From NCBI GenBank assembly GCA_022072405.1, contig JAJVHX010000026.1:1-64000 (forward strand): a stretch of DNA of 64,000 nucleotides. The letters are read 5' to 3'. Source of the DNA: Phycisphaerae bacterium (GTDB lineage Bacteria > Planctomycetota > Phycisphaerae > UBA1845 > CAIVHJ01). Positions 1 through 64,000 of this stretch are shown here, in pieces (positions within the stretch are counted from its first letter, which is position 1; each line of letters starts with the position of its first letter). A program made the translations under genes and the position numbers. The notes under the pieces are model-generated. The model made no database searches. It saw nothing but the letters and a program-made list of their open reading frames with translations, and was not told the DNA's origin.

Positions 1-2
1 CC

Positions 3-116
3 ATCAGTTGGTTGGGTAACTTCCGACGAGTGTTGACCCGCTGGGATCGCAACGCTGAAATTTATAGAACCTTTGTCCATATCGCTTGCGCCATCATCGT
101 TTGCAGGTACTTATGA
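3..116 (+). mobile_element. IS5-family-like transposase, C-terminal fragment (5' end outside window)
   Basis: Frame 3 from base 3 reads ISWLGNFRRVLTRWDRNAEIYRTFVHIACAIIVCRYL*, resembling the conserved C-terminus of IS5-group DDE transposases (ERTxxWLxxFRRLxxRYE...YxAFxxLAxxxI). Not in ORF track because it is open at the 5' edge. Confidence 0.8.
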
Positions 117-321
117 AATGGCCTCTAATCAAATCGTTTGTAATATGTCATGTGAAGAAATCAAAAGGTATGGAATATTGAGTCATGAATGTTGTCACGC
201 TTGCGATTATCGAATATATGGTGTTCCCAGATATCTCCAAGGGTGGTTCGCTGACCCTTATCCACACAGGAGTAAACTTAATTGTGACAACCGACAAGTG
301 AAATATGACACTACTTGGTAA
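73..321 (+). pseudogene. C-terminal remnant of a protein with an HExxH (HECCH) metallopeptidase-like motif
   Basis: ORF contains GILSHECCHACDYRIYG; upstream in-frame stop at 34-36 and overlap with the transposase end suggest a truncated gene. Confidence 0.4.
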
Positions 322-343
322 TAACAAGAGTTGACAACTAATT

Positions 344-871
344 ATGAAAAAATACAGAACCACAGCAGTTTGTATATTTGGATACTATTTAGTAGTATTT
401 TCAGGATGCATTGGTGACGCACTTATGAGCGTAAGACAACCTGTAGAAATTATGATTAGGGATTCTATTTCAAATATTGGTATTACAGACGCTGGCATTA
501 TCTATGCGGATGATACGCATCACTATGAAAATTCCGATCATGCAAAGAAAAGTAATGACGAATGGATCGATTATGTCAAGCAGAACAAAATCAGGTATGA
601 AACTTCTGACTCTGGCTATGCTAGACTTGATGTCGAAGTTGTCTGGATTGCAGGTGGTGGATGGTTTGCCGATACGGATATGAAAAAGGACCGTTTAACT
701 GGAAAAATTTATCTGTTTCGGATTTCAAAGGATAATGTTAAAGAAATTTTGACTGTACCGATGTATCAGGGCAATATTATCAATGGTAAGTATTACAGTT
801 TAACGATTCAGTCCATTGGTAACCCTATCCCTCTTAATGAATATACAAACAAAAACCGTGAAAATAATTAA
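344..871 (+). CDS. hypothetical lipoprotein
   Basis: 175-aa ORF, N-terminal hydrophobic stretch with lipobox-like VFSGC; AT-rich codon usage. Confidence 0.55.
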   Translation: MKKYRTTAVCIFGYYLVVFSGCIGDALMSVRQPVEIMIRDSISNIGITDAGIIYADDTHHYENSDHAKKSNDEWIDYVKQNKIRYETSDSGYARLDVEVVWIAGGGWFADTDMKKDRLTGKIYLFRISKDNVKEILTVPMYQGNIINGKYYSLTIQSIGNPIPLNEYTNKNRENN

Positions 872-964
872 ATTTTATATTTGTTATTTTCTGCTCTTGG
901 TGGGCGTGTAAACGAATTGCTGTATGAAACGTAATCTGAACAGAAATAATCTAGGGACCGATTC

Positions 965-1207
965 ATGGCCAAGCAAATCAAACGAATTAGCTTATCGGCG
1001 ATTGTCTTACTCATGTTGGGATTGTTCTATGTATTGCCGATGCGGCGGGCGAAGTCGGTAGAACTGCCTCCGCCACCAGACCAGGCCACGGTCGAACAGG
1101 CGATGACGTTACGGGCGGTACTGGGGGTTTGTCCCAACGACCTGCTCTGTGCCGCAGCGAGTGCAGCAGATGATACTGGCCTGCCAACTGACAACGGGAC
1201 AGCGTGA
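965..1207 (+). CDS. hypothetical small membrane-anchored protein
   Basis: 80-aa ORF with one N-terminal hydrophobic segment (ISLSAIVLLMLGLFYVL). Confidence 0.35.
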   Translation: MAKQIKRISLSAIVLLMLGLFYVLPMRRAKSVELPPPPDQATVEQAMTLRAVLGVCPNDLLCAAASAADDTGLPTDNGTA

Positions 1208-1607
1208 TGTTGGTTGCGAGAAACTGGTATCAAAATTCAGTCAACTAGTCTCGGCAGATGGGGGTTCAAGTCCCGCCGTGCACAATTTAACTCTATTAAA
1301 TTTTTCAGTAGTTGATCAGGGGATGGTGGAAGATTCCTCGATGTAAGCGCATGTGGGGGATCGGTTTATTCGTCCCATAAGCCTATATGGAACAATTAAA
1401 GCCCAAGTTCAAGGACCGAATAGTATTCCGGAGTGGAAAAGAGGTCTAATCAAAAACTAATATTAGTTGTGTACCCCTGCCGACTGTTCTACGGTACAAG
1501 GGAGTTCGACAGAGGTAATCACCGGCTCAATAGCCCTTACCGCCTGCAGTTGTCTGAACGTTATGTCCTGCGCGGCGGATGCTGTTCGAGGGTTTGGAAG
1601 GATCGGC

Positions 1608-2837
1608 ATGGTTTCAGAATCAGCACAGAAACCGCCTGCACGGGTCGCTTGTCCAGCCTGCAAGACGATCTACCAGATCAATACGGCGTTACTGGGCAAG
1701 AAGTTGATCTGTGCCCGCTGCAAAACTGAATGGAATACGATTGCACCCGAGACGCTGGTGGCGGCGGGAGACCAGGTCAGTGATGTCGATGCCGAGCTGA
1801 TGGATCTGGCTGATCGCGGTGAAAAGACCAAGAGTGTGGGTGGATCGCTGGCGGCCCCTTCACATGATTACTGGCTGGGCAAGTCGATCGGTCGCTATCA
1901 GATTCGCTCCATTCTGGGTGTAGGGGCTCTGGGATATGTCTACCGCGGCCACGATAAGGAACTGGGCCGTGATGTGGCGATCAAAATTCTCGCCAAACCC
2001 AAAGGCGAACAGATGACCCTCCGCGAAAAGTTGTTTATACAGGAAGCCCGCGCCGCCGCCCGCCTGCAACATCCCAACATTGTCACGATTCATGAAGTGG
2101 GTGTGGATGGCGATTTTTATTATTTCGCTATGGAGGTGGTCGACGGCGGCACGCTCAAGGATCTGGTGCTCGCCCTGGGCAAGCTTTCCGCCGCCCGGGC
2201 CAGTTTCCTCGTCGCCCAGGCTGCCCAGGCGCTGGCCTATGCCCACGGCAAGGGCGTCATCCATCGTGATATCAAACCGGACAATCTGATGATGGATCAG
2301 CGTGGGGTGATTCGCGTGGCTGATTTCGGTCTGGCGGAGATCGGTGAGATTGATCTGATCAAGCTCTTCCATGGCCGACCCTTCGGCACGCCCGGATATA
2401 TTGCTCCGGAGATGGCCCGGGGGGAGGGTTCCACCCCGCAGAGCGATATTTACTGCCTCGGCTTGGTGCTCTACTACGCACTGACCGGCCGGAAAATGCT
2501 CAAGGCCGATGGGGCCCAGGCGCAGGTGGAACTCTGTGCCCGCCCGCCGGTTTTCGAACCGGGACCGGAACTGGCTGACGTTCCCGCCGAGTGTCTGCGC
2601 ATTCTGCAGCGCTGCCTCGAACATGAACCGACCAAGCGCTATCCCAAGGCTCAGCAACTCGCCGATGATCTGCGGCGCTTCGTCGTCGAATCCAGCCGGG
2701 ACGACAGCCATTCTCAACTGCCGCTGCCGGGACCGGACCCCTTCACCGGCCAACTCTCCCGTCCGCAGCGCGGCCCGATCTCCCGTTTATTGCTCCGCAC
2801 CGCCCGCTTTCTCAGTCGGCGTCCTGCCAGAAAATAA
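1608..2837 (+). CDS. serine/threonine protein kinase with N-terminal zinc ribbon
   Basis: Kinase motifs VAIKIL, HRDIKPDN, ADFGLAE, APE; N-terminal CPAC...CARC zinc ribbon. Start at ATG 1608 preferred over 1467. Confidence 0.9.
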   Translation: MVSESAQKPPARVACPACKTIYQINTALLGKKLICARCKTEWNTIAPETLVAAGDQVSDVDAELMDLADRGEKTKSVGGSLAAPSHDYWLGKSIGRYQIRSILGVGALGYVYRGHDKELGRDVAIKILAKPKGEQMTLREKLFIQEARAAARLQHPNIVTIHEVGVDGDFYYFAMEVVDGGTLKDLVLALGKLSAARASFLVAQAAQALAYAHGKGVIHRDIKPDNLMMDQRGVIRVADFGLAEIGEIDLIKLFHGRPFGTPGYIAPEMARGEGSTPQSDIYCLGLVLYYALTGRKMLKADGAQAQVELCARPPVFEPGPELADVPAECLRILQRCLEHEPTKRYPKAQQLADDLRRFVVESSRDDSHSQLPLPGPDPFTGQLSRPQRGPISRLLLRTARFLSRRPARK

Positions 2838-2892
2838 ATTATCGCTCTGCGCGTCAACCTGAAGCTTTTTCAAGACTGCGACCATAGCGTCG

Positions 2893-2910
2893 CGCAGGCT
2901 GAAGCCTGCG
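2893..2910. repeat. short perfect inverted repeat CGCAGGCTgaAGCCTGCG
   Basis: Read directly; intergenic hairpin-type palindrome. Confidence 0.6.
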
Positions 2911-3018
2911 GCTCCCTGTCTACTGAAATCGGCTCTTGCCTTTATAAATAAGGTTGAAATAAATAATCGCCTGCCTCGAATAATTACCGTATTTTTCAAT
3001 GGTCGAGGAGGGCATCAG

Positions 3019-3249
3019 ATGAAAAATCCGGGTATTGCTGCGGTGTTGAGTTTCTTCTACACGGGGCTGGGGCAGATATACAATGGCCAGATCGGTAAAG
3101 GGCTGTTGCTGATGGCGCTGCAATTCGTCAGCGTGATGGCGATGTTTGTACTGGTGGGATTCATCACCACACCCCTGCTCTGGATTTATGGAATTTACGA
3201 TGCCTATCAAACTGCCGAGCGGCAAAATCACTATCAGCAGGGGTATTGA
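3019..3249 (+). CDS. TM2-domain-like small membrane protein
   Basis: MKNPGIAAVLSFFYTGLGQIYNGQIGKGLLLM...GIYDAYQTAE matches TM2 / small integral membrane protein pattern. Confidence 0.7.
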   Translation: MKNPGIAAVLSFFYTGLGQIYNGQIGKGLLLMALQFVSVMAMFVLVGFITTPLLWIYGIYDAYQTAERQNHYQQGY

Positions 3250-3324
3250 AGGGTTGGTTATGGGGGTCGTTATGCAATAAACAAGCGACCGACGGTAGGG
3301 GCGGCCGCTAGTTGAAGGTGATAA

Positions 3325-3921
3325 TTACTTCAGTTCGACGTTCCAGTAGGCGTGATCGAGGAACTGCTTCCAGGAACGGTAGCGGTGGTCGGAAAGCTGA
3401 ATCGAAACCACCGGGCTGCGCTTGGGCTTGACCGGCGGGGTGATCAACTTCATATGGGCCTCTTCCGGCGTGCGGCCACCTTTCTTCACATTACAGCGCA
3501 GACAGCAGCAGACCACGTTTTCCCAGTTGTTGGGACCGTTGCGGCTGCGCGGAACGACGTGATCCAGGCTCAGTTCGGTGGTCGGGAACTTCCGGCCGCA
3601 ATACTGGCAGCGGTTGCTGTCGCGGGCAAAAATGTTCCGCCGATTGAACTTGACCTCCTGACGCGGCAGGCGATCGAACAACGTCAGCCGAATGATCCTC
3701 GGCACCGCCAGGTAGAAACGCACGGTGCGGATCCAATCGTGTTCGTGCGGTTCAAACTCCCGACGCAGAGCGCTGACCTCCCGCCAGGATTCATAATCGT
3801 AGGCGAGGTATTTGCCATCCTCGATGTGGATGACTTCAGCCAGATCCTTAAGCAACAGGGTAAAGGCCCGACGAACACTGATGATGCGAACGGGAGCATA
3901 GTGGCGGTTGAGCATCAGCAC
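3325..3921 (-). CDS. HNH endonuclease
   Basis: CQYCGRKFPTTELSLDHVVPRSRNGPNNWENVVCCCLRCNVKKGGRTPEEAHMKL, typical bacterial HNH protein. Confidence 0.9.
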   Translation of the reverse strand: MLMLNRHYAPVRIISVRRAFTLLLKDLAEVIHIEDGKYLAYDYESWREVSALRREFEPHEHDWIRTVRFYLAVPRIIRLTLFDRLPRQEVKFNRRNIFARDSNRCQYCGRKFPTTELSLDHVVPRSRNGPNNWENVVCCCLRCNVKKGGRTPEEAHMKLITPPVKPKRSPVVSIQLSDHRYRSWKQFLDHAYWNVELK

Positions 3922-4197
3922 GCTGCAGCTCAGGCCGGAAACGGGCGTTGTGATTACTGTGTCTGAGAAGGTCGTACCTCCAACTTCACGGCGGGAGGCC
4001 GGTTGTCCTATAAAATTATAGGATTTTTTCCGCTTGTAAACAACTTATCGGCAAATTCCGACAGCCCGAAGCGAATTTCACACGTCCTTAACCATTCTTA
4101 GCGGAGCACAAAAATATGCCCGAACCCGTGATTAAAATTCTGCCTGGTAGAAAGAATCACGGTGTGCCACGACTCTGCGAACCGTACAAGTTTGCGA

Positions 4198-5169
4198 TTA
4201 TTCAATGCCCTGTGCAGCCAGCCAGCGTTCGGCGTCGAGGGCCGCTTTACAACCCATGCCGGCTGCGGTGATGGCTTGACGATAGACAGAATCCGCCACA
4301 TCACCGGCAGCAAACACCCCATCGACACTGGTGGTGGTGCGATAGAGATCCTTCAGCACGATGTAACCCTTTTCATCCAGTTGCATCTGGTTTTTGAGAA
4401 ACGCCGTCGCGGGCGTATGGCCGATGCCGATGAACAAACCGCGCAGCTCCAGCGTGGATTCCTGCTGCGTCACCGTATCATGCAGTTTAACACCGGTGAT
4501 TTTGTTATCACCCAGCACATCCACCACCACCTTGTTCCAGATCATTTCCATCTTGTGGTTATTCAGGGCCCGATCCTGCATGGCTTTGGAGGCCCGGAGT
4601 TTGTCGCGGCGGTGGATGAGGTACACTTTGGAGGCAAACTTGGTGAGGTAAGTGGCTTCTTCGATGGCGGAATCACCGCCGCCCACAACGGCTAAAGGCT
4701 GGTTGCGGAACATGGGCAGGGCGCCATCACAGACGGCGCAGGCGCTGACTCCGCCACCCGACTGGGCCAGCCGCTGCTCATTGGGCAAGCCCAGCCAGTT
4801 GGCGGTGGCGCCCGTGGCGACGATGACCGCGTGGGCTTCAATCAGCTGATCCTCGCTGTCCCAGAGTTGGAAGGGCCGGCGGGAAAAATCGACTTTGCTG
4901 ATCATCCGACCGACCATCCGACAACCGCAATGTTCGGCCTGTTGGCGGAACAATTCCATCATTTCCGGCCCCATTACGCCTTTGGGAAAACCGGGATAAT
5001 TCTCCACCTCGGTCGTGAACATGAGCTGCCCGCCAGGCACAATGTTGAAGGCTCCGATCTGGCGGGGTTCATCTGCATACAGAACCGGATTGAGGTTGGC
5101 TCGGCCGGCGTAAATACCGGCGGTATATCCGGCGGGGCCTGAACCGATGATGACGACTTTTTCGATCAT
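4198..5169 (-). CDS. trxB: thioredoxin-disulfide reductase
   Basis: MIEKVVIIGSGPAGYTAGIYAGRANL, redox CAVCDG motif, GVFAAGDV C-terminal FAD motif; start at 5169 preferred. Confidence 0.95.
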   Translation of the reverse strand: MIEKVVIIGSGPAGYTAGIYAGRANLNPVLYADEPRQIGAFNIVPGGQLMFTTEVENYPGFPKGVMGPEMMELFRQQAEHCGCRMVGRMISKVDFSRRPFQLWDSEDQLIEAHAVIVATGATANWLGLPNEQRLAQSGGGVSACAVCDGALPMFRNQPLAVVGGGDSAIEEATYLTKFASKVYLIHRRDKLRASKAMQDRALNNHKMEMIWNKVVVDVLGDNKITGVKLHDTVTQQESTLELRGLFIGIGHTPATAFLKNQMQLDEKGYIVLKDLYRTTTSVDGVFAAGDVADSVYRQAITAAGMGCKAALDAERWLAAQGIE

Positions 5170-5295
5170 TGAGCTGATCCTCACAGCGGTAAGAGGATGA
5201 TTCACGGGTTCCGAAATCATAGTCCAATTCGTACCGGCTGGCGAGCAGTGACTGAAAATTTCCGATGGGGAAATTCGCCCTGTACCAGGACGAAT

Positions 5296-5321
5296 AAAAA
5301 AGCCGACCTGTCGGCCGGCTT
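5296..5321 (-). terminator. probable intrinsic terminator of the S8 peptidase gene
   Basis: Minus strand reads AAGCCGGCCGACAGGTCGGCTTTTTT: GC stem followed by a T run, just after the stop codon at 5352. Confidence 0.6.
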
Positions 5322-5351
5322 GATTGATCTGATGGAAAGAAGCAATCTGGA

Positions 5352-7886
5352 TCAGCTGCCCGGCGAGATCAGGAAGTTAAGATTGATCTGCGTCGAACCA
5401 CTCTCCACCGTGAGGGCTTCGGGATAGCTTCCACAGTAATCGCCGGCTTCGCAGATTTCGCCATCGGCGTCGCCATCGGTACCGGTATACATCTCGTAAT
5501 CGCCGGCCGGCACATTGGCAAATTCGAAACTCAATTCCCCGCCGGCGGCGATCTCCTGCCGGGCGACCGTCTCGCCCGATTCAACCGCCACCAGTTCGAC
5601 ATACAGCGGCTGATCCAGAGGCGAGCCGCCCACCTGTATCTGAACCGTTAGTAAACGATCTGCGGCGTCGGTGGCACTGATCACCACGGCAGCGGAATAA
5701 AAGCCGTCCGCCAAGCCATTGCGGTTGATGAAAATTTCCAGCATGGTGACGTTGCTGTCGTCTGCCGAACCCGACGTGTTGACGATCAGCCAGTCGCCGC
5801 CATCTTCCGGGGCTACGTCCACCTCGGTGACATTCAAAAAGCCGTCACCGCCGTTGCTGACACCGACGGTCGTTTCATTCTGGTCGCTGCCGATCAGCAA
5901 TTGATCCAGCTCCAGTTCGATGGCCGGTACGACATCCGTCGAACCGTTGTCATTGTCGCTGGTGTTATCGTTGCTGTTGCCGTTATCATTATCGTTGTCG
6001 CTGCTGTTGTCGTTACTGTTATCACTGGTATTGTCATTACCATTCTCATTGCCGTTACCGATCTCTCCATTCTCGGCGGCGACGACAGCAGCGTGGGCAT
6101 CCACCAGCCCGTTGCCAAAAATAGTGTCCTTACCCTCAGCCCCCAGGTCCACCGTGGTTGATTCGAGAACCGTGCGGACTTCATCCGGGGTCAGATCGGG
6201 ATTGACGCTCAGGATCAGTGCCACCACGCCGGCCACGTGCGGACAGGCCATGCTGGTGCCTTCAAAGAAGGCATAGTCCGGTTCGATCGAACCGCTGGAA
6301 TCATCGCCGACCGTGCTATAGACGCCATCTGACAAACCATCGTGATTTTCATCCAGCGACACCCGCCCGCCGGGAGCCACCACGTCCAGCGTGCTGCCAT
6401 AATTGGAATAAATGGCCAGAGACAGATCCGCATCCACCGCGCCTACGGAAATCACTTCCGGGTAGGAAGCCGGAGGAGCCGGAAGTGAGGAACCTTCGTT
6501 TCCGGACGCCGCTACGACGATGACACCTGCGGCGACCAGATCCTGAATCGCGGCCCGCTCAATGGCGGATTCCGCCTCACCCGCTGCACCACCCAGGCTC
6601 AGGTTCATCACCCGTGCGGGCAACGTTGGTGTGGTACCACTGACGTTATCCAGGCCGCCGGCCCAGAGCATACCTTCCACGATATCAGAGATCGAACCGC
6701 CGTTAACGCCCAGGCCACGCACCGGCATGATTCCGCAATCCCAGGTTACTCCGGCGACCCCTACGCCGTTATCGGTAGCAGCACCGATCGTGCCGGCGGT
6801 GTGCGTACCGTGGAAGCTGCTGCTGCCGGAGAGGCTGTCGCCCGGATCGTCCGCATCGGGATCAATACCATCGCCGTCATTGGCGGTGTCTACGTCGCTG
6901 ATGAAGTCATATCCTTCACTGATTCGCCCCTGCATGTCGGGATGGCTCATCAATACGCCGGTATCCACCACCGCCACCACGATATCGGGATCGCCCGTGG
7001 TAATATCCCAGGTATCGGGCAGATAAATCGCTTCATAATGCCATGCCTGCTTATCGTAATCCGGATCATTCGGGATCTGCAGCGGATAACGGCGCACGTT
7101 CGGTTCGGCGAAGCGAACTCCGGGTAGTTGCTGGAGGCGGCGGGCCTCATGCAACAAAGCCAGGTAGCGGCGTTGCGGCGTACGGTCACACTGACGAAGT
7201 GTTCGCTGGTAGCGATGGATGCCGGAAGGGGATTGGCTGATCAGTTGCAGTTGATGTTCCACTTCAAAAGCCCGCTGGAACTCTGTTGAAGTATTGGGCT
7301 GATAAACCACCAGTAGTTCATCCGCTTCATGGCTGGGACGAGCACCGGCAAAAGCGCTGCTGCGTCGGCCATTCTGCAATACCGAGAGCACTTCGCGATT
7401 GTCCACCAGGATCGAGCCGCTCAATGACCCCACCGCCGACTGGCAGGCATCACCAATGCCATTGGCATCGATATCCTGCTGGTCCGGATTGGCTGTCTCC
7501 GGGCAGTTGTCGCAGGCATCACCAGCGCCATCCGCGTCACCATCTTCCTGGTCCGGATCAGCGCTTGCGGGGCAGATATCGCACAGATCACCCAGACCAT
7601 CCTCGTCGCCATCTGCCTGATCCGCGTTCACCACCGCCGGACAGTTGTCCGCGCTGTTGGCGACGCCGTCATCATCCTGATCCAGTGGGGCAGCATTGTC
7701 ATTTACATTGCTATTGGAATTGACATTTCCGTTGGTATTGTCGCCACCCTGGCTGCAACCAGCCGCGATGAAATAGGGCGCAAAAACCAGAGCGATCAAG
7801 TGGAGGTTGGCGAGCGCGAAGCGAATCATGATTAAGAGCATGGCAGATTTCCCCGTGGGTTGGGTGGATTTCAACGATTGGGTCAT
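5352..7886 (-). CDS. S8 (subtilisin-like) peptidase lipoprotein with thrombospondin type-3-like repeats and Asn/Asp-rich linker
   Basis: Catalytic motifs VAVVDTGV, FHGTHTAGTIG, GTSMACPHVAG; lipobox-like FIAAGC; DQDDDGVANSADNCPAV repeats. Confidence 0.93.
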   Translation of the reverse strand: MTQSLKSTQPTGKSAMLLIMIRFALANLHLIALVFAPYFIAAGCSQGGDNTNGNVNSNSNVNDNAAPLDQDDDGVANSADNCPAVVNADQADGDEDGLGDLCDICPASADPDQEDGDADGAGDACDNCPETANPDQQDIDANGIGDACQSAVGSLSGSILVDNREVLSVLQNGRRSSAFAGARPSHEADELLVVYQPNTSTEFQRAFEVEHQLQLISQSPSGIHRYQRTLRQCDRTPQRRYLALLHEARRLQQLPGVRFAEPNVRRYPLQIPNDPDYDKQAWHYEAIYLPDTWDITTGDPDIVVAVVDTGVLMSHPDMQGRISEGYDFISDVDTANDGDGIDPDADDPGDSLSGSSSFHGTHTAGTIGAATDNGVGVAGVTWDCGIMPVRGLGVNGGSISDIVEGMLWAGGLDNVSGTTPTLPARVMNLSLGGAAGEAESAIERAAIQDLVAAGVIVVAASGNEGSSLPAPPASYPEVISVGAVDADLSLAIYSNYGSTLDVVAPGGRVSLDENHDGLSDGVYSTVGDDSSGSIEPDYAFFEGTSMACPHVAGVVALILSVNPDLTPDEVRTVLESTTVDLGAEGKDTIFGNGLVDAHAAVVAAENGEIGNGNENGNDNTSDNSNDNSSDNDNDNGNSNDNTSDNDNGSTDVVPAIELELDQLLIGSDQNETTVGVSNGGDGFLNVTEVDVAPEDGGDWLIVNTSGSADDSNVTMLEIFINRNGLADGFYSAAVVISATDAADRLLTVQIQVGGSPLDQPLYVELVAVESGETVARQEIAAGGELSFEFANVPAGDYEMYTGTDGDADGEICEAGDYCGSYPEALTVESGSTQINLNFLISPGS
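5935..6062. repeat. low-complexity triplet/hexamer tract encoding (N/S/D/G)-rich linker
   Basis: Repeated gtt(a/g)tc(a/g)tt(a/g) units; encodes GNGNENGNDNTSDNSNDNSSDNDNDNGNSNDNTSDNDNG. Confidence 0.8.
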
Positions 7887-7991
7887 GCACTACTCCAGAG
7901 TCCCAAGTATTGGACCGGTATATATGGGAATTCAGAATTTATCCGGCAGAAGTTTCCAGTAACCACGCGTCTTTACATATCGGCTATTCGC

Positions 7992-10571
7992 TCAGGGTGA
8001 GGCCAATTTCTGTATGGGTCCGATAGTATGCTGTCGGGCCTGCGGCAGAAAAACGAGTGTCCCGACGGGAAAATCGATGTCACTGAGCACCTGGCCCTCA
8101 GTAATGGTGACCGGCAGGGCTTCGATGGTCGACGGGTGGCCGCCGCACAATTCCCCCAGATCACAGATCAGATCATCCAGATCACGGTCCGTCCCCGCAT
8201 AAATTCGATAGACACCCGCCGGCAGATTCTGGATCGAGTAGGTGAAATTCTCCAGGCTGGAGGTCTCATCCTGGGCGATAGAGATGCGTGATTCAGAGTC
8301 GATGGCCACCACGAAGATGGTATCTCCCACAGCGTTCGCCTCGCCGACCCGCATATTGACGCTGATCGTCGCCGTCGGCTGATCCACAGCCAGCACGCGT
8401 ACCGTACCAACGTACACCCCATCCTCCAGCCCCTCGCGGTCGATCTGCACCGTTATGGCGGAGATGGTGGAACTGCCGGATGATCCCTGTGATGTGGCGG
8501 TCAACCACCCGCTGCCGATCGATTCGTCCGTAACCACATCGGAAATATCCAGTACGCCGGCGCCGGTGTTAATGACCTGCACGGTCAGCGTGTCCAGATT
8601 ATTACTGAAATCAAGAGTCTGGGAACTGAGGCTCAAACGTGGTGTATCCAGAACTTGCACATCAGCCAGCAGGGCGGCTTCACGCACCGCCAGAGCCGCA
8701 TTAATGACCCCGTCGCCGAACTGGTCATCGCGGCCGGCGTCTCCGGCATCAAACGCCGTGGCGGAAAGCACTTCACGAATCTGATCGACGGTCAGATTGG
8801 GATTGATCGATTTCATCAGGGCAACCGTACCGCTGACATGGGGTGTGGCCATGCTGGTGCCATGCTGCAGACTGAGCGTTGGTTCCAGCCCGTTGGCCGT
8901 TTCCGCCACTCCCAGACTGAGTACTCCGTCGGCGACTCCATCACCGGTCACATCCTGCGACAGATTGCCTCCTGGAGCCGAAATATTGATCGTCGCTCCA
9001 AAATTGGAATAGGGCGCCAGGTTGAATTGCGGATCGCAGGCTGATATGGAAATTGATTCCGGAAACGCACCGGGATAGGAGGGTTGTCCTGAAGCTTCAT
9101 TGCCCGCCGCAGCCACCACCACGACGCCCGCCGCCACCGCTTCCGCGATGGCTTCCTGCATGATCGTGCTGGGCGTGCCGCCGGCCGGTCCGGCGATGCT
9201 CAGGTTGATCACATCCGCGACATCGTCTGGCAACTGGCCGCTGACATTGGCTAATCCAGCGGCGAAGCGGATCGCCTCGCCAATGTCAAAGCTGGTGCCG
9301 CCGCCCACGCCTAACGCGCGTGCCGGCAGAATGCGACAATTCCAGGTGACCCCCGCCACGCCGGATCCGTTATTCGTGACCGCACCGATCGTTCCGGAGA
9401 CATGCGTGCCATGAAACGAGCTTTGGCCCGGACCACCCGACAGGTCGCCGTCATCGTGCGGATCGTCATCGATCCCACCGCCGTCGCGTGAAATATTCGG
9501 ATCGGAAATGAAATCAAATCCCGGATCGAGTCGATCAGTAATTTCAGGATGTTCCGCGATAATGCCGGTATCCACTACGCCCACCACGACATCCTCCGAG
9601 CCGGTGGTCAGGTCCCAGGCATCGGGCAGATTGATCAGATCATAATGCCACTGCAGGCCATAAAACTCATCGTCGGGTACCGCAGCGATGTGATACATAT
9701 AATTGGGTTCCGCCCAGCGCACTTCACGACGCTGGCGGAATTGACGCAGCGCCCGCTGGGTATCGACCTTCCGGGCGATCTCGCTCCGGGCCTGTCGAGC
9801 GGTCGCTTGTGCCAGCAGCAGATGACCGGCGGGTGATTCTGTAACCAAGGTCCAGCCCATTTCCGTAAGCAGTTGCTGACGCTGTTCTGCACTGAACTGT
9901 TGATCGAATTTGACCACCATTTCGGCCGGTCGATAATCCGCGATGGCAGGTGCTGCGATGGGTGCAGTCTGATGCTTGACGCGCGCTCCTGTCCCAGCCG
10001 CCGAGAATTCCAGCCCCATCACATAGTCGCCGCCATTGGCCAACGCTACCACGGTCACCGCAAAAGTATCGCGGACCGTCGTCTGGCCGGATTCCGGATT
10101 TTTTTCGGTCTTTTCATCGTTATCGAAACATTCGCTGTACTGATCGCTGACTCCGCCCAGCGTGCAATTACTCTCCTGAAAATCGGTGATGGCAAACGCC
10201 AAATTGTTATTCAGATCGAAATCGAAATTCAGAATGATGGTTACTTCCAGCGGTTGATCGCTGACAAAGGTGAAGCTGTCGGCGGCGTCGTTGTCGGCCA
10301 GCACGTTTCCGAACAGCTCATAACGCGACCCATCGGTGACACTGATTGGAGTCGCCTGGGCATCGGGAGTGTCGTTCGGTTCCTCTTCCAGCACTTCGGT
10401 GCGGGTCACTTCCGGCAGTACGGTCAGTCGACCGGTAATGCGGGCACTGCCGCCGGGCGAAGTATTATCGTTATTGTCGTTACTCCCACCATTGCCTCCG
10501 CCACCGCCTCCGCTGCAACCGCAGATCACCAGGCTAATTAACAGCGTCCAACTGTATCGCCAATTCCGCAT
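7992..10571 (-). CDS. S8 (subtilisin-like) peptidase lipoprotein, paralog of the neighbouring gene
   Basis: VGVVDTGII, FHGTHVSGTIG, GTSMATPHVSG; lipobox-like VICGC; alignable to the 5352-7886 protein. Confidence 0.93.
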   Translation of the reverse strand: MRNWRYSWTLLISLVICGCSGGGGGGNGGSNDNNDNTSPGGSARITGRLTVLPEVTRTEVLEEEPNDTPDAQATPISVTDGSRYELFGNVLADNDAADSFTFVSDQPLEVTIILNFDFDLNNNLAFAITDFQESNCTLGGVSDQYSECFDNDEKTEKNPESGQTTVRDTFAVTVVALANGGDYVMGLEFSAAGTGARVKHQTAPIAAPAIADYRPAEMVVKFDQQFSAEQRQQLLTEMGWTLVTESPAGHLLLAQATARQARSEIARKVDTQRALRQFRQRREVRWAEPNYMYHIAAVPDDEFYGLQWHYDLINLPDAWDLTTGSEDVVVGVVDTGIIAEHPEITDRLDPGFDFISDPNISRDGGGIDDDPHDDGDLSGGPGQSSFHGTHVSGTIGAVTNNGSGVAGVTWNCRILPARALGVGGGTSFDIGEAIRFAAGLANVSGQLPDDVADVINLSIAGPAGGTPSTIMQEAIAEAVAAGVVVVAAAGNEASGQPSYPGAFPESISISACDPQFNLAPYSNFGATINISAPGGNLSQDVTGDGVADGVLSLGVAETANGLEPTLSLQHGTSMATPHVSGTVALMKSINPNLTVDQIREVLSATAFDAGDAGRDDQFGDGVINAALAVREAALLADVQVLDTPRLSLSSQTLDFSNNLDTLTVQVINTGAGVLDISDVVTDESIGSGWLTATSQGSSGSSTISAITVQIDREGLEDGVYVGTVRVLAVDQPTATISVNMRVGEANAVGDTIFVVAIDSESRISIAQDETSSLENFTYSIQNLPAGVYRIYAGTDRDLDDLICDLGELCGGHPSTIEALPVTITEGQVLSDIDFPVGTLVFLPQARQHTIGPIQKLASP

Positions 10572-10792
10572 GTCTCAACCCTCAAGCCAGAATATTCTCG
10601 TCACAGTTCGTATATTTATTAGCAAACTCTTGATCAGCCTTTCCGCCGGAAACTGATCCAGCCGCTATTGCACCATACCAGATTCTTTTGCAATTTTCAG
10701 CGTTGACCTGCCAGCGCAGTTGATAATAATCCTTGAGTACAGGGTTAATGAATTATTGCCCGATCATGTCGCCATCCTTTAGGAGCCCAACC

Positions 10793-11227
10793 ATGCCGAT
10801 TGTCCAGGAAATACTCAAAACTAAAGGCCAGGAGGTCAAAGCCTGCGCGGACGACACCACCGTCCTGGAAGCAGCTAAGGTGATGGCCCAGAATCGCATC
10901 GGCGCAGTGGTGGTCACCAGCGGGCCCAAGGTGGTGGGCATCTTTACTGAACGGGATGTGCTTAACCGGATCGTGGCATTGGGGCGTGAACCGGCCAATA
11001 CCCTGGTGCGGGAGGTGATGACCTCGCCGGTGGCTTGCTGTCAGTTGAACACCAAGTTGACGGAATGCAAAGCGGTAATGTCCAGCCGCAAACTCCGCCA
11101 CCTGCCCGTGGTTGAGGATGGCGAATTACGCGGCATGATCTCCATGGGCGATATCACCAGCCGCGAAGTGACCGACCAGGCCACCACCATCGAATATCTC
11201 AGCGAATATCTCTACGGCCGAACGTGA
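10793..11227 (+). CDS. CBS-domain protein
   Basis: Two CBS motifs (RIGAVVVTSGPKVVGIFTERDVLNRI; LRHLPVVEDGELRGMISMGDITSR); start at ATG 10793 preferred. Confidence 0.9.
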   Translation: MPIVQEILKTKGQEVKACADDTTVLEAAKVMAQNRIGAVVVTSGPKVVGIFTERDVLNRIVALGREPANTLVREVMTSPVACCQLNTKLTECKAVMSSRKLRHLPVVEDGELRGMISMGDITSREVTDQATTIEYLSEYLYGRT

Positions 11228-11336
11228 ATGTGGTCGGCTCCATTTTTTTCTGGTAGACATATTCCTGCATATTGTTTGTGAGGGTACTTACATGCAACAT
11301 CACGGATTATTCTGGCAAGACAGACCGGGATTGAAG

Positions 11337-11951
11337 ATGTATGGTCAGAAATTAGTGGTTCGGTTGTCACAACTGATTCTCGCGGTTGTACTGATGTTCG
11401 GGAATTCGAGCTGCGGAGTCGTTGTCGAGCATGAAGTAGAAGTGTATCTTCCGCTCGAAGGAGATGTGATCTACGCTCCGCAGGTGCAGATCGAAGGCGA
11501 GACACGGGATTATCCGGCCGGGGTCGAGCGCGTCGTATACCTGCTCAACGGCGGGCCGGAAACTGTGGCTGCCCACCCGCCGATCACCGAGGCGAGCAAC
11601 TATGGTTTTTCTTTCACAGTCACTGGTCTTCAACCGGGATTGAATGAAATCATTGTCCGGGCTTATGACCCGGGAGGCGGAAGTTTCGGCGATACCGTGA
11701 AGGTGCGTTATATCGACGCTGAAGTGATTCTAGATTATACCCTGGGCGAGGGCGAATACCTGGCCGGCGAACACATTTCGCTCGCGCGCATCGAAGGTGG
11801 ACATGTGGCCAATCCGGATGAATGCACTTCCCGCCATCTGCACGCCGACGCGAGTGAATCGATCACGATCGATGGAAACGGGCCTTACGTCGATCAGAAT
11901 CCCGGCGCCTGTGGCTTTGGCGCCGTGGTCTATCTCGCGGGTGCGGAGTGA
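11337..11951 (+). CDS. hypothetical lipoprotein with Ig-like fold
   Basis: Signal with lipobox-like GNSSC, then V-Y-L-P-L-E-G-D beta-rich sequence. Confidence 0.5.
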   Translation: MYGQKLVVRLSQLILAVVLMFGNSSCGVVVEHEVEVYLPLEGDVIYAPQVQIEGETRDYPAGVERVVYLLNGGPETVAAHPPITEASNYGFSFTVTGLQPGLNEIIVRAYDPGGGSFGDTVKVRYIDAEVILDYTLGEGEYLAGEHISLARIEGGHVANPDECTSRHLHADASESITIDGNGPYVDQNPGACGFGAVVYLAGAE

Positions 11952-12123
11952 ATGAGATTTTTTCTGGAATAGATCGAGAATATTAAAGTGCTGAAATTAT
12001 TTACCAAGCTGCGACCGTAAGGGGGCAATTCTGACCATTTTTCAGACAATATTCAAACGAAACCAGTTTCGATATTCGGGCGGCCCGAGTTTTCAATTAT
12101 TCAAAAACTAATGGGGGCCACTT

Positions 12124-13221
12124 TTAAAAATCATCCGGGCTGCGTGGGGGATTGTCTTCGTCGGGCTGAGTAGCAGGTGGTTCTGCTGGTGGTGGGGCGG
12201 ATGGTTCGGCAGGCTGGGTATCGGGCGCCGCCGGCTGGGTCGTCGCCGATCGTTTTTCCACAAATGCTTCACGACGTTCGACTGTCGTATTTAATTCCTG
12301 GTCGATGTCCATTCGACCCAGAGCGGTTTCGCAGGTGTAGCGGACCTGCAGATTGGACTGCGCATGTTCCAGAAAACCCAATTCAGTATCCCACAACAGT
12401 TCGCCGCTGAAACTGCTGCTGGACAGTTGTAGAGCGTCCATCGGCAGCAATCCGCCAAATCCGTTGTTGCCGCCAGCCGGTGCGGGCAGTTGGCTGATCA
12501 CGCCATTAATCTCGATTGTTGCCAGTCCGCTTTTTTTCTTGAAGGCTTTCATCTGGTAGGTGCTGTCGAGCTGCAGTCCGCCGACGCCCAGCGGCATCTG
12601 GATCGTCGCCATTTTCTGCCACTTGCTGATTTTTTTTGCAGGACGCGGCGCGCTGGAGGTGGCGAAGAAAGGCATTTGTTCCAGCATGGAGGTGGAAAAA
12701 AATCCGCCCAGCAGTTGGCCCATCAGATCATTACCGCCCGCAGCCACCGGTTGCATGTCCAGTACCTTGCCCGTCACGTCGCAGCGGAACCCGACCGGCT
12801 GGTTCACCAGCGGCCCGAAGAGGCTGGCCAGCGGCGAGCGACTGCCCTCCGGTTCGCGCGAGTCATAATCGAGTAGTTCGGCGATGCCCGGAATGGCCCC
12901 GCTCGATTTCAACTGAATGTATTCCAAAGTCCATTCCAAAGACGCGGTCGATTCATCGACCTTCACCACCGCCAGCTTCTGGCCCGACTCGAACTCGAGG
13001 GTGATCGGATTCGATCCGATTATTTCGACTGCTTCGCCGCCGGGCCGGTGTGTCATCAGGCTGTGCACCCGATAGCGCACCACCTGCCCCTCGCGAAATT
13101 TAGGCCACAAATCAATCTGACCCGACTTGAGCGGCGGCTTGTCAACTCCATTGTTCGATTGCTGCCCCGCTGCCGACGCCGCACTCACCAGCAAAATGGC
13201 CAAAAGGATTCTGTTCCGCAT
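12124..13221 (-). CDS. secreted hypothetical protein (DUF6263-like)
   Basis: Signal peptide MRNRILLAILLVSAASAAGQ and C-terminal Pro/Gln-rich tail; family call tentative. Confidence 0.6.
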   Translation of the reverse strand: MRNRILLAILLVSAASAAGQQSNNGVDKPPLKSGQIDLWPKFREGQVVRYRVHSLMTHRPGGEAVEIIGSNPITLEFESGQKLAVVKVDESTASLEWTLEYIQLKSSGAIPGIAELLDYDSREPEGSRSPLASLFGPLVNQPVGFRCDVTGKVLDMQPVAAGGNDLMGQLLGGFFSTSMLEQMPFFATSSAPRPAKKISKWQKMATIQMPLGVGGLQLDSTYQMKAFKKKSGLATIEINGVISQLPAPAGGNNGFGGLLPMDALQLSSSSFSGELLWDTELGFLEHAQSNLQVRYTCETALGRMDIDQELNTTVERREAFVEKRSATTQPAAPDTQPAEPSAPPPAEPPATQPDEDNPPRSPDDF

Positions 13222-13399
13222 GGTTTCCCTCCAATGCTCAGCACCGAACGGTGATCCTCTATAGATTATACGCGAACAGACCATCGATCGGGGATTAATT
13301 ACTGAACTCGCCGGCGGGAGGTCGTGAAATATCAAGCGCTTGCAGTATAATCCAGCCCGTGGTTGAACATTCACCGTCTATGTGAAAAGGATCTCAGGT

Positions 13400-15493
13400 A
13401 TGAAGCGAAGCGGATGGATCATGATATTGGCAGCGGTGGGATTCGGGCTGTTGGTCTCGGCGAGTTGGGCGGATGAAGGGATGTGGCTGCTCAATCACCT
13501 CCCCACCAAACAACTTGAAAAAAATTATCAGTTCACGCCCGATCCCGCCTGGGTCGAGCATGTGCAGAAATCCTGTCTGCGGATCAGCAGCGGCGGGAGC
13601 GGCTCGTTCGTGTCGCCGAATGGTCTGGTGATGACCAACCATCATGTCGCGGCTGAAGCCCTCGCCGCACTCTCGACGGCCGAACGCGACCTGCTCAAGA
13701 ATGGATTTTACGCCGCCACGCGCGAGCAGGAATTGAAGTGTCCCGGGCTGTCAGTGATGCAACTGATCTCCATCGAGGATGTCACCGACCAGGTCAATAC
13801 TGGGGTCAAGGCGGAAATGTCACCAGCCGAACAACAGGAAGCCCAGAACGCCGCGATCACACGACTGACGGCGGCCGCCAAGGAGAAGACCGGCCTGACC
13901 CCGGAGATGGTCAAGTTATATCATGGTGCGAAATTCCATCTCTATCTTTATCAGGGGTATGACGATGTCCGGCTGGTGATGGCTCCTGAAAAACAGATCG
14001 CCTTTTTCGGCGGCGATCTCGATAACTTCAACTATCCGCGCTACAACCTGGATATCAGCTTCCTGCGGGTCTATCAGAACGGCCAGCCGTTAAACTCGGA
14101 GAATTATTTCAAGTGGAGCGCGAATGGTGCGGCTGATGGGGAGCTGATATTCATGGCCGGTCATCCCTTTCGGACCCGCCGGCTCTATTCCATGTCGCAC
14201 CTCGAATTCATGCGCGACGTCGATCTGCCGCTGGTCCTCGATATGTACAATCAGCTGGAAGTGGAACTGGGGCAGTTTATCCAGCGCGGTGCTGATGAAG
14301 CCCGCATCGGCGAAGAGCCGCTGTTCGGCATCCAGAACGGTCGTAAAGCCTTTGGCGGAATTCTGCAGGGACTGTTGAGTGAACGCATCATGCAGACCAA
14401 GCTGGAAGCGGAAAACAAGCTCCGCAAAATGGTTGCTTCACATGCCGAAGCGCTGAAATTAACTGATTCACTGAGTGGCTGGAAGGATCTGGATCAGGCG
14501 CTGATCGATGTACGTTCCTACTACGACGCTTATTACCTGCTGGAGAATTGGCGGTCGCGCTGGGGCGAGCTGTACAGCCGGGCCAAGCTGCTGGCCCGTA
14601 TTACGCAACAACGGACGCTGCCCGATGATCAGCGGCTGGCTGAATTTCAGGAAGCGGTGATCAAGAGTCAGATCGATCGAATGCTATCCGATGAGCCGGT
14701 CCATCCGGAACGGGAAGAGATCATGCTGGCGGATGCCCTGACCCGCCTGGCGCGGCGGCTGGGCGGAACCCATCCGGTGGTGGTGGCGGCGCTGGGGGGT
14801 CGTTCGCCGACGGAGCAGGCGGCTCGGGTGATTCACGGTACGAAGCTGCAGGATCGGGCGGTGCTGCAGCAGTTGCTCGATGGTGGCCAATCATCCGTGC
14901 TGGCCAGTGATGATCCGCTGGTACGCCTGGCAGCGGTGCTGGAGCCGCTTGGCAGGCAACTGCTCGATCGCTATGAAAAAGAATATCTCAGCGTCGAGAC
15001 CTCCGCCTATGCCAAGATCGCCAAAATGCGATTTAAAATGCTGGGCGAAAACAACTATCCGGACGCCACCTACACGCTGCGGCTGAGCTACGGCACCGTG
15101 CAGGGGTATGAGGAAAATGGCCGGAAACTGGCTTATACCACTACCATCGGCGAAACCTACTCCCACGCCGAACGCCATCAACAGCGCTGGCCCTTCATCC
15201 TGCCGGAAAGCTGGATGCAGCATAAGAGCGATCTGGATCCAGCGGTGCCTTTCAATTTCGTCTCCACCTGCGACATCATCGGCGGTAACAGCGGCAGCCC
15301 GGTCTTCAATCGGACCGGAGAGATTGTCGGCGTGGTCTTCGACGGTAACATCCAGTCGCTGATCTGGGACGTGCAGTTCGATCAGCAGCAGGGGCGTTCG
15401 GTCAGTGTGCACAGTGCCGCGATTATCGAAGCCCTGCGCAAGGTCTACAACGCCCAGCCGCTGGTTGAGGAACTGATCGGCAAGAGTAAATAA
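13400..15493 (+). CDS. S46 family peptidase (dipeptidyl-peptidase 7/11-like)
   Basis: SGSFVSPNGLVMTNHHVA (His) and CDIIGGNSGSPVFNRTGEIVGVVFDGN (Ser) motifs. Confidence 0.92.
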   Translation: MKRSGWIMILAAVGFGLLVSASWADEGMWLLNHLPTKQLEKNYQFTPDPAWVEHVQKSCLRISSGGSGSFVSPNGLVMTNHHVAAEALAALSTAERDLLKNGFYAATREQELKCPGLSVMQLISIEDVTDQVNTGVKAEMSPAEQQEAQNAAITRLTAAAKEKTGLTPEMVKLYHGAKFHLYLYQGYDDVRLVMAPEKQIAFFGGDLDNFNYPRYNLDISFLRVYQNGQPLNSENYFKWSANGAADGELIFMAGHPFRTRRLYSMSHLEFMRDVDLPLVLDMYNQLEVELGQFIQRGADEARIGEEPLFGIQNGRKAFGGILQGLLSERIMQTKLEAENKLRKMVASHAEALKLTDSLSGWKDLDQALIDVRSYYDAYYLLENWRSRWGELYSRAKLLARITQQRTLPDDQRLAEFQEAVIKSQIDRMLSDEPVHPEREEIMLADALTRLARRLGGTHPVVVAALGGRSPTEQAARVIHGTKLQDRAVLQQLLDGGQSSVLASDDPLVRLAAVLEPLGRQLLDRYEKEYLSVETSAYAKIAKMRFKMLGENNYPDATYTLRLSYGTVQGYEENGRKLAYTTTIGETYSHAERHQQRWPFILPESWMQHKSDLDPAVPFNFVSTCDIIGGNSGSPVFNRTGEIVGVVFDGNIQSLIWDVQFDQQQGRSVSVHSAAIIEALRKVYNAQPLVEELIGKSK

Positions 15494-15524
15494 ATTTGAG
15501 CTGGTTTCAAAATCACCAAATGAG

Positions 15525-15556
15525 GCTTCGCGCGGGTTAAAGCCCGCGGTTCATTG
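15525..15556. repeat. dispersed palindromic repeat (cgcgcgggttaaagcccgcggttcattgaatt)
   Basis: Similar in inverted orientation to 42279-42310. Confidence 0.6.
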
Positions 15557-15612
15557 AATTTTGAATCCACTTCTAGGCAACAGGGAATAGGAAGCGTGCT
15601 GACAGGAAATCA

Positions 15613-16641
15613 TCACTCGATCAGCATGGCATCGCCATAGCTGAAGAAGCGGTAGCGCTGGGCGATGGCGTGCTGATAGGCGCGGCGCAACAGTGGGGTT
15701 CCACCAAACGCATAGATCATCGCCAACAGCGTGCTGCGCGGCAGATGAAAATTGGTAATCAAGGCATCGGTCATTTGAAATTCACAGGGCGGATAAATCA
15801 GCAGTCGGGTCCAGCCGTGCAAGTTTCCACTTCGGGCTGCTGACTCGAGCGTCCGCACCGTGGTCGTGCCCACCGCCACAATGCGCCTCCGCTCCCGCCG
15901 GGCGGTCTCGATTTTTTGCCATACCTCCGCCTCGATCTCGTATTGTTCCGCGTGCATGACATGGTTGGCGAGATCATCCACCTCCACCGGCTGAAAGGTG
16001 CCCAGACCGACGTGGAGTGTTACGGTCGCCAGCTCAATGCCCATTTGCTGTAATTGCTGCAGCAGAATTTCATCAAAATGCAGCCCAGCCGTCGGCGCCG
16101 CCACCGCACCGGCCACCTGGGCGTAAACTGTCTGATAGCGTTGCCGATCATCGCCCGCTTCGCCCGTCGCCCGCTTGATATAGGGCGGCAGTGGTGGTTG
16201 ACCGACTACCGCCAGCACCTGTTCCGCCGGTTCGTGCGGCTCGATCTGCAATGTGTGGTGACCGCGTTCGGCACGGGACTGCAGAATGGCCCGCCAGCGA
16301 CTCCCCGGATGTTCAAATTCCAGAACCTCTCCCAGCGGCAATCGGCCGGCACCACGCAGCAATACCTGCCAGTGTCCCGCCTCCGTGTTCGCCAGCCACA
16401 AACCTTCAATCAATCCGCCAGTCGTCCGTCGCAACATGAAACGCGCGGGCACCACCTGCGTATTGTTCACCACCAGCAGATCACCCGGCTGCAGCAGTTG
16501 CGGCAGATCGGTGAACTGCTGATCCCGCAACGATCCATCGGCCCGCCGCACCACCAGCAGGCGACTGGCGGTGCGCTCCGCCGCCGGCTGCTGGGCGATC
16601 AGTTCGTCGGGTAAATGGTAATCCAGCTCACTCAGTCGCAT
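15613..16641 (-). CDS. queA: tRNA preQ1(34) S-adenosylmethionine ribosyltransferase-isomerase
   Basis: MRLSELDYHLPDELIAQQPA...; AGLHFDEILLQQL; TNFHLPRSTLLAMIYAFGG. Confidence 0.95.
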   Translation of the reverse strand: MRLSELDYHLPDELIAQQPAAERTASRLLVVRRADGSLRDQQFTDLPQLLQPGDLLVVNNTQVVPARFMLRRTTGGLIEGLWLANTEAGHWQVLLRGAGRLPLGEVLEFEHPGSRWRAILQSRAERGHHTLQIEPHEPAEQVLAVVGQPPLPPYIKRATGEAGDDRQRYQTVYAQVAGAVAAPTAGLHFDEILLQQLQQMGIELATVTLHVGLGTFQPVEVDDLANHVMHAEQYEIEAEVWQKIETARRERRRIVAVGTTTVRTLESAARSGNLHGWTRLLIYPPCEFQMTDALITNFHLPRSTLLAMIYAFGGTPLLRRAYQHAIAQRYRFFSYGDAMLIE

Positions 16642-16841
16642 AGGCAGCATGGTAGAGTGCGGACGACAACTTTCCAAGTGATTTATCGGTCCTGCCGACG
16701 GCGGGAGAGTGCATTGGTATGCAGGATAACGTGGATATCTGCAGGTCAACCGGCTAACATTTATAGAGGAGCGGGATCCGCCACATCACTTCATTCGACA
16801 TGATGATTATCGTCGGCGGAATCCGGGAGAGGGGAGAAGCC

Positions 16842-17330
16842 ATGTTCAAAGTGCTGGTCATTGACCACAATGTGACCCGTGCCAATTTAATTGCCCGGGC
16901 CCTGAAGGAAACCAAGTTCGGATTGCGCATCAACTACGCCCTCAGCGCCACCCAGACGCTGATGTATTTCGCCAATCTGACCAAAGAGAACGGCTTCTGG
17001 CCGCAACTGGTCGTTATGAGCGCTCAGTTGTGCGACAGCAAGGGACTGGACCTGCTCAAAACCCTGGTGGAGACGCTGCAGCACCTGGGTACACCGGTCA
17101 TCGTCACTTGCGAAAGACCGGAACAGCGCGAAGAGATCGATTATTATAAAGCCGGTGCGGTGGCCTTTGTCGGTTTGCGCGGCGACGTGCCGGCATTCAT
17201 TCAGGAACTCAGTTCGACGGTGCGCTTCGTTGCCATGATGACCGGTCTCGCCCCGCGCCAACCGCAATTCATCCCCGCCACCCACTACGCTGAACCCTCC
17301 ATCAGTGAAGTATTGCAGGTGTATATATAA
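16842..17330 (+). CDS. response-regulator receiver-like protein lacking the phospho-acceptor Asp
   Basis: MFKVLVIDHNVTRANLIARAL..., beta3 reads LVVMSAQLCDSKGLDLL where LxLLDxxxPxxxGxxLL is expected. Confidence 0.65.
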   Translation: MFKVLVIDHNVTRANLIARALKETKFGLRINYALSATQTLMYFANLTKENGFWPQLVVMSAQLCDSKGLDLLKTLVETLQHLGTPVIVTCERPEQREEIDYYKAGAVAFVGLRGDVPAFIQELSSTVRFVAMMTGLAPRQPQFIPATHYAEPSISEVLQVYI

Positions 17331-17475
17331 GCAGGGGATTGGGGTTAGCGACGAGGGGAGTGAGAATCGTCCTGCAGTGTGAATCACGTCTTGACAGCAA
17401 GTCTGTTTAACAGGTTAATTACCACAGCCTCGGAGCAGTTATTTCTGCCGAACTGCACAATGAGCGACAATCATT

Positions 17476-18501
17476 TTGAGAGGAGCGACTATGTGGGCCA
17501 TGGTGCTGAGCGTGCTGTTGAGTGCCGGCGTGGGACCAGCCTCTGAAAATCGCGAAGTGGTGGTTTATTGTGCACTGGATAGGCCCTTCGCCGAACCGAT
17601 CCTGCAGGACTTTGAGAAGCAGACCGGCATCAAGGTGAAACCGCTCTACGATGCCGAAAGCACCAAGACTGTTGGCCTGGTCAATAAGATTCGGGCGGAG
17701 CAGGATCGCCCGCAATGCGACTTTTTCTGGAATAACGAGATCGTCAATACGCTGCGGCTGCAGAAAGAGGGTCTCCTGCAACCGGTAAAACTGTCTGCTG
17801 CGGATCAGTATCCGGAGCAGTTTCGTGATCCGCAAGGCCATTGGTATGGTTTCGCCGCACGGGCCCGCGTGATTATTATCAACACGGACCTGGTGAAGCC
17901 GGATCAGGAACCGAAGTCATTGTTTGATCTAACCCAGCCGCAGTGGAAAGGCCAGATCGCCATAGCCAAACCGCTGTTCGGCACCACGGCTTCGCACATC
18001 GCCAGTCTCTACGCCACCCTCGGTGCGGAAAAAACGCAGCAGTGGCTCGCCGATCTGCAGGCCAACGAGATTCACATTCTCTCCGGTAACAAACAGTGTG
18101 CGGAGTCGGTCGGCTCCGGGCAGTTACGCGCTGCCATGACCGACACCGATGATGCCATGATCGAACTCCGCGCCGGCAAACCAGTCAAGATCATTTATCC
18201 CGATAGCCAGCCCGATCAGATGGGTACGCTTTTTCTGCCCAATACCCTGATGATGATCAAAAATGCCCCCCATGCCAAAGAAGCCGAGCAGTTGATGAAT
18301 TACCTGCTCACGCTGGAAGTGGAGACGCGTTTGGCGGAGGGTGAATCAGCCCAGATTCCGCTGCACAAAAACTTCAAAGGCCAGGTGCAGGTCATGACCC
18401 CGCAGCAGATCAAAGCGCTGCCGGTCGATTTCGCCGCCGCGGCCCAGCAGTTTGAAACTGCCGCCGAATATCTGCAGAAAAATTTCATCAAACAATTGTA
18501 A
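17476..18501 (+). CDS. iron(III)-type ABC transporter substrate-binding protein
   Basis: REVVVYCALDRPFAEPILQDFEKQTGIKVKPLYDAESTKTVGLVNKI..., typical extracellular solute-binding family 1 (Fe3+). Confidence 0.88.
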   Translation: MRGATMWAMVLSVLLSAGVGPASENREVVVYCALDRPFAEPILQDFEKQTGIKVKPLYDAESTKTVGLVNKIRAEQDRPQCDFFWNNEIVNTLRLQKEGLLQPVKLSAADQYPEQFRDPQGHWYGFAARARVIIINTDLVKPDQEPKSLFDLTQPQWKGQIAIAKPLFGTTASHIASLYATLGAEKTQQWLADLQANEIHILSGNKQCAESVGSGQLRAAMTDTDDAMIELRAGKPVKIIYPDSQPDQMGTLFLPNTLMMIKNAPHAKEAEQLMNYLLTLEVETRLAEGESAQIPLHKNFKGQVQVMTPQQIKALPVDFAAAAQQFETAAEYLQKNFIKQL

Positions 18502-18525
18502 TTACTTTGGTGATCAATAATGCGG

Positions 18526-19068
18526 TCAGCGGCTCACCTTACGCGCGGGAACCGAATTGCTGGTTGACTCCTGAGGGGCATCATCCGGATGCGCGGGTTC
18601 CAGATGCCGACGAAGCTGTCGCCGGGCGTGATAAGCCCGCGACCAGACCGTCCCTTCCGGAATATTCATGATCCGGGCCACTTCCTCGACCGACAATTCC
18701 TCGATGGTCAACAGCGCCAGCACGGCCCGCTGCGCCGTGGGTAACTGGTGAAGAGCGGCATATAACTGCTCCCGCGTTTCCTGCCTTTCGAGGGGATCAG
18801 TCGTCGAGCGGCGTTGCGGAGTTTCCTCAGGCAGAGCGACCGGGCGCTGTTGTTTGCGCCGGTAGCGCAGTCCCTCCCGCAGTGCGATGCGATAAACCCA
18901 GGTGGCGATATTCGACTCGCCTCGCCAACTGGGTAGATAACGATAGACCTGCAGGAAGGTGTTCTGCAGGATATCCTCAGCATCATCGCGCCGGCCGGTC
19001 AATTGCACACCCAACGCCAGCACCCTAGGTGCGAGCTGTTCATAGAGCTGGTCGAAGGAGGGGGTCAT
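18526..19068 (-). CDS. ECF-type RNA polymerase sigma factor
   Basis: Region 2 DAEDILQNTFLQVYRYLPSWRGESNIATWVYRIALREGLRYRR; region 4 LPTAQRAVLALLTIEELSVEEVARIMNIPEGTVWSRAYHARRQLRRHL. Confidence 0.93.
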   Translation of the reverse strand: MTPSFDQLYEQLAPRVLALGVQLTGRRDDAEDILQNTFLQVYRYLPSWRGESNIATWVYRIALREGLRYRRKQQRPVALPEETPQRRSTTDPLERQETREQLYAALHQLPTAQRAVLALLTIEELSVEEVARIMNIPEGTVWSRAYHARRQLRRHLEPAHPDDAPQESTSNSVPARKVSR

Positions 19069-19141
19069 CACCGCACCATGCTCCATAGTTGGCGGTAAAA
19101 TCGGTCGGTGATGGCCACCGGCTGACCATGCTGGGCCAGGC

Positions 19142-19942
19142 TTAAGATTTGGGATGGCGCCATACGGAGGCATTATAAGTATCCAGATCAATTTTGCCTT
19201 CATCGAATAACTGCTGTCGCCGCCGGGCCCGGGGTGAGAGCAGCACAATATAGATCGCCGGAGCCAGCAGGCAGAGTATGGCTCCGCTGCCGATCAGAAT
19301 CCAACGAGTGACTTCGGCTCCGAAAATATTGAAGGGGAATTGACCGGCGTACCAGTTCACCGCCGAGGTGTTGAATCCGGCGATCAGGGTCGCCGGGCCC
19401 AGGATCAGGAAAATGATGGCTGAAGACCAGCGCAGAAGTCCCTGACTGACTCGCGAGAGGCGCAGATGCTCTGTGAAGCGACGGGATTGTTCCTGGGCGT
19501 CGGCCAATGCATCCGAGTCCAGCAGCAACCGCTGCCCGCCGCGAATTTCCCAGCGACTCCAGCCCCACAACAGCAGCAGCGACAGTGCGAATATGCCAGC
19601 CAGGCCAATCATCTCCCAGCGTTGCTGCACCACTCCCCAGACCAGAAAAGCCGCAATCCAGAAGATAATGCCCCAACGGGCCCCGCGATAATGGCGCTCT
19701 TTGAAGGTAATACGTTGCTGGATGGCTTGGCGAGCCTGATCCCAGTTGAAGCGATCGACCACCTGATGCGTCGTTTCTGACATGATTTTATCCTCCCGGT
19801 AAACTTCCTCCTGATAGGCACGGCAATCGGCGCAGGTCGCCAGATGATCAGCCAATTCCCGCTGGTCCGCTGCGGGTAATGGCTGGCGGCGTTGCTGCTC
19901 TATCAGGATGGCAAAACGTATACACCCTTGATCCGCAGACAT
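19142..19942 (-). CDS. anti-sigma factor-like membrane protein with zf-HC2-type motif
   Basis: LADHLATCADCRAYQEE plus several TM segments; adjacent to ECF sigma gene. Confidence 0.75.
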   Translation of the reverse strand: MSADQGCIRFAILIEQQRRQPLPAADQRELADHLATCADCRAYQEEVYREDKIMSETTHQVVDRFNWDQARQAIQQRITFKERHYRGARWGIIFWIAAFLVWGVVQQRWEMIGLAGIFALSLLLLWGWSRWEIRGGQRLLLDSDALADAQEQSRRFTEHLRLSRVSQGLLRWSSAIIFLILGPATLIAGFNTSAVNWYAGQFPFNIFGAEVTRWILIGSGAILCLLAPAIYIVLLSPRARRRQQLFDEGKIDLDTYNASVWRHPKS

Positions 19943-20138
19943 GTCTTTATTTCCTCCCCAACGATCGAATTCATCCTGTTAGGGGCGCCATCGGGACAGC
20001 TGCTTCAAGGAAATTTTCACTGGATAAATGTCCTGGATTTTCATTTGGGCTGAAATTCAGTAAGATAGTGGTATCGGGGGGTGTTAAATCCTAAGGCTAA
20101 AGAATTAGAATCACTGTAACTAGTGGAGAGGACAACAG

Positions 20139-20246
20139 ATGGGCAAAGGTGACAAACGGACGAAAAAGGGCAAGCGCTGGGCTGGCAGTTACGGAAAATC
20201 CCGCAGCCACAAGACCGCCAAGAAAACCACCAAAGCGGCTTCCTGA
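20139..20246 (+). CDS. 30S ribosomal protein THX (bTHX) family, 35 aa
   Basis: ATG preceded by ggagagg; MGKGDKRTKKGKRWAGSYGKSRSHKTAKKTTKAAS*, matching the MGKGDkrTkrGKiwrGtyGKyR pattern of bTHX. Missing from ORF track because it is short. Confidence 0.88.
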   Translation: MGKGDKRTKKGKRWAGSYGKSRSHKTAKKTTKAAS

Positions 20247-20297
20247 TCGCGCTATTCCACCAAGGTAAGGCGTAATTGTGCCGAACATGGCGCCGGC

Positions 20298-21443
20298 TTA
20301 TTGCGGCTGGGCCATTTTCTGCACGGTCGTATAATACTCCAGCGAAGCCTTCATATCGCTGAGTATTTTCTCCATTTCGCCGACTTGTTCCGGGTTGGTG
20401 TCGGGCTGAGATTTAACCTGATCGATTTCTTTCTGGTATTTATCAATCGCTGCCTGCTCCTGTTTGATGGCGCCCGCCAGGTCGCCGAGCATGAAACGGG
20501 AGCGGGCGTAGGTGTCCTGGATGGTGGCATCTTCCGGGCGGGCGGCGAACGCTTTATCGGCCAGTTCGTGGGCCAGTTGCGGCCAGCGGTAGGCCAGCGT
20601 TTCAAAATTACCCCGAGCCAGCAGTGACCAGGCGATGTTATTGAGCAGTCCGGGCTGATCACTGTGCTGTTCCAGTATTTCGCGGGCGAAGGTTTCAGCC
20701 TCGTCAAATTGATGCAGATTCTCGTACAGCAACATGAATTTTCGGCTGAGCAATTGTTCCGCCTGTTCGGAGCCGACGGGGAATTTCGGCACCAGCAGAT
20801 CAATCAGCTGCACCGCCAGCGACCAGTCTTCATCCTGCAGTGCATCCTGATATTGCTCGACCAGCTTTTCAAGCGGTGCCTGGGGATCAATGGAGGGGTG
20901 TAGTGCGGGTTTACTGCGATCGATGCGCGGCTGAGCTTGAATCTTAAACTCGCCCGCCAGTACCTTGTTGACCACCTCCCGCAGATCGTCCGGATGGCCC
21001 TGCCAGGCCAGAACACCCTCACGATTAATTACAAAAGCATGCGGCAGGGCACTCAGTCCGAAGGCCCGCAGGTAAGCCATGCTGGTCTGTTGCTGTGTAT
21101 CGACGGCGATGGTCAGCGGTGTGTCGGCCAGATTTTTCTGCACATACTCCTGCACCTTGTCCAGTTCTTCGCTGCTGATGGCGATAATCGTCACCTTGGA
21201 ACCCAGTTCGTTTTGCAGCGCAGCCAGCGGTTTGAGACTGTCACAAGCGGGTTGGCTCCAGGTGGCCCAGAAGGTGATGACGATCACCCGTTCGCTTTTT
21301 TGGCCGATCGATTCCACGGCGCTGCCGGTCAGCCACTTGCTCACCTGTACCGCCGGAGCCTGGTCGCCTTCCTGCAACGCCCAGACTGGTGTGATACTGA
21401 TCAAGCTGATTATCACCGGTAGAAATCGTTGGATAGCTTTCAT
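20298..21443 (-). CDS. TlpA-like thioredoxin-fold protein with C-terminal TPR-like region
   Basis: Redoxin fold (VIVITFWATWSQPACDSLKPLAALQNEL...ALPHAFVINREGVLAWQGH) followed by helical repeats. Confidence 0.8.
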   Translation of the reverse strand: MKAIQRFLPVIISLISITPVWALQEGDQAPAVQVSKWLTGSAVESIGQKSERVIVITFWATWSQPACDSLKPLAALQNELGSKVTIIAISSEELDKVQEYVQKNLADTPLTIAVDTQQQTSMAYLRAFGLSALPHAFVINREGVLAWQGHPDDLREVVNKVLAGEFKIQAQPRIDRSKPALHPSIDPQAPLEKLVEQYQDALQDEDWSLAVQLIDLLVPKFPVGSEQAEQLLSRKFMLLYENLHQFDEAETFAREILEQHSDQPGLLNNIAWSLLARGNFETLAYRWPQLAHELADKAFAARPEDATIQDTYARSRFMLGDLAGAIKQEQAAIDKYQKEIDQVKSQPDTNPEQVGEMEKILSDMKASLEYYTTVQKMAQPQ

Positions 21444-21513
21444 GGTTGTGCTCCAGTTAAATTCTGCCATGGATTGTATGCAGCAATGAGGCTGGAGCCA
21501 AGGTCGGCACAAA

Positions 21514-23454
21514 TCAGGTGGCGGCAGCTGGTTGGGGTTCAGCAGTCAGGGTTGAGGTTTCTGGTAGTGGCTTATAGTGCAGCTGGTACTCGGGTATCAA
21601 TTCGCTGAGAGAGGTCTTTATTTCACTGGTGGTGGCGGTGTCGGCCTGGGCGAGCAGTTCAGGCAGGCGGTGGACCAGGGCGTTCCAGTCCTCGCCCCGT
21701 TTCTGCCAGACGCGAATATTGGGATGGCTGGTGGCGGATAGACCCTCGCCTTCGATATAAAGTTCCTCGTAGAGTTTTTCCCCGGGACGCAGACCGGTAT
21801 AGACAATATCGATGTCCACTTCCGGGATCAGGCCGCTGAGCGTGATCAGGTTTTTCACCAGATCGACGATGCGGATCGGCTCGCCCATCTCCAGCAGGAA
21901 GATTTCACCACCTCGGCCGATGGCCCCCGCCTGCAGCACCAGTTGGGCAGCTTCGGGAATGGTCATGAAGTAGCGAGTCATATCCGGGTGGGTCACGGTT
22001 ACCGGCCCGCCGGCGGCGATCTGCTCCTGGAAGATCGGTATGGCGCTGCCGCGCGATCCCAGCACATTGCCGAAACGCGTGGTAATAAACTGGGTGCGCG
22101 ACCGTTCCGTCAATCCCTGAATATAAATTTCCGCGATTCGCTTGGTGCAGCCCATGATGCTGGTGGGGTTGACGGCTTTATCGGTGGAGATGTAGACAAA
22201 CTTGCGCACGTTGTACAGCACGGCCAGGTCCGCCAGCGTCATCGTGCCGATGATGTTGTTCTTGATGCCTTCGCCGGGGTGGGCTTCGAGCATCGGTACA
22301 TGTTTATGGGCGGCGGCGTGAGCGATGATCACCGGTTGTTCCAGTTCAAAGATCCGGCTCATGCGGCTGCGATCGCAGATGTCCGCCAGATAGGGCGCGA
22401 GTGGTAAGTCGGGGTGGCTGCGCCGTAATTCCCGTTCCAGTTCAAAAAGGTTGTTTTCGCACAGTTCCACCAACACCAGCCGCTGAGGTTGAAAACGGGC
22501 GATCTGGCGGCACATTTCCGAGCCGATCGATCCACCGGCACCGGTAACCATCACCACTTTGTTCTGCAGGTAGGCAGCCACCTGGTGATGGTCGAGCTGC
22601 ACCGGCCGGCGCTGCAGGAGGTCTTCCACCTTCACCCGGCGGAGCTGGCTTTCGATGGTCAGTGTGCCTTCAATCAGTTCGCTCAATCCGGGCACGATGC
22701 GGAAAATTACCTGGGCCCCTTCACAGGTGTGGATGATTTCGCGGATGCGTCTGGGGCTGGCGGAGGGAATGGCAATCAGTACCTGTTCAATGGCCAGACG
22801 ACCGCAGTGGCTTTTGACCTGCGCGATCGGACCCAGAACCGGCACGCCGTGAATTCGGCGCCCCAGCTTGCCGGGGTCGTCATCCAGAAACCCCACCACC
22901 AGATGTTTCTCGTCCGGCTGGCGTTGAATCTCACGCAGCAGGGTTTCACCCGCATCGCCCGCGCCGACGATCAGGGTGCGCGGACCATGCGCGGACGATC
23001 GGCCTTGCTCATAGAAATAGCGGCTGGCGAATCGTATCCCCGTGAAAAGCACGATACTCAGCAGCAGATCTATCAGATAAACCGAATTGGGGAAATGGGT
23101 GATGGCGCCCCAACGGGTGAAGCCCCAGACAGTATGAAAAATGGCGACACATCCCGCCGCCACCAAGGTCGCCAGCACGCAGGCGATCACACTGGCAAAA
23201 AAATCGCGCTGGCCGAAGTAACGCCAGGAAATATCCAACTGGTGAAACAGGCTGAACGCGAGATATTTCAGCAGCAGAAACAGCGGCAGGAGCATCATAT
23301 ACTGCGGGAAAAACCAGACGCTGATGCCGGCGAAGTTATAGGCCAGCACAAACCCCGCCAACAACGACAGGCTGAACAGCGTCGCATGGCTGACCACCCA
23401 GATCAGCGTCTGGGGTATGGTTCGACCGGCAGAGGTAATAGGCAGATTCGCCAT
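21514..23454 (-). CDS. nucleoside-diphosphate-sugar epimerase/dehydratase, CapD/WbpM/FlaA1-type membrane protein
   Basis: N-terminal TM segments, VMVTGAGGSIGSEMCRQIARFQPQRLVLVE, STDKAVNPTSIMGCTKRIAE, GLRPGEKLYEEL. Confidence 0.95.
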   Translation of the reverse strand: MANLPITSAGRTIPQTLIWVVSHATLFSLSLLAGFVLAYNFAGISVWFFPQYMMLLPLFLLLKYLAFSLFHQLDISWRYFGQRDFFASVIACVLATLVAAGCVAIFHTVWGFTRWGAITHFPNSVYLIDLLLSIVLFTGIRFASRYFYEQGRSSAHGPRTLIVGAGDAGETLLREIQRQPDEKHLVVGFLDDDPGKLGRRIHGVPVLGPIAQVKSHCGRLAIEQVLIAIPSASPRRIREIIHTCEGAQVIFRIVPGLSELIEGTLTIESQLRRVKVEDLLQRRPVQLDHHQVAAYLQNKVVMVTGAGGSIGSEMCRQIARFQPQRLVLVELCENNLFELERELRRSHPDLPLAPYLADICDRSRMSRIFELEQPVIIAHAAAHKHVPMLEAHPGEGIKNNIIGTMTLADLAVLYNVRKFVYISTDKAVNPTSIMGCTKRIAEIYIQGLTERSRTQFITTRFGNVLGSRGSAIPIFQEQIAAGGPVTVTHPDMTRYFMTIPEAAQLVLQAGAIGRGGEIFLLEMGEPIRIVDLVKNLITLSGLIPEVDIDIVYTGLRPGEKLYEELYIEGEGLSATSHPNIRVWQKRGEDWNALVHRLPELLAQADTATTSEIKTSLSELIPEYQLHYKPLPETSTLTAEPQPAAAT

Positions 23455-23555
23455 TTCTTATACATCGGAAAGCCGGGATACTGATACTCAGCCAAACTGC
23501 ATTTTATGAGTACGAAATGCTGATTTCCAGCATTGTTAAACAGTCGCGGGCTGGC

Positions 23556-24665
23556 TCAGGGCAGCGGGGCGGCGGCGGGGTCGATGGCAGTGCGTTGCTG
23601 GCTGGTGGGGAGTAAGTCGAGCCTTTTTTGCAGTTCGGCAAATTTTTCGCAGATGGGAGCCAGCAGCGGATGATCCGCCTGTTGCTCGCGCGGGATGGCC
23701 GCCAGGGCTTCAAAGTGAGTAAGCCGATAGCGTTTGGCCTGGGTCAGCAGATCGCGATGGATGCTGATCGCGGCCTGTTGCTGGGCGGCATCGAGATGAT
23801 AGTGCCTGATAAACGCCAACACATAATAACCCCAGGTCGTCTCATCATAAGGCAGCACGCGGTTGTCGAGCGGGGCGGCTGCTTCGGTGAGAGTCACCGG
23901 TTGCGAGGTCGTCAGGCCTCGATGAAGCGGGTCGTTCTGCAAACCCCAATCGGACGGCTTCCATAATCCCTCGCGCCACTGCTCGCGCATCTCCATGATT
24001 TTCCCGAAGCGTTTGCGGAAACTGGCGGCATCGAGTTCGAAGATCTTCTGCTGTTCAGGAGTGAGTTGTTCTCGGAATTTAGCGATCAGCCGATCCACGT
24101 CCCGTTGATACTCTTCGATGTACGGATCAAATTCCTTAATCCAGCGGGCCACTTGCTCCGGCGTGAACGGTTGGCCGCTCAGCCGGGTGTCGAGTATTTC
24201 ACCGGCATGCTGCATGGAGATGGAGCCATACTTGAACATCATGCCCATCATCTCCTGCATCATCATCTTCTGCAGTTGATCCACCTGTTGCGGAGTGAGT
24301 TCATAACGCTGCCGGATGATACCGTAAAACGTGTCGATGCGGCGGTTAAATTCCCAGGGGGGGATGCGGGAAATCTGTAGGGCGGCGTCGCGGGCGACCC
24401 GGTCCGCTTCATCGTTCCAACCGTTATCCGTCCAGACGTTATTTATCACTTCCTCAATCAGCGCGTACTGCTCATCCCAGTTGCCGAGTTGGCGGACCTT
24501 GGCTTCCAACTCCTGATCCAGTTGGCCCAGCTCATCCATGGCCTCCTGTTCATCCGCCGGAGCGGCCTGCTGCTGGCTGTAGACCAGGTGGGTAGACGAA
24601 CACCAGAGCAGGACCGTCACTAAAACTGATGGTAGCGTGCACATACTTATGATTCTATACTGCAA
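23556..24665 (-). CDS. hypothetical secreted protein
   Basis: 369-aa ORF with signal peptide; helical Met/Gln-rich segments. Confidence 0.6.
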   Translation of the reverse strand: MQYRIISMCTLPSVLVTVLLWCSSTHLVYSQQQAAPADEQEAMDELGQLDQELEAKVRQLGNWDEQYALIEEVINNVWTDNGWNDEADRVARDAALQISRIPPWEFNRRIDTFYGIIRQRYELTPQQVDQLQKMMMQEMMGMMFKYGSISMQHAGEILDTRLSGQPFTPEQVARWIKEFDPYIEEYQRDVDRLIAKFREQLTPEQQKIFELDAASFRKRFGKIMEMREQWREGLWKPSDWGLQNDPLHRGLTTSQPVTLTEAAAPLDNRVLPYDETTWGYYVLAFIRHYHLDAAQQQAAISIHRDLLTQAKRYRLTHFEALAAIPREQQADHPLLAPICEKFAELQKRLDLLPTSQQRTAIDPAAAPLP

Positions 24666-24739
24666 CGGATACGAAAGCCTACAGCCGGCTGGTCAGTGCG
24701 TCCTGAAACAGTAATCATTGTAACTGCTTTGTTGACAAA

Positions 24740-26710
24740 ATGTTGTCGAAATTATCCAAATCCGGTGTGCCGTGGTGGCTGATCGTGCTGGTCGCCCTGG
24801 GGATGCGTCTGATGTATCAGCAGCAGACCACGGGCAGTCCGTTGTTCCGAACTTTTCAGGTTGATCCCCAATGGCACGCGGAGTGGGCTGAACAGATAGT
24901 GGCCGGTCAGTGGAGTGAGGGTCGGCCTTTTTTTCGCGCACCGCTCTATCCTTTTTTTCTGGCGGCCATTCGCGCGGTGAGTAATGCAGATTTCGTAACG
25001 GCCAGAATTGTTCAACATCTGCTCGGCGCTCTGAGTTGTGGATTGATATACAGCTTGGCGAGAAAACTATTCGATTCTTCGGTTGCGCTTCTCGCGGGAT
25101 TGATGGCCGCCGGATATGGTCCTTTCATTTACCAGGAAAATGAACTTTCGCTGCCCACGCTGGAGATATTTTTATTCCTGCTCAGCCTGTTGGCTGTCTG
25201 GCGGGCTGCGGAGCGCGGTTCCATGGTCTGGTGGAGTCTGGCGGGATTGTTTACCGGCCTGACCTGCATAACGCGCCCCAATTTTCTGCTGGTGATTCCA
25301 GTCGTGATACTGTGGGGATGGGTCGGTTTTGGTTTCGAGCAGTGGAATCCATTCGGGTCTGCCTGGCGTAAAAAAACTGCGTTGGCAGCGGCCTATGGAT
25401 TTGGTGCGGTGGCCGCAATTCTGCCGGTGACACTGCACAATCGGCTGATGGGGGGCGAGTGGGTGTTGATTGCTTCGCAGGGTGGTGTCAATTTTTTCAT
25501 CGGCAACAATCCGCAGGCCGATGGTCGAACCGCTCTCGCACCCGGCGCCTACTACCCATCGGAAGCACACTATGTGGATAGCGTCTGGGCGAATTCACGG
25601 GTGATGGCGGAGCAGGACACCGGTCGGAAAATGAGCGAAAAAGAACTATCCGATTACTGGTATGATCGGGCGTGGGATTACTGGCGGGCTGAGCCATGGG
25701 CAGCATTTCGCCTGACGTTGATCAAAGGATATTACCTGCTCAACGGTTTTGAGATCGAGTCTGAGCGTTCGGTTTATCTCGATGCGCTCTGGTCGCCGCT
25801 GGCCAAAATGCTCATTTACGAAGGTTGGATTGCCTTTCCGGGTGGCGTGGTGATTCCGCTGGCGATTGTGGGTCTGTTCGGGTTGGTCCCTCGTTCGCGC
25901 GGCTGGTGGCTGCTGGTCGGCTGCGGACTGGCTTATTCCGCTAGCGTGGTGGCCTTTTTCGTAACGGCACGTCATCGTCTGCCGCTCTTTCCACTACTGA
26001 TTATTTTTGCTGCGGCCATGCTGCACCGCATCATTTCAATGGTGTCTCAGCGTCAATGGCGGGTGTTATTGTGGCCTGGTTTCGGGCTGGTGCTGGCCCT
26101 GTATTTATGCAATACGCGCTGGTTTGATGTCCGGCAGATAGACCTGGCCCGCCAGTTGCGCGTGGTCGCTTATGCTCATTTACGTCTGGGAGAATTTGCC
26201 GAAGCGGTACCCTTTTATCAGCAGGCGTTGGAACTAGCTCCGCAGGATTTTGAAGCCAACTATAATCTGGGCTTTGTGTTGCATGGCTTGGGGCGGGAGG
26301 CGGAGGCGCTGTTGCGTCTGCAGAACGCTCATCGACTGTTGCCGGAAAACGTCAACACGCTCAATCTGCTGGGCAATGTGCTGGTGGCGTTGAATCGACC
26401 GGCTCAGGCGGAGCCGTTATATCAGCAGGCGGTCACACTGCAGCCCGATTTCCCGCTGGCCTATGGCAGTTGGGGCGAATTGCTTTTGCAGCAGCAACGC
26501 TTTGACGAAGCGCTACCACTGCTGCACCGGGCTGTTGAATTGCGGCCGGAGAATGGCCAATATTGGTATCGACTGGCGGTGACCCAGTGGCGCTGCGGCG
26601 CCATTTCCGAAGCAAAAAAATCGCTGGTGAAGGCCCGCTCGCTGGGGGCACAAGTGGATGACGAACTGGCCCGAGCACTGGGGGCGGATGAAGGCAGGTC
26701 GCAACCATGA
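24740..26710 (+). CDS. ArnT/PMT-like membrane glycosyltransferase with C-terminal TPR
   Basis: FRAPLYPFFLAA, multiple TM segments, then TPR (AVPFYQQALELAPQDFEANYNLGFVLHGLGREAEALLRL). Confidence 0.8.
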   Translation: MLSKLSKSGVPWWLIVLVALGMRLMYQQQTTGSPLFRTFQVDPQWHAEWAEQIVAGQWSEGRPFFRAPLYPFFLAAIRAVSNADFVTARIVQHLLGALSCGLIYSLARKLFDSSVALLAGLMAAGYGPFIYQENELSLPTLEIFLFLLSLLAVWRAAERGSMVWWSLAGLFTGLTCITRPNFLLVIPVVILWGWVGFGFEQWNPFGSAWRKKTALAAAYGFGAVAAILPVTLHNRLMGGEWVLIASQGGVNFFIGNNPQADGRTALAPGAYYPSEAHYVDSVWANSRVMAEQDTGRKMSEKELSDYWYDRAWDYWRAEPWAAFRLTLIKGYYLLNGFEIESERSVYLDALWSPLAKMLIYEGWIAFPGGVVIPLAIVGLFGLVPRSRGWWLLVGCGLAYSASVVAFFVTARHRLPLFPLLIIFAAAMLHRIISMVSQRQWRVLLWPGFGLVLALYLCNTRWFDVRQIDLARQLRVVAYAHLRLGEFAEAVPFYQQALELAPQDFEANYNLGFVLHGLGREAEALLRLQNAHRLLPENVNTLNLLGNVLVALNRPAQAEPLYQQAVTLQPDFPLAYGSWGELLLQQQRFDEALPLLHRAVELRPENGQYWYRLAVTQWRCGAISEAKKSLVKARSLGAQVDDELARALGADEGRSQP

Positions 26711-29082
26711 GCCAGATCATTTCACCATCACCGGGTCTCGATGGTCTTGTAGAATGGCCTGCTCAACGTCCAGCCGCAACGCTGGGTTGGAAGCGATTGC
26801 TGCTGATATTCTGTCTGGCGTTGGGGCTGCGGCTCATCTACCTCGCCCAGGTGGTGGACCATCCACTGTTTCAGGTGCCGCAGGTCGATTCCCAGCTTTA
26901 TTACGATACCGCCTTGAAGATCATGCAGGGTCAGTGGAGTGAGGGCCGGCCCTTCTTTCGCGCCCCACTTTATCCCATTTTTCTGGCCGGGGCTTATCGG
27001 TTGACTGGTGAAAGCTGGATCGGGGTTCGGGTGGTGCAGGATCTGCTGGGTTCGCTGAGTTGCCTGTTGATCGCGCAGCTGGCTACCCGCCTCTATGATC
27101 GCCGTGCCGGTTTGCTGAGTGGTCTGCTCTCCGCCGGTTATGCCCCACTGATATTTTATGATAATGAGTTATTTATCACCGTACTGGAAATCTTTTTGTT
27201 GCTGATAACGCTCTGGATTCTGTTCCGGCTGGATCGAGCGTTTGGCCTCGGTTGGCACTTTCTGGCCGGATTAGGCCTGGGATTGGCCTCTATTGCCCGG
27301 CCAAACTTTCTGATTATAATTCCAGTAGCCTTCATCTGGATCGGGTGGGCTGGAAGAAAACTTAATAACCAGATAGCAACTCGAACTTTATCATTCTTCG
27401 TTTACAGAATAATTGCTTATGTAGTTGGATGTATATTACCCATCCTGCCAGTCACCTTGTATAACTATTGGATTGGAGGCGAGTGGGTGTTGATCTCGAC
27501 GCAGGGGGGGATTAATTTTTACATGGGTAACAGCGCTCAGGCAGACGGCAAGACGGCCTGGGCCATGGAGGATTATGCCACAACCAGTGCGAATTATGTG
27601 GATAACACCTGGAGCGGTTCCAAGCGGGCGGCTGAAGAAGCTGTGGGTCATGCATTGAGTGATGGCCAGGTGTCAGCTTATTGGATGGGCCAGGGTAGGC
27701 AATATTGGAGTGATCACCCATTGGAGGCTTCGGGGTTATTACTCAGGAAAATATATTATTTCTTTAATGGTTTTGAAATTGAGTGTTTTCGATCAATCTA
27801 TATAGAGCGGATTTACTCGCCTCTGATGCGCGTCCTGCTCGATAAAACGGCTATCTGTTATCCCTGGGGGCTGATCGCTCCACTGGGGCTGATTGGAATA
27901 TGGTTACCGACTCGTTCATCCCCTTCTGCCTGGTTGCTGCGGATTATTATTCTGGTTTATATGCTGTCGGTTGTGGCATTTCTGGTTAATGGACGTTTGC
28001 GCATGCCGGTCGTTCCGCTGTTGATTATATTTGCATCTGGGGCCTTGGTTCGTCTGTATGAACAACTCAAACATCGAGCTTGGCGGAATATGGGACTGAT
28101 AGTACTATCGTTTGTGGGCTTAATATATCTATCAAACAGTCAATGGTATAACGTCCGGTACATCTGTTCACCGATGCAACATGGGATGCTGGCTTTCGCA
28201 TATGCGGAACTAGGCCAGTATGAACAGGCGATCGACCATTATCGTCAGGAGCTGCAGAGCGACCCCGATAGTATTCAAGGACTTTACGGCTTGGCGCTGG
28301 CGTTATCTGAATCCAATCGAAACAAAGAGGCTTGCAGTTATTATGCGCGGGCCTTGGACCGGGTTCCTGATAATGGTTCATTATTGCATAAATATGGACG
28401 AGCATTATGGCTATCTGGTGAAACCGAGCGAGGTCGGGAGTTACTTGAACAAGCCCTCGCAATCGATTTGGAAATGGCTGAAGCACACCTGGACCTGGCC
28501 AGTGCGCAGTTGGCCGAGAAAGCACCACAATCAGCGATACCGCACTTGCAGGAAGCGCTACGACTCGACCCGGAGAACGCTCAAGCTCACTATACGCTGG
28601 CCCGGGCCTTGATCGAAGTGCAGCGGGTCGATGAAGCATATGACCATTTGCAGGCGGCCGTGCAACGGGATGATCATATCGCCGACGCCCATCTGAAAAT
28701 CGGCAAAATTCTCAGCGGCCGGGGTGAGACGGTTGCCGCCCTGGCTGAATGCCGGCGAGCGGTGCAACTCGATCCACAACTGGCGGAAGCTCACCTGTGG
28801 GTGGGGATTCTGGTCGGCGGTACCGGTGATCTGGAGTCTGCCGGGAGATCATTTGCTGAAGCGGTTCTTCTGAATCCGAATTTTGTGGAAGCTTTGCAGA
28901 ATCTGGCGATCGTGCGGATGCGGCAGGGTGATTATGCCGCTGCCTGGCCGCTGGCCCGCCGGGCGGAAGCACTGGGTTCCCGAACCATCGGGCCACTGAT
29001 GGCTGAATTACAGCAACTCGTGCCGGAACCGCCGACTAGCAGCTCAGCACCAGCCGACTATGATAATGGGGCTGAACATTGA
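26707..29082 (+). CDS. ArnT/PMT-like membrane glycosyltransferase with C-terminal TPR, paralog of preceding gene
   Basis: FRAPLYPIFLAGAYRL; GGEWVLISTQGGINFYMGN; TPR tail. Overlaps previous ORF by 4 bp. Confidence 0.8.
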   Translation: MSQIISPSPGLDGLVEWPAQRPAATLGWKRLLLIFCLALGLRLIYLAQVVDHPLFQVPQVDSQLYYDTALKIMQGQWSEGRPFFRAPLYPIFLAGAYRLTGESWIGVRVVQDLLGSLSCLLIAQLATRLYDRRAGLLSGLLSAGYAPLIFYDNELFITVLEIFLLLITLWILFRLDRAFGLGWHFLAGLGLGLASIARPNFLIIIPVAFIWIGWAGRKLNNQIATRTLSFFVYRIIAYVVGCILPILPVTLYNYWIGGEWVLISTQGGINFYMGNSAQADGKTAWAMEDYATTSANYVDNTWSGSKRAAEEAVGHALSDGQVSAYWMGQGRQYWSDHPLEASGLLLRKIYYFFNGFEIECFRSIYIERIYSPLMRVLLDKTAICYPWGLIAPLGLIGIWLPTRSSPSAWLLRIIILVYMLSVVAFLVNGRLRMPVVPLLIIFASGALVRLYEQLKHRAWRNMGLIVLSFVGLIYLSNSQWYNVRYICSPMQHGMLAFAYAELGQYEQAIDHYRQELQSDPDSIQGLYGLALALSESNRNKEACSYYARALDRVPDNGSLLHKYGRALWLSGETERGRELLEQALAIDLEMAEAHLDLASAQLAEKAPQSAIPHLQEALRLDPENAQAHYTLARALIEVQRVDEAYDHLQAAVQRDDHIADAHLKIGKILSGRGETVAALAECRRAVQLDPQLAEAHLWVGILVGGTGDLESAGRSFAEAVLLNPNFVEALQNLAIVRMRQGDYAAAWPLARRAEALGSRTIGPLMAELQQLVPEPPTSSSAPADYDNGAEH

Positions 29083-29085
29083 AGG

Positions 29086-30081
29086 TTGAATTTGAAAGGA
29101 ACTGCTGTGGCTGAAGGATTTGATCTGGGAAATCAGCTGCCGGAACTGGTGCGGCAAATCTGCGTGAGCTACTGGGCTGATCCGCGCACACATCATATCG
29201 ACAAACGCTTTCTACCCTCCCGTACCCAGATCGTCCGCGCCCTGGAGCTGCTGATCGAGCTGATCTACCCTGGCTATTGGGGCCGGCAGAATCTGACGCA
29301 GTACAATGTGTCCTATCATGTGGGAGAGCTATTGCCGCGTATCGGTGAGATTCTGAACCGCGAAATCTATCATGCGTTCTGCTACCAGGATGAGATGCAG
29401 GGCCGTTCGCCGGTGGGAGGTGCCGATTGTCGTGAAAAAGCCCGCCGTCTGGTATTGCGATTTCTCGAGCAACTTCCCGCGGTGCGTGAAAAACTCGGCG
29501 GCGATGTGCAGGCGGCTTACGATGGCGATCCGGCGGCGGTGGATACATCGGAAGTGATTCTCAGTTATCCGGGAGTGCTGGCGGTGACCATTTACCGGCT
29601 GGCTCACGAACTGCATCAGCTGGAGGTGCCCTGGATACCACGGGTCATGACGGAGTGGGCCCATGCCCAGACGGGTATTGATATTCATCCCGGCGCCAGG
29701 ATCGGCCGCAACTTTTTTATCGACCATGGGACCGGAGTGGTGATCGGTGAGACTACTGAAATCGGTGAGAGCGTGAAGCTTTATCAGGGAGTAACTCTGG
29801 GAGCACTGTCGTTTCCAAAAGATGAGCGCGGCCGATTGCTGCGCGGCTTCAAGCGCCACCCAACGGTTAAAGAGGGAGCCACGCTCTATGCGAACGCGAT
29901 CGTTCTGGGCGGTGAAACGATCATCGGCCAGAGTGCCGTGGTCGGTGGTTCGGTTTTCCTGACCAGCAGTATTCCCGACGGCTGTACGGTTACCATCAAA
30001 ACGCCGGAACTGTCAGTGCGTCCGGGTAAGAACCAATCGCATCATACGCTGGAACCGCTCTCGCTCGATTTCCAGATTTAA
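29086..30081 (+). CDS. cysE: serine O-acetyltransferase
   Basis: IDIHPGARIGRNFFIDHGTGVVIGETTEIGESVKLYQGVTLGALSFPKD hexapeptide-repeat signature. Confidence 0.93.
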   Translation: MNLKGTAVAEGFDLGNQLPELVRQICVSYWADPRTHHIDKRFLPSRTQIVRALELLIELIYPGYWGRQNLTQYNVSYHVGELLPRIGEILNREIYHAFCYQDEMQGRSPVGGADCREKARRLVLRFLEQLPAVREKLGGDVQAAYDGDPAAVDTSEVILSYPGVLAVTIYRLAHELHQLEVPWIPRVMTEWAHAQTGIDIHPGARIGRNFFIDHGTGVVIGETTEIGESVKLYQGVTLGALSFPKDERGRLLRGFKRHPTVKEGATLYANAIVLGGETIIGQSAVVGGSVFLTSSIPDGCTVTIKTPELSVRPGKNQSHHTLEPLSLDFQI

Positions 30082-30169
30082 AGTACGTAAAAAATACTGA
30101 CCGTGAAGTACGCTGATAACAGGCCCGCTGAGTTCTTTCCCCGCGGCCTCTGCGCACGCTGTGATCAAG

Positions 30170-30535
30170 TCAGGGTGAGTTTTCCGCGGGCAGGGGTTGC
30201 AACGGTCTGGGTCCGCCGCAGGCCGGGCAGGGACAGATGCGGCGCAGGTGAGTCCAGGAATAAATGCCGGTATTGTGGCCGTCGGACCAGTTGAACTGCA
30301 CGGCGTAATGGCCGACCAGCTTCATATCGGTCAGTGTCAGATCGGCTGGGATGCTGTCGGGGTCGAGGCGTGGCTGGCGGGTCCACTCATCCACACAGTT
30401 GGCACAGTAACATTGCTCACGCAGGTAGCGATAGGGGAAAACAGCCTGGTGATCCGGCGCCCAGGTAATCACCAGATCACACGAACTGTTGCGGGCCTTC
30501 AGATCGAGCGGCGGCGAATTCATGATGATCCTCAA
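30170..30535 (-). CDS. DUF971 (GBBH-like N-terminal) domain protein
   Basis: YRYLREQCYCANCVDEWT...AVQFNWSDGHNTGIYSWTHLRRICPCPACG. Confidence 0.88.
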   Translation of the reverse strand: MRIIMNSPPLDLKARNSSCDLVITWAPDHQAVFPYRYLREQCYCANCVDEWTRQPRLDPDSIPADLTLTDMKLVGHYAVQFNWSDGHNTGIYSWTHLRRICPCPACGGPRPLQPLPAENSP

Positions 30536-30594
30536 CGATATTATTGGAGCATTATATCGTCTTACGGAAGCGGCTTCCTGCCGGAAGTCTGGAG

Positions 30595-32187
30595 TTATAA
30601 ATATTTTTCGGGGTGGGGATTGATAAGCAGTTCATCGTAAAGCAGTGTGCGGCAGAGCGTATCCATCATCGGTTCACGCCCGGTTGCCAGTTCATCCAGA
30701 TTGTTCAAATGCAGTGCGGTGATGTTGGGATAATCAGCCTGGTAATAACCCAGCGGAATCACACCGCGAAAAAAGGCCAGGTATGCAAATCGTCGGGCGA
30801 GTTCGGTCGCTACGGGTAGTTGGCGCCATCCGATGCACAATTCCTCGAGAAGTTGCAGGTATTGCTGTGGGCAGGTGACATCGGTAGTGAACCCGCGACC
30901 GGCGTTCCAGCCGCCGCCGACGTTGATCACCGGCAATCCGAAACAAGCGGCTTCCAGCCCCACGGTCGAGGTGTACACCACAACGATATCGAGCTGTCGC
31001 AGTATGTCGTGGGCCGTGAGCGTGGTATCCGCCGGTACGAGGTGGACATTATCGGGCAGTTGCGGCAGAGCGTCATTCAGCGCCGCCATCGTCGGATCGA
31101 GCACCCCGAATAATTTTTCAGCAGGGTGAATTTTGATCACCAGATGTTCCTGTGGCCAGTGCTGGAAAAATTGAATGGTGGTGAGGAGCCATTCAAACGC
31201 CGTGGCAAAGGCCGGGGTACGAGCCGTCAGTCCGGAATCGAAACTGATATTCGGGAACAGTCCCCACACCCGTCCTGTGGGTTGCTCGGGCAGACCCATA
31301 CGGTGACGGATCGTCGCTGCGTCTTCATCCGACTGCGTCAGCGTCCAGTGGATATCTTCATAAGGACGGATGGCGCGGCGTTGGAAATAAGCATCCAATT
31401 GGGTATGTTGGACCTCGGTCAATGGCATTTCGCAATAGAGAGGCCATTGTGCGAAAATTTCCGGCTCCTGCGGGTAGCGATCCTGTTCGACGTGGACGCA
31501 GGCTCCGCGGGCACCGATATGGATGATATCCACCGGCAGTCCCCGCCGCCGGGCCACCTCCCGGACCACACCCCAGTCGATCTTCATGCCATCTTCGACC
31601 AGAACCTTATCTATTCGGTATTCATCCAAAGCCCGTTCACCGATGATCACCAGCATCATCGCTGACGCCGCAAAACGGCGGGCTTGCGCAATCATATCCG
31701 GGCGTTGTCGATCAAATGCACCCACCTTGAAAAAACTTTCGATGGAACGGGTGATATGCTGACCCAGCGGAATATCCTGCCACTTGAATTCTGCCAGTTC
31801 CTCGACTGCTATCTGTTCAGCACACCGGTGACATTGCTCCACTTCGGCTGGTGAGATGAATTCGCTGTACCAGCGATGAGGCAATCGGGCCGCCTCGACG
31901 AAGGGGTGGCTGTTCTTGTGGCACCAGCGGGTGCAGGCGCTTTCGTAATGGTCCACTTTTTTGACAGTGCAGGCCGGCAGCAGTTCGTCGCAGAGCAGGG
32001 CCGTCACCACGGCACCACGGGCTCGCAGGGCATGGGCGATAAAGCCCAGTAGTGTAAACTGAAACTCGCCGCCGATCAGCCCCGGTATCAAGATGCGGCG
32101 ATAACGCAGATCGGGCAACTCGGTGATTTCCGGCAAATGGGCACAGATGGTTTGCAGTCGTTGGGTATAGGCCTCACCTTTCAGCAT
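30595..32187 (-). CDS. capsule polysaccharide biosynthesis-like protein / putative glycosyltransferase
   Basis: VIKIHPAEK...VHLVPADTTLTAHDILRQLDIVVVYTSTVGLEAACFGLPVINVGG. Confidence 0.65.
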   Translation of the reverse strand: MLKGEAYTQRLQTICAHLPEITELPDLRYRRILIPGLIGGEFQFTLLGFIAHALRARGAVVTALLCDELLPACTVKKVDHYESACTRWCHKNSHPFVEAARLPHRWYSEFISPAEVEQCHRCAEQIAVEELAEFKWQDIPLGQHITRSIESFFKVGAFDRQRPDMIAQARRFAASAMMLVIIGERALDEYRIDKVLVEDGMKIDWGVVREVARRRGLPVDIIHIGARGACVHVEQDRYPQEPEIFAQWPLYCEMPLTEVQHTQLDAYFQRRAIRPYEDIHWTLTQSDEDAATIRHRMGLPEQPTGRVWGLFPNISFDSGLTARTPAFATAFEWLLTTIQFFQHWPQEHLVIKIHPAEKLFGVLDPTMAALNDALPQLPDNVHLVPADTTLTAHDILRQLDIVVVYTSTVGLEAACFGLPVINVGGGWNAGRGFTTDVTCPQQYLQLLEELCIGWRQLPVATELARRFAYLAFFRGVIPLGYYQADYPNITALHLNNLDELATGREPMMDTLCRTLLYDELLINPHPEKYL

Positions 32188-32356
32188 GATTCATCCACTC
32201 TTCCAGTTGTGCACCTGCAGACATCTCGCGTTATATATCGACGGGGTGGCGTGTGGAAGTGCACCATTCCCGATTGCGTCTACGGCTCACCGGCCCGATT
32301 GGTCGATATGAAGGTAGGAATAACCGTCGATTGGCAACCGGCAATCGAGGCCTGAC

Positions 32357-33379
32357 ATGGCCCTGCTAATGAATTCATCTAAGCACGATCGACCAGCGGA
32401 TGGACCTTGTTTTGTGATAGGGGCTTCCAACACTGCCACTTCCACCATGCTGGGACTGCTCAACTGTCATCCGGAAATATTCATTCTCTTTGAAGTGCAG
32501 CTGGCGGGTGGTGAAATTTCCAGCTATGGCCGTCAACTGCTCGAAGCCTTCCCGCAGGTCCGCGCCTATTTTCGACCCAGTGAAGATTATGGGCAACCTT
32601 ATCGTCAGCTTCGCCAATACTTCGCCGGACGGGAGCATTGTTATCGTTACCTGGGGGACAAAATTCCCACGCTCCGAACCGGCCTGTTGCAGGCGGTGCA
32701 GAATTACCCGGTGATTTTCATGGTGCGCGACCTGCGGACCTGGCTGGGCAAAAATTCAGTGATCTACGATTACTATCTGGAACCGGACGTGGTGCCGGCG
32801 GCGCTGGCGTATGTCCGCCTGCTGATGCAGGCTTGTACTCTGCCTCAGGTACTGGTGGTGCGCATGGAAGATTTGCTGCATGACCCGGCAGCCACCATGC
32901 GTCAACTGGACCGCTTCCTGAAATTGGACGTGTCGGCACACGCCGTTGAGTGGTGGTCGAAAATCAGCGCGCTGTCGGAAAATGATCCCAAAACAGCATT
33001 ACCCTGGTGGAAGGTGCATCCCTCGTCACTGCTGCCTCCGGCGGCGGAAGACACTCAGACGATTCTGAACGATCATCCCTTCTGGGATCATATTCTGCCG
33101 ATCTTTGATCGCTATTATCAGCAGCCTGTCTCAGTGGATGCGGAACAATTGCGTGCGGATCGTCGGCGATTGGCCCGCCTGGGGCAGTCGGGGGTCGTAC
33201 CATTACAGGATTTGTTCCGGCATCTGCACAGTGTCAGCTTCAAGCGGTCCGGCGAAGACGGCCGGCGGGCGGGATATCGTCCTGCTACCCTGCAACAGGG
33301 GCGACTGGTGAATCAATATGGATATTCCCTGCCGGCGGCAACGCCGTCCGTGTCACCACTCATTGCTCAACCGACTTAG
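32357..33379 (+). CDS. sulfotransferase family protein
   Basis: CFVIGASNTATSTMLGLLNCHPEIFILFE (PAPS loop-like) and VLVVRMEDLLHDPAATMRQLDRFLKLD. Confidence 0.75.
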   Translation: MALLMNSSKHDRPADGPCFVIGASNTATSTMLGLLNCHPEIFILFEVQLAGGEISSYGRQLLEAFPQVRAYFRPSEDYGQPYRQLRQYFAGREHCYRYLGDKIPTLRTGLLQAVQNYPVIFMVRDLRTWLGKNSVIYDYYLEPDVVPAALAYVRLLMQACTLPQVLVVRMEDLLHDPAATMRQLDRFLKLDVSAHAVEWWSKISALSENDPKTALPWWKVHPSSLLPPAAEDTQTILNDHPFWDHILPIFDRYYQQPVSVDAEQLRADRRRLARLGQSGVVPLQDLFRHLHSVSFKRSGEDGRRAGYRPATLQQGRLVNQYGYSLPAATPSVSPLIAQPT

Positions 33380-33401
33380 ACTCAGTTGTCAAACCCATGG
33401 A

Positions 33402-33430
33402 TGTCATTCCGAGTGAAGCGATGAATCTGG
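33402..33430. repeat. dispersed-repeat-like motif tgtcattccgagtgaagcgatgaatctgg
   Basis: Closely resembles the widespread GTCATTCCGAGCGAAGCGAGGAATCT intergenic repeat. Confidence 0.55.
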
Positions 33431-33548
33431 CCTGATCTCACGTGCAGGCTGCATTCGGGCCAGTTTCCTCGGTTGTCCGCCGAAAGTGAACTCACTCGGA
33501 TTAACTGTTGAGACGTAGTTCGGGCAATTACATTGTGCGATATATGGT

Positions 33549-34559
33549 TCAGGGCTGCAGTTGTTGCCAGAACGCTTCGAAATCCCCGTCGCCATATCCC
33601 GCTGCCCAGCAGAGTTGTTTGAGAGGGAATTGCAGCCAGAACATCGCCACCAGAGCGTGAGCAGAGGGATCGTCGGGGTGGGGTTGTTCCCAGTGGTACA
33701 GCTCCTGAAGTGCCAGACGCAACTGGGCGAGCAACGGCGTCCCGCAATGTTCCTGCAACAATTGAGTTGTGCTGAAATCCGGCGGCAGATAAGTGTATTG
33801 GCCGAAAGTAGCGGCAAAGTAATCGGGCAGCAGAGTGCGAATCTGGCGCACGACCCGGCCGCTGCGATATTCACGCTGGTAGAAATCGCGAACCGTCAGC
33901 GGATGATGGTGCGTGGCGGGAATGTGCAGAGCAGCCTGCACCCGCAAACCGAATTTTCGTTGCAACCGATAACCCAGTTCGAGATCCTCATGAATGGCCT
34001 CGGTGAGCAGCTCGTTGAAACCGCCGACCTGCATGACCCAGTCGCGGCGGACACTCAGGTTGCAGGTCCAGAAACAGTTGTAGGGATAGAGTTCGCCGGC
34101 TTGCAAACGATCGTAATGAAAAACCAGCGAAGTGCGGGCCAGCAGCTTGCGCCAGGGGGATTCGAGCAGTTCCGCAGCCCAGTCAAAACGGCCGAGGTAG
34201 GCGAGCCTGGCAGATGGATCGCGTTCGATCAACCGCAGATGTTCGACGAGGGACGCAGGGGCCAACTCCGCATCATCATTCAGAAACAGCAGCCATTCAC
34301 CGCGTGCCTGCAGGATGGCCTGGTTACGGGCATAAGCCGGTCCGCGCCGTTCCTGCAGCGTCAGGCCTTGGCGGGCGACTTTTTCGGGCAGTTCGCGCAA
34401 TTCTTCGAGCGGCCGCTGGTCGGAACCATCCACAACCACGAGCACTTCCCACCGCTGCCGATCGGCAGTGTTGCGGGCCAGCGATTGTAACAGTCGACGC
34501 AGTTTATGCTGCCGATCAGGCATAGTGGGAATCACGATGCTCAACAGAGGGTTGGTCAT
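33549..34559 (-). CDS. glycosyltransferase family 2
   Basis: LLSIVIPTMPDRQHKLRRLLQSLARNT...WLLFLNDDAELAPASL. Confidence 0.92.
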   Translation of the reverse strand: MTNPLLSIVIPTMPDRQHKLRRLLQSLARNTADRQRWEVLVVVDGSDQRPLEELRELPEKVARQGLTLQERRGPAYARNQAILQARGEWLLFLNDDAELAPASLVEHLRLIERDPSARLAYLGRFDWAAELLESPWRKLLARTSLVFHYDRLQAGELYPYNCFWTCNLSVRRDWVMQVGGFNELLTEAIHEDLELGYRLQRKFGLRVQAALHIPATHHHPLTVRDFYQREYRSGRVVRQIRTLLPDYFAATFGQYTYLPPDFSTTQLLQEHCGTPLLAQLRLALQELYHWEQPHPDDPSAHALVAMFWLQFPLKQLCWAAGYGDGDFEAFWQQLQP

Positions 34560-34597
34560 GGTTGCAGCACCCGTTGGGGAGTTGGTAACACCCGTCG

Positions 34598-36355
34598 TCA
34601 GTTCACACCCGGCGGCGGGCCGGCTAAGGTAGTGAGTTGTTCGAGCGGGCTGGTATCGCCGCTGCGGATCAGGGCGATGTCGCGCTGCAGCGTAGGCCAG
34701 CCGGTTTCGATAAAGCGGCGGGCGACCTGCTTTTTGCGTTCGTTCGTCTCCGCCTGGCGGAGCAGCAGGTGACCGATCAGCACGACCAGGGCGCTATCCA
34801 CCAGCTTACGACCGTACAAATCCATATAGGTTCCGCCGCGGCCTTTGACAAATTCGATGGCTTCGATCACCAGTCTTTTGCCCTCAACCAGGGTCTGATG
34901 CAGCTTCTGTATTGGCGCCTCGCTGAAGGGATGCTGTTCGTATTCTTCCACCCGTTTTTCAAATGCCCCGCTGCAGACCCCGCGCACGGCGGCGACAATC
35001 TGCAACTGGCTGGTGCCTTCGTAGATGCTGGTGATGCGGGCATCGCGGTAGTAACGCTCCACCGGATAATCGGTCATATAGCCGCTGCCCCCCAGCACCT
35101 GAATGGCGTCGCTGGTCAGCCGGATGCTCATCTCTGAACAGTAGTACTTGCTCATCGGGGTCAGCATGCCGTTGAGCCGCTTCCAGCCGCGGGCTTCATT
35201 CTTGCGTCGTTTTTTCTCCTCTTCGCTGAGCGTGGTGTTCTGTTCTTCGAGCACGCGGAGATTGTTGTTCTCCAGGTCGCAAACGATACAGGTTTCGTAG
35301 AGCAGAGCGCGAGCCGCTTCGAGATTGATCTTCATATCCACCAGCATCTCCGCCACCGCCGGCAGATGTTCGATTGCCTTTCCAAACTGTTTGCGGCTAT
35401 GTGCATACTGCCGGGCTACGCGAAAAGCGGCTTCGGCGATGCCCACCGCCTGGGCCGCGACGCCGACGCGGGCGCCGTTCATCAGGCTCATCACGTAGCT
35501 GATCAGCCCCAGCTGCCGTTCACCAATCAGTTTGGCGGGGGCGTCATCATAAACCAGTTCGCAGGTGGGCGAACCGTGAATACCCAGCTTTTCCTCAAGA
35601 TGTCGGACCTTGATTCGTGGACCTCGTTCGGCCAGAAAGAGGCTGAGACCGCGACCGTCCTTGATATCGGGTTCGCTGCGGGCCAGCGTCAGCAGAATAT
35701 CGCCGCATCCGTTGGTAATGAAGCGTTTCACGCCGTTGAGCCGCCAGGTGCCATCGTTATCCTGCCAGGCCCGCAGACTGACCGCCTGCAGGTCGCTGCC
35801 GGCATCGGGTTCAGTCAGGACCATCGCTCCGGTCACTTCGCCGCGGGAGAAGCGCGGCAGATAATCACGTTTGATTTCCGGGCTGGCAAAGGCGTTGATA
35901 GTCTCGGCGATCCCTTGCAGCCCGAACAGATTCATCAGCGAGCCATCGGCCCGGCTGATCATTTCGACGGCCATCGTGTAGATCACATTCGGGCAGTTGA
36001 GCCCGCCATACCGCCGCGGCAGGGTAAATCCCATCAGGTCGGTCTGGGCGAGTACCTGCAGGTTGTCTCGGACCGCATCGCTCAGCGTCACCGTGCCATC
36101 ACTGTTGAGGTGGTGTCCTTTCAGATCAACCGTTTCGGCGCGCGGGGCGATATGCTCCCCCGCCACCTGCCCGGTAATCTCCAGTACTCGTCGATAATTA
36201 TCGATGGCATCTGCGGCGTCGGTCGGCGCGTAGAGAATCGCTGTCGGGCTATTGGAAGGATGAAAGTTATCCTCTTGTACTGTCGCCACCTTGGCGAGGT
36301 CTAGATGGTTGAAGAGGAACTGCAAATCTTCGTTGTCTGAAAAATAGTTGGCCAT
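34598..36355 (-). CDS. acyl-CoA dehydrogenase family protein
   Basis: GAMVLTEPDAGSDLQAVSLRA..., YAHSRKQFGKAIEHLPAVAEMLVDM, IQVLGGSGYMTDYPVERYYRDARITSIYEGTSQLQ. Confidence 0.95.
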   Translation of the reverse strand: MANYFSDNEDLQFLFNHLDLAKVATVQEDNFHPSNSPTAILYAPTDAADAIDNYRRVLEITGQVAGEHIAPRAETVDLKGHHLNSDGTVTLSDAVRDNLQVLAQTDLMGFTLPRRYGGLNCPNVIYTMAVEMISRADGSLMNLFGLQGIAETINAFASPEIKRDYLPRFSRGEVTGAMVLTEPDAGSDLQAVSLRAWQDNDGTWRLNGVKRFITNGCGDILLTLARSEPDIKDGRGLSLFLAERGPRIKVRHLEEKLGIHGSPTCELVYDDAPAKLIGERQLGLISYVMSLMNGARVGVAAQAVGIAEAAFRVARQYAHSRKQFGKAIEHLPAVAEMLVDMKINLEAARALLYETCIVCDLENNNLRVLEEQNTTLSEEEKKRRKNEARGWKRLNGMLTPMSKYYCSEMSIRLTSDAIQVLGGSGYMTDYPVERYYRDARITSIYEGTSQLQIVAAVRGVCSGAFEKRVEEYEQHPFSEAPIQKLHQTLVEGKRLVIEAIEFVKGRGGTYMDLYGRKLVDSALVVLIGHLLLRQAETNERKKQVARRFIETGWPTLQRDIALIRSGDTSPLEQLTTLAGPPPGVN

Positions 36356-36390
36356 AAGACGCTCTCATTAATTTTTGTCATGAATCAACA

Positions 36391-36723
36391 CTATCCCCAA
36401 AAACTTCTCTTTTTTGGTTTTGCGTTGACATACTCATGTTCGGTTTGGAATTCTATATAGTATGCGACGGAGTTCATTGGAATCACTACTTGACGCGAGT
36501 GAGCCCAACTAGTCGCGTGCCCGGGATAATATAATTCTCCTCGCAAAAAATATTGACCTTGCCCATACAAGAGTCGAGGTTTTCTAAGGGCTAGTACATT
36601 TTTTGCTTGAGGGGATGGAATATCTTTCAAATAAAGAATAATCACTTCTCCAGTGAGTAGTTCAGATGATTCCATCGGGATTGACCTCGGTAGCAGAGAT
36701 AACAACAGATAAGATATCTTCAA
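36391..36723 (-). CDS. hypothetical protein
   Basis: 110-aa ORF, AT-rich compared with flanks, between acyl-CoA dehydrogenase and etfA. Confidence 0.45.
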   Translation of the reverse strand: MKISYLLLSLLPRSIPMESSELLTGEVIILYLKDIPSPQAKNVLALRKPRLLYGQGQYFLRGELYYPGHATSWAHSRQVVIPMNSVAYYIEFQTEHEYVNAKPKKRSFWG

Positions 36724-36726
36724 AAA

Positions 36727-37758
36727 TTAACTGGCCCGCTCTTTGATCGCTTTGATCATCATCGGGATAATCTTGTTGAGATCGCCGACGATACCGTAAT
36801 GGGCAACCGAAAAGATCGGCGCTTCCTTGTCCCAGTTGATGGCGATGATCTTGGCCGATTCTTCCATGCCTGCGCGATGCTGGACCGCGCCGCTGATCCC
36901 GGCGGCGATGTACAAAGCCGGACGGACCGTCGTTCCGGTCTGGCCGACCTGATGCTCTTTGCCGATGAAGCCGCCATCGACCGCCGCCCGCGAGGCGCCC
37001 ACCGCTCCGCCAATCGCCGCCGCCAGATCACGGATCAACTGGAAATTTTCGCGGCTGCCGACACCACCACCGCCCGCCACAATGGTTCGTGCGGTTTTGA
37101 GATTGACTTTGCGCGGTTCGCGGTGACGTTCGATCAGTTGGACGGACAGGTCTGCCGGGGTGAATTGGACGGTTTCGTCGATGATTTTTCCGCTGCGTTT
37201 CGGATCGGGCGGATTAAGCCGCATCACCCCCTCGCGCACCGTGGCCATCTGCGGCCAGCGCTCCGGATTGACGATGGTCGCAATGATATTGCCGCCGAAC
37301 GCCGGGCGAATCTGCAACAGCAGGTTTCGATGCGTCTCTTTTGTTTTAGGGTCAGTATAGTCGCCGATTTCCAGATCCGTGCAGTCCGCCGTCAGTCCGC
37401 AACGCATGGCCGATGCGATGCGCGGAGCCAGATCCCGACCCAGCGGGGTCGCCCCGAATATCACAATCTGCGGCTGCTGTTTTTCAATCAGCGTGGTCAA
37501 CACCCGGGCGTAGGGCAGCGTGCGGTAGTATTCCAGTTCAGTGTGATGCACATGGTAGACCTTGTCGGCGCCATGGGCGATCAGCCGGTAGGAGAGTTCG
37601 CGCACATTCCAGCCAGCCAGCACCGCCGCCATCGGCACCTGCAACTGATCCGCCAGTTGTCGGGCCTTGGTGCATAGCTCGAGCACCACCTCGCTGAGGT
37701 GTTCATCTTCCTGCTCCGCAAAAACCCAGACCTCACCTTGGTAATGACGATGGTTCAT
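36727..37758 (-). CDS. etfA: electron transfer flavoprotein subunit alpha
   Basis: GAVGASRAAVDGGFIGKEHQVGQTGTTVRPALYIAAGISGAVQHRAGM signature. Confidence 0.96.
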   Translation of the reverse strand: MNHRHYQGEVWVFAEQEDEHLSEVVLELCTKARQLADQLQVPMAAVLAGWNVRELSYRLIAHGADKVYHVHHTELEYYRTLPYARVLTTLIEKQQPQIVIFGATPLGRDLAPRIASAMRCGLTADCTDLEIGDYTDPKTKETHRNLLLQIRPAFGGNIIATIVNPERWPQMATVREGVMRLNPPDPKRSGKIIDETVQFTPADLSVQLIERHREPRKVNLKTARTIVAGGGGVGSRENFQLIRDLAAAIGGAVGASRAAVDGGFIGKEHQVGQTGTTVRPALYIAAGISGAVQHRAGMEESAKIIAINWDKEAPIFSVAHYGIVGDLNKIIPMMIKAIKERAS

Positions 37759-37799
37759 GGCTGTGTGACTCGATAAGTGGTTCGGGCATCGGCCCAGGG

Positions 37800-38714
37800 C
37801 TATCCTAATGTATGATCCTTGATCAATTCGCCGATCATCTGGCGAATGCCGGCTTCAGTGGGGGGAATTTCGGTAAATCCTTCCTTGGTCAGGACAATGG
37901 CCTGGATGCGATGGACCTTGGTGGGTGAGCCGCTCAGGCCGCACCACTGCAGATCGGCTTGAATGTCATCCAGATTCCACTGGTTGATAATCAGTCCGCG
38001 CTGCTGCAATTGTTCCACCTGCCGGCCCAGTTCCTGTTCGCACTGCTCCTCGGACAATGACGGCTGCGTTTCTGCCAATTGCCGACGAAGCTCTTCCATC
38101 GTGTGGGCCCGTTTATATTGCATCACTTTTTTAGCGGCGGGCGGTCGCGGTTGATTGGCGCTGTCCAGCACGGTAACCAGCAGCGGCAGGCGGGCCTGAA
38201 GAATTTCCCAGCCATTGCCTACGTTCCGCCGGATCCGTACCGTGCGATCGATCATATCAGTGAACTGTTCGAAATAGGTGACCTGCGGCAGTTCCAGTTT
38301 CTCAGCCAGTTGCGGACCGACCTGGGCGGTGTCACCATCGATGGCTTGGCGGCCGCAGAAAACCAGATCGATCGGTCCGAGCTTTCGAATCGCCCGGCTG
38401 AGGATGTAGCTGGTGGCCAGCGTATCGCTGGCGGCAGCGCGGCGATCGGTCAGAAGAATGACGCGATCCGCACCGCGATAAAGACATTCCCGCAGCACCT
38501 CGGCGGCGGCACCGGGGCCCATAGTGATCACCGTTACGTGGCCACCGTGTTGATCACGAACCCGCAAAGCCGCTTCCAGAGCGTGTAGATCTTCGGGGTT
38601 GAATATGGTGGGCAGAGCAGCCCGGTTAACCGTGCCATCCGCTTTCATCGACTCGCCGGTCACTCGGGTAGTGTCCGGCACCTGTTTTACACAGACGACG
38701 CATTCATATCCCAC
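37800..38714 (-). CDS. etfB: electron transfer flavoprotein subunit beta
   Basis: CVKQVPDTTRV...NPEDLHALEAALRVRDQHGGHVTVITMGP...FCGRQAIDGDTAQVGPQLAEKL. Confidence 0.96.
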   Translation of the reverse strand: MGYECVVCVKQVPDTTRVTGESMKADGTVNRAALPTIFNPEDLHALEAALRVRDQHGGHVTVITMGPGAAAEVLRECLYRGADRVILLTDRRAAASDTLATSYILSRAIRKLGPIDLVFCGRQAIDGDTAQVGPQLAEKLELPQVTYFEQFTDMIDRTVRIRRNVGNGWEILQARLPLLVTVLDSANQPRPPAAKKVMQYKRAHTMEELRRQLAETQPSLSEEQCEQELGRQVEQLQQRGLIINQWNLDDIQADLQWCGLSGSPTKVHRIQAIVLTKEGFTEIPPTEAGIRQMIGELIKDHTLG

Positions 38715-38920
38715 ATCGATACTCCGGAATTTTCGCGCGTCACAAGCATGGCGGCTCCGCGGAGCCAGGATACGGGTGCAACGGCATTGGAAAATTGATT
38801 GCCGGTAAAAATGCTAACCGTGCCGGTAGAGAGGGTCAAGTTTGCTTGCCGCAGGGAATTCGGCCCGATATAGTGGTATTTCTCATTCCCGTTAACAGCC
38901 GTTTGGAGAGGATCAACACC

Positions 38921-40180
38921 ATGCCGACGCTTCAGGGCACCTTGTTACAGCCGCGAACCGCTTCCGAGTGCACGGTCACCCCGCACGCCGAATTGCATAT
39001 CGCCGGTGATGGGCGGATCAGCTCCATTACCACGGCCCGCAGTTCCGGTGATCATCTCGGTGATGAACAGTGCTGGATATTGCCGGGCTTCATCGATGCC
39101 CATCTCCACACTCCGCAGTGGGATCGCCGAGGGGTTGACGGCCTGTCACTGGAGAAATGGCAGAAGCAGGTTGCCTACCCTGCTGAAGAGCGCATGAAAG
39201 ATGCCTCACTGGCTGAAAAACTGGCGGAGGAAATGGTCAGCGGTTTACTCGCCTGTGGCACCACTACCATCGCTGCCTATGGCAGCCCTTTCGCAGCCGC
39301 TACGGATCGTATTTTTGGTGTGTTGGCGCGGCGCGGGGTGCGGGCCATATTCGGCATGATGCTTAACGACGCCCATACTCCCGCCGGCTTGCAGCAATCG
39401 ACCGAAGAAGCGCTGAACCAGGCCCGCGACCTGGCCTCCCGCTGGCATGGATCCGAAAATCACCGCCTGCACTACGCTTTCTGCCTTCGCCATCCCCTGA
39501 ATTGCAGTGAGCGGTTGATGCGCGGAACCGCCGAGCTGGCCAAAATGTTCAACTGCTATATCCAGACCAATGTCGGTGAATCGCTCAGCGATGTCGCCGC
39601 GGTGCGCGAGCGTTTTCCGGATCAGCTGGATGATGTGGATCTGTTCAGCGAGCTGGGCCTGCTTTCCAGCCGGACGATCCTGGGTCATGGCGTGGTGCTC
39701 AATCATGATGAACGTCGGCAGGTGGCCGAATCCGGCGCTGTGCTGGTTCATTGCCCGACCGCCAACCTTTTCATGGAATCAGGGCTGATGGATTATTCCG
39801 CCCTCCGAGCCGCCAATATCAATGTCGTCCTGGGCAGCAGTATCGCCAGCGGCTTTGATCCCTTCATGGTGCGGGTGGCCCAGGCAGCCCTGCAGACCGC
39901 CAAAGCCCTGCGCGTTCACGCCGTTCCCCGCCAGATTCATCGCGCTCCGACACCGGCGGAAGCCTGGTGGTCCATCACCCGCGGAGCAGCCGAAGCACTC
40001 GGGCTGGGCGACCGGATCGGGCTGCTGGAACCCGGCTATGAAGCGGACTGCCTCGTGGTCCGTCCGGAACGGTGGATCAACGATCTGCCGACGGATCAGC
40101 GAATATCCGCGTTGCTCTATACCCTGCGACCGGAACAGATCGAACATGTACTGATCGCCGGCCGCCGAGTGGGTCCGTGA
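38921..40180 (+). CDS. amidohydrolase, guanine deaminase-like
   Basis: PGFIDAHLHTPQWDRRGVDGLSLEKWQKQVAYPAEERM; HCPTANLFMESGLMDYSALRAANINVVLGSSIASG. Start 38921 preferred. Confidence 0.8.
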   Translation: MPTLQGTLLQPRTASECTVTPHAELHIAGDGRISSITTARSSGDHLGDEQCWILPGFIDAHLHTPQWDRRGVDGLSLEKWQKQVAYPAEERMKDASLAEKLAEEMVSGLLACGTTTIAAYGSPFAAATDRIFGVLARRGVRAIFGMMLNDAHTPAGLQQSTEEALNQARDLASRWHGSENHRLHYAFCLRHPLNCSERLMRGTAELAKMFNCYIQTNVGESLSDVAAVRERFPDQLDDVDLFSELGLLSSRTILGHGVVLNHDERRQVAESGAVLVHCPTANLFMESGLMDYSALRAANINVVLGSSIASGFDPFMVRVAQAALQTAKALRVHAVPRQIHRAPTPAEAWWSITRGAAEALGLGDRIGLLEPGYEADCLVVRPERWINDLPTDQRISALLYTLRPEQIEHVLIAGRRVGP

Positions 40181-40227
40181 GAAAATCGACCTGTCGCCTT
40201 CACCATGCAGATGAGGAGAAGTTCACG

Positions 40228-42261
40228 ATGAGGAGACTTCCGCTTTGGGTCACCAGTCGAGGTGTAGTTCCGCTGATGGCCTTTGTTCTGGTGTGCAGTT
40301 GGACCGTGGTGGTGCACGCCCAGCCTCCCCAACCGGCGACCGAGGCGGAGATCAACGAACTGCTCAGTCGTTCGAAGGAAAAAGAGTGGGGTTCGGCGAC
40401 CCTGCTCTATGTGCTGGATGAGGCGGATGTTTATGTACAATCCAGCGGCTTGGCCACTACGAAAAGCTGCCAGCTCATTCGCTTGCTGACACCAGCAGCC
40501 GTCAAAAGCCAGTCGGTTCTCCATTTTGATTTCGACCCGGCGAGCAACCGGGTTACGGTCGAACAGGTCCGCGTGCGGCAGGCAGATGGCACGATTCGCG
40601 AAGTTGCGCTGGATGGATTGGTGACCGGTCCGGCTCGGCAGTGGGCGATTTATTGGCGCGGGCAACAGCATCTGCTGAATGTCCCCGACCTGCAGGTGGG
40701 GGACGTGCTGGAAGTACGAACCAGCAAGGTGGGTTATAACGTCGCCTATCTGGATGAAGGTAATGAGGGAAGCGCCGGCGGCAAGAACACCCCCACGGAT
40801 GGTTCTGATCTGATCCCGCCCATGCCCGGCCACTGGTATGAAGTGGCGGAGTTTCAAGGCGATCAGCCCATCTGGCATAAACGCTACAGCGTACACATGC
40901 CCAAATCAATGCCGCTGCAATACGAGGTGTATAACGGCGCGGTACGCTCCTCGGTCTGGTTCCAGGAGGATGAACTGGTCTACAGTTTCGTGGCAGATCA
41001 GGTGCCGCCGATCGCCCGCGAACCCTACATGGTGGCGACCAGTGATGTAGTGCCCAAAGTGGTGCTGGCGACGGTGCCCGACTGGCCGACCAAATCCCGC
41101 TGGTTCCATGAAGCCAACCGCTACCAGTTTGAGGTGGACGATACGGTCAAAAAGCAGGTGGAAGAAATCATTCGCGGTCTGAAAACGGATGAAGAAAAAG
41201 TGGCGGCGCTGAATCACTGGGTTGCGGATAACATCCGCTACTACGGCACGACGCGCGGACCGACCGAAGGCTACACCGTCCATACCGGCATCGAAACGCT
41301 GCGCGATCGCGGCGGCGTGTGCAAGGACAAAGCGGGTATTCTGGTCACTTTTCTGCGTGCCGCCGGTTTTGAAGCCTATCCAGCCATGACCATGGCAGGT
41401 TCGCGTATTGAAGCGATTCCCGCCGACCAGTTCAACCATTGCGTCACGCTGCTCAAACAGCAGGACGGCTCGTTTACGATTCTCGACCCCACCTGGATTC
41501 CCTTCAGCCGGGAAATGTGGAGCAGTCGCGAAGCCCTGCAGGGCATTGTCTACGGCACGCCCGAAGGCCAGCCACTGACACTCACACCCTATTATGAACC
41601 GGACTACAATCTCTATTCCGCTACATCGACCAGCCGCCTCGGCAGCGACGGCACGTTACAGTCAGATGTTGAAATGTTGCTCAAGGGTTATCCCTGTACT
41701 TATTTCCGGCGGTCGCTGAACAAGCCGCAGTCTCAGCAGCGTCCGATTCTGGAAAGTAATCTCAATCTGGCGCCCAATGCCCGGCTGCTGGATTATCAGT
41801 TTACCGCTCCCACCGACTATTCATCGGATACCCAGGTGCAGCTTTCGGTGCAGGCGGAAGGTTACGCTGCCGGCAGTCCGCAGCGTCGCCTCTTCAAGCT
41901 GCCGCTGCTCAATCATCTGCTGAAGAACATATTGATTCCCGATCTGTTCTATAACTTGTCGGCGGATCAACGCCAGTTTGATCTACGGCTGCGCGCCACC
42001 CGGCAGGTGCGTTATGAGGATACGATCCAGTTACCCTCCGGCTGGCAGGTGGTGCAGCGATCCGACAACGTCCAGCTGGAAACCCCCACGGCGACACTCG
42101 ATTTTTCATCGGAGTTGACAGTGGGGCAGTTGCATTACCGGCTGGAACTGACGGTCAAGCAGCATCAGGTAACTGCACGCGACTATCCTGACTTGAAAAA
42201 AGTGCTTTCCAAATTGCAGGAACTGGCCGGCCAGTGGGTCGTCATCGAAACGAAATTGTAG
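40228..42261 (+). CDS. DUF3857 / transglutaminase-like protein
   Basis: GGVCKDKAGILVTFLRAAGFEAYPAMT...FNHCVTLLK...LDPTW transglutaminase core; signal-like N-terminus. Confidence 0.85.
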   Translation: MRRLPLWVTSRGVVPLMAFVLVCSWTVVVHAQPPQPATEAEINELLSRSKEKEWGSATLLYVLDEADVYVQSSGLATTKSCQLIRLLTPAAVKSQSVLHFDFDPASNRVTVEQVRVRQADGTIREVALDGLVTGPARQWAIYWRGQQHLLNVPDLQVGDVLEVRTSKVGYNVAYLDEGNEGSAGGKNTPTDGSDLIPPMPGHWYEVAEFQGDQPIWHKRYSVHMPKSMPLQYEVYNGAVRSSVWFQEDELVYSFVADQVPPIAREPYMVATSDVVPKVVLATVPDWPTKSRWFHEANRYQFEVDDTVKKQVEEIIRGLKTDEEKVAALNHWVADNIRYYGTTRGPTEGYTVHTGIETLRDRGGVCKDKAGILVTFLRAAGFEAYPAMTMAGSRIEAIPADQFNHCVTLLKQQDGSFTILDPTWIPFSREMWSSREALQGIVYGTPEGQPLTLTPYYEPDYNLYSATSTSRLGSDGTLQSDVEMLLKGYPCTYFRRSLNKPQSQQRPILESNLNLAPNARLLDYQFTAPTDYSSDTQVQLSVQAEGYAAGSPQRRLFKLPLLNHLLKNILIPDLFYNLSADQRQFDLRLRATRQVRYEDTIQLPSGWQVVQRSDNVQLETPTATLDFSSELTVGQLHYRLELTVKQHQVTARDYPDLKKVLSKLQELAGQWVVIETKL

Positions 42262-42278
42262 ACCGTGGACAGTGAATG

Positions 42279-42310
42279 ATTTAATGAGCCGCGGGCTTAA
42301 GCCCGTGCGG
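42279..42310. repeat. dispersed palindromic repeat with GGGCTTAAGCCC core
   Basis: Perfect 12-bp palindrome at 42293-42304; inverted relative of 15525-15556. Confidence 0.65.
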
Positions 42311-42318
42311 AGTTGAAT

Positions 42319-44190
42319 ATGCGAATTATCCTCAGCTTGCTTGTGATAGCAGTAACACCGGAACTACTCCAATCCCAGGCCGTCCCACACCCGGAAGTAA
42401 CCGCAGCGCAATTTCCCAATGACGATGCGGTCATTCTCCGCTGGGAGCAGAGCTGGAACTGGCAGGCCGATGGCTCGCTGACCCGTCGGGATCATCGCTG
42501 GGTCAGAGTTTTCGACAACCGCGCTGCCGGTGAGTTCGCCGATCCGCGCATTGATTACCGCTCTGGCCAGGATGAACTGAAGATTCACGCCGCCCGGACG
42601 TATTTGCCCAGCGGTGAGATTCTGCCCGTGCCTGAATATTCTTTCAATCCGGCTGCTCCTGACGATCTCGCCGGTTGGCCGGTGTTTGCTGACTGGCGAC
42701 AACAGGTCATCTCCTTCAGCGGTTTTCAGCCCGGGTCGGTGGTGGAGCTTGATTACGAGATTACTTCCCCAGCCGGCCAATATCCCTGGCTGGCACTCGA
42801 CCTGCGGCTGCACGAGGATTGGCCGATTGTTGAGCGGATCATCACCATTGATCTGCCGGAAAAAGCCGGCGGTGAACTGCTGATCCGTGGTATCGAACCG
42901 GCCCCGCAACCCACCCAAAAAGTACAGAACGGAATGCTGTCTCGCAATTGGCAGTTCCAGAATCTCGAAGCCCGTCCCGCTGAACCACAATCGGTGCCCT
43001 GGCAGGAGCGTTGTGGTCGACTGCGTTTCAGTACGCTGGGTGGGGCAAAATCATGGGCCAAGACAATATTGCCCAGGGTGGAGCAGGCGGCGAAGGATTC
43101 CGCCGCGCTGCAGGATCGTGCCGGAAAAATCATCGGAACAGAAGTAAGCATCGAGAAAAAAATTGAGCGACTCACTGCTTTCATGCATGATCAGTTTTCG
43201 ACACTGGCTTCGTCTCGTGCTTGGCGCGATGGCCAGTGCCGCCCAGCGGCTGCAACACTGAGCAGCGGCTATGGCCACGCCTTGGAAAGCGGGGCGTTGT
43301 TGCTGGCCTTATGCCGAGCTGCCGGTCTGACTGCCGAACCCTGGCTGGCCAGCAATGGTCAGTTGGCCCAGCCCTCCGAACCGTTGGCCGATGTCGCGGT
43401 GGAAGGCATCGTGGTGCAGGTGACGAACGGTGACGAAACCTGGTGGATTCATCCGCAGCAGGGAATATTGGCCAATCCGGGAATCTGGGGTCGCCGCTGG
43501 CTGGTGTCTGCGGATGACAAGACGGAGCCGGTTTATCTGGCGGCGCGGGGTGAACTGGAACCCAGCCATATCGAGCTATCCGGCAATCTGAAACTGTCTG
43601 CCGACGGCTTGGGCAGCGGCGAATGGCGGCTGGTGCTGACCGGCTTGTTTTACAACCCCGTCGATCTGCGCACCGCGGAGAGTCAGCAGAGTTTTCTCAA
43701 ACGCTGGACTGAGCGGGCCCTGCCCGGTGTCGAACTGGAGCGCTATTCACTCACCCAGCTCTCACCGCAACGTCTCGAAGCGACGCTGGGCGTAAAATTC
43801 TCCAAACCGCTGCCCCGCGCCGGTGAACTCTATACGCTCACACTCTCCGACGGGCCGCTCTTCCTGCCTGAAGTGCCGCTGCCGCTGGAACGTTCGGAGC
43901 GCAATACGGCTGTGCGGCTCAGCGGCCCGGTGCATGAAGAAGTGCTTTTGAACGTGCAGCTGCCCGAAGGCTGGAGCGCGCTCTATGATGTCGCTCTGCC
44001 CGAAGCCAACGGCCCCTGGGGACGCTTGATCCAGAACGTGCCGTCGGACAAGAACTCGCTGCAGATCGAGAGACGGATCGATCTGACCAGCCCGACCATC
44101 GATCCGACTGATTTCGCAACGCTGCGCACCGCCGTCAATGCGCTGCGCACCACGGGCCTGCGAACCATCGCGCTCGCGACAGGCCCGTGA
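42319..44190 (+). CDS. DUF3857 / transglutaminase-like protein, second copy
   Basis: Secreted N-terminus; HPEVTAAQFPNDDAVILRWEQSWNWQADGSLTRRDHRWVRVF (DUF3857-like) and degenerate transglutaminase region. Confidence 0.75.
   Translation: MRIILSLLVIAVTPELLQSQAVPHPEVTAAQFPNDDAVILRWEQSWNWQADGSLTRRDHRWVRVFDNRAAGEFADPRIDYRSGQDELKIHAARTYLPSGEILPVPEYSFNPAAPDDLAGWPVFADWRQQVISFSGFQPGSVVELDYEITSPAGQYPWLALDLRLHEDWPIVERIITIDLPEKAGGELLIRGIEPAPQPTQKVQNGMLSRNWQFQNLEARPAEPQSVPWQERCGRLRFSTLGGAKSWAKTILPRVEQAAKDSAALQDRAGKIIGTEVSIEKKIERLTAFMHDQFSTLASSRAWRDGQCRPAAATLSSGYGHALESGALLLALCRAAGLTAEPWLASNGQLAQPSEPLADVAVEGIVVQVTNGDETWWIHPQQGILANPGIWGRRWLVSADDKTEPVYLAARGELEPSHIELSGNLKLSADGLGSGEWRLVLTGLFYNPVDLRTAESQQSFLKRWTERALPGVELERYSLTQLSPQRLEATLGVKFSKPLPRAGELYTLTLSDGPLFLPEVPLPLERSERNTAVRLSGPVHEEVLLNVQLPEGWSALYDVALPEANGPWGRLIQNVPSDKNSLQIERRIDLTSPTIDPTDFATLRTAVNALRTTGLRTIALATGP
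44151..44189 (+). terminator. possible terminator/hairpin overlapping the stop region of the DUF3857 gene
   Basis: CACGGGCCTG ... CAGGCCCGTG perfect 10-bp inverted repeat followed by ...ttaattattttt. Confidence 0.45.
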
Positions 44191-44216
44191 GTTAATTATT
44201 TTTCTGGAATCCCTGA

Positions 44217-44663
44217 ATGACACGGACAGGGAAAGTCCGCATCCGGCGTCTATTGGTGATTTTTCTGATCTGTGGATTTATATTTATTTGGGTTGAATTT
44301 TATCGAATGGATTACTGCGTAGCGAAGATGACCTGTTTTGCCACAGCAGTCCGTTGTTATATACAGAATGAAGGCGAATTTCCTCCAACGCTGCAGGCAC
44401 TTCAAGAGCATGCCTGTGGAATAGGGGGTCACTTCGATGAAGTTGAATGGTACGATCTGGCGGAAGGAATTAACATGTCGGATATTGACTCCCGGGGCTG
44501 GATCGCCCGTCGCCATCGCTACGTCGTGGAATTTTCGGGGAAAGGAATCCCGTACATTCGGGATTTTACGCACATTTCAAATGTGATTGGCGAAATAATT
44601 CACCAGGAGATGTCAACCAATCGTTCGGTTATTCCACACGAGCAGTCGAATCAGATTCATTAA
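44217..44663 (+). CDS. hypothetical membrane-anchored protein
   Basis: 148-aa ORF with N-terminal TM (LLVIFLICGFIFIWVEFY); AT-rich. Confidence 0.5.
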   Translation: MTRTGKVRIRRLLVIFLICGFIFIWVEFYRMDYCVAKMTCFATAVRCYIQNEGEFPPTLQALQEHACGIGGHFDEVEWYDLAEGINMSDIDSRGWIARRHRYVVEFSGKGIPYIRDFTHISNVIGEIIHQEMSTNRSVIPHEQSNQIH

Positions 44664-44808
44664 ATAACTCAGCCATTTCTTCCTGAGCCTCGAAAATTTC
44701 ATCCAGGCTCAGTTGCGCCCAGTAATCGATTTGTCTGCGGCGGTGTCCTTCCCAGGTGGTCGATTCCCAATCAATGTTATCATCGTTAGTGTTCATTCGG
44801 AGGCTCAT
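44629..44808 (-). CDS. 59-aa partner protein of the adjacent nucleotidyltransferase
   Basis: MSLRMNTNDDNIDWESTTWEGHRRRQIDYWAQLSLDEIFEAQEEMAELFNESDSTARVE*; start 2 bp after the nucleotidyltransferase stop (TAACCATG). Not in ORF track (short). Confidence 0.7.
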   Translation of the reverse strand: MSLRMNTNDDNIDWESTTWEGHRRRQIDYWAQLSLDEIFEAQEEMAELFNESDSTARVE

Positions 44809-44810
44809 GG

Positions 44811-45341
44811 TTATTTTAGTCGATGTTGCAGTTCAGCGATATCTGACAGATCACGCGGACGACCGGCGGCTTCCTTCATTTTAATAAGCGTTTTCAGCGT
44901 AACGACACGCACCGGTATACCGCCGATCAAGTCCTTTAGTAAGGCATGATCATATTCTTCGTCAAAGGGAAATGGTTCTTCAACAAATACATCGATGGTG
45001 ACGGTGCGATGCTCATTACTTCGGAATTGCAGGACGCGCATGCCCTTCTCACGTATCCAGGAACTGCGCTGCTGAGTATCGGCAAATTCGGAAGCATTGA
45101 CTGGAATCATCGGACGATAACCCAGAGTCGAAAGCGCCTGAAATGCTTTCACGATGTTATCCGTCTGTAATTGTATTACGAGATCAACATCGACAGTATG
45201 TCGAATTAATCCATGAGCATTAACCGCCAGTCCACCGACAAGCAGAAACCGAACCTCATGGGTCTGCAGGGTCTGCATGATTTTTCGAAGACTTTCCTTT
45301 TTCATACTATGTACTCTTAACGAGAAACAACTTAACCACAA
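44811..45341 (-). CDS. nucleotidyltransferase-fold protein (AbiEii/MNT-like)
   Basis: VRFLLVGGLAVNAHGLIRHTVDVDLVIQL (GG...DxDL motif) ... IPVRVVTLKTLIKMKEAAGRPRDLSDIAELQ. Confidence 0.8.
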   Translation of the reverse strand: MWLSCFSLRVHSMKKESLRKIMQTLQTHEVRFLLVGGLAVNAHGLIRHTVDVDLVIQLQTDNIVKAFQALSTLGYRPMIPVNASEFADTQQRSSWIREKGMRVLQFRSNEHRTVTIDVFVEEPFPFDEEYDHALLKDLIGGIPVRVVTLKTLIKMKEAAGRPRDLSDIAELQHRLK

Positions 45342-45382
45342 TATTTTATGCTATATTGATGAAAATAGAATAATTAAAAACA

Positions 45383-45455
45383 GCGTACTGGTATTATCTG
45401 AATCCCGATCACTCATAGATGAATGAGCACCGCTCCCTTACGGTCACGGCTCGAC
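45383..45455. repeat. REP/MITE-like element (partial): terminal motif + ccgctcccttacggtcacggctc core
   Basis: Shares end motif and core with 56388-56489 in opposite orientation. Confidence 0.6.
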
Positions 45456-45481
45456 GGAAAACGTCCGTGACCTTTCGGTGA

Positions 45482-46534
45482 TCAGATATCATCCCAGGTG
45501 ATGGGGTCGCCGGCGAGGAGGGGTTTGCGAATCCGCCGGCCGATCAGCATCTCGAAATAGCGCGGATGCAGACCGACACCGGGGCGGAGGATGTCCAGCT
45601 TTTCAGCGGTTAATATGGTTCCGGTGGTCATATCGGTTGCTGCGAAGATGCTGCGGCGGGCGAGCTGGGCAAAATCCAGTTCGCGCGGGCCGCGCGGCCG
45701 CTTGACCCCGTCGCCTATGGCCCACTCCGCTTCTCGAATCTGTTGCACCAGATGGGTCAATTCCTCCGGCTCCAGCCCCTGCTCATGGCTGGCGCCCTGT
45801 GTTTGGCGCTTCAGGGTGATATGCTTCTCCAGGCAGCAGGCTCCCATAGCCACCGCCAGCACCGCGACAAATGTCCCGGCGGTATGGTCGCTGTAACCAA
45901 TCGGCAACTGAAAGGCTTCGTGCATGGATTGAATCGCCCGCAGGTTCGCGTAGGCCGGGTCCAGCGGATAATCGACCCCGCAATGGAGCAGGATGATTTT
46001 CTCGTTACCCATGTCCCGGACCGTGCGCACCGCCTCCTCGATCTCGGCCAGATAAGCCATGCCGGTGGAAAGAATCATCGGCAGTCCGTGGCTGGCTGCA
46101 TAGCGCAACAGCGGCAGATGTACCAGTTCGAAACTGGCGATTTTCAACGCCCGCACACCCAGTTCGACAATGCGATCTACTGCTTCATAGCTGTAGGGCG
46201 TGAAAAGTAGTTCAATGCCCACCTCATGGGCATGTTCATGCAAACGGGGCAACCACTCCAACGGCAATGTTTGCCGCTCATAGAGTCGCTGCAGATCTTC
46301 CGCACCCCACTCCACCGCCTGGTGAACGATCGGGTGGCGGGTTTTGGCGGCCATGCCTTCTGCCTGATACATCTGGAATTTCACCGCGTCGCAGCCCGCC
46401 TGAGCGGCTACGTCGATAAGTTGCAGGGCGGTCGCCAGATCCTGGTTGTGATTACTGCCCACTTCGGCCAAGATATAGCAGGGTTGGCCCGCTCCGATGG
46501 TGCGTCCGCTGATCTCGATCAAAGTCTGTCGCAT
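45482..46534 (-). CDS. N-acetylneuraminate/pseudaminate synthase family protein (NeuB-like, C-terminal SAF domain)
   Basis: ILAEVGSNHNQDLATALQLIDVAAQAGCDAVKFQ; YSDHTAGTFVAVLAVAMGACCLEKHITL; RRSIFAATDMTTGTILTAEKLDILRPG. Confidence 0.92.
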   Translation of the reverse strand: MRQTLIEISGRTIGAGQPCYILAEVGSNHNQDLATALQLIDVAAQAGCDAVKFQMYQAEGMAAKTRHPIVHQAVEWGAEDLQRLYERQTLPLEWLPRLHEHAHEVGIELLFTPYSYEAVDRIVELGVRALKIASFELVHLPLLRYAASHGLPMILSTGMAYLAEIEEAVRTVRDMGNEKIILLHCGVDYPLDPAYANLRAIQSMHEAFQLPIGYSDHTAGTFVAVLAVAMGACCLEKHITLKRQTQGASHEQGLEPEELTHLVQQIREAEWAIGDGVKRPRGPRELDFAQLARRSIFAATDMTTGTILTAEKLDILRPGVGLHPRYFEMLIGRRIRKPLLAGDPITWDDI

Positions 46535-46651
46535 AGTTCACCTGCTGATTGAATGGTCCTACTATTTTTTCGACCATTTACCACAGCCCAGTACAGTACA
46601 ATAGAATTCTTTTCAGCGACGCAAGCGCTGGGTAACGTTGTACTTAACAAT

Positions 46652-48862
46652 ATGACTGAATCCCTGATCCAATGGCGGACACAGCTTGAGCACTGGCGAA
46701 CAGCCGGGCAGCACTACCGTTTTACAGATGGGGCGTGGCGGTATCTGGCAGCCGTGACTGATGATGCACCGCTGGTGGTGGATTTGTTGTGTGCGTTGCA
46801 CGAACTGGGACTGGGCGGTCCGGCTCTGGAGTTGCTGCAATATCGCGGCCGGCAGAATCTTTCTGCGGCGGAGCTCGCCGAATGGCAACAGCGTTTGCCG
46901 GCGGCGCCGCACGGACGGGTCGAAACGGCCCTGTGGCAAGCCCGTCTGGCTGCCAACCAGCAAGCTCTGCTGAGTCGCTATCCCGCGCAGCAGGCACTTT
47001 GGCAGCAGTTGCCCAGCCGGTTGATCGGCTGGCAACTTTACCAGTCAGCCGCAGGACACTATCAGTGGTCCACTCGTCCGGTGGGGCAATGGCGAATCTG
47101 GCAACCACGACTCAGCGATTATGCCGAAGAAAGCACCCTGGCGGTCACCCATCTTCAGGAAGCGAACTTTGTGGTGCTGGCGGGGCTGACCTGCGGACCG
47201 CTCTGGCCCCACGTGCATAAACTTTCCTCGCACTTACCTGGTGGAAAAAAGTTGAGCATTTTCGTCATCGAACCCGTAGAACAGCTCCTCGCTGCTGCCG
47301 CGGCGGTGCATGATCTGGAACCGCTGCTCGAGGAGGAGCGTTGCCATTTATTCTGCGGTCCGGATGCGCTATCCAGACTGCAACAGGATTTGCTGGCGCA
47401 GTCTGATCTGAGTTGTACCACCGTCTGTGTCATCCATGCCCCGGGACGCGAAGGGCTGGCCAATGACCTGAATCGTCTGCTCGGCGAGGTGGCGGCGGTA
47501 CAGGCGGAACGGCTGACGGCGCTGCAGGATGAATTACGCCAACGCTACGCGACCCGGGATGCGGTTTATTGGGCGAAGCGCTGGCAACAGCCGGGGGTGG
47601 TGCTTGGGACTACTTCCCGGCGGACCACCGTTCTGCAATATTCGCTTCGCGACATCCAGCAGGCCTTGTCGCTGCGCGGCTGGCAATGCCACACTCTGCT
47701 GGAACCCGCTGATCATCTGCAGCTTACCGGCGAGCGGCTGCTTCGTACCATTCAGATGGTGGACCCTCAACTGGTGATTCTGCTCGATCATCTGCGTTAC
47801 GAATTCAAAAACATGCTGCACAATATTCCGGTGCTGACCTGGATTCAGGATCCACTCTCCAATTTACTGTGCCGCCAAGCCGGTGAATCAATCGGCCCTT
47901 ATGACTGGGTCTGCGGTTATTATCGCCCGCGCTGCGTCGCGGAGTTTGGTTATCCTGCCGAACAGTTCCAAACCACTCCCGTGCCGATTTCCACGCGTTT
48001 GTTTCACCCTGCACCTCTACCCGAAGCGGTTCAACACGAGTTGCAGGCTGACATCATCTACGCCGGCCACCGCCCCGATAACTTTGATACCCTCGCCCAG
48101 CGCTGGCGGGAGGACAGTCCACCCTCAACGCATCGCCTGCTCGACCAGATGCGCAGACTGGTAGAACAGTATTTGCAGGAGGGGCGCCACCTGACCGGAG
48201 CACAGGCCCGGGAACTGACTCAGCGGCAGGTGCGGGCAGAAAACATATCATTATCCGCAGAAGAACTGGAACGCTTCAGTGAGTTTTATACGCTCGCCCT
48301 GTTTGATATCGGATTCCGGATGGAGACGTTGTGCTGGGTGGCTGACTGGGCCCGGCGGAGCGGTCGAATTTTCCGTATCTATGGTCGCGGCTGGGATGAG
48401 GATCAGCAATTGGCTCCTTTTGCCGCCGGCAACCGCGAACATGGCGAACCCTTGCGGCAGGCCTACCGTGCAGCCGGACTGGTCGTGCAGCCGGTATCGC
48501 ATGGCTTCTCTCATCAGCGAACTTTCGAAGCGCTGGCCAGCGGCACGCTGGTATTGGCCCGATATAATCCGCCCACCTTCGGCGGCTGCTCCGTCGCAGA
48601 ATATGATCAGCAGGAACTTTCCGACAACTGGCGACACACACCCGCCTATGTCTTTCCGCATCTGAAACGAGTGATCTTTCACAACGCTGCTGAGTTCGCT
48701 GCCCTGGCCGATAAGTATCTGGAGCAGGTGGATGAGCGTCGTAACTTGCAGCAGGAATTCGCTGCGATCGTGCACCAGCGCTACACCTATTCAGCCGTGA
48801 TGGATGAGGTGATCGGCAGCTTCCGGACTCATTTACTCAACCTGGCGACGCCCTCAAAATAA
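46652..48862 (+). CDS. CgeB-like glycosyltransferase
   Basis: DIIYAGHRP...GRGWDEDQQLAPF...QPVSHGFSHQRTFEALASGTLVLAR; start 46652 preferred. Confidence 0.7.
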   Translation: MTESLIQWRTQLEHWRTAGQHYRFTDGAWRYLAAVTDDAPLVVDLLCALHELGLGGPALELLQYRGRQNLSAAELAEWQQRLPAAPHGRVETALWQARLAANQQALLSRYPAQQALWQQLPSRLIGWQLYQSAAGHYQWSTRPVGQWRIWQPRLSDYAEESTLAVTHLQEANFVVLAGLTCGPLWPHVHKLSSHLPGGKKLSIFVIEPVEQLLAAAAAVHDLEPLLEEERCHLFCGPDALSRLQQDLLAQSDLSCTTVCVIHAPGREGLANDLNRLLGEVAAVQAERLTALQDELRQRYATRDAVYWAKRWQQPGVVLGTTSRRTTVLQYSLRDIQQALSLRGWQCHTLLEPADHLQLTGERLLRTIQMVDPQLVILLDHLRYEFKNMLHNIPVLTWIQDPLSNLLCRQAGESIGPYDWVCGYYRPRCVAEFGYPAEQFQTTPVPISTRLFHPAPLPEAVQHELQADIIYAGHRPDNFDTLAQRWREDSPPSTHRLLDQMRRLVEQYLQEGRHLTGAQARELTQRQVRAENISLSAEELERFSEFYTLALFDIGFRMETLCWVADWARRSGRIFRIYGRGWDEDQQLAPFAAGNREHGEPLRQAYRAAGLVVQPVSHGFSHQRTFEALASGTLVLARYNPPTFGGCSVAEYDQQELSDNWRHTPAYVFPHLKRVIFHNAAEFAALADKYLEQVDERRNLQQEFAAIVHQRYTYSAVMDEVIGSFRTHLLNLATPSK

Positions 48863-50145
48863 GCGGGGTAGCGGCGGGGGCGGGTTTTGCGTCGCTGATA
48901 AGCTCGAGCCAGGTCGAGAAAAATCTCCAGATCGCGCTCCACGTTGCGGTTGACCCCGTCGAAATAGAGATTGCGGATAGGCAATAGTTCGCAGGCGCCG
49001 CTCACCGACGGGTAGATCGCCTCACACACCACGCCGTTCATGCAGGTAAAGGGGCTGATATCGATGATGCCATCCGCACCCTTGCCGTACAGATAGATTG
49101 TCTTACCGACGCTCAGTACCATTTCGCCCAGGCAACCTTGCGGCGGCAGGAAAGGTTCCGAGAGTCGTAGAATCTCACCGACCTCCTGCGGTTCTTCATA
49201 GCCGATCAGATCCTGGCGAACCGCAGCATAGAGCGAATGCTCATATCCGTGCTGCTTATGTGTCTTGAGGCAATGTTTCAGGTAGTCGAGATTAAAGCGA
49301 CCTTGTTCGGTGACAATATCCTGCTGTTGACGCCAGTTGGTGTACCAGACCCATTCGCTGATATCGGAGAGCCAGCATTCCCCGCCCAGTCGTTCGATCC
49401 GCCGAGCCACATCCTCATTGCTGAAGGTATTGAGACGGCAAAAAATTTCCCCGACCAGCCCGATCAGCGGCCGACCCGGTTCATAGCGTGCCGGAATCGC
49501 CCGGAAACAGTCACGCATGATGATCAGCGCCGATTGCAGCCGTGCGATCCGTCTGGAGGGCGACAGGTTGGGTTTGGCCATCACCGCTTCGATAGATTCC
49601 AGTTGTTCCTCAAATAGCGCATCGGTATCGCCGGCGGTCAGTTCGTAGGGGCGGGTTTTCAACTGGAATTTGGCCAGGATATCGCCCACCACCAGCGCCA
49701 TCCATCCCGAGCGCATCACTTCCCCGGCTGAATCACCCAGCCCGTCATAACCATCGGCACTGCTGGGCGAGAGCACTAGTACGTCACCCAAGCCCTGTTC
49801 CTGCAGTACGCGGCGCAGATAGGGGGCATATTGTCCAAAGCGGCAGGGGCCTTGAGCGGTCGGCATGAAGAAAGCGACTTTCTGCGGATCAAAGCCCGGT
49901 TCACGGCAGATGCGCAGAAAATCGCCGACCGTCACCTTGTGTGGCAGACATTCCTCTCCGCTGCTCACCAGCCCGCCCAGTTCGAGTGTGTCGGCGCTGG
50001 AGTGCGGTGTGATGCGGGCTTCGATCCCCACCGACCGGAACGCACCACTCATCAGGCGGGCACTGGCGTAGGCCATTTGGGGGATGTAGAGGATTCGTCC
50101 GGCCAGACGCTGACCGCCACGTCGCTCGCTGATTTTCGCCACCAT
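48829..50145 (-). CDS. acyl-CoA dehydratase activase-related protein (DUF2229-like / 2-hydroxyglutaryl-CoA dehydratase-related)
   Basis: GEECLPHKVTVGDFLRICREPGFDPQKVAFFMPTAQGPCRFGQY; overlaps 3' end of the large activase gene by ~94 bp. Confidence 0.8.
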   Translation of the reverse strand: MVAKISERRGGQRLAGRILYIPQMAYASARLMSGAFRSVGIEARITPHSSADTLELGGLVSSGEECLPHKVTVGDFLRICREPGFDPQKVAFFMPTAQGPCRFGQYAPYLRRVLQEQGLGDVLVLSPSSADGYDGLGDSAGEVMRSGWMALVVGDILAKFQLKTRPYELTAGDTDALFEEQLESIEAVMAKPNLSPSRRIARLQSALIIMRDCFRAIPARYEPGRPLIGLVGEIFCRLNTFSNEDVARRIERLGGECWLSDISEWVWYTNWRQQQDIVTEQGRFNLDYLKHCLKTHKQHGYEHSLYAAVRQDLIGYEEPQEVGEILRLSEPFLPPQGCLGEMVLSVGKTIYLYGKGADGIIDISPFTCMNGVVCEAIYPSVSGACELLPIRNLYFDGVNRNVERDLEIFLDLARAYQRRKTRPRRYPAYFEGVARLSK

Positions 50146-53100
50146 CGTAGGATTCCCTTGCTGTCCAGGTAGGCTTCGCAGCGGGTTATCAGGCCGGCGT
50201 CGTTGCTGTGACCGTCGATCTGCAGCGTGAGAAACGGCTTGCCTCCTGCCGCCGGTCGCAGATAACCCTTGATATACGAATCCGGGCCGCATTTGAAATT
50301 GGTGATATAAACAACGTGCAGATGGGGATGCCGGGCTACAATCTTTGCCGCCGCCAAAATTCTCCGTCCCAGCTCCCAGTACATGTTGCTGTTGATATCG
50401 CGAATGTCGATATCCGAAGTGGGCAAAGCATCAACTGGCAGAATATTCAAGCCATATTGCTCACGGAGCTTTTTCGTAACGGACAGGTTAACTCCGGCAT
50501 CATGAATGTTATAAGGCCGGCCGACCAGCACAATGCCCGGCTCGCCGGTGGTCTCCAGCGTCGCAAGGGCCGAGCAACCCGCCTGCAGATAGCTGGTGCG
50601 AAAACGCAACTGGGCGGCCACCCCAGCCGTGTAGGCTTTATCCGCCACTTTTCGCGGCACACCCAGCCCGGCAGCCAAACGGATCAGTTCCTTCTGGGGC
50701 TGCTCCAGTCCCTGGCGAAAACGGATCGCGGGACAGAGGAACCGTCCCCGGTATTTGCGGAAGGGCGGCGCCTGGCGGAGGACGAAGGGCAGTGTTTGGC
50801 CCCACGGGCAGAAATGGCTCTCGTTATCCGGATCGGTTGTTTCCGCGCTGAGCATGTTCGGCAGCCAGATGTAGTCCAATCCCTGCTCAACCAGTTCGGC
50901 GACGTGACCATGAGCCACGATAATGGGAAAACATGGCTCGGCCACCACCGCACCCAGCCCCGCGCGTATGGTCTGCCGACTGGTTCCGGTTGAAATCACC
51001 ACCCGAAACCCGCAATCTCGGAAAAATCTTCGCCACAGCGGTAGATATTCATGAGTATACATGGCCATCGGAATACCGATGCTGCCACGCGGCTGCGGCG
51101 GATCGCCCGTGTCATCTGCCAGCAGCAACTCTCGCCGAAGGGCAATCAGGTCCGGGATCACCGGCGGATGGGGGCTTTTCACCGGCTTGCGGAATTTCTC
51201 CGAACACTTATCGCCCCAGAAGGTCTTTTCGTTCTCAACGGTGAATTCCTGCACCTGGCAATAATTGCCGCAACCGTTGCAGGTAAACTCGCGTACCTGA
51301 TAATCGATCTGGCTGAGGTCATAGCCGCGAAAACGGGTGGGTTGCTGGGTGGCGCTCATTTTCTCCTGGGCCAGCAGCGCCGCCCCGATCGCCCCCAACA
51401 CCGCGTTGTGCGGTGGGATGATGATCTCGCGGTCACAGATGCGGCTGAAAGCGGCGGCGACAGCGTTGTTATAAGCGGTGCCGCCCTGGAAAAAGATGCA
51501 CTCACCGATCGGTCGGCCACGCACCACCCGGTTGATGTAGTTATAGGCGACGGAATAGGCCAGTCCCGCCAGTACATCCTCCCGCTTCGCACCTCGCTGC
51601 ATATAGGTATTCACATCGCGTTCCATGAACACCGTGCAGCGTTCGCCCAGCTTGAGCGGCGCCGTGGAGGCGAGTGCCAATCGCGCAAATTCATCCTTGA
51701 TGGCGACACCCAGTTCAGCAGCCCGTTCCTCCAGAAAACTGCCCGTACCGGCGGCGCAGGCTTCATTCATGGTAAAATCGGTGACGATCATTTCGCGGCT
51801 GGTCACACCCGCGGGCTGCAGGCTGATATATTTGCTGTCCTGCCCGCCGATCTCAAATATCGTATCCGGACGGCGACCCAGCATGCGCTCGCCCACGAAG
51901 ATCGCACCGGTTTTGTGAGCGGTGATCTCGTCATTGATGCTGTCAGCCCCGACCAGTTCGCCGATCAGTTCGCGGCCGCTGCCGGTGGTCCCCACGCCGC
52001 GGATTAGAATGAATTCACCCACCGCTCCGTTCAACTCGCGCAGCACGCGCGCCACTACTTCGATCGGTCGGCCTTCAGTGCGGGTGAAGATGCTGTGAAT
52101 CACTTCACCGTGCTGATCAATGACGACCGCTTTCGTGCCGACCGAGCCGATGTCCAGCCCGAGGTAGGCCTCCAGCACACGGCCATCCCGCGGCAGAGTG
52201 TAGGGCTTGATCTGCTGATTCAACCGCTGCACCCGTTCAAGCGTCAGCGGAAGTGCCGTAGTGAATTGCGGACTGGGTCGCTGTGGTGAGGTCTGTAATT
52301 TGGCGAGGCGAAGTTGTAATTGCGGAGTGGATGGTTGCTGTTCGCCTGCGGCGATTAAAGCCGCCCCGATCGCTCCGAGCGATTCCGCTGCCTGGGGTAC
52401 CAATAATTCGTTGGAAGTCGCGTCGATCTCGAACACATCGCGCAACGCAGCGATCACCGCGCTGTTGGCGGCCACTCCGCCGACCACGGCGATCGGCCGG
52501 GCGGGCCGGCGACCTTTGATTACCGCCGATTTGAAATTGACAGCCACCGCGTGACATAATCCCGCGAGCACTTCCGCCGGGGTAAAACCTTTCTGCTGGG
52601 CGTGGATCATATCGCTCTTGGCAAAAACGCTGCAACGTCCGGCGATCTGGGCGGTGCGGGTGGTTTTGGCGACCAGCGGGCCGATTTCCTCCACGGCATA
52701 TTTCAAACGATTTGCCTGTTGATCGAGAAAAGAACCGGTGCCCGCAGCGCAATCACCATTATTGCTGTAATCGATGATGCTCAACTGTCCGCTGGCCGGA
52801 TCGGGCTGCAAAGCCAGGTAGCGGCTGTTCTCTCCGCCCAGTTCGAAGATGCTGCGCACATCGGGATGTAGTTCGTTCACTGCCCAGGCGAGCGCCTGAA
52901 ACTCATTGCATCGCCGACCGCCCACCGCTTCCGCGACCAGCTCCGCTCCGGTGCCGGTGATGGTCATACCCTGCACCTGTTCCACGGGCAGACAGCGCAG
53001 CAATCCATCCAGTAATTGCTTGGCCGCCAGTAACGGTTGGCCTTTGGTTCGTACCGGCAGGGTGACGAAAAGACATCTTTGGCTGGATGGTCTCGCGGCT

Positions 53101-53222
53101 AGCGGCTGTAACAGGCGCGAAGTCTTCGTGAATTGCTCCAGCGTATCAGCCCATTCAGGTGATGCTACTGCCGCACCTTTCACACTTACCGAGCCGACAT
53201 CGATACCCAGAAAAAGCCCCAT
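50052..53222 (-). CDS. large acyl-CoA dehydratase activase: two BadF/BcrA-type ATPase domains plus DUF2229-type domain
   Basis: GIDVGSVSVKGAAV and GLDIGSVGTKAVVID; GGENSRYLAL/GGQDSKYISL; NGDCAAGTGSFLDQQA/NEACAAGTGSFLEERA. Confidence 0.92.
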   Translation of the reverse strand: MGLFLGIDVGSVSVKGAAVASPEWADTLEQFTKTSRLLQPLAARPSSQRCLFVTLPVRTKGQPLLAAKQLLDGLLRCLPVEQVQGMTITGTGAELVAEAVGGRRCNEFQALAWAVNELHPDVRSIFELGGENSRYLALQPDPASGQLSIIDYSNNGDCAAGTGSFLDQQANRLKYAVEEIGPLVAKTTRTAQIAGRCSVFAKSDMIHAQQKGFTPAEVLAGLCHAVAVNFKSAVIKGRRPARPIAVVGGVAANSAVIAALRDVFEIDATSNELLVPQAAESLGAIGAALIAAGEQQPSTPQLQLRLAKLQTSPQRPSPQFTTALPLTLERVQRLNQQIKPYTLPRDGRVLEAYLGLDIGSVGTKAVVIDQHGEVIHSIFTRTEGRPIEVVARVLRELNGAVGEFILIRGVGTTGSGRELIGELVGADSINDEITAHKTGAIFVGERMLGRRPDTIFEIGGQDSKYISLQPAGVTSREMIVTDFTMNEACAAGTGSFLEERAAELGVAIKDEFARLALASTAPLKLGERCTVFMERDVNTYMQRGAKREDVLAGLAYSVAYNYINRVVRGRPIGECIFFQGGTAYNNAVAAAFSRICDREIIIPPHNAVLGAIGAALLAQEKMSATQQPTRFRGYDLSQIDYQVREFTCNGCGNYCQVQEFTVENEKTFWGDKCSEKFRKPVKSPHPPVIPDLIALRRELLLADDTGDPPQPRGSIGIPMAMYTHEYLPLWRRFFRDCGFRVVISTGTSRQTIRAGLGAVVAEPCFPIIVAHGHVAELVEQGLDYIWLPNMLSAETTDPDNESHFCPWGQTLPFVLRQAPPFRKYRGRFLCPAIRFRQGLEQPQKELIRLAAGLGVPRKVADKAYTAGVAAQLRFRTSYLQAGCSALATLETTGEPGIVLVGRPYNIHDAGVNLSVTKKLREQYGLNILPVDALPTSDIDIRDINSNMYWELGRRILAAAKIVARHPHLHVVYITNFKCGPDSYIKGYLRPAAGGKPFLTLQIDGHSNDAGLITRCEAYLDSKGILRWWRKSASDVAVSVWPDESSTSPKWPTPVPA

Positions 53223-53321
53223 GAACCTGCATACCTCACAGGAGTGAATTCCCCGGACTGGAGTCCTGCGATGTTATCACAATAGTTCAAACGGTTATAG
53301 TAGCGCGCTCCCATGTTCACC

Positions 53322-53343
53322 GAGCCGCGTGCCTAAGGGAGTG
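53322..53343. repeat. REP-like core gagccgcgtgcctaagggagtg
   Basis: Related to cores at 45430-45452 and 56413-56435. Confidence 0.5.
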
Positions 53344-53545
53344 ATTTTCAGAACCTGGCCGGCATACATGTTTCCAATAATGCCAATACCGAAATCATCA
53401 TGCTCACACCATCATCTGACGTGGAGTAGACCCACAAGAATCAGCACTTTTTCAGTTGGATATCATGGGCAGGATACCCACCCCGTTATGCAGCAGGACT
53501 CTGTAACACGCGATCAGTATTCTGCTGTTGAGCAGCGACGTTACC

Positions 53546-54964
53546 TCAGGCATCGAGATAGAGCTGATATTCATAAGGATGGGGGCGGTGGGCCACCTCG
53601 TCATATTCACCGCGCCGTTTGCTGCTGATCCAGTGGTCGATGAATTCGCGGCTGAAGACCTGGCCCCGGAGCAGAAATTCGCAATCCTTCTCCAGCTCCT
53701 GCAGCGCTTCGAGCAGTGAATGGGGCAGGGCAGTGATGCGGCGTTTGAATGCCTCATTCTGCTGGGCGATGTCCACATCGAAGGGGCCGAAATTTTCCCG
53801 CTCTGGATTGATTTTTTCCCGGACACCATCCAGCCCCGCCATCAGCATCGCCGCCGTGGTGAGATAGATATTGCTGGTGAAATCAGGCGGACGATATTCG
53901 ATCCGCTTTTCCTGCGGGCTGACCGCATAGCGCGGGATGCGAATCGCGGCGCTGCGGTTGCCCAGTGAGAAAAAGAGGTTGACAGGTGCTTCATAACCTT
54001 CGACCAGCCGCTTAAAGGAATTGGTCGAGGGGTTGGTCAGTCCGGTCAGAGCCCGTCCGTGGCGCAGCAAGCCGCCGATATAACTCAAGGCCGTGTCGCT
54101 GAGGTTGGCGTAATTTTTTCCCCTCTGGTCGTAGAACACCGGCTTGCGGCCTTTCTGCAGTTTCTGATGAACATGCATGCCGTTGCCCGGTTCGCCGAAA
54201 ACCGGCTTGGGCATGAAGGTTGCCAGTTTGCCGTACTGCCGCGCCACATTCTTGATCACATACTTGATCAGCATGGTGTGGTCCGCTACCGTCGGCAATT
54301 TGCTCATCAGGATTTCGATCTCGCACTGTCCCGCCGCCCCGACCTCATGATGATGATAGCGTATGAGGACGCCCATTTTCTCCAACGCCAACGCCATGGC
54401 GGTCCGTACATTCTGCAACTGGTCCGTCGGCGGCGTGCGCATGTACCCGCCCTTGTTGCCGATCGCCGGAGTCTCCCCGCCATTGGCTACCTCGTTGCAG
54501 CTGATCGTCACTCCGGTGCGATAAGGTTGATTCTGCACTTCCACCCGATCAAAAATATGAAACTCAAATTCCGGCGCCATCCACGCTTCATCGGCGACGC
54601 CGAGGGAACGCATGTACTCCAGCGCCCGGTTGACAATCGTGCGCGGATCACCCGCAAATGGTTCGTGAGTGTCCGCCGTCACGACTTCACAGATAAAGCT
54701 CAGGGTGGGCTGTTCGCAGAAGGGATCGATAAACGCCGTGGTTGGGTCTGGCCGGGCGTTGACATCGCCGCTTTCGATCCGGGTATAGCCAGAACCGCTC
54801 GAACCATCAAACCCGACCCCTTCCTCGAAGTGCCTCTGCGAAAAGTTCCGCGCCGGCACGCTGAGGTGTAACCACTGCCCCCGTAACCCAGCCACTTTGA
54901 GGTCCACCATGGCTATGTCACTGGTTTTAATATACTTAAGCGCCTCGGCAGCCGTGCTGAACAT
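53546..54964 (-). CDS. glnA: glutamine synthetase, type I
   Basis: FDGSSGSGYTRIESGD, APEFEFHIFD, HHHEVGAAGQCEIE, MPKPVFGEPGNGMHVHQKL, NRSAAIRIPRYAVSPQEKRIEYR; RBS aaggag before ATG 54964. Confidence 0.95.
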   Translation of the reverse strand: MFSTAAEALKYIKTSDIAMVDLKVAGLRGQWLHLSVPARNFSQRHFEEGVGFDGSSGSGYTRIESGDVNARPDPTTAFIDPFCEQPTLSFICEVVTADTHEPFAGDPRTIVNRALEYMRSLGVADEAWMAPEFEFHIFDRVEVQNQPYRTGVTISCNEVANGGETPAIGNKGGYMRTPPTDQLQNVRTAMALALEKMGVLIRYHHHEVGAAGQCEIEILMSKLPTVADHTMLIKYVIKNVARQYGKLATFMPKPVFGEPGNGMHVHQKLQKGRKPVFYDQRGKNYANLSDTALSYIGGLLRHGRALTGLTNPSTNSFKRLVEGYEAPVNLFFSLGNRSAAIRIPRYAVSPQEKRIEYRPPDFTSNIYLTTAAMLMAGLDGVREKINPERENFGPFDVDIAQQNEAFKRRITALPHSLLEALQELEKDCEFLLRGQVFSREFIDHWISSKRRGEYDEVAHRPHPYEYQLYLDA

Positions 54965-55112
54965 CGCGCCACTCCTTATCGAGAACTCCTCTACGTTCAA
55001 TCCCTACCTAACCGGCACCTCTCATGCCATCGCCTGGTCGATAGGATACCAATAGCCTTTTTCTTTACTCAAACGGACCGGTTTTGCCTGGGTATGGTTC
55101 GCCGGACGATGC

Positions 55113-55250
55113 GTTTCAGAACAGAGCCGTGAGCACCGGCGGGTTATTCATGTGGTCGATGGTGGCGGCGACGGGGCCGAGTTCATTCAATACCAGCGCG
55201 GTTTCATTTGATTTGTGCCATCTCGTGTGCCACGGCTCTGTGAGCCGTAC
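55113..55250. repeat. intergenic inverted repeat pair (cagagccgtg ... cacggctctg)
   Basis: 10-bp perfect inverted arms about 100 bp apart; second arm shared with 4161-4187. Confidence 0.6.
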
Positions 55251-55265
55251 TTCAGCGCCGTTTCA

Positions 55266-55350
55266 TTTTAAGAGGTAGCGGCGGGACTTGGTCCCAGCTG
55301 GTTGGACCATTCGAAAAAACGTCCGGGGCGGAGCCCGGACGCTACAGGAA
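55266..55350. repeat. multi-hairpin repeat bounded by gtagcg ... cgctac
   Basis: Contains GGGACttgGTCCC and GTCCGGGgcggagCCCGGAC within GTAGCG/CGCTAC ends. Confidence 0.6.
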
Positions 55351-55423
55351 AAGTTAAACCCGTCAGGGAACGATACCGACGATCTGATGTAGGAATGGGA
55401 TTCAAACGATACCCGTACCTGCC

Positions 55424-56383
55424 GTGGCACTCTGGACGGAACGGATCAAATTAAACCGAGATAGAATGAATACGAAACAGTTGAAACCTGCAATTCTCGT
55501 GACGGGATCGTCCGGCCTGGTCGGGTCGGCACTGTTGCCGGTATTAACTTCCGCCGGCTATCAGGTCTATCGCCTGGTGCGCCAGCCTCCGCCATCCGCC
55601 ACTGATATTTTATGGAACCCAGAGCAGGCAGGATTACGCTTGCCGCCGGAATTGAAATTCCAGAGCGTGATTCATCTGGCTGGTGAGAATGTGGCCGCCC
55701 GGCGTTGGACTTCGGCGCAGAAAGTCCGTATTCGGGAGAGTCGGGTGCTGGGCACGCAGCGGCTGGTCGAGGCCCTATTACAACATCCGTATCCGCCGCG
55801 TGATTTTCTCTGTGCTTCCGCCATCGGTTATTACGGGAATCGCAATGATGAATTACTGACGGAAATTTGCCCGCCCGGAACGGGTTTCCTGCCGGATGTG
55901 TGCCGCGAATGGGAAGCCCAGTCGGAACCGCTGAGGAAGCAGGGAACACGAGTGGTCCATTTACGCATTGGAGTCGTGTTGAGTCGGCACGGCGGAGCAC
56001 TGGCCCGGATGCTGCTGCCGTTTCGACTGGGGCTGGGCGGACCGATCGGTTCCGGACAGCAATGGGTCAGTTGGATTACCATCGACGATCTGATCTCGGC
56101 CATTCATTTTCTGCTGTCGAAACACGAACTGAGCGGACCGGTGAATTTAGTCACTCCCCAGCCTTGTCGATTTTTCGAATTCGCCAAAATGCTGGGAAAA
56201 GTACTGCACCGCCCGGCTGTTCTACCAGTTCCGGCGTGGGCTGTTCGACTGTTGCTGGGGGAGATGGCCGATGCGCTGCTGCTGGCGAGTACTCGACTCA
56301 CCCCGGACGTGCTGCAGCAATCTGGTTTTTCTTTCCGATATCCTGAATTGCAGCCGGCACTCTTTCATTTATTGAAGGAATAG
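55424..56383 (+). CDS. TIGR01777-type epimerase (SDR superfamily)
   Basis: ILVTGSSGLVGSALLPVLTSAGYQVYRLVR...VIHLAGENVAARRWTSAQKVRIRESRVLGTQRLVEAL. Confidence 0.92.
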   Translation: MALWTERIKLNRDRMNTKQLKPAILVTGSSGLVGSALLPVLTSAGYQVYRLVRQPPPSATDILWNPEQAGLRLPPELKFQSVIHLAGENVAARRWTSAQKVRIRESRVLGTQRLVEALLQHPYPPRDFLCASAIGYYGNRNDELLTEICPPGTGFLPDVCREWEAQSEPLRKQGTRVVHLRIGVVLSRHGGALARMLLPFRLGLGGPIGSGQQWVSWITIDDLISAIHFLLSKHELSGPVNLVTPQPCRFFEFAKMLGKVLHRPAVLPVPAWAVRLLLGEMADALLLASTRLTPDVLQQSGFSFRYPELQPALFHLLKE

Positions 56384-56387
56384 CTTA

Positions 56388-56489
56388 AATTCGGGTACTG
56401 GCATCATTTCACCGAGCCGCGACCGTAACGGAGCGGACTTGAGCATGGTGCGGTTGAATTCCGGTTCAAACGATACCAATACCTGAATT
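56388..56489. repeat. MITE/REP-like element with ~24-bp imperfect terminal inverted repeats
   Basis: Left aattcgggtactggcatcatttca; reverse complement of right end aattcaggtattggtatcgtttga (19/24 match); core gagccgcgaccgtaacggagcgg. Confidence 0.7.
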
Positions 56490-56505
56490 CGATTCCTCAT
56501 GCTGG

Positions 56506-57267
56506 ATGACAGGATTCTCAATTGAGTACCTCAGGATGATTCGAGCTTTCGGGCGTTGGATATTCGTATTCATGCTGGTATTGGCGACCGGCTGCCAGGG
56601 CGGCGGAAACAGTGGGCGGCTGCCTGATCCGGTTTATGTGGCTCCGCGCCCGCCGCCGGTGGTCCATCCGCCTCTGCGGCCCGCACCACCCACGCCACCC
56701 CCTCCGACGCCCACCAAGCCGACGCTGAAGGCGGTCACCATCGTGGTCGATGCCGGCCACGGAGGCAAGGATCCCGGAGCCCAGGGGGTCAGTAAAATTC
56801 CTGAAAAGCAGATCACGCTGGCGATCGCCAACGAAGTGGCTTCTGGATTGAAAAGTAGAGGCGCCAAGGTGATCAGCACCCGCACCACGGACAAATTCAT
56901 CGAGCTGGATGATCGCGCCGCCAGTGCCGATCGACATCAGGCGAATGTCCTGGTTTCGATCCATGCCGACTCCTCACCCAAAGCATCAGTTTCCGGTTCC
57001 ACGATCTACATCGCGCGAAACGCTAAAGGAGAAAGTGAAAAAATCGCCAACAGCATCGCCGCAGCGTTTCGTCAGGCAGGAATTCCCTGTCTGGGAATAC
57101 GCCGGGCAGGATTTCGCGTTCTGGTTGGCCATTCCCGTCCAGCGGTCTTGATTGAAACCGGCTATCTCACCAACCATGCCGAAGCCCAGAAACTGGCCGG
57201 CAGCGAATATCAATCTATAATCTCCGAGGCGATCGTCGAAGGGCTGGCCAACCATTTTGGCCGGTGA
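56506..57267 (+). CDS. N-acetylmuramoyl-L-alanine amidase (Amidase_3), lipoprotein
   Basis: IVVDAGHGGKDPGAQG..., NVLVSIHADSS, VLIETGYLTNHAEA; lipobox-like LATGC. Confidence 0.92.
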   Translation: MTGFSIEYLRMIRAFGRWIFVFMLVLATGCQGGGNSGRLPDPVYVAPRPPPVVHPPLRPAPPTPPPPTPTKPTLKAVTIVVDAGHGGKDPGAQGVSKIPEKQITLAIANEVASGLKSRGAKVISTRTTDKFIELDDRAASADRHQANVLVSIHADSSPKASVSGSTIYIARNAKGESEKIANSIAAAFRQAGIPCLGIRRAGFRVLVGHSRPAVLIETGYLTNHAEAQKLAGSEYQSIISEAIVEGLANHFGR

Positions 57268-57309
57268 TCCCCCTCTGCAGCAGTCCCACGGACCATCCGG
57301 TTTGCACTT

Positions 57310-58383
57310 ATGAGTCAGACACCCTTAACCGTGACTTCCGATTCGTCGTGCTGTGCGGATCACCCGCCACACGATGTTTCTACCGGTAGAGGCTTGCTGA
57401 TTTTCGAGATCGTCATACTGCTGGCGGCGCTCGTCATGAGTTTTATGGGTAATCGCTTCCCCCAGGTAGGATACCTCGCCGTCAGCTTTATCAGTATCGT
57501 GCTGGAAGCCATGCCCTTTGTACTCTTCGGGGCACTCGTCGGCGGATTCATTGAGGTTTTTGTCCCTCAGGATTGGGTAGGTCGCTACTTGCCGCACAAT
57601 CGACTGTGGGCGGTGATTCCGGCGGGGCTGTTGGGTATTTTTTTCCCGGTTTGTGAATGCGCCGTGATCCCGGTGATTCGGCGGTTGCTGCATAAAGGTG
57701 TGCCGCTCGCCGCCTGCATGACTTACCTGCTGGCCGGCCCGATCGTCAATCCCATTGTGGCCGCATCAACTTATGTCGCTTATCTTGGTGTCTGGCAGGT
57801 TGTAGCCATCCGACTGATATGCGGTTATCTGGTAGCGTTAACCATCGGGTTGATCATCGGGCGGCTGTTCAATCAACAGCAAGCCCTGCGGGAGACACAA
57901 CTACATCATTCTGAACTTCAGCATGATCACCGACCCAACCCCACATCAAATGTGCTGTTACGGATCCGCCAGGCAGTAGAAAACAGTGTTCAGGATGTAG
58001 TAGAGATCGGCCGGTTCCTGGTTCTCGGAGCCTTCATCGCCGCCGCCGTGCAGACTTTTATTCCACAACGTGAGCTGTTGCGCTTTGCGGAAACGCCGCT
58101 TCTGGCCATTGTCACCATGATGCTGCTGGCCGTTGTTCTGAATCTCTGTTCTGAAGCGGACGCCTTCGTGGCTGCTTCCTTTCGTTCCATTCTGCCTCCT
58201 TCCGCCCAGATGGCCTTTATGGTGTTGGGGCCAATGATGGATATCAAGCTGGTGTTCATGTATATGGGTATTTTCCGTAAACGCATGGTGGTGACCTGCT
58301 TCAGTATATTGTTGGTTATGGTGCTGGGACTGATGCTGCTGCTTCAATATCTGTTACAAAGGTATCCACAACTATGGCCGTAA
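57310..58383 (+). CDS. YraQ/UPF0718 family permease
   Basis: Multi-TM; VFPVCECAVIPVIRRLLHKGVPLAACMTYLLAGPIVNPIV; CSEADAFVAASF. Confidence 0.9.
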   Translation: MSQTPLTVTSDSSCCADHPPHDVSTGRGLLIFEIVILLAALVMSFMGNRFPQVGYLAVSFISIVLEAMPFVLFGALVGGFIEVFVPQDWVGRYLPHNRLWAVIPAGLLGIFFPVCECAVIPVIRRLLHKGVPLAACMTYLLAGPIVNPIVAASTYVAYLGVWQVVAIRLICGYLVALTIGLIIGRLFNQQQALRETQLHHSELQHDHRPNPTSNVLLRIRQAVENSVQDVVEIGRFLVLGAFIAAAVQTFIPQRELLRFAETPLLAIVTMMLLAVVLNLCSEADAFVAASFRSILPPSAQMAFMVLGPMMDIKLVFMYMGIFRKRMVVTCFSILLVMVLGLMLLLQYLLQRYPQLWP

Positions 58384-59120
58384 GTTTGAAACCCAGCACG
58401 ACACGTTTGATTCAGGGATTAGTCTTCCTGATGTGGGTGGCCGCCTACGGATGGTTATGGTGGAGCGGGCGTTATAGCAAGTTTGTCAGGCCGGAATTCG
58501 ACTTTTTGATGATCAGCGGGGGCCTGTTCTGCTTGCTGTTGCTGGGGGTAGTACTTTTCCCCTCACGTCTGTCGGGAGGCTGTTGTGCGCCTCAGGTCAG
58601 TGATCGACTCTGGGTTCATGGTGCCATACTGCTGCTGCCGCTATTATTCATGGGCGAGGGGCTGAATTATCGCTTTACCAGCGCGGATATGAAACGTAAA
58701 CAGCTATCCAATCAGCAGATGGCGGGTTTTTCGGCAGATGTCGGACAGGACAATACGATCCAGAATGAGGTTCCCAGATCGCATGGCCCGCAACATTTGA
58801 ATATATTGAATCTGGTCCGGGGGATGAAGCAGATACAGGGGCAACGGGTTCTGACAGAGGGCGTCGTCTTTCGTGACGATCAACTGGCGGACGATCAGCT
58901 CTACGTATATCGTTTTGTGATGATCTGTTGCGCGAATGACGCCCGGCCAGTAGGCATCTTGGTCAACCATCCGCAAGCCAGCCAGTTTGAAAATGACACC
59001 TGGGTGCATATCGAAGGTATAGTGGGTGAAACCATCTTCCAATCTCAGCAGATACCGTTGATAAAAGCCGATCTGCTCGAGTCATTTGAATCTACCGAAA
59101 GTCCATTTCTTTATTACTAG
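58374..59120 (+). CDS. TIGR03943 family (YcgQ-like) membrane protein
   Basis: N-terminal TM pair, then GFVFRDDQLADDQLYVYRFVMICCANDARPVGILV-type C-terminal domain; overlaps the permease gene by 10 bp. Confidence 0.85.
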   Translation: MAVSLKPSTTRLIQGLVFLMWVAAYGWLWWSGRYSKFVRPEFDFLMISGGLFCLLLLGVVLFPSRLSGGCCAPQVSDRLWVHGAILLLPLLFMGEGLNYRFTSADMKRKQLSNQQMAGFSADVGQDNTIQNEVPRSHGPQHLNILNLVRGMKQIQGQRVLTEGVVFRDDQLADDQLYVYRFVMICCANDARPVGILVNHPQASQFENDTWVHIEGIVGETIFQSQQIPLIKADLLESFESTESPFLYY

Positions 59121-59474
59121 CGTCGCCTGCTTATCAACAATAGCGCTCTGAAAAATAGACATGGTGATGGCGCTAAATGATCACCAACAGGTCTGTTTAT
59201 ATTTTTCAATGCATGATTTTTCAGTCAATGCCAATTATCAGTATTGATAGTTGATGAATAACTACTTGTATTCAAGCTTCAATTAGGAACTATCAATTAG
59301 AACTGGCGAATTATCACAAAAAGGAGCAGGTTAGTTTATCAATGATGATTCATGTCTGAATGTAATTTGTTGTGGTTGTGAAATTATCTCACGAGTGGGA
59401 TTTTTTATGAACTAATAAAGATTGAGTAAAGTAGAAAGATTCTTTGTTTTTTCCGCATTTCTGGCAAAATTGTA

Positions 59475-59505
59475 TTGCGTCATGCGTACATTAATGAGGT
59501 ATAAT
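59475..59505 (+). promoter_or_regulatory. sigma70-like promoter candidate
   Basis: TTGCGT - 19 bp - TATAAT (59500-59505). Confidence 0.4.
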
Positions 59506-59511
59506 TTGTCT

Positions 59512-59860
59512 AAAGGTCGGGTGTTCAGCTTAGCCTGTTAATAAGCTGATTCGGGCATGGGAATATGGACCAGCGAAGCAGCAGGGATGCGGTAATCATC
59601 CGGGCTGGATGATGGAGCTTATGCTGATTTCATGTCTCCTGCACGAGTAAGTGATCAGTCAACTCGTGGCCGTACTCTGCAAGAAATAAATCTGTTTCAG
59701 ACATTAAACTTGTGATGGCAGGGATGCTGGACAGGATCGAGATTTCCAAGTCCCTGTAAATGTGCGGCGTGCGGCGAGAATATATTTTTGATTTGTTCTA
59801 GCACACACGCTTCCATTTTTTAACTATCGAGATTGATGCGATTTACCGGGCCGGAGATCT
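59512..59860 (+). ncRNA. candidate structured RNA or long 5' leader
   Basis: Perfect hairpins TCAGCTTA/TAAGCTGA (59525-59549), ATCATCC/GGATGAT (59595-59613), CACGAGT/ACTCGTG (59642-59668), TCTG/CAGA (~59690) and CAGGGA/TCCCTG (59719-59756); no ORF in track on either strand here. Confidence 0.45.
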
Positions 59861-59863
59861 GCA

Positions 59864-60391
59864 ATGGGTGAACAGGTACTCATCGTAGGCGCAGGTAACT
59901 GGATGTATGGCGATGAAGCCGCTGGCATTATTATCGCTAACGAGCTGGGCCGCCGGTTGGGTGATTTTGTCAAGGTGACGTATGACCTTGGCCGGGTCCT
60001 GGGATACTTGCACATTCAGCAACCAAAAGAATTGGAGCAGATAATTTTTACGACCATGGCAGCCGAAGATGAAGATCATCCCTCCGGCAGCTGGTGTCGT
60101 CTGGATATGGCGATGGATACTTCCAGAACGGAAAGCAGTTGGTTGACCGGAACCAGAAGCCTGAAGTTGCCGGAAATGGTGGATCTAGCCCGTCGGGTGG
60201 CCGCCCACGGTGTACATACAACTATTTATGTACAGTTTGGTTCGGATTTCCGACTGGGTGCCCCGCTCTCCCTGCCGGTCAAAAAGGCGATCGAGGCTAT
60301 CGAAGACCGGATTGAAGAGGAGATTCGCGCCGGACAAAGCGTGAGATCAGCTCCATCGCGACGAGGTTTATCTGCAACGGCTCCGTTTTAG
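59864..60391 (+). CDS. hydrogenase maturation protease-like (HycI/HupD fold) protein
   Basis: MGEQVLIVGAGNWMYGDEAAGIIIANEL resembles the GxGNxxxGDDGxG signature of peptidase family M52. Confidence 0.55.
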   Translation: MGEQVLIVGAGNWMYGDEAAGIIIANELGRRLGDFVKVTYDLGRVLGYLHIQQPKELEQIIFTTMAAEDEDHPSGSWCRLDMAMDTSRTESSWLTGTRSLKLPEMVDLARRVAAHGVHTTIYVQFGSDFRLGAPLSLPVKKAIEAIEDRIEEEIRAGQSVRSAPSRRGLSATAPF

Positions 60392-60425
60392 GTGATCAGG
60401 CAGGTGAAGTATTGGCCGGTTGTTA

Positions 60426-60486
60426 CCCATCTGAGCTATTTCCAATCTCAGTAAGCGGTCGAGGTGGAATTGGTGGCAGATGGGTT
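60426..60486 (+). promoter_or_regulatory. stem-loop in leader of the GT4 gene
   Basis: ACCCATCTG (60426-60434) pairs with CAGATGGGT (60478-60486), with inner CCAAT/ATTGG. Confidence 0.45.
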
Positions 60487-60555
60487 ATTCTGTATCAATT
60501 AGTCAATAAATGAAAAACAGCTCCTCTGATATAACTCCACAAAAAGGTTGCACCC

Positions 60556-62112
60556 ATGGTAGGACAATTGCCCTTGGCGAACAGTGATCGGCCACTTCGC
60601 ATCGCACTACTCGCCTGGGAGAGTATGCATTCCATAGCCGTGGGCGGCTTGGCGGCTCACGTATCGGAGCTGGCTGCCGCACTGAAGCGGCGGGGTCACG
60701 ATGTCCATCTTTTCACCCGCATGGGTGCCGGGCAGAATCGTTATGACTGTATCGAAGGGGTCCACTATCATCGTTGTCCATTTGACCCCAATACCAATGG
60801 CGATTTTCTACAATATGTTAACCGCATGTGTGACAGCTTCACCTGGCATCTGCAGGATGTGGAGAATTATCTCCATCGGCCATTTGACATTGTGCATGGT
60901 CACGACTGGTTAAGCGTCCCGGCTTTGGTTCGTTCGCGCAATGATTTCAACCATCAGGTGGTCTTTACCCTCCACTCGACCGAATATGGCCGGTGCGGAA
61001 ACCAGATGTGGGGTGGTCAATCGGAGCAGGTCCGACATCTGGAGTGGGAAGGTGCCTATGTGGCCAATCAGCTGATCTGCGTATCCAAAGCCTTGCGCCA
61101 GGAAGTACACTCGTTGTACCAGGTTCCGCTCGACAAGATGTGGGCGATATATAACGGAGTTGATGTTCATAAATTTGATGCGGATATAAACGTGGCCTCA
61201 GTGCGTCGTCGGGTGGGTATCGGCGTGGATGATCCCATGATCCTCTTTGCCGGGCGGCTGGCTTGGCAGAAGGGGCCTGATCTGCTGGTCGAAGCTATGC
61301 CCAGAATCCTGAACCAGCATCCGCGCACCAAGTTCATATTCGCTGGTGATGGGTCGATGCGCCAGGGACTGGAAGACCGGGTGGCAGAGATCGGAGCCCA
61401 CGAATCCACCCGTTTTCTGGGCCATCGCAACGGTTTGGAATTAATCAGTCTGTTTAAGACGGCTGACGCCGTCTGTGTTCCCAGCCGCAATGAACCATTT
61501 GGTATTGTCATTCTGGAAGCCTGGAGTGCCCGCAAGCCAGTCGTTACCACCCGCAATGGTGGTCCGGCTGAGTTTGTCCGCCATGAAGATACGGGGCTGA
61601 CCGTCAGTGATCATCAGGATTCGATCGGTTGGGGAATTGAGACGGTTCTCAATCGGATAGATAGCGCTCGACAGATGGGGGAGAATGGTCGGGTCGAGGC
61701 GGAAACCCGTTTTTCATGGGATACGATTGCTGTCCAGACACTGAAAGTGTATAACACTGTACTGAATCAACCCTACAATACCACAACAACAGTAATTAAT
61801 GGATCCGTAATGGAAACAGATCAGGAGTTGCAGATCATGGCCCGATCAGCTCGCAATAATAACAACCCGGGGAAAAGCACTCCGAAACCATCATCAACCC
61901 GCAGTCGTTCGACCACGAGCGCCAAGACCAGCACCACGCGAACAGCGCGTTCCACTGGCAAATCCGCGACGGCAACGAATCGTACCGTGAAGGTCGTGAC
62001 CGAGGAGATGATTCGTCAGCGTGCCCATCAGATCTATCTGGCGCGCAATGGCACGCCCGGTGATCCCGCGCAGGATTGGCTGCAGGCTGAGCGCGAGTTG
62101 CGCGGCGTCTAA
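60556..62112 (+). CDS. GT4-family glycosyltransferase with C-terminal DUF2934-like domain
   Basis: ALLAWESMHSIAVGGLAAHVSELAAALKRRGHDVHLFTR...GRLAWQKGPDLLVEAMPRIL...PSRNEPFGIVILEAWSARKPVVTTRNGGPAEFV; C-terminus EEMIRQRAHQIYLARNGTPGDPAQDWLQAERELRG. Confidence 0.9.
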   Translation: MVGQLPLANSDRPLRIALLAWESMHSIAVGGLAAHVSELAAALKRRGHDVHLFTRMGAGQNRYDCIEGVHYHRCPFDPNTNGDFLQYVNRMCDSFTWHLQDVENYLHRPFDIVHGHDWLSVPALVRSRNDFNHQVVFTLHSTEYGRCGNQMWGGQSEQVRHLEWEGAYVANQLICVSKALRQEVHSLYQVPLDKMWAIYNGVDVHKFDADINVASVRRRVGIGVDDPMILFAGRLAWQKGPDLLVEAMPRILNQHPRTKFIFAGDGSMRQGLEDRVAEIGAHESTRFLGHRNGLELISLFKTADAVCVPSRNEPFGIVILEAWSARKPVVTTRNGGPAEFVRHEDTGLTVSDHQDSIGWGIETVLNRIDSARQMGENGRVEAETRFSWDTIAVQTLKVYNTVLNQPYNTTTTVINGSVMETDQELQIMARSARNNNNPGKSTPKPSSTRSRSTTSAKTSTTRTARSTGKSATATNRTVKVVTEEMIRQRAHQIYLARNGTPGDPAQDWLQAERELRGV

Positions 62113-62372
62113 ACAGCACCGTGTTCAATCTGGTTGCTTCCACACCCTTAAATCGATTTGGGTAAATCGTATGATGGCGATGTTGCGCGCCCCTTGCAAT
62201 CGGCCCGTAGTGGCATAGACTATCGGTCCTCTATCTTCAATCCCGCTGCCGACCCCGGTTTCTGGTAATAGCTACTCTTCTCTGGCGGTAACCCAGATCA
62301 AGCTTACCCGGTATCGAGTCGATAAGGATGATTGGGGATAACGCTCGGAGGAAGCCGGGCAGGAGCGCGGTC

Positions 62373-64000
62373 ATGCAGGTTGAAGCGGGAAAACCCTATC
62401 CATTGGGCGCCCATTGGGACGGCCGAGGGGTCAACTTCGCACTCTTTTCTCACCATGCGACCAGTGTCACGCTCTGCCTGTTCGAACGCCACGACGCGCA
62501 ATCAGAATATCTGCGCATTCCACTTCGCCGCCGCACCAATCGGGTCTGGCATGTTTACGTGCCCGGATTCCGCCCGGGCTTACTTTATGGATATCGTGTA
62601 GATGGTCCGTTCATGCCGGATGAAGGCCACTACTTCAATCCATATAAACTGCTGATTGATCCGTACGCGCGAGCGCTGAGTGGACCGTGTCAGTGGCATC
62701 GATCTCAGGTCGGCTACATGGCCGACACGCCCGATCAATATCGTCAACGCAGCACAGCTGACAGCGCTGCCTACGTACCCAAGGCGGTAATCATCGATCC
62801 CACATTCGACTGGGAGGAGGATCGTCCTCCGCGCGTTCCCTGGCACCGTACCGTCATCTATGAATGTCATGTGAAAGGTCTCACCAAACTGCATCCCGAA
62901 ATTCCACCGGAAATACGCGGCACCTACACCGCGCTGGGCGCCCAGCCGATTATCGATCATCTGCTGCATCTCGGTATTACGGCGGTCGAGCTGCTGCCCA
63001 TTCATCAGTTTTTCAACGAAGGCCATCTGGTGGACAAGAAACTGGTGAATTACTGGGGCTACAGCTCGATTGGATTTTTTGCTCCGGAAGCCCGCTATGC
63101 CACCAGCATGGCGGGCCAGCAGGTGATCGAGTTCAAGCAGATGGTCAAGCAGTTGCATCGCGCCGGGCTGGAGGTGATTCTGGATGTGGTCTATAACCAC
63201 ACCGGAGAAGGCAATCACCTGGGGCCGACAATCTGCTACCGGGGGCTGGACAATGCCTCTTATTATCGACTGGCACCCAATCAGCGGCGCTACTACTGGG
63301 ACAGTACCGGCTGCGGCAACAGCCTGGATACAACCCATCCGCGCGTTCTGCAACTGATACTGGACAACCTGCGCTACTGGGTGGAGGAGATGCACGTCGA
63401 TGGATTTCGATTTGATCTGGCGCCGACGTTGTCGCGCGAACCGCATCATATTGATCGCTGGGGCCGCATCTGGGCCGCCATGCTGCAGGACCCGGTGCTG
63501 GCGGAGTGCAAGCTGATCGCCGAACCCTGGGACCTGGGTTTTGACGGCTACCAGACCGGGCGTTATCCGATTGGCTGGTCGGAATGGAACGACCGTTTCC
63601 GTGACACGGTGCGGAAGTTCTGGCGTAACCAGCCCGGTCAGACGCCGGAATTTGTCGGCCGGCTCACCGGCAGCAGTGATCTCTATGAACACAGCGGCCG
63701 GCAGCCGACTGCCAGTATCAACTTCGTCTGCTGTCATGATGGTCAGACCTTGCGTGACGTGGTCAGCTACGAAGGCAAACATAATCTGGCCAATGGTGAA
63801 GAAAATCGCGACGGCACGAATGACAATTACAGCTGCAACTGGGGTGTTGAAGGGCCCAGTGGCAACGAGACCATCAGCACTATTCGCGAACAAGTGCAGC
63901 GGAACATGCTGGCGACGCTGGCCTTTTCGATGGGCGTACCGATGCTGGCCGCCGGTGATGAACTGGGTCGCTCGCAGCAGGGCAACAACAATGCTTACTG
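62373..64000 (+). CDS. glgX: glycogen debranching enzyme GlgX (3' end outside window)
   Basis: From ATG 62373: MQVEAGKPYPLGAHWDGRGVNFALFSHHATSVTLCLFERH...; FRFDLAPTLSRE; open to window edge so missing from the ORF track. Confidence 0.92.
   Translation, partial: MQVEAGKPYPLGAHWDGRGVNFALFSHHATSVTLCLFERHDAQSEYLRIPLRRRTNRVWHVYVPGFRPGLLYGYRVDGPFMPDEGHYFNPYKLLIDPYARALSGPCQWHRSQVGYMADTPDQYRQRSTADSAAYVPKAVIIDPTFDWEEDRPPRVPWHRTVIYECHVKGLTKLHPEIPPEIRGTYTALGAQPIIDHLLHLGITAVELLPIHQFFNEGHLVDKKLVNYWGYSSIGFFAPEARYATSMAGQQVIEFKQMVKQLHRAGLEVILDVVYNHTGEGNHLGPTICYRGLDNASYYRLAPNQRRYYWDSTGCGNSLDTTHPRVLQLILDNLRYWVEEMHVDGFRFDLAPTLSREPHHIDRWGRIWAAMLQDPVLAECKLIAEPWDLGFDGYQTGRYPIGWSEWNDRFRDTVRKFWRNQPGQTPEFVGRLTGSSDLYEHSGRQPTASINFVCCHDGQTLRDVVSYEGKHNLANGEENRDGTNDNYSCNWGVEGPSGNETISTIREQVQRNMLATLAFSMGVPMLAAGDELGRSQQGNNNAY

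Follow-up and report, generated by a model that had tools for sequence, protein, structure and literature searches.

The intergenic DNA in front of a glycogen-metabolism operon in a Phycisphaerae bacterium may encode a structured, lineage-specific 5' leader that acts in cis on that operon, is transcribed from a promoter near 59475-59505 and has CsrA as its likeliest reader. This account as a whole is offered tentatively and at somewhat less than even confidence. That the leader is regulatory is probable, and a link to the Csr system is plausible by analogy. The leader reading is drawn from an operon on the same strand, the lack of a terminator, structure above that of shuffled sequences and of the other gaps, and an element that recurs before a paralogous gene in a related genome. 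If the leader does regulate the operon, this would suggest that the control of carbon storage through an mRNA leader reaches into the Planctomycetota, where Rfam families do not cover it. The element is found in a single small family, which would make any effect local and not that of a widespread RNA class.

In the proposed mechanism, transcription would begin near 59475-59505 and continue into the HycI-fold gene at 59864, and the leader would act in cis on the glycogen-metabolism operon. The shared element would fold as a long hairpin (59549-59648) with AUGGA unpaired near its tip, and a nearly isoenergetic alternative pairing would largely bury AUGGA. CsrA would bind the leader and adjust how efficiently the operon mRNA is translated or how stable it is. 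We infer a cis-acting role, binding by CsrA and any switch between conformations from the observations below.

The locus and its putative promoter

The window is the whole stretch of 64,000 nucleotides that was analyzed, and its positions are those in contig C21 of a 3.57-Mb, 28-contig genome (G000). Its features are collected in Table 1. The gap between a TIGR03943-like gene, which ends at 59120 and is accompanied by a gene for an ArsP-type permease, and the gene at 59864 measures 743 bp (59121-59863), close to the 740 bp of the preliminary description. The promoter-like TTGCGT-N19-TATAAT named in that description does lie at 59475-59505 with a spacer of 19, and the open reading frame track that it called empty holds no + strand frame of at least 50 aa in the leader. 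Promoter spacers are usually 16-18, so that a spacer of 19 is longer and off-optimal. A consensus promoter scan found no canonical sigma-70 site on the + strand of the leader and did not list the TTGCGT-N19-TATAAT site, from which transcription would presumably start. No terminator-like site was found in a scan from 59505 to 59864. The region is present in a single copy according to a genome-wide search for repeats and copies. The first half of the gap (59121-59507) is unusually AT-rich, with 34% GC versus 56% for the window, and its structure is not in excess of shuffles.

Table 1. Features of the leader and of the first operon genes (window coordinates)
Feature	Position	Strand	Remarks
Promoter-like TTGCGT-N19-TATAAT	59475..59505	+	TTGCGT 59475-59480, TATAAT 59500-59505; from sequence only
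Putative 5' leader of glycogen operon, ~350 nt	59508..59863	+	co-directional; no terminator-like site; MFE z -2.07
Hairpin TCAGCTTA/TAAGCTGA	59525..59549	+	8 bp perfect, loop 9
Shared element TGATTCnnGCATGGGAAT(AT)GGAyC(A)GCGAAGnAG	59547..59581	+	common to leader of paralogous HycI-fold gene in G001
Alternative long hairpin holding shared element	59549..59648	+	-113.6 kcal/mol vs -115.4 for free fold
Hairpin ATCATCC/GGATGAT	59595..59613	+	7 bp perfect, loop 5
Second shared block ATGGAGCTT	59612..59620	+	has ANGGA site, unpaired in long-hairpin fold
Hairpin CACGAGT/ACTCGTG	59642..59668	+	7 bp perfect, loop 13
Small hairpin TCTG/CAGA	59691..59701	+	4 bp, trivial
Hairpin CAGGGA/TCCCTG	59719..59756	+	loop 26, ACAGGATC inside loop
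Shine-Dalgarno-like GGAG before ATG 59864	59853..59856	+	GG 0.92 unpaired, next A 0.11
HycI/HybD-fold (hydrogenase maturation protease-like) gene, divergent, first of operon	59864..60391	+	ends at 60391; TIGR00072, protein model
GT4 glycogen-synthase-like glycosyltransferase gene	60556..62112	+	C-terminal DUF2934
glgX	62328..64000	+	runs past window edge; 720 aa on contig

Structure of the leader

A long gap of this kind might be an ordinary, non-regulatory intergenic region or untranslated leader, in which the hairpins are incidental and the likeness to the related genome is due to chance or to leftover ancestry of duplicated upstream regions. Such an origin is doubtful, and it is nevertheless the alternative that has to be taken most seriously. 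The folding energy lends it some support, as the minimum free energy of 59508-59863 (-116.4 kcal/mol) has a z-score of only about -2.1 (-2.07) and was equalled by 4 of 100 shuffles. On the other hand, this z-score is the lowest among the 12 intergenic regions of at least 180 bp in the window. All five hairpins of the preliminary description were found in their places, and the three perfect stems of at least 7 bp in 59500-59863, where shuffles have a mean of 0.44 (P=0.004), also speak against an incidental origin. For stems of at least 6 bp, the excess is not clear (4 versus 1.8 in shuffles, P=0.10). The best sub-window for folding is 59580-59690 (z=-3.1). The leader is thus structured beyond its composition, and the signal is real but modest.

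An element shared with a paralogous leader

The related genome, G001, is a Phycisphaerales MAG of a sister genus in the same family, and L003, L030 and L045 denote loci in it. In G001, a paralogous HycI-fold gene has a leader whose likeness to the window leader was first spotted by eye. Local alignment of the whole gaps gave p=0.0014, and restriction to the leaders gave p values of 2e-4 to 2e-3. Among 1884 partly overlapping control comparisons, one unrelated alignment was equal in score, which puts the odds of the first shared block by itself at about one in a thousand; the second block is collinear and therefore adds weight to the match. The equal-scoring control is a point for the non-regulatory explanation, whereas the leader-only p value of down to 2e-4 together with the collinear 9-nt block is a point against it.

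Among 114 genomes of the order, the core pattern turns up only twice, in the window and in the G001 paralogue leader. A sequence profile (R1), built from these same two copies, gave them 55-62 bits in 397 genomes of the class, and the next best match had 18 bits. By this search of whole genomes of the class, the element is confined to one small family. The presence of copies in two genomes only is again compatible with a non-regulatory gap, and an element with only two copies is too rare for evolution to show that its fold matters. The leader of the orthologous operon in G001 (L003) is without the shared element, and its alignment to the window leader is not significant; that leaders of orthologous operons are unalignable also favors the non-regulatory explanation. 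A promoter-like stretch was seen in L003 at a similar distance, by eye only. The GT4 orthologues of other families in the order have no HycI-fold gene in front, and the element is absent from their leaders. BLAST searches for DNA relatives of the region gave none in 101 genomes (100 relatives), and none were found among phages and plasmids. The 13 pattern matches in viral contigs, which stem from roughly four unrelated sequences and in no case precede GGAGCTT, were judged to be chance.

Leader, small RNA or leader peptide

A scan with the Rfam 15 covariance models, which include tmRNA, RNase P, 6S, SRP, riboswitches and Csr sRNAs, gave no family at the gathering score; the one chance match, to VIS1, had 19.9 bits of the 100 needed. 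With no Rfam family to match, the region does not belong to a known class; the preliminary description could not match it by eye to tmRNA, RNase P, 6S or SRP either. That description had offered a trans-acting ncRNA and a regulatory leader as alternatives. The latter is now favored by the co-directional operon, the lack of a terminator and the element before the paralogous gene, and the former has become less likely. The lack of a terminator between the promoter and the gene in particular makes a cis-acting 5' leader likelier than a free sRNA; of the marks of an independent sRNA, a promoter-like site is present and an intrinsic terminator is not.

A trans-acting sRNA of some 250-300 nt that has a promoter of its own and might serve as a CsrA sponge is consequently improbable. 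The promoter-like site, the several hairpins and the nine GGA motifs, about two of them in predicted loops, would suit it, but GGA is not enriched (9 versus 7.5 expected in the window leader, P=0.29) and the shared element keeps its place upstream of HycI-fold genes and does not move freely. Sponge RNAs of the CsrB/CsrC/RsmZ type likewise combine hairpins and GGA motifs, and they differ from the window leader, which has no terminator, no enrichment of GGA, mostly paired GGA motifs and no Rfam match. With leaders of the riboswitch type, the window leader shares its length, its structure and its two nearly isoenergetic folds; unlike them, it shows no Rfam aptamer, no aptamer conserved across the class, no terminator and no difference between the folds in access to the Shine-Dalgarno sequence.

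It is just as unlikely that the conserved entity is a leader peptide or upstream open reading frame (LIRAWEYGPAK...MELMLISCLLHE in the window, MIQAWEWIAKEKMELALCSYLIESC in G001): the shared blocks stand in one frame in both copies with 10 identical residues in the peptide alignment, an ATG start is present in the G001 paralogue copy and the orthologous G001 leader also has a 41-codon frame that starts with ATGATT, but in the window copy no ATG, GTG or TTG precedes the conserved part in frame, the conserved residues in the first block are encoded by identical and not by synonymous codons, Pfam and PHROGs give no family, and a search of 298 genomes of the class gave no relatives above noise. The 41-codon frame (L003:1213-1338, MIAAQINPIHISAIEKANPASVFVIRPILYEFFDTGALEYI) has only a weak match in PHROGs (E 0.015), one that carries no functional assignment.

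Two folds and CsrA as a candidate reader

To return to a cis-acting leader, the two predicted folds compete closely. The long hairpin is the minimum free energy fold when transcripts end at 59640 or 59660, and it is predicted to give way once the transcript extends through 59660-59690. For the complete leader, the long-hairpin fold is 1.8 kcal/mol above the free fold, and inclusion of the first part of the gene narrows the gap to 0.4 kcal/mol. The long-hairpin fold leaves the conserved AUGGA of the window unpaired, and in the unconstrained ensemble this motif is mostly paired. The G001 copy, which lacks the ATCATCC/GGATGAT hairpin, is predicted to form a single long hairpin whose AUGGAG stays unpaired close to the tip. 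These models suggest an arrangement in which one fold displays AUGGA and the other hides it. Alternative folds are common in random sequences, and the core hairpin of the window, taken by itself, does not exceed shuffles in stability (z -0.36). In a hand alignment, the window and G001 hairpins were not superimposable by columns and gave no consensus fold (z +0.48). Columnwise covariation showed nothing, two sequences being too few for a meaningful test. A switch by simple occlusion of the Shine-Dalgarno sequence is not supported, as the two folds leave the ribosome site open to the same degree; of two fold windows, one has the A after the GG of this site mostly paired.

The window leader is longer than that of the glgCAP operon in E. 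coli. CsrA acts as a repressor of glycogen synthesis in E. coli and has four known sites on the mRNA of glgCAP (PMC3856055). Its sites tend to place GGA in the loop of a hairpin, and they usually overlap the Shine-Dalgarno sequence (PMC3856055). Points in common with glgCAP are an untranslated leader before glycogen genes, a genome that carries csrA, and GGA motifs, one of them at the Shine-Dalgarno sequence (PMC3856055). The window differs in that the operon has another first gene, the leaders are not homologous in sequence, GGA and ANGGA are not significantly enriched and the CsrA sites are predicted motifs.

By this analogy, CsrA would be the most economical candidate reader of the leader. 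The proposal builds on the E. coli precedent, the csrA genes of the family (3 of 3 genomes; in the source genome on G000:C10, PF02599, 88.1 bits), the csrA-like gene directly upstream of the element in G001, the GGA of AUGGAG, predicted to be unpaired in the G001 copy and in the long-hairpin fold of the window, and the excess of ANGGA in the G001 paralogue copy (6 sites versus 1.95 expected, P=0.004). In the window leader, the GGA motifs at 59567 and 59734 are predicted to be about 0.65-0.85 unpaired, and that at 59614 is unpaired only in the alternative long-hairpin fold. Counted against CsrA and a switch are the ANGGA sites of the window leader (4 versus 1.85 expected, P=0.11), the orthologous leader L003 without the element (ANGGA P=0.23), the equal access to the Shine-Dalgarno sequence and the unconstrained ensemble, in which pairs specific to the long hairpin reach only 1-4%. 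There is little reason to expect the most far-reaching version, a new lineage-specific riboregulator in which two exclusive folds show or hide a CsrA-type AUGGA hairpin and couple the glycogen operon and a recruited HycI-fold protein to Csr in Planctomycetota.

The glycogen operon and its first gene

Genes for a HycI/HupD-fold protein and a glgA-like GT4 enzyme, glgX, glgB, malQ and glgP follow each other on the same strand; the last three lie beyond the window and were named by eye from their translations. The product of the first gene scored 42.6 bits against TIGR00072, under the cut-off of 47.45. Its model has a pLDDT of 82.5, and its best PDB match is 1cfz (E 5e-8). Among named relatives with the gene, the nearest is a lake-sediment MAG of the Phycisphaerales. 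Two relatives of the gene are found in G001, with identities of 37% (L003) and 31% (L030). The L003 gene heads the orthologous GT4 operon, and the L030 gene sits after an MpsC (DUF2294) gene and a csrA-like gene. The order MpsC/DUF2294, csrA-like gene, shared RNA element and HycI-fold gene at L045:5240-6954 (G001:C418) is an unusual neighborhood that ties a Csr protein to the HycI-fold family.

The T-H-S of relatives is changed to T-R-S in the window protein and to S-N-S in L003, and the Asp of I-D-A-A is absent in the window, L003 and L030 proteins. In HybD these columns hold metal ligands, and for this reason the operon protein may be a repurposed, non-proteolytic paralogue. A NiFe hydrogenase cluster of the bidirectional type is present elsewhere in the genome (G000:C17, L119:2808-7948; large subunit by PF00374, other genes by eye). 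It has its own small maturation-protease-like gene (L119:7445-7948, named by eye), and the NiFe hydrogenase can therefore probably do without the glycogen-linked paralogue.
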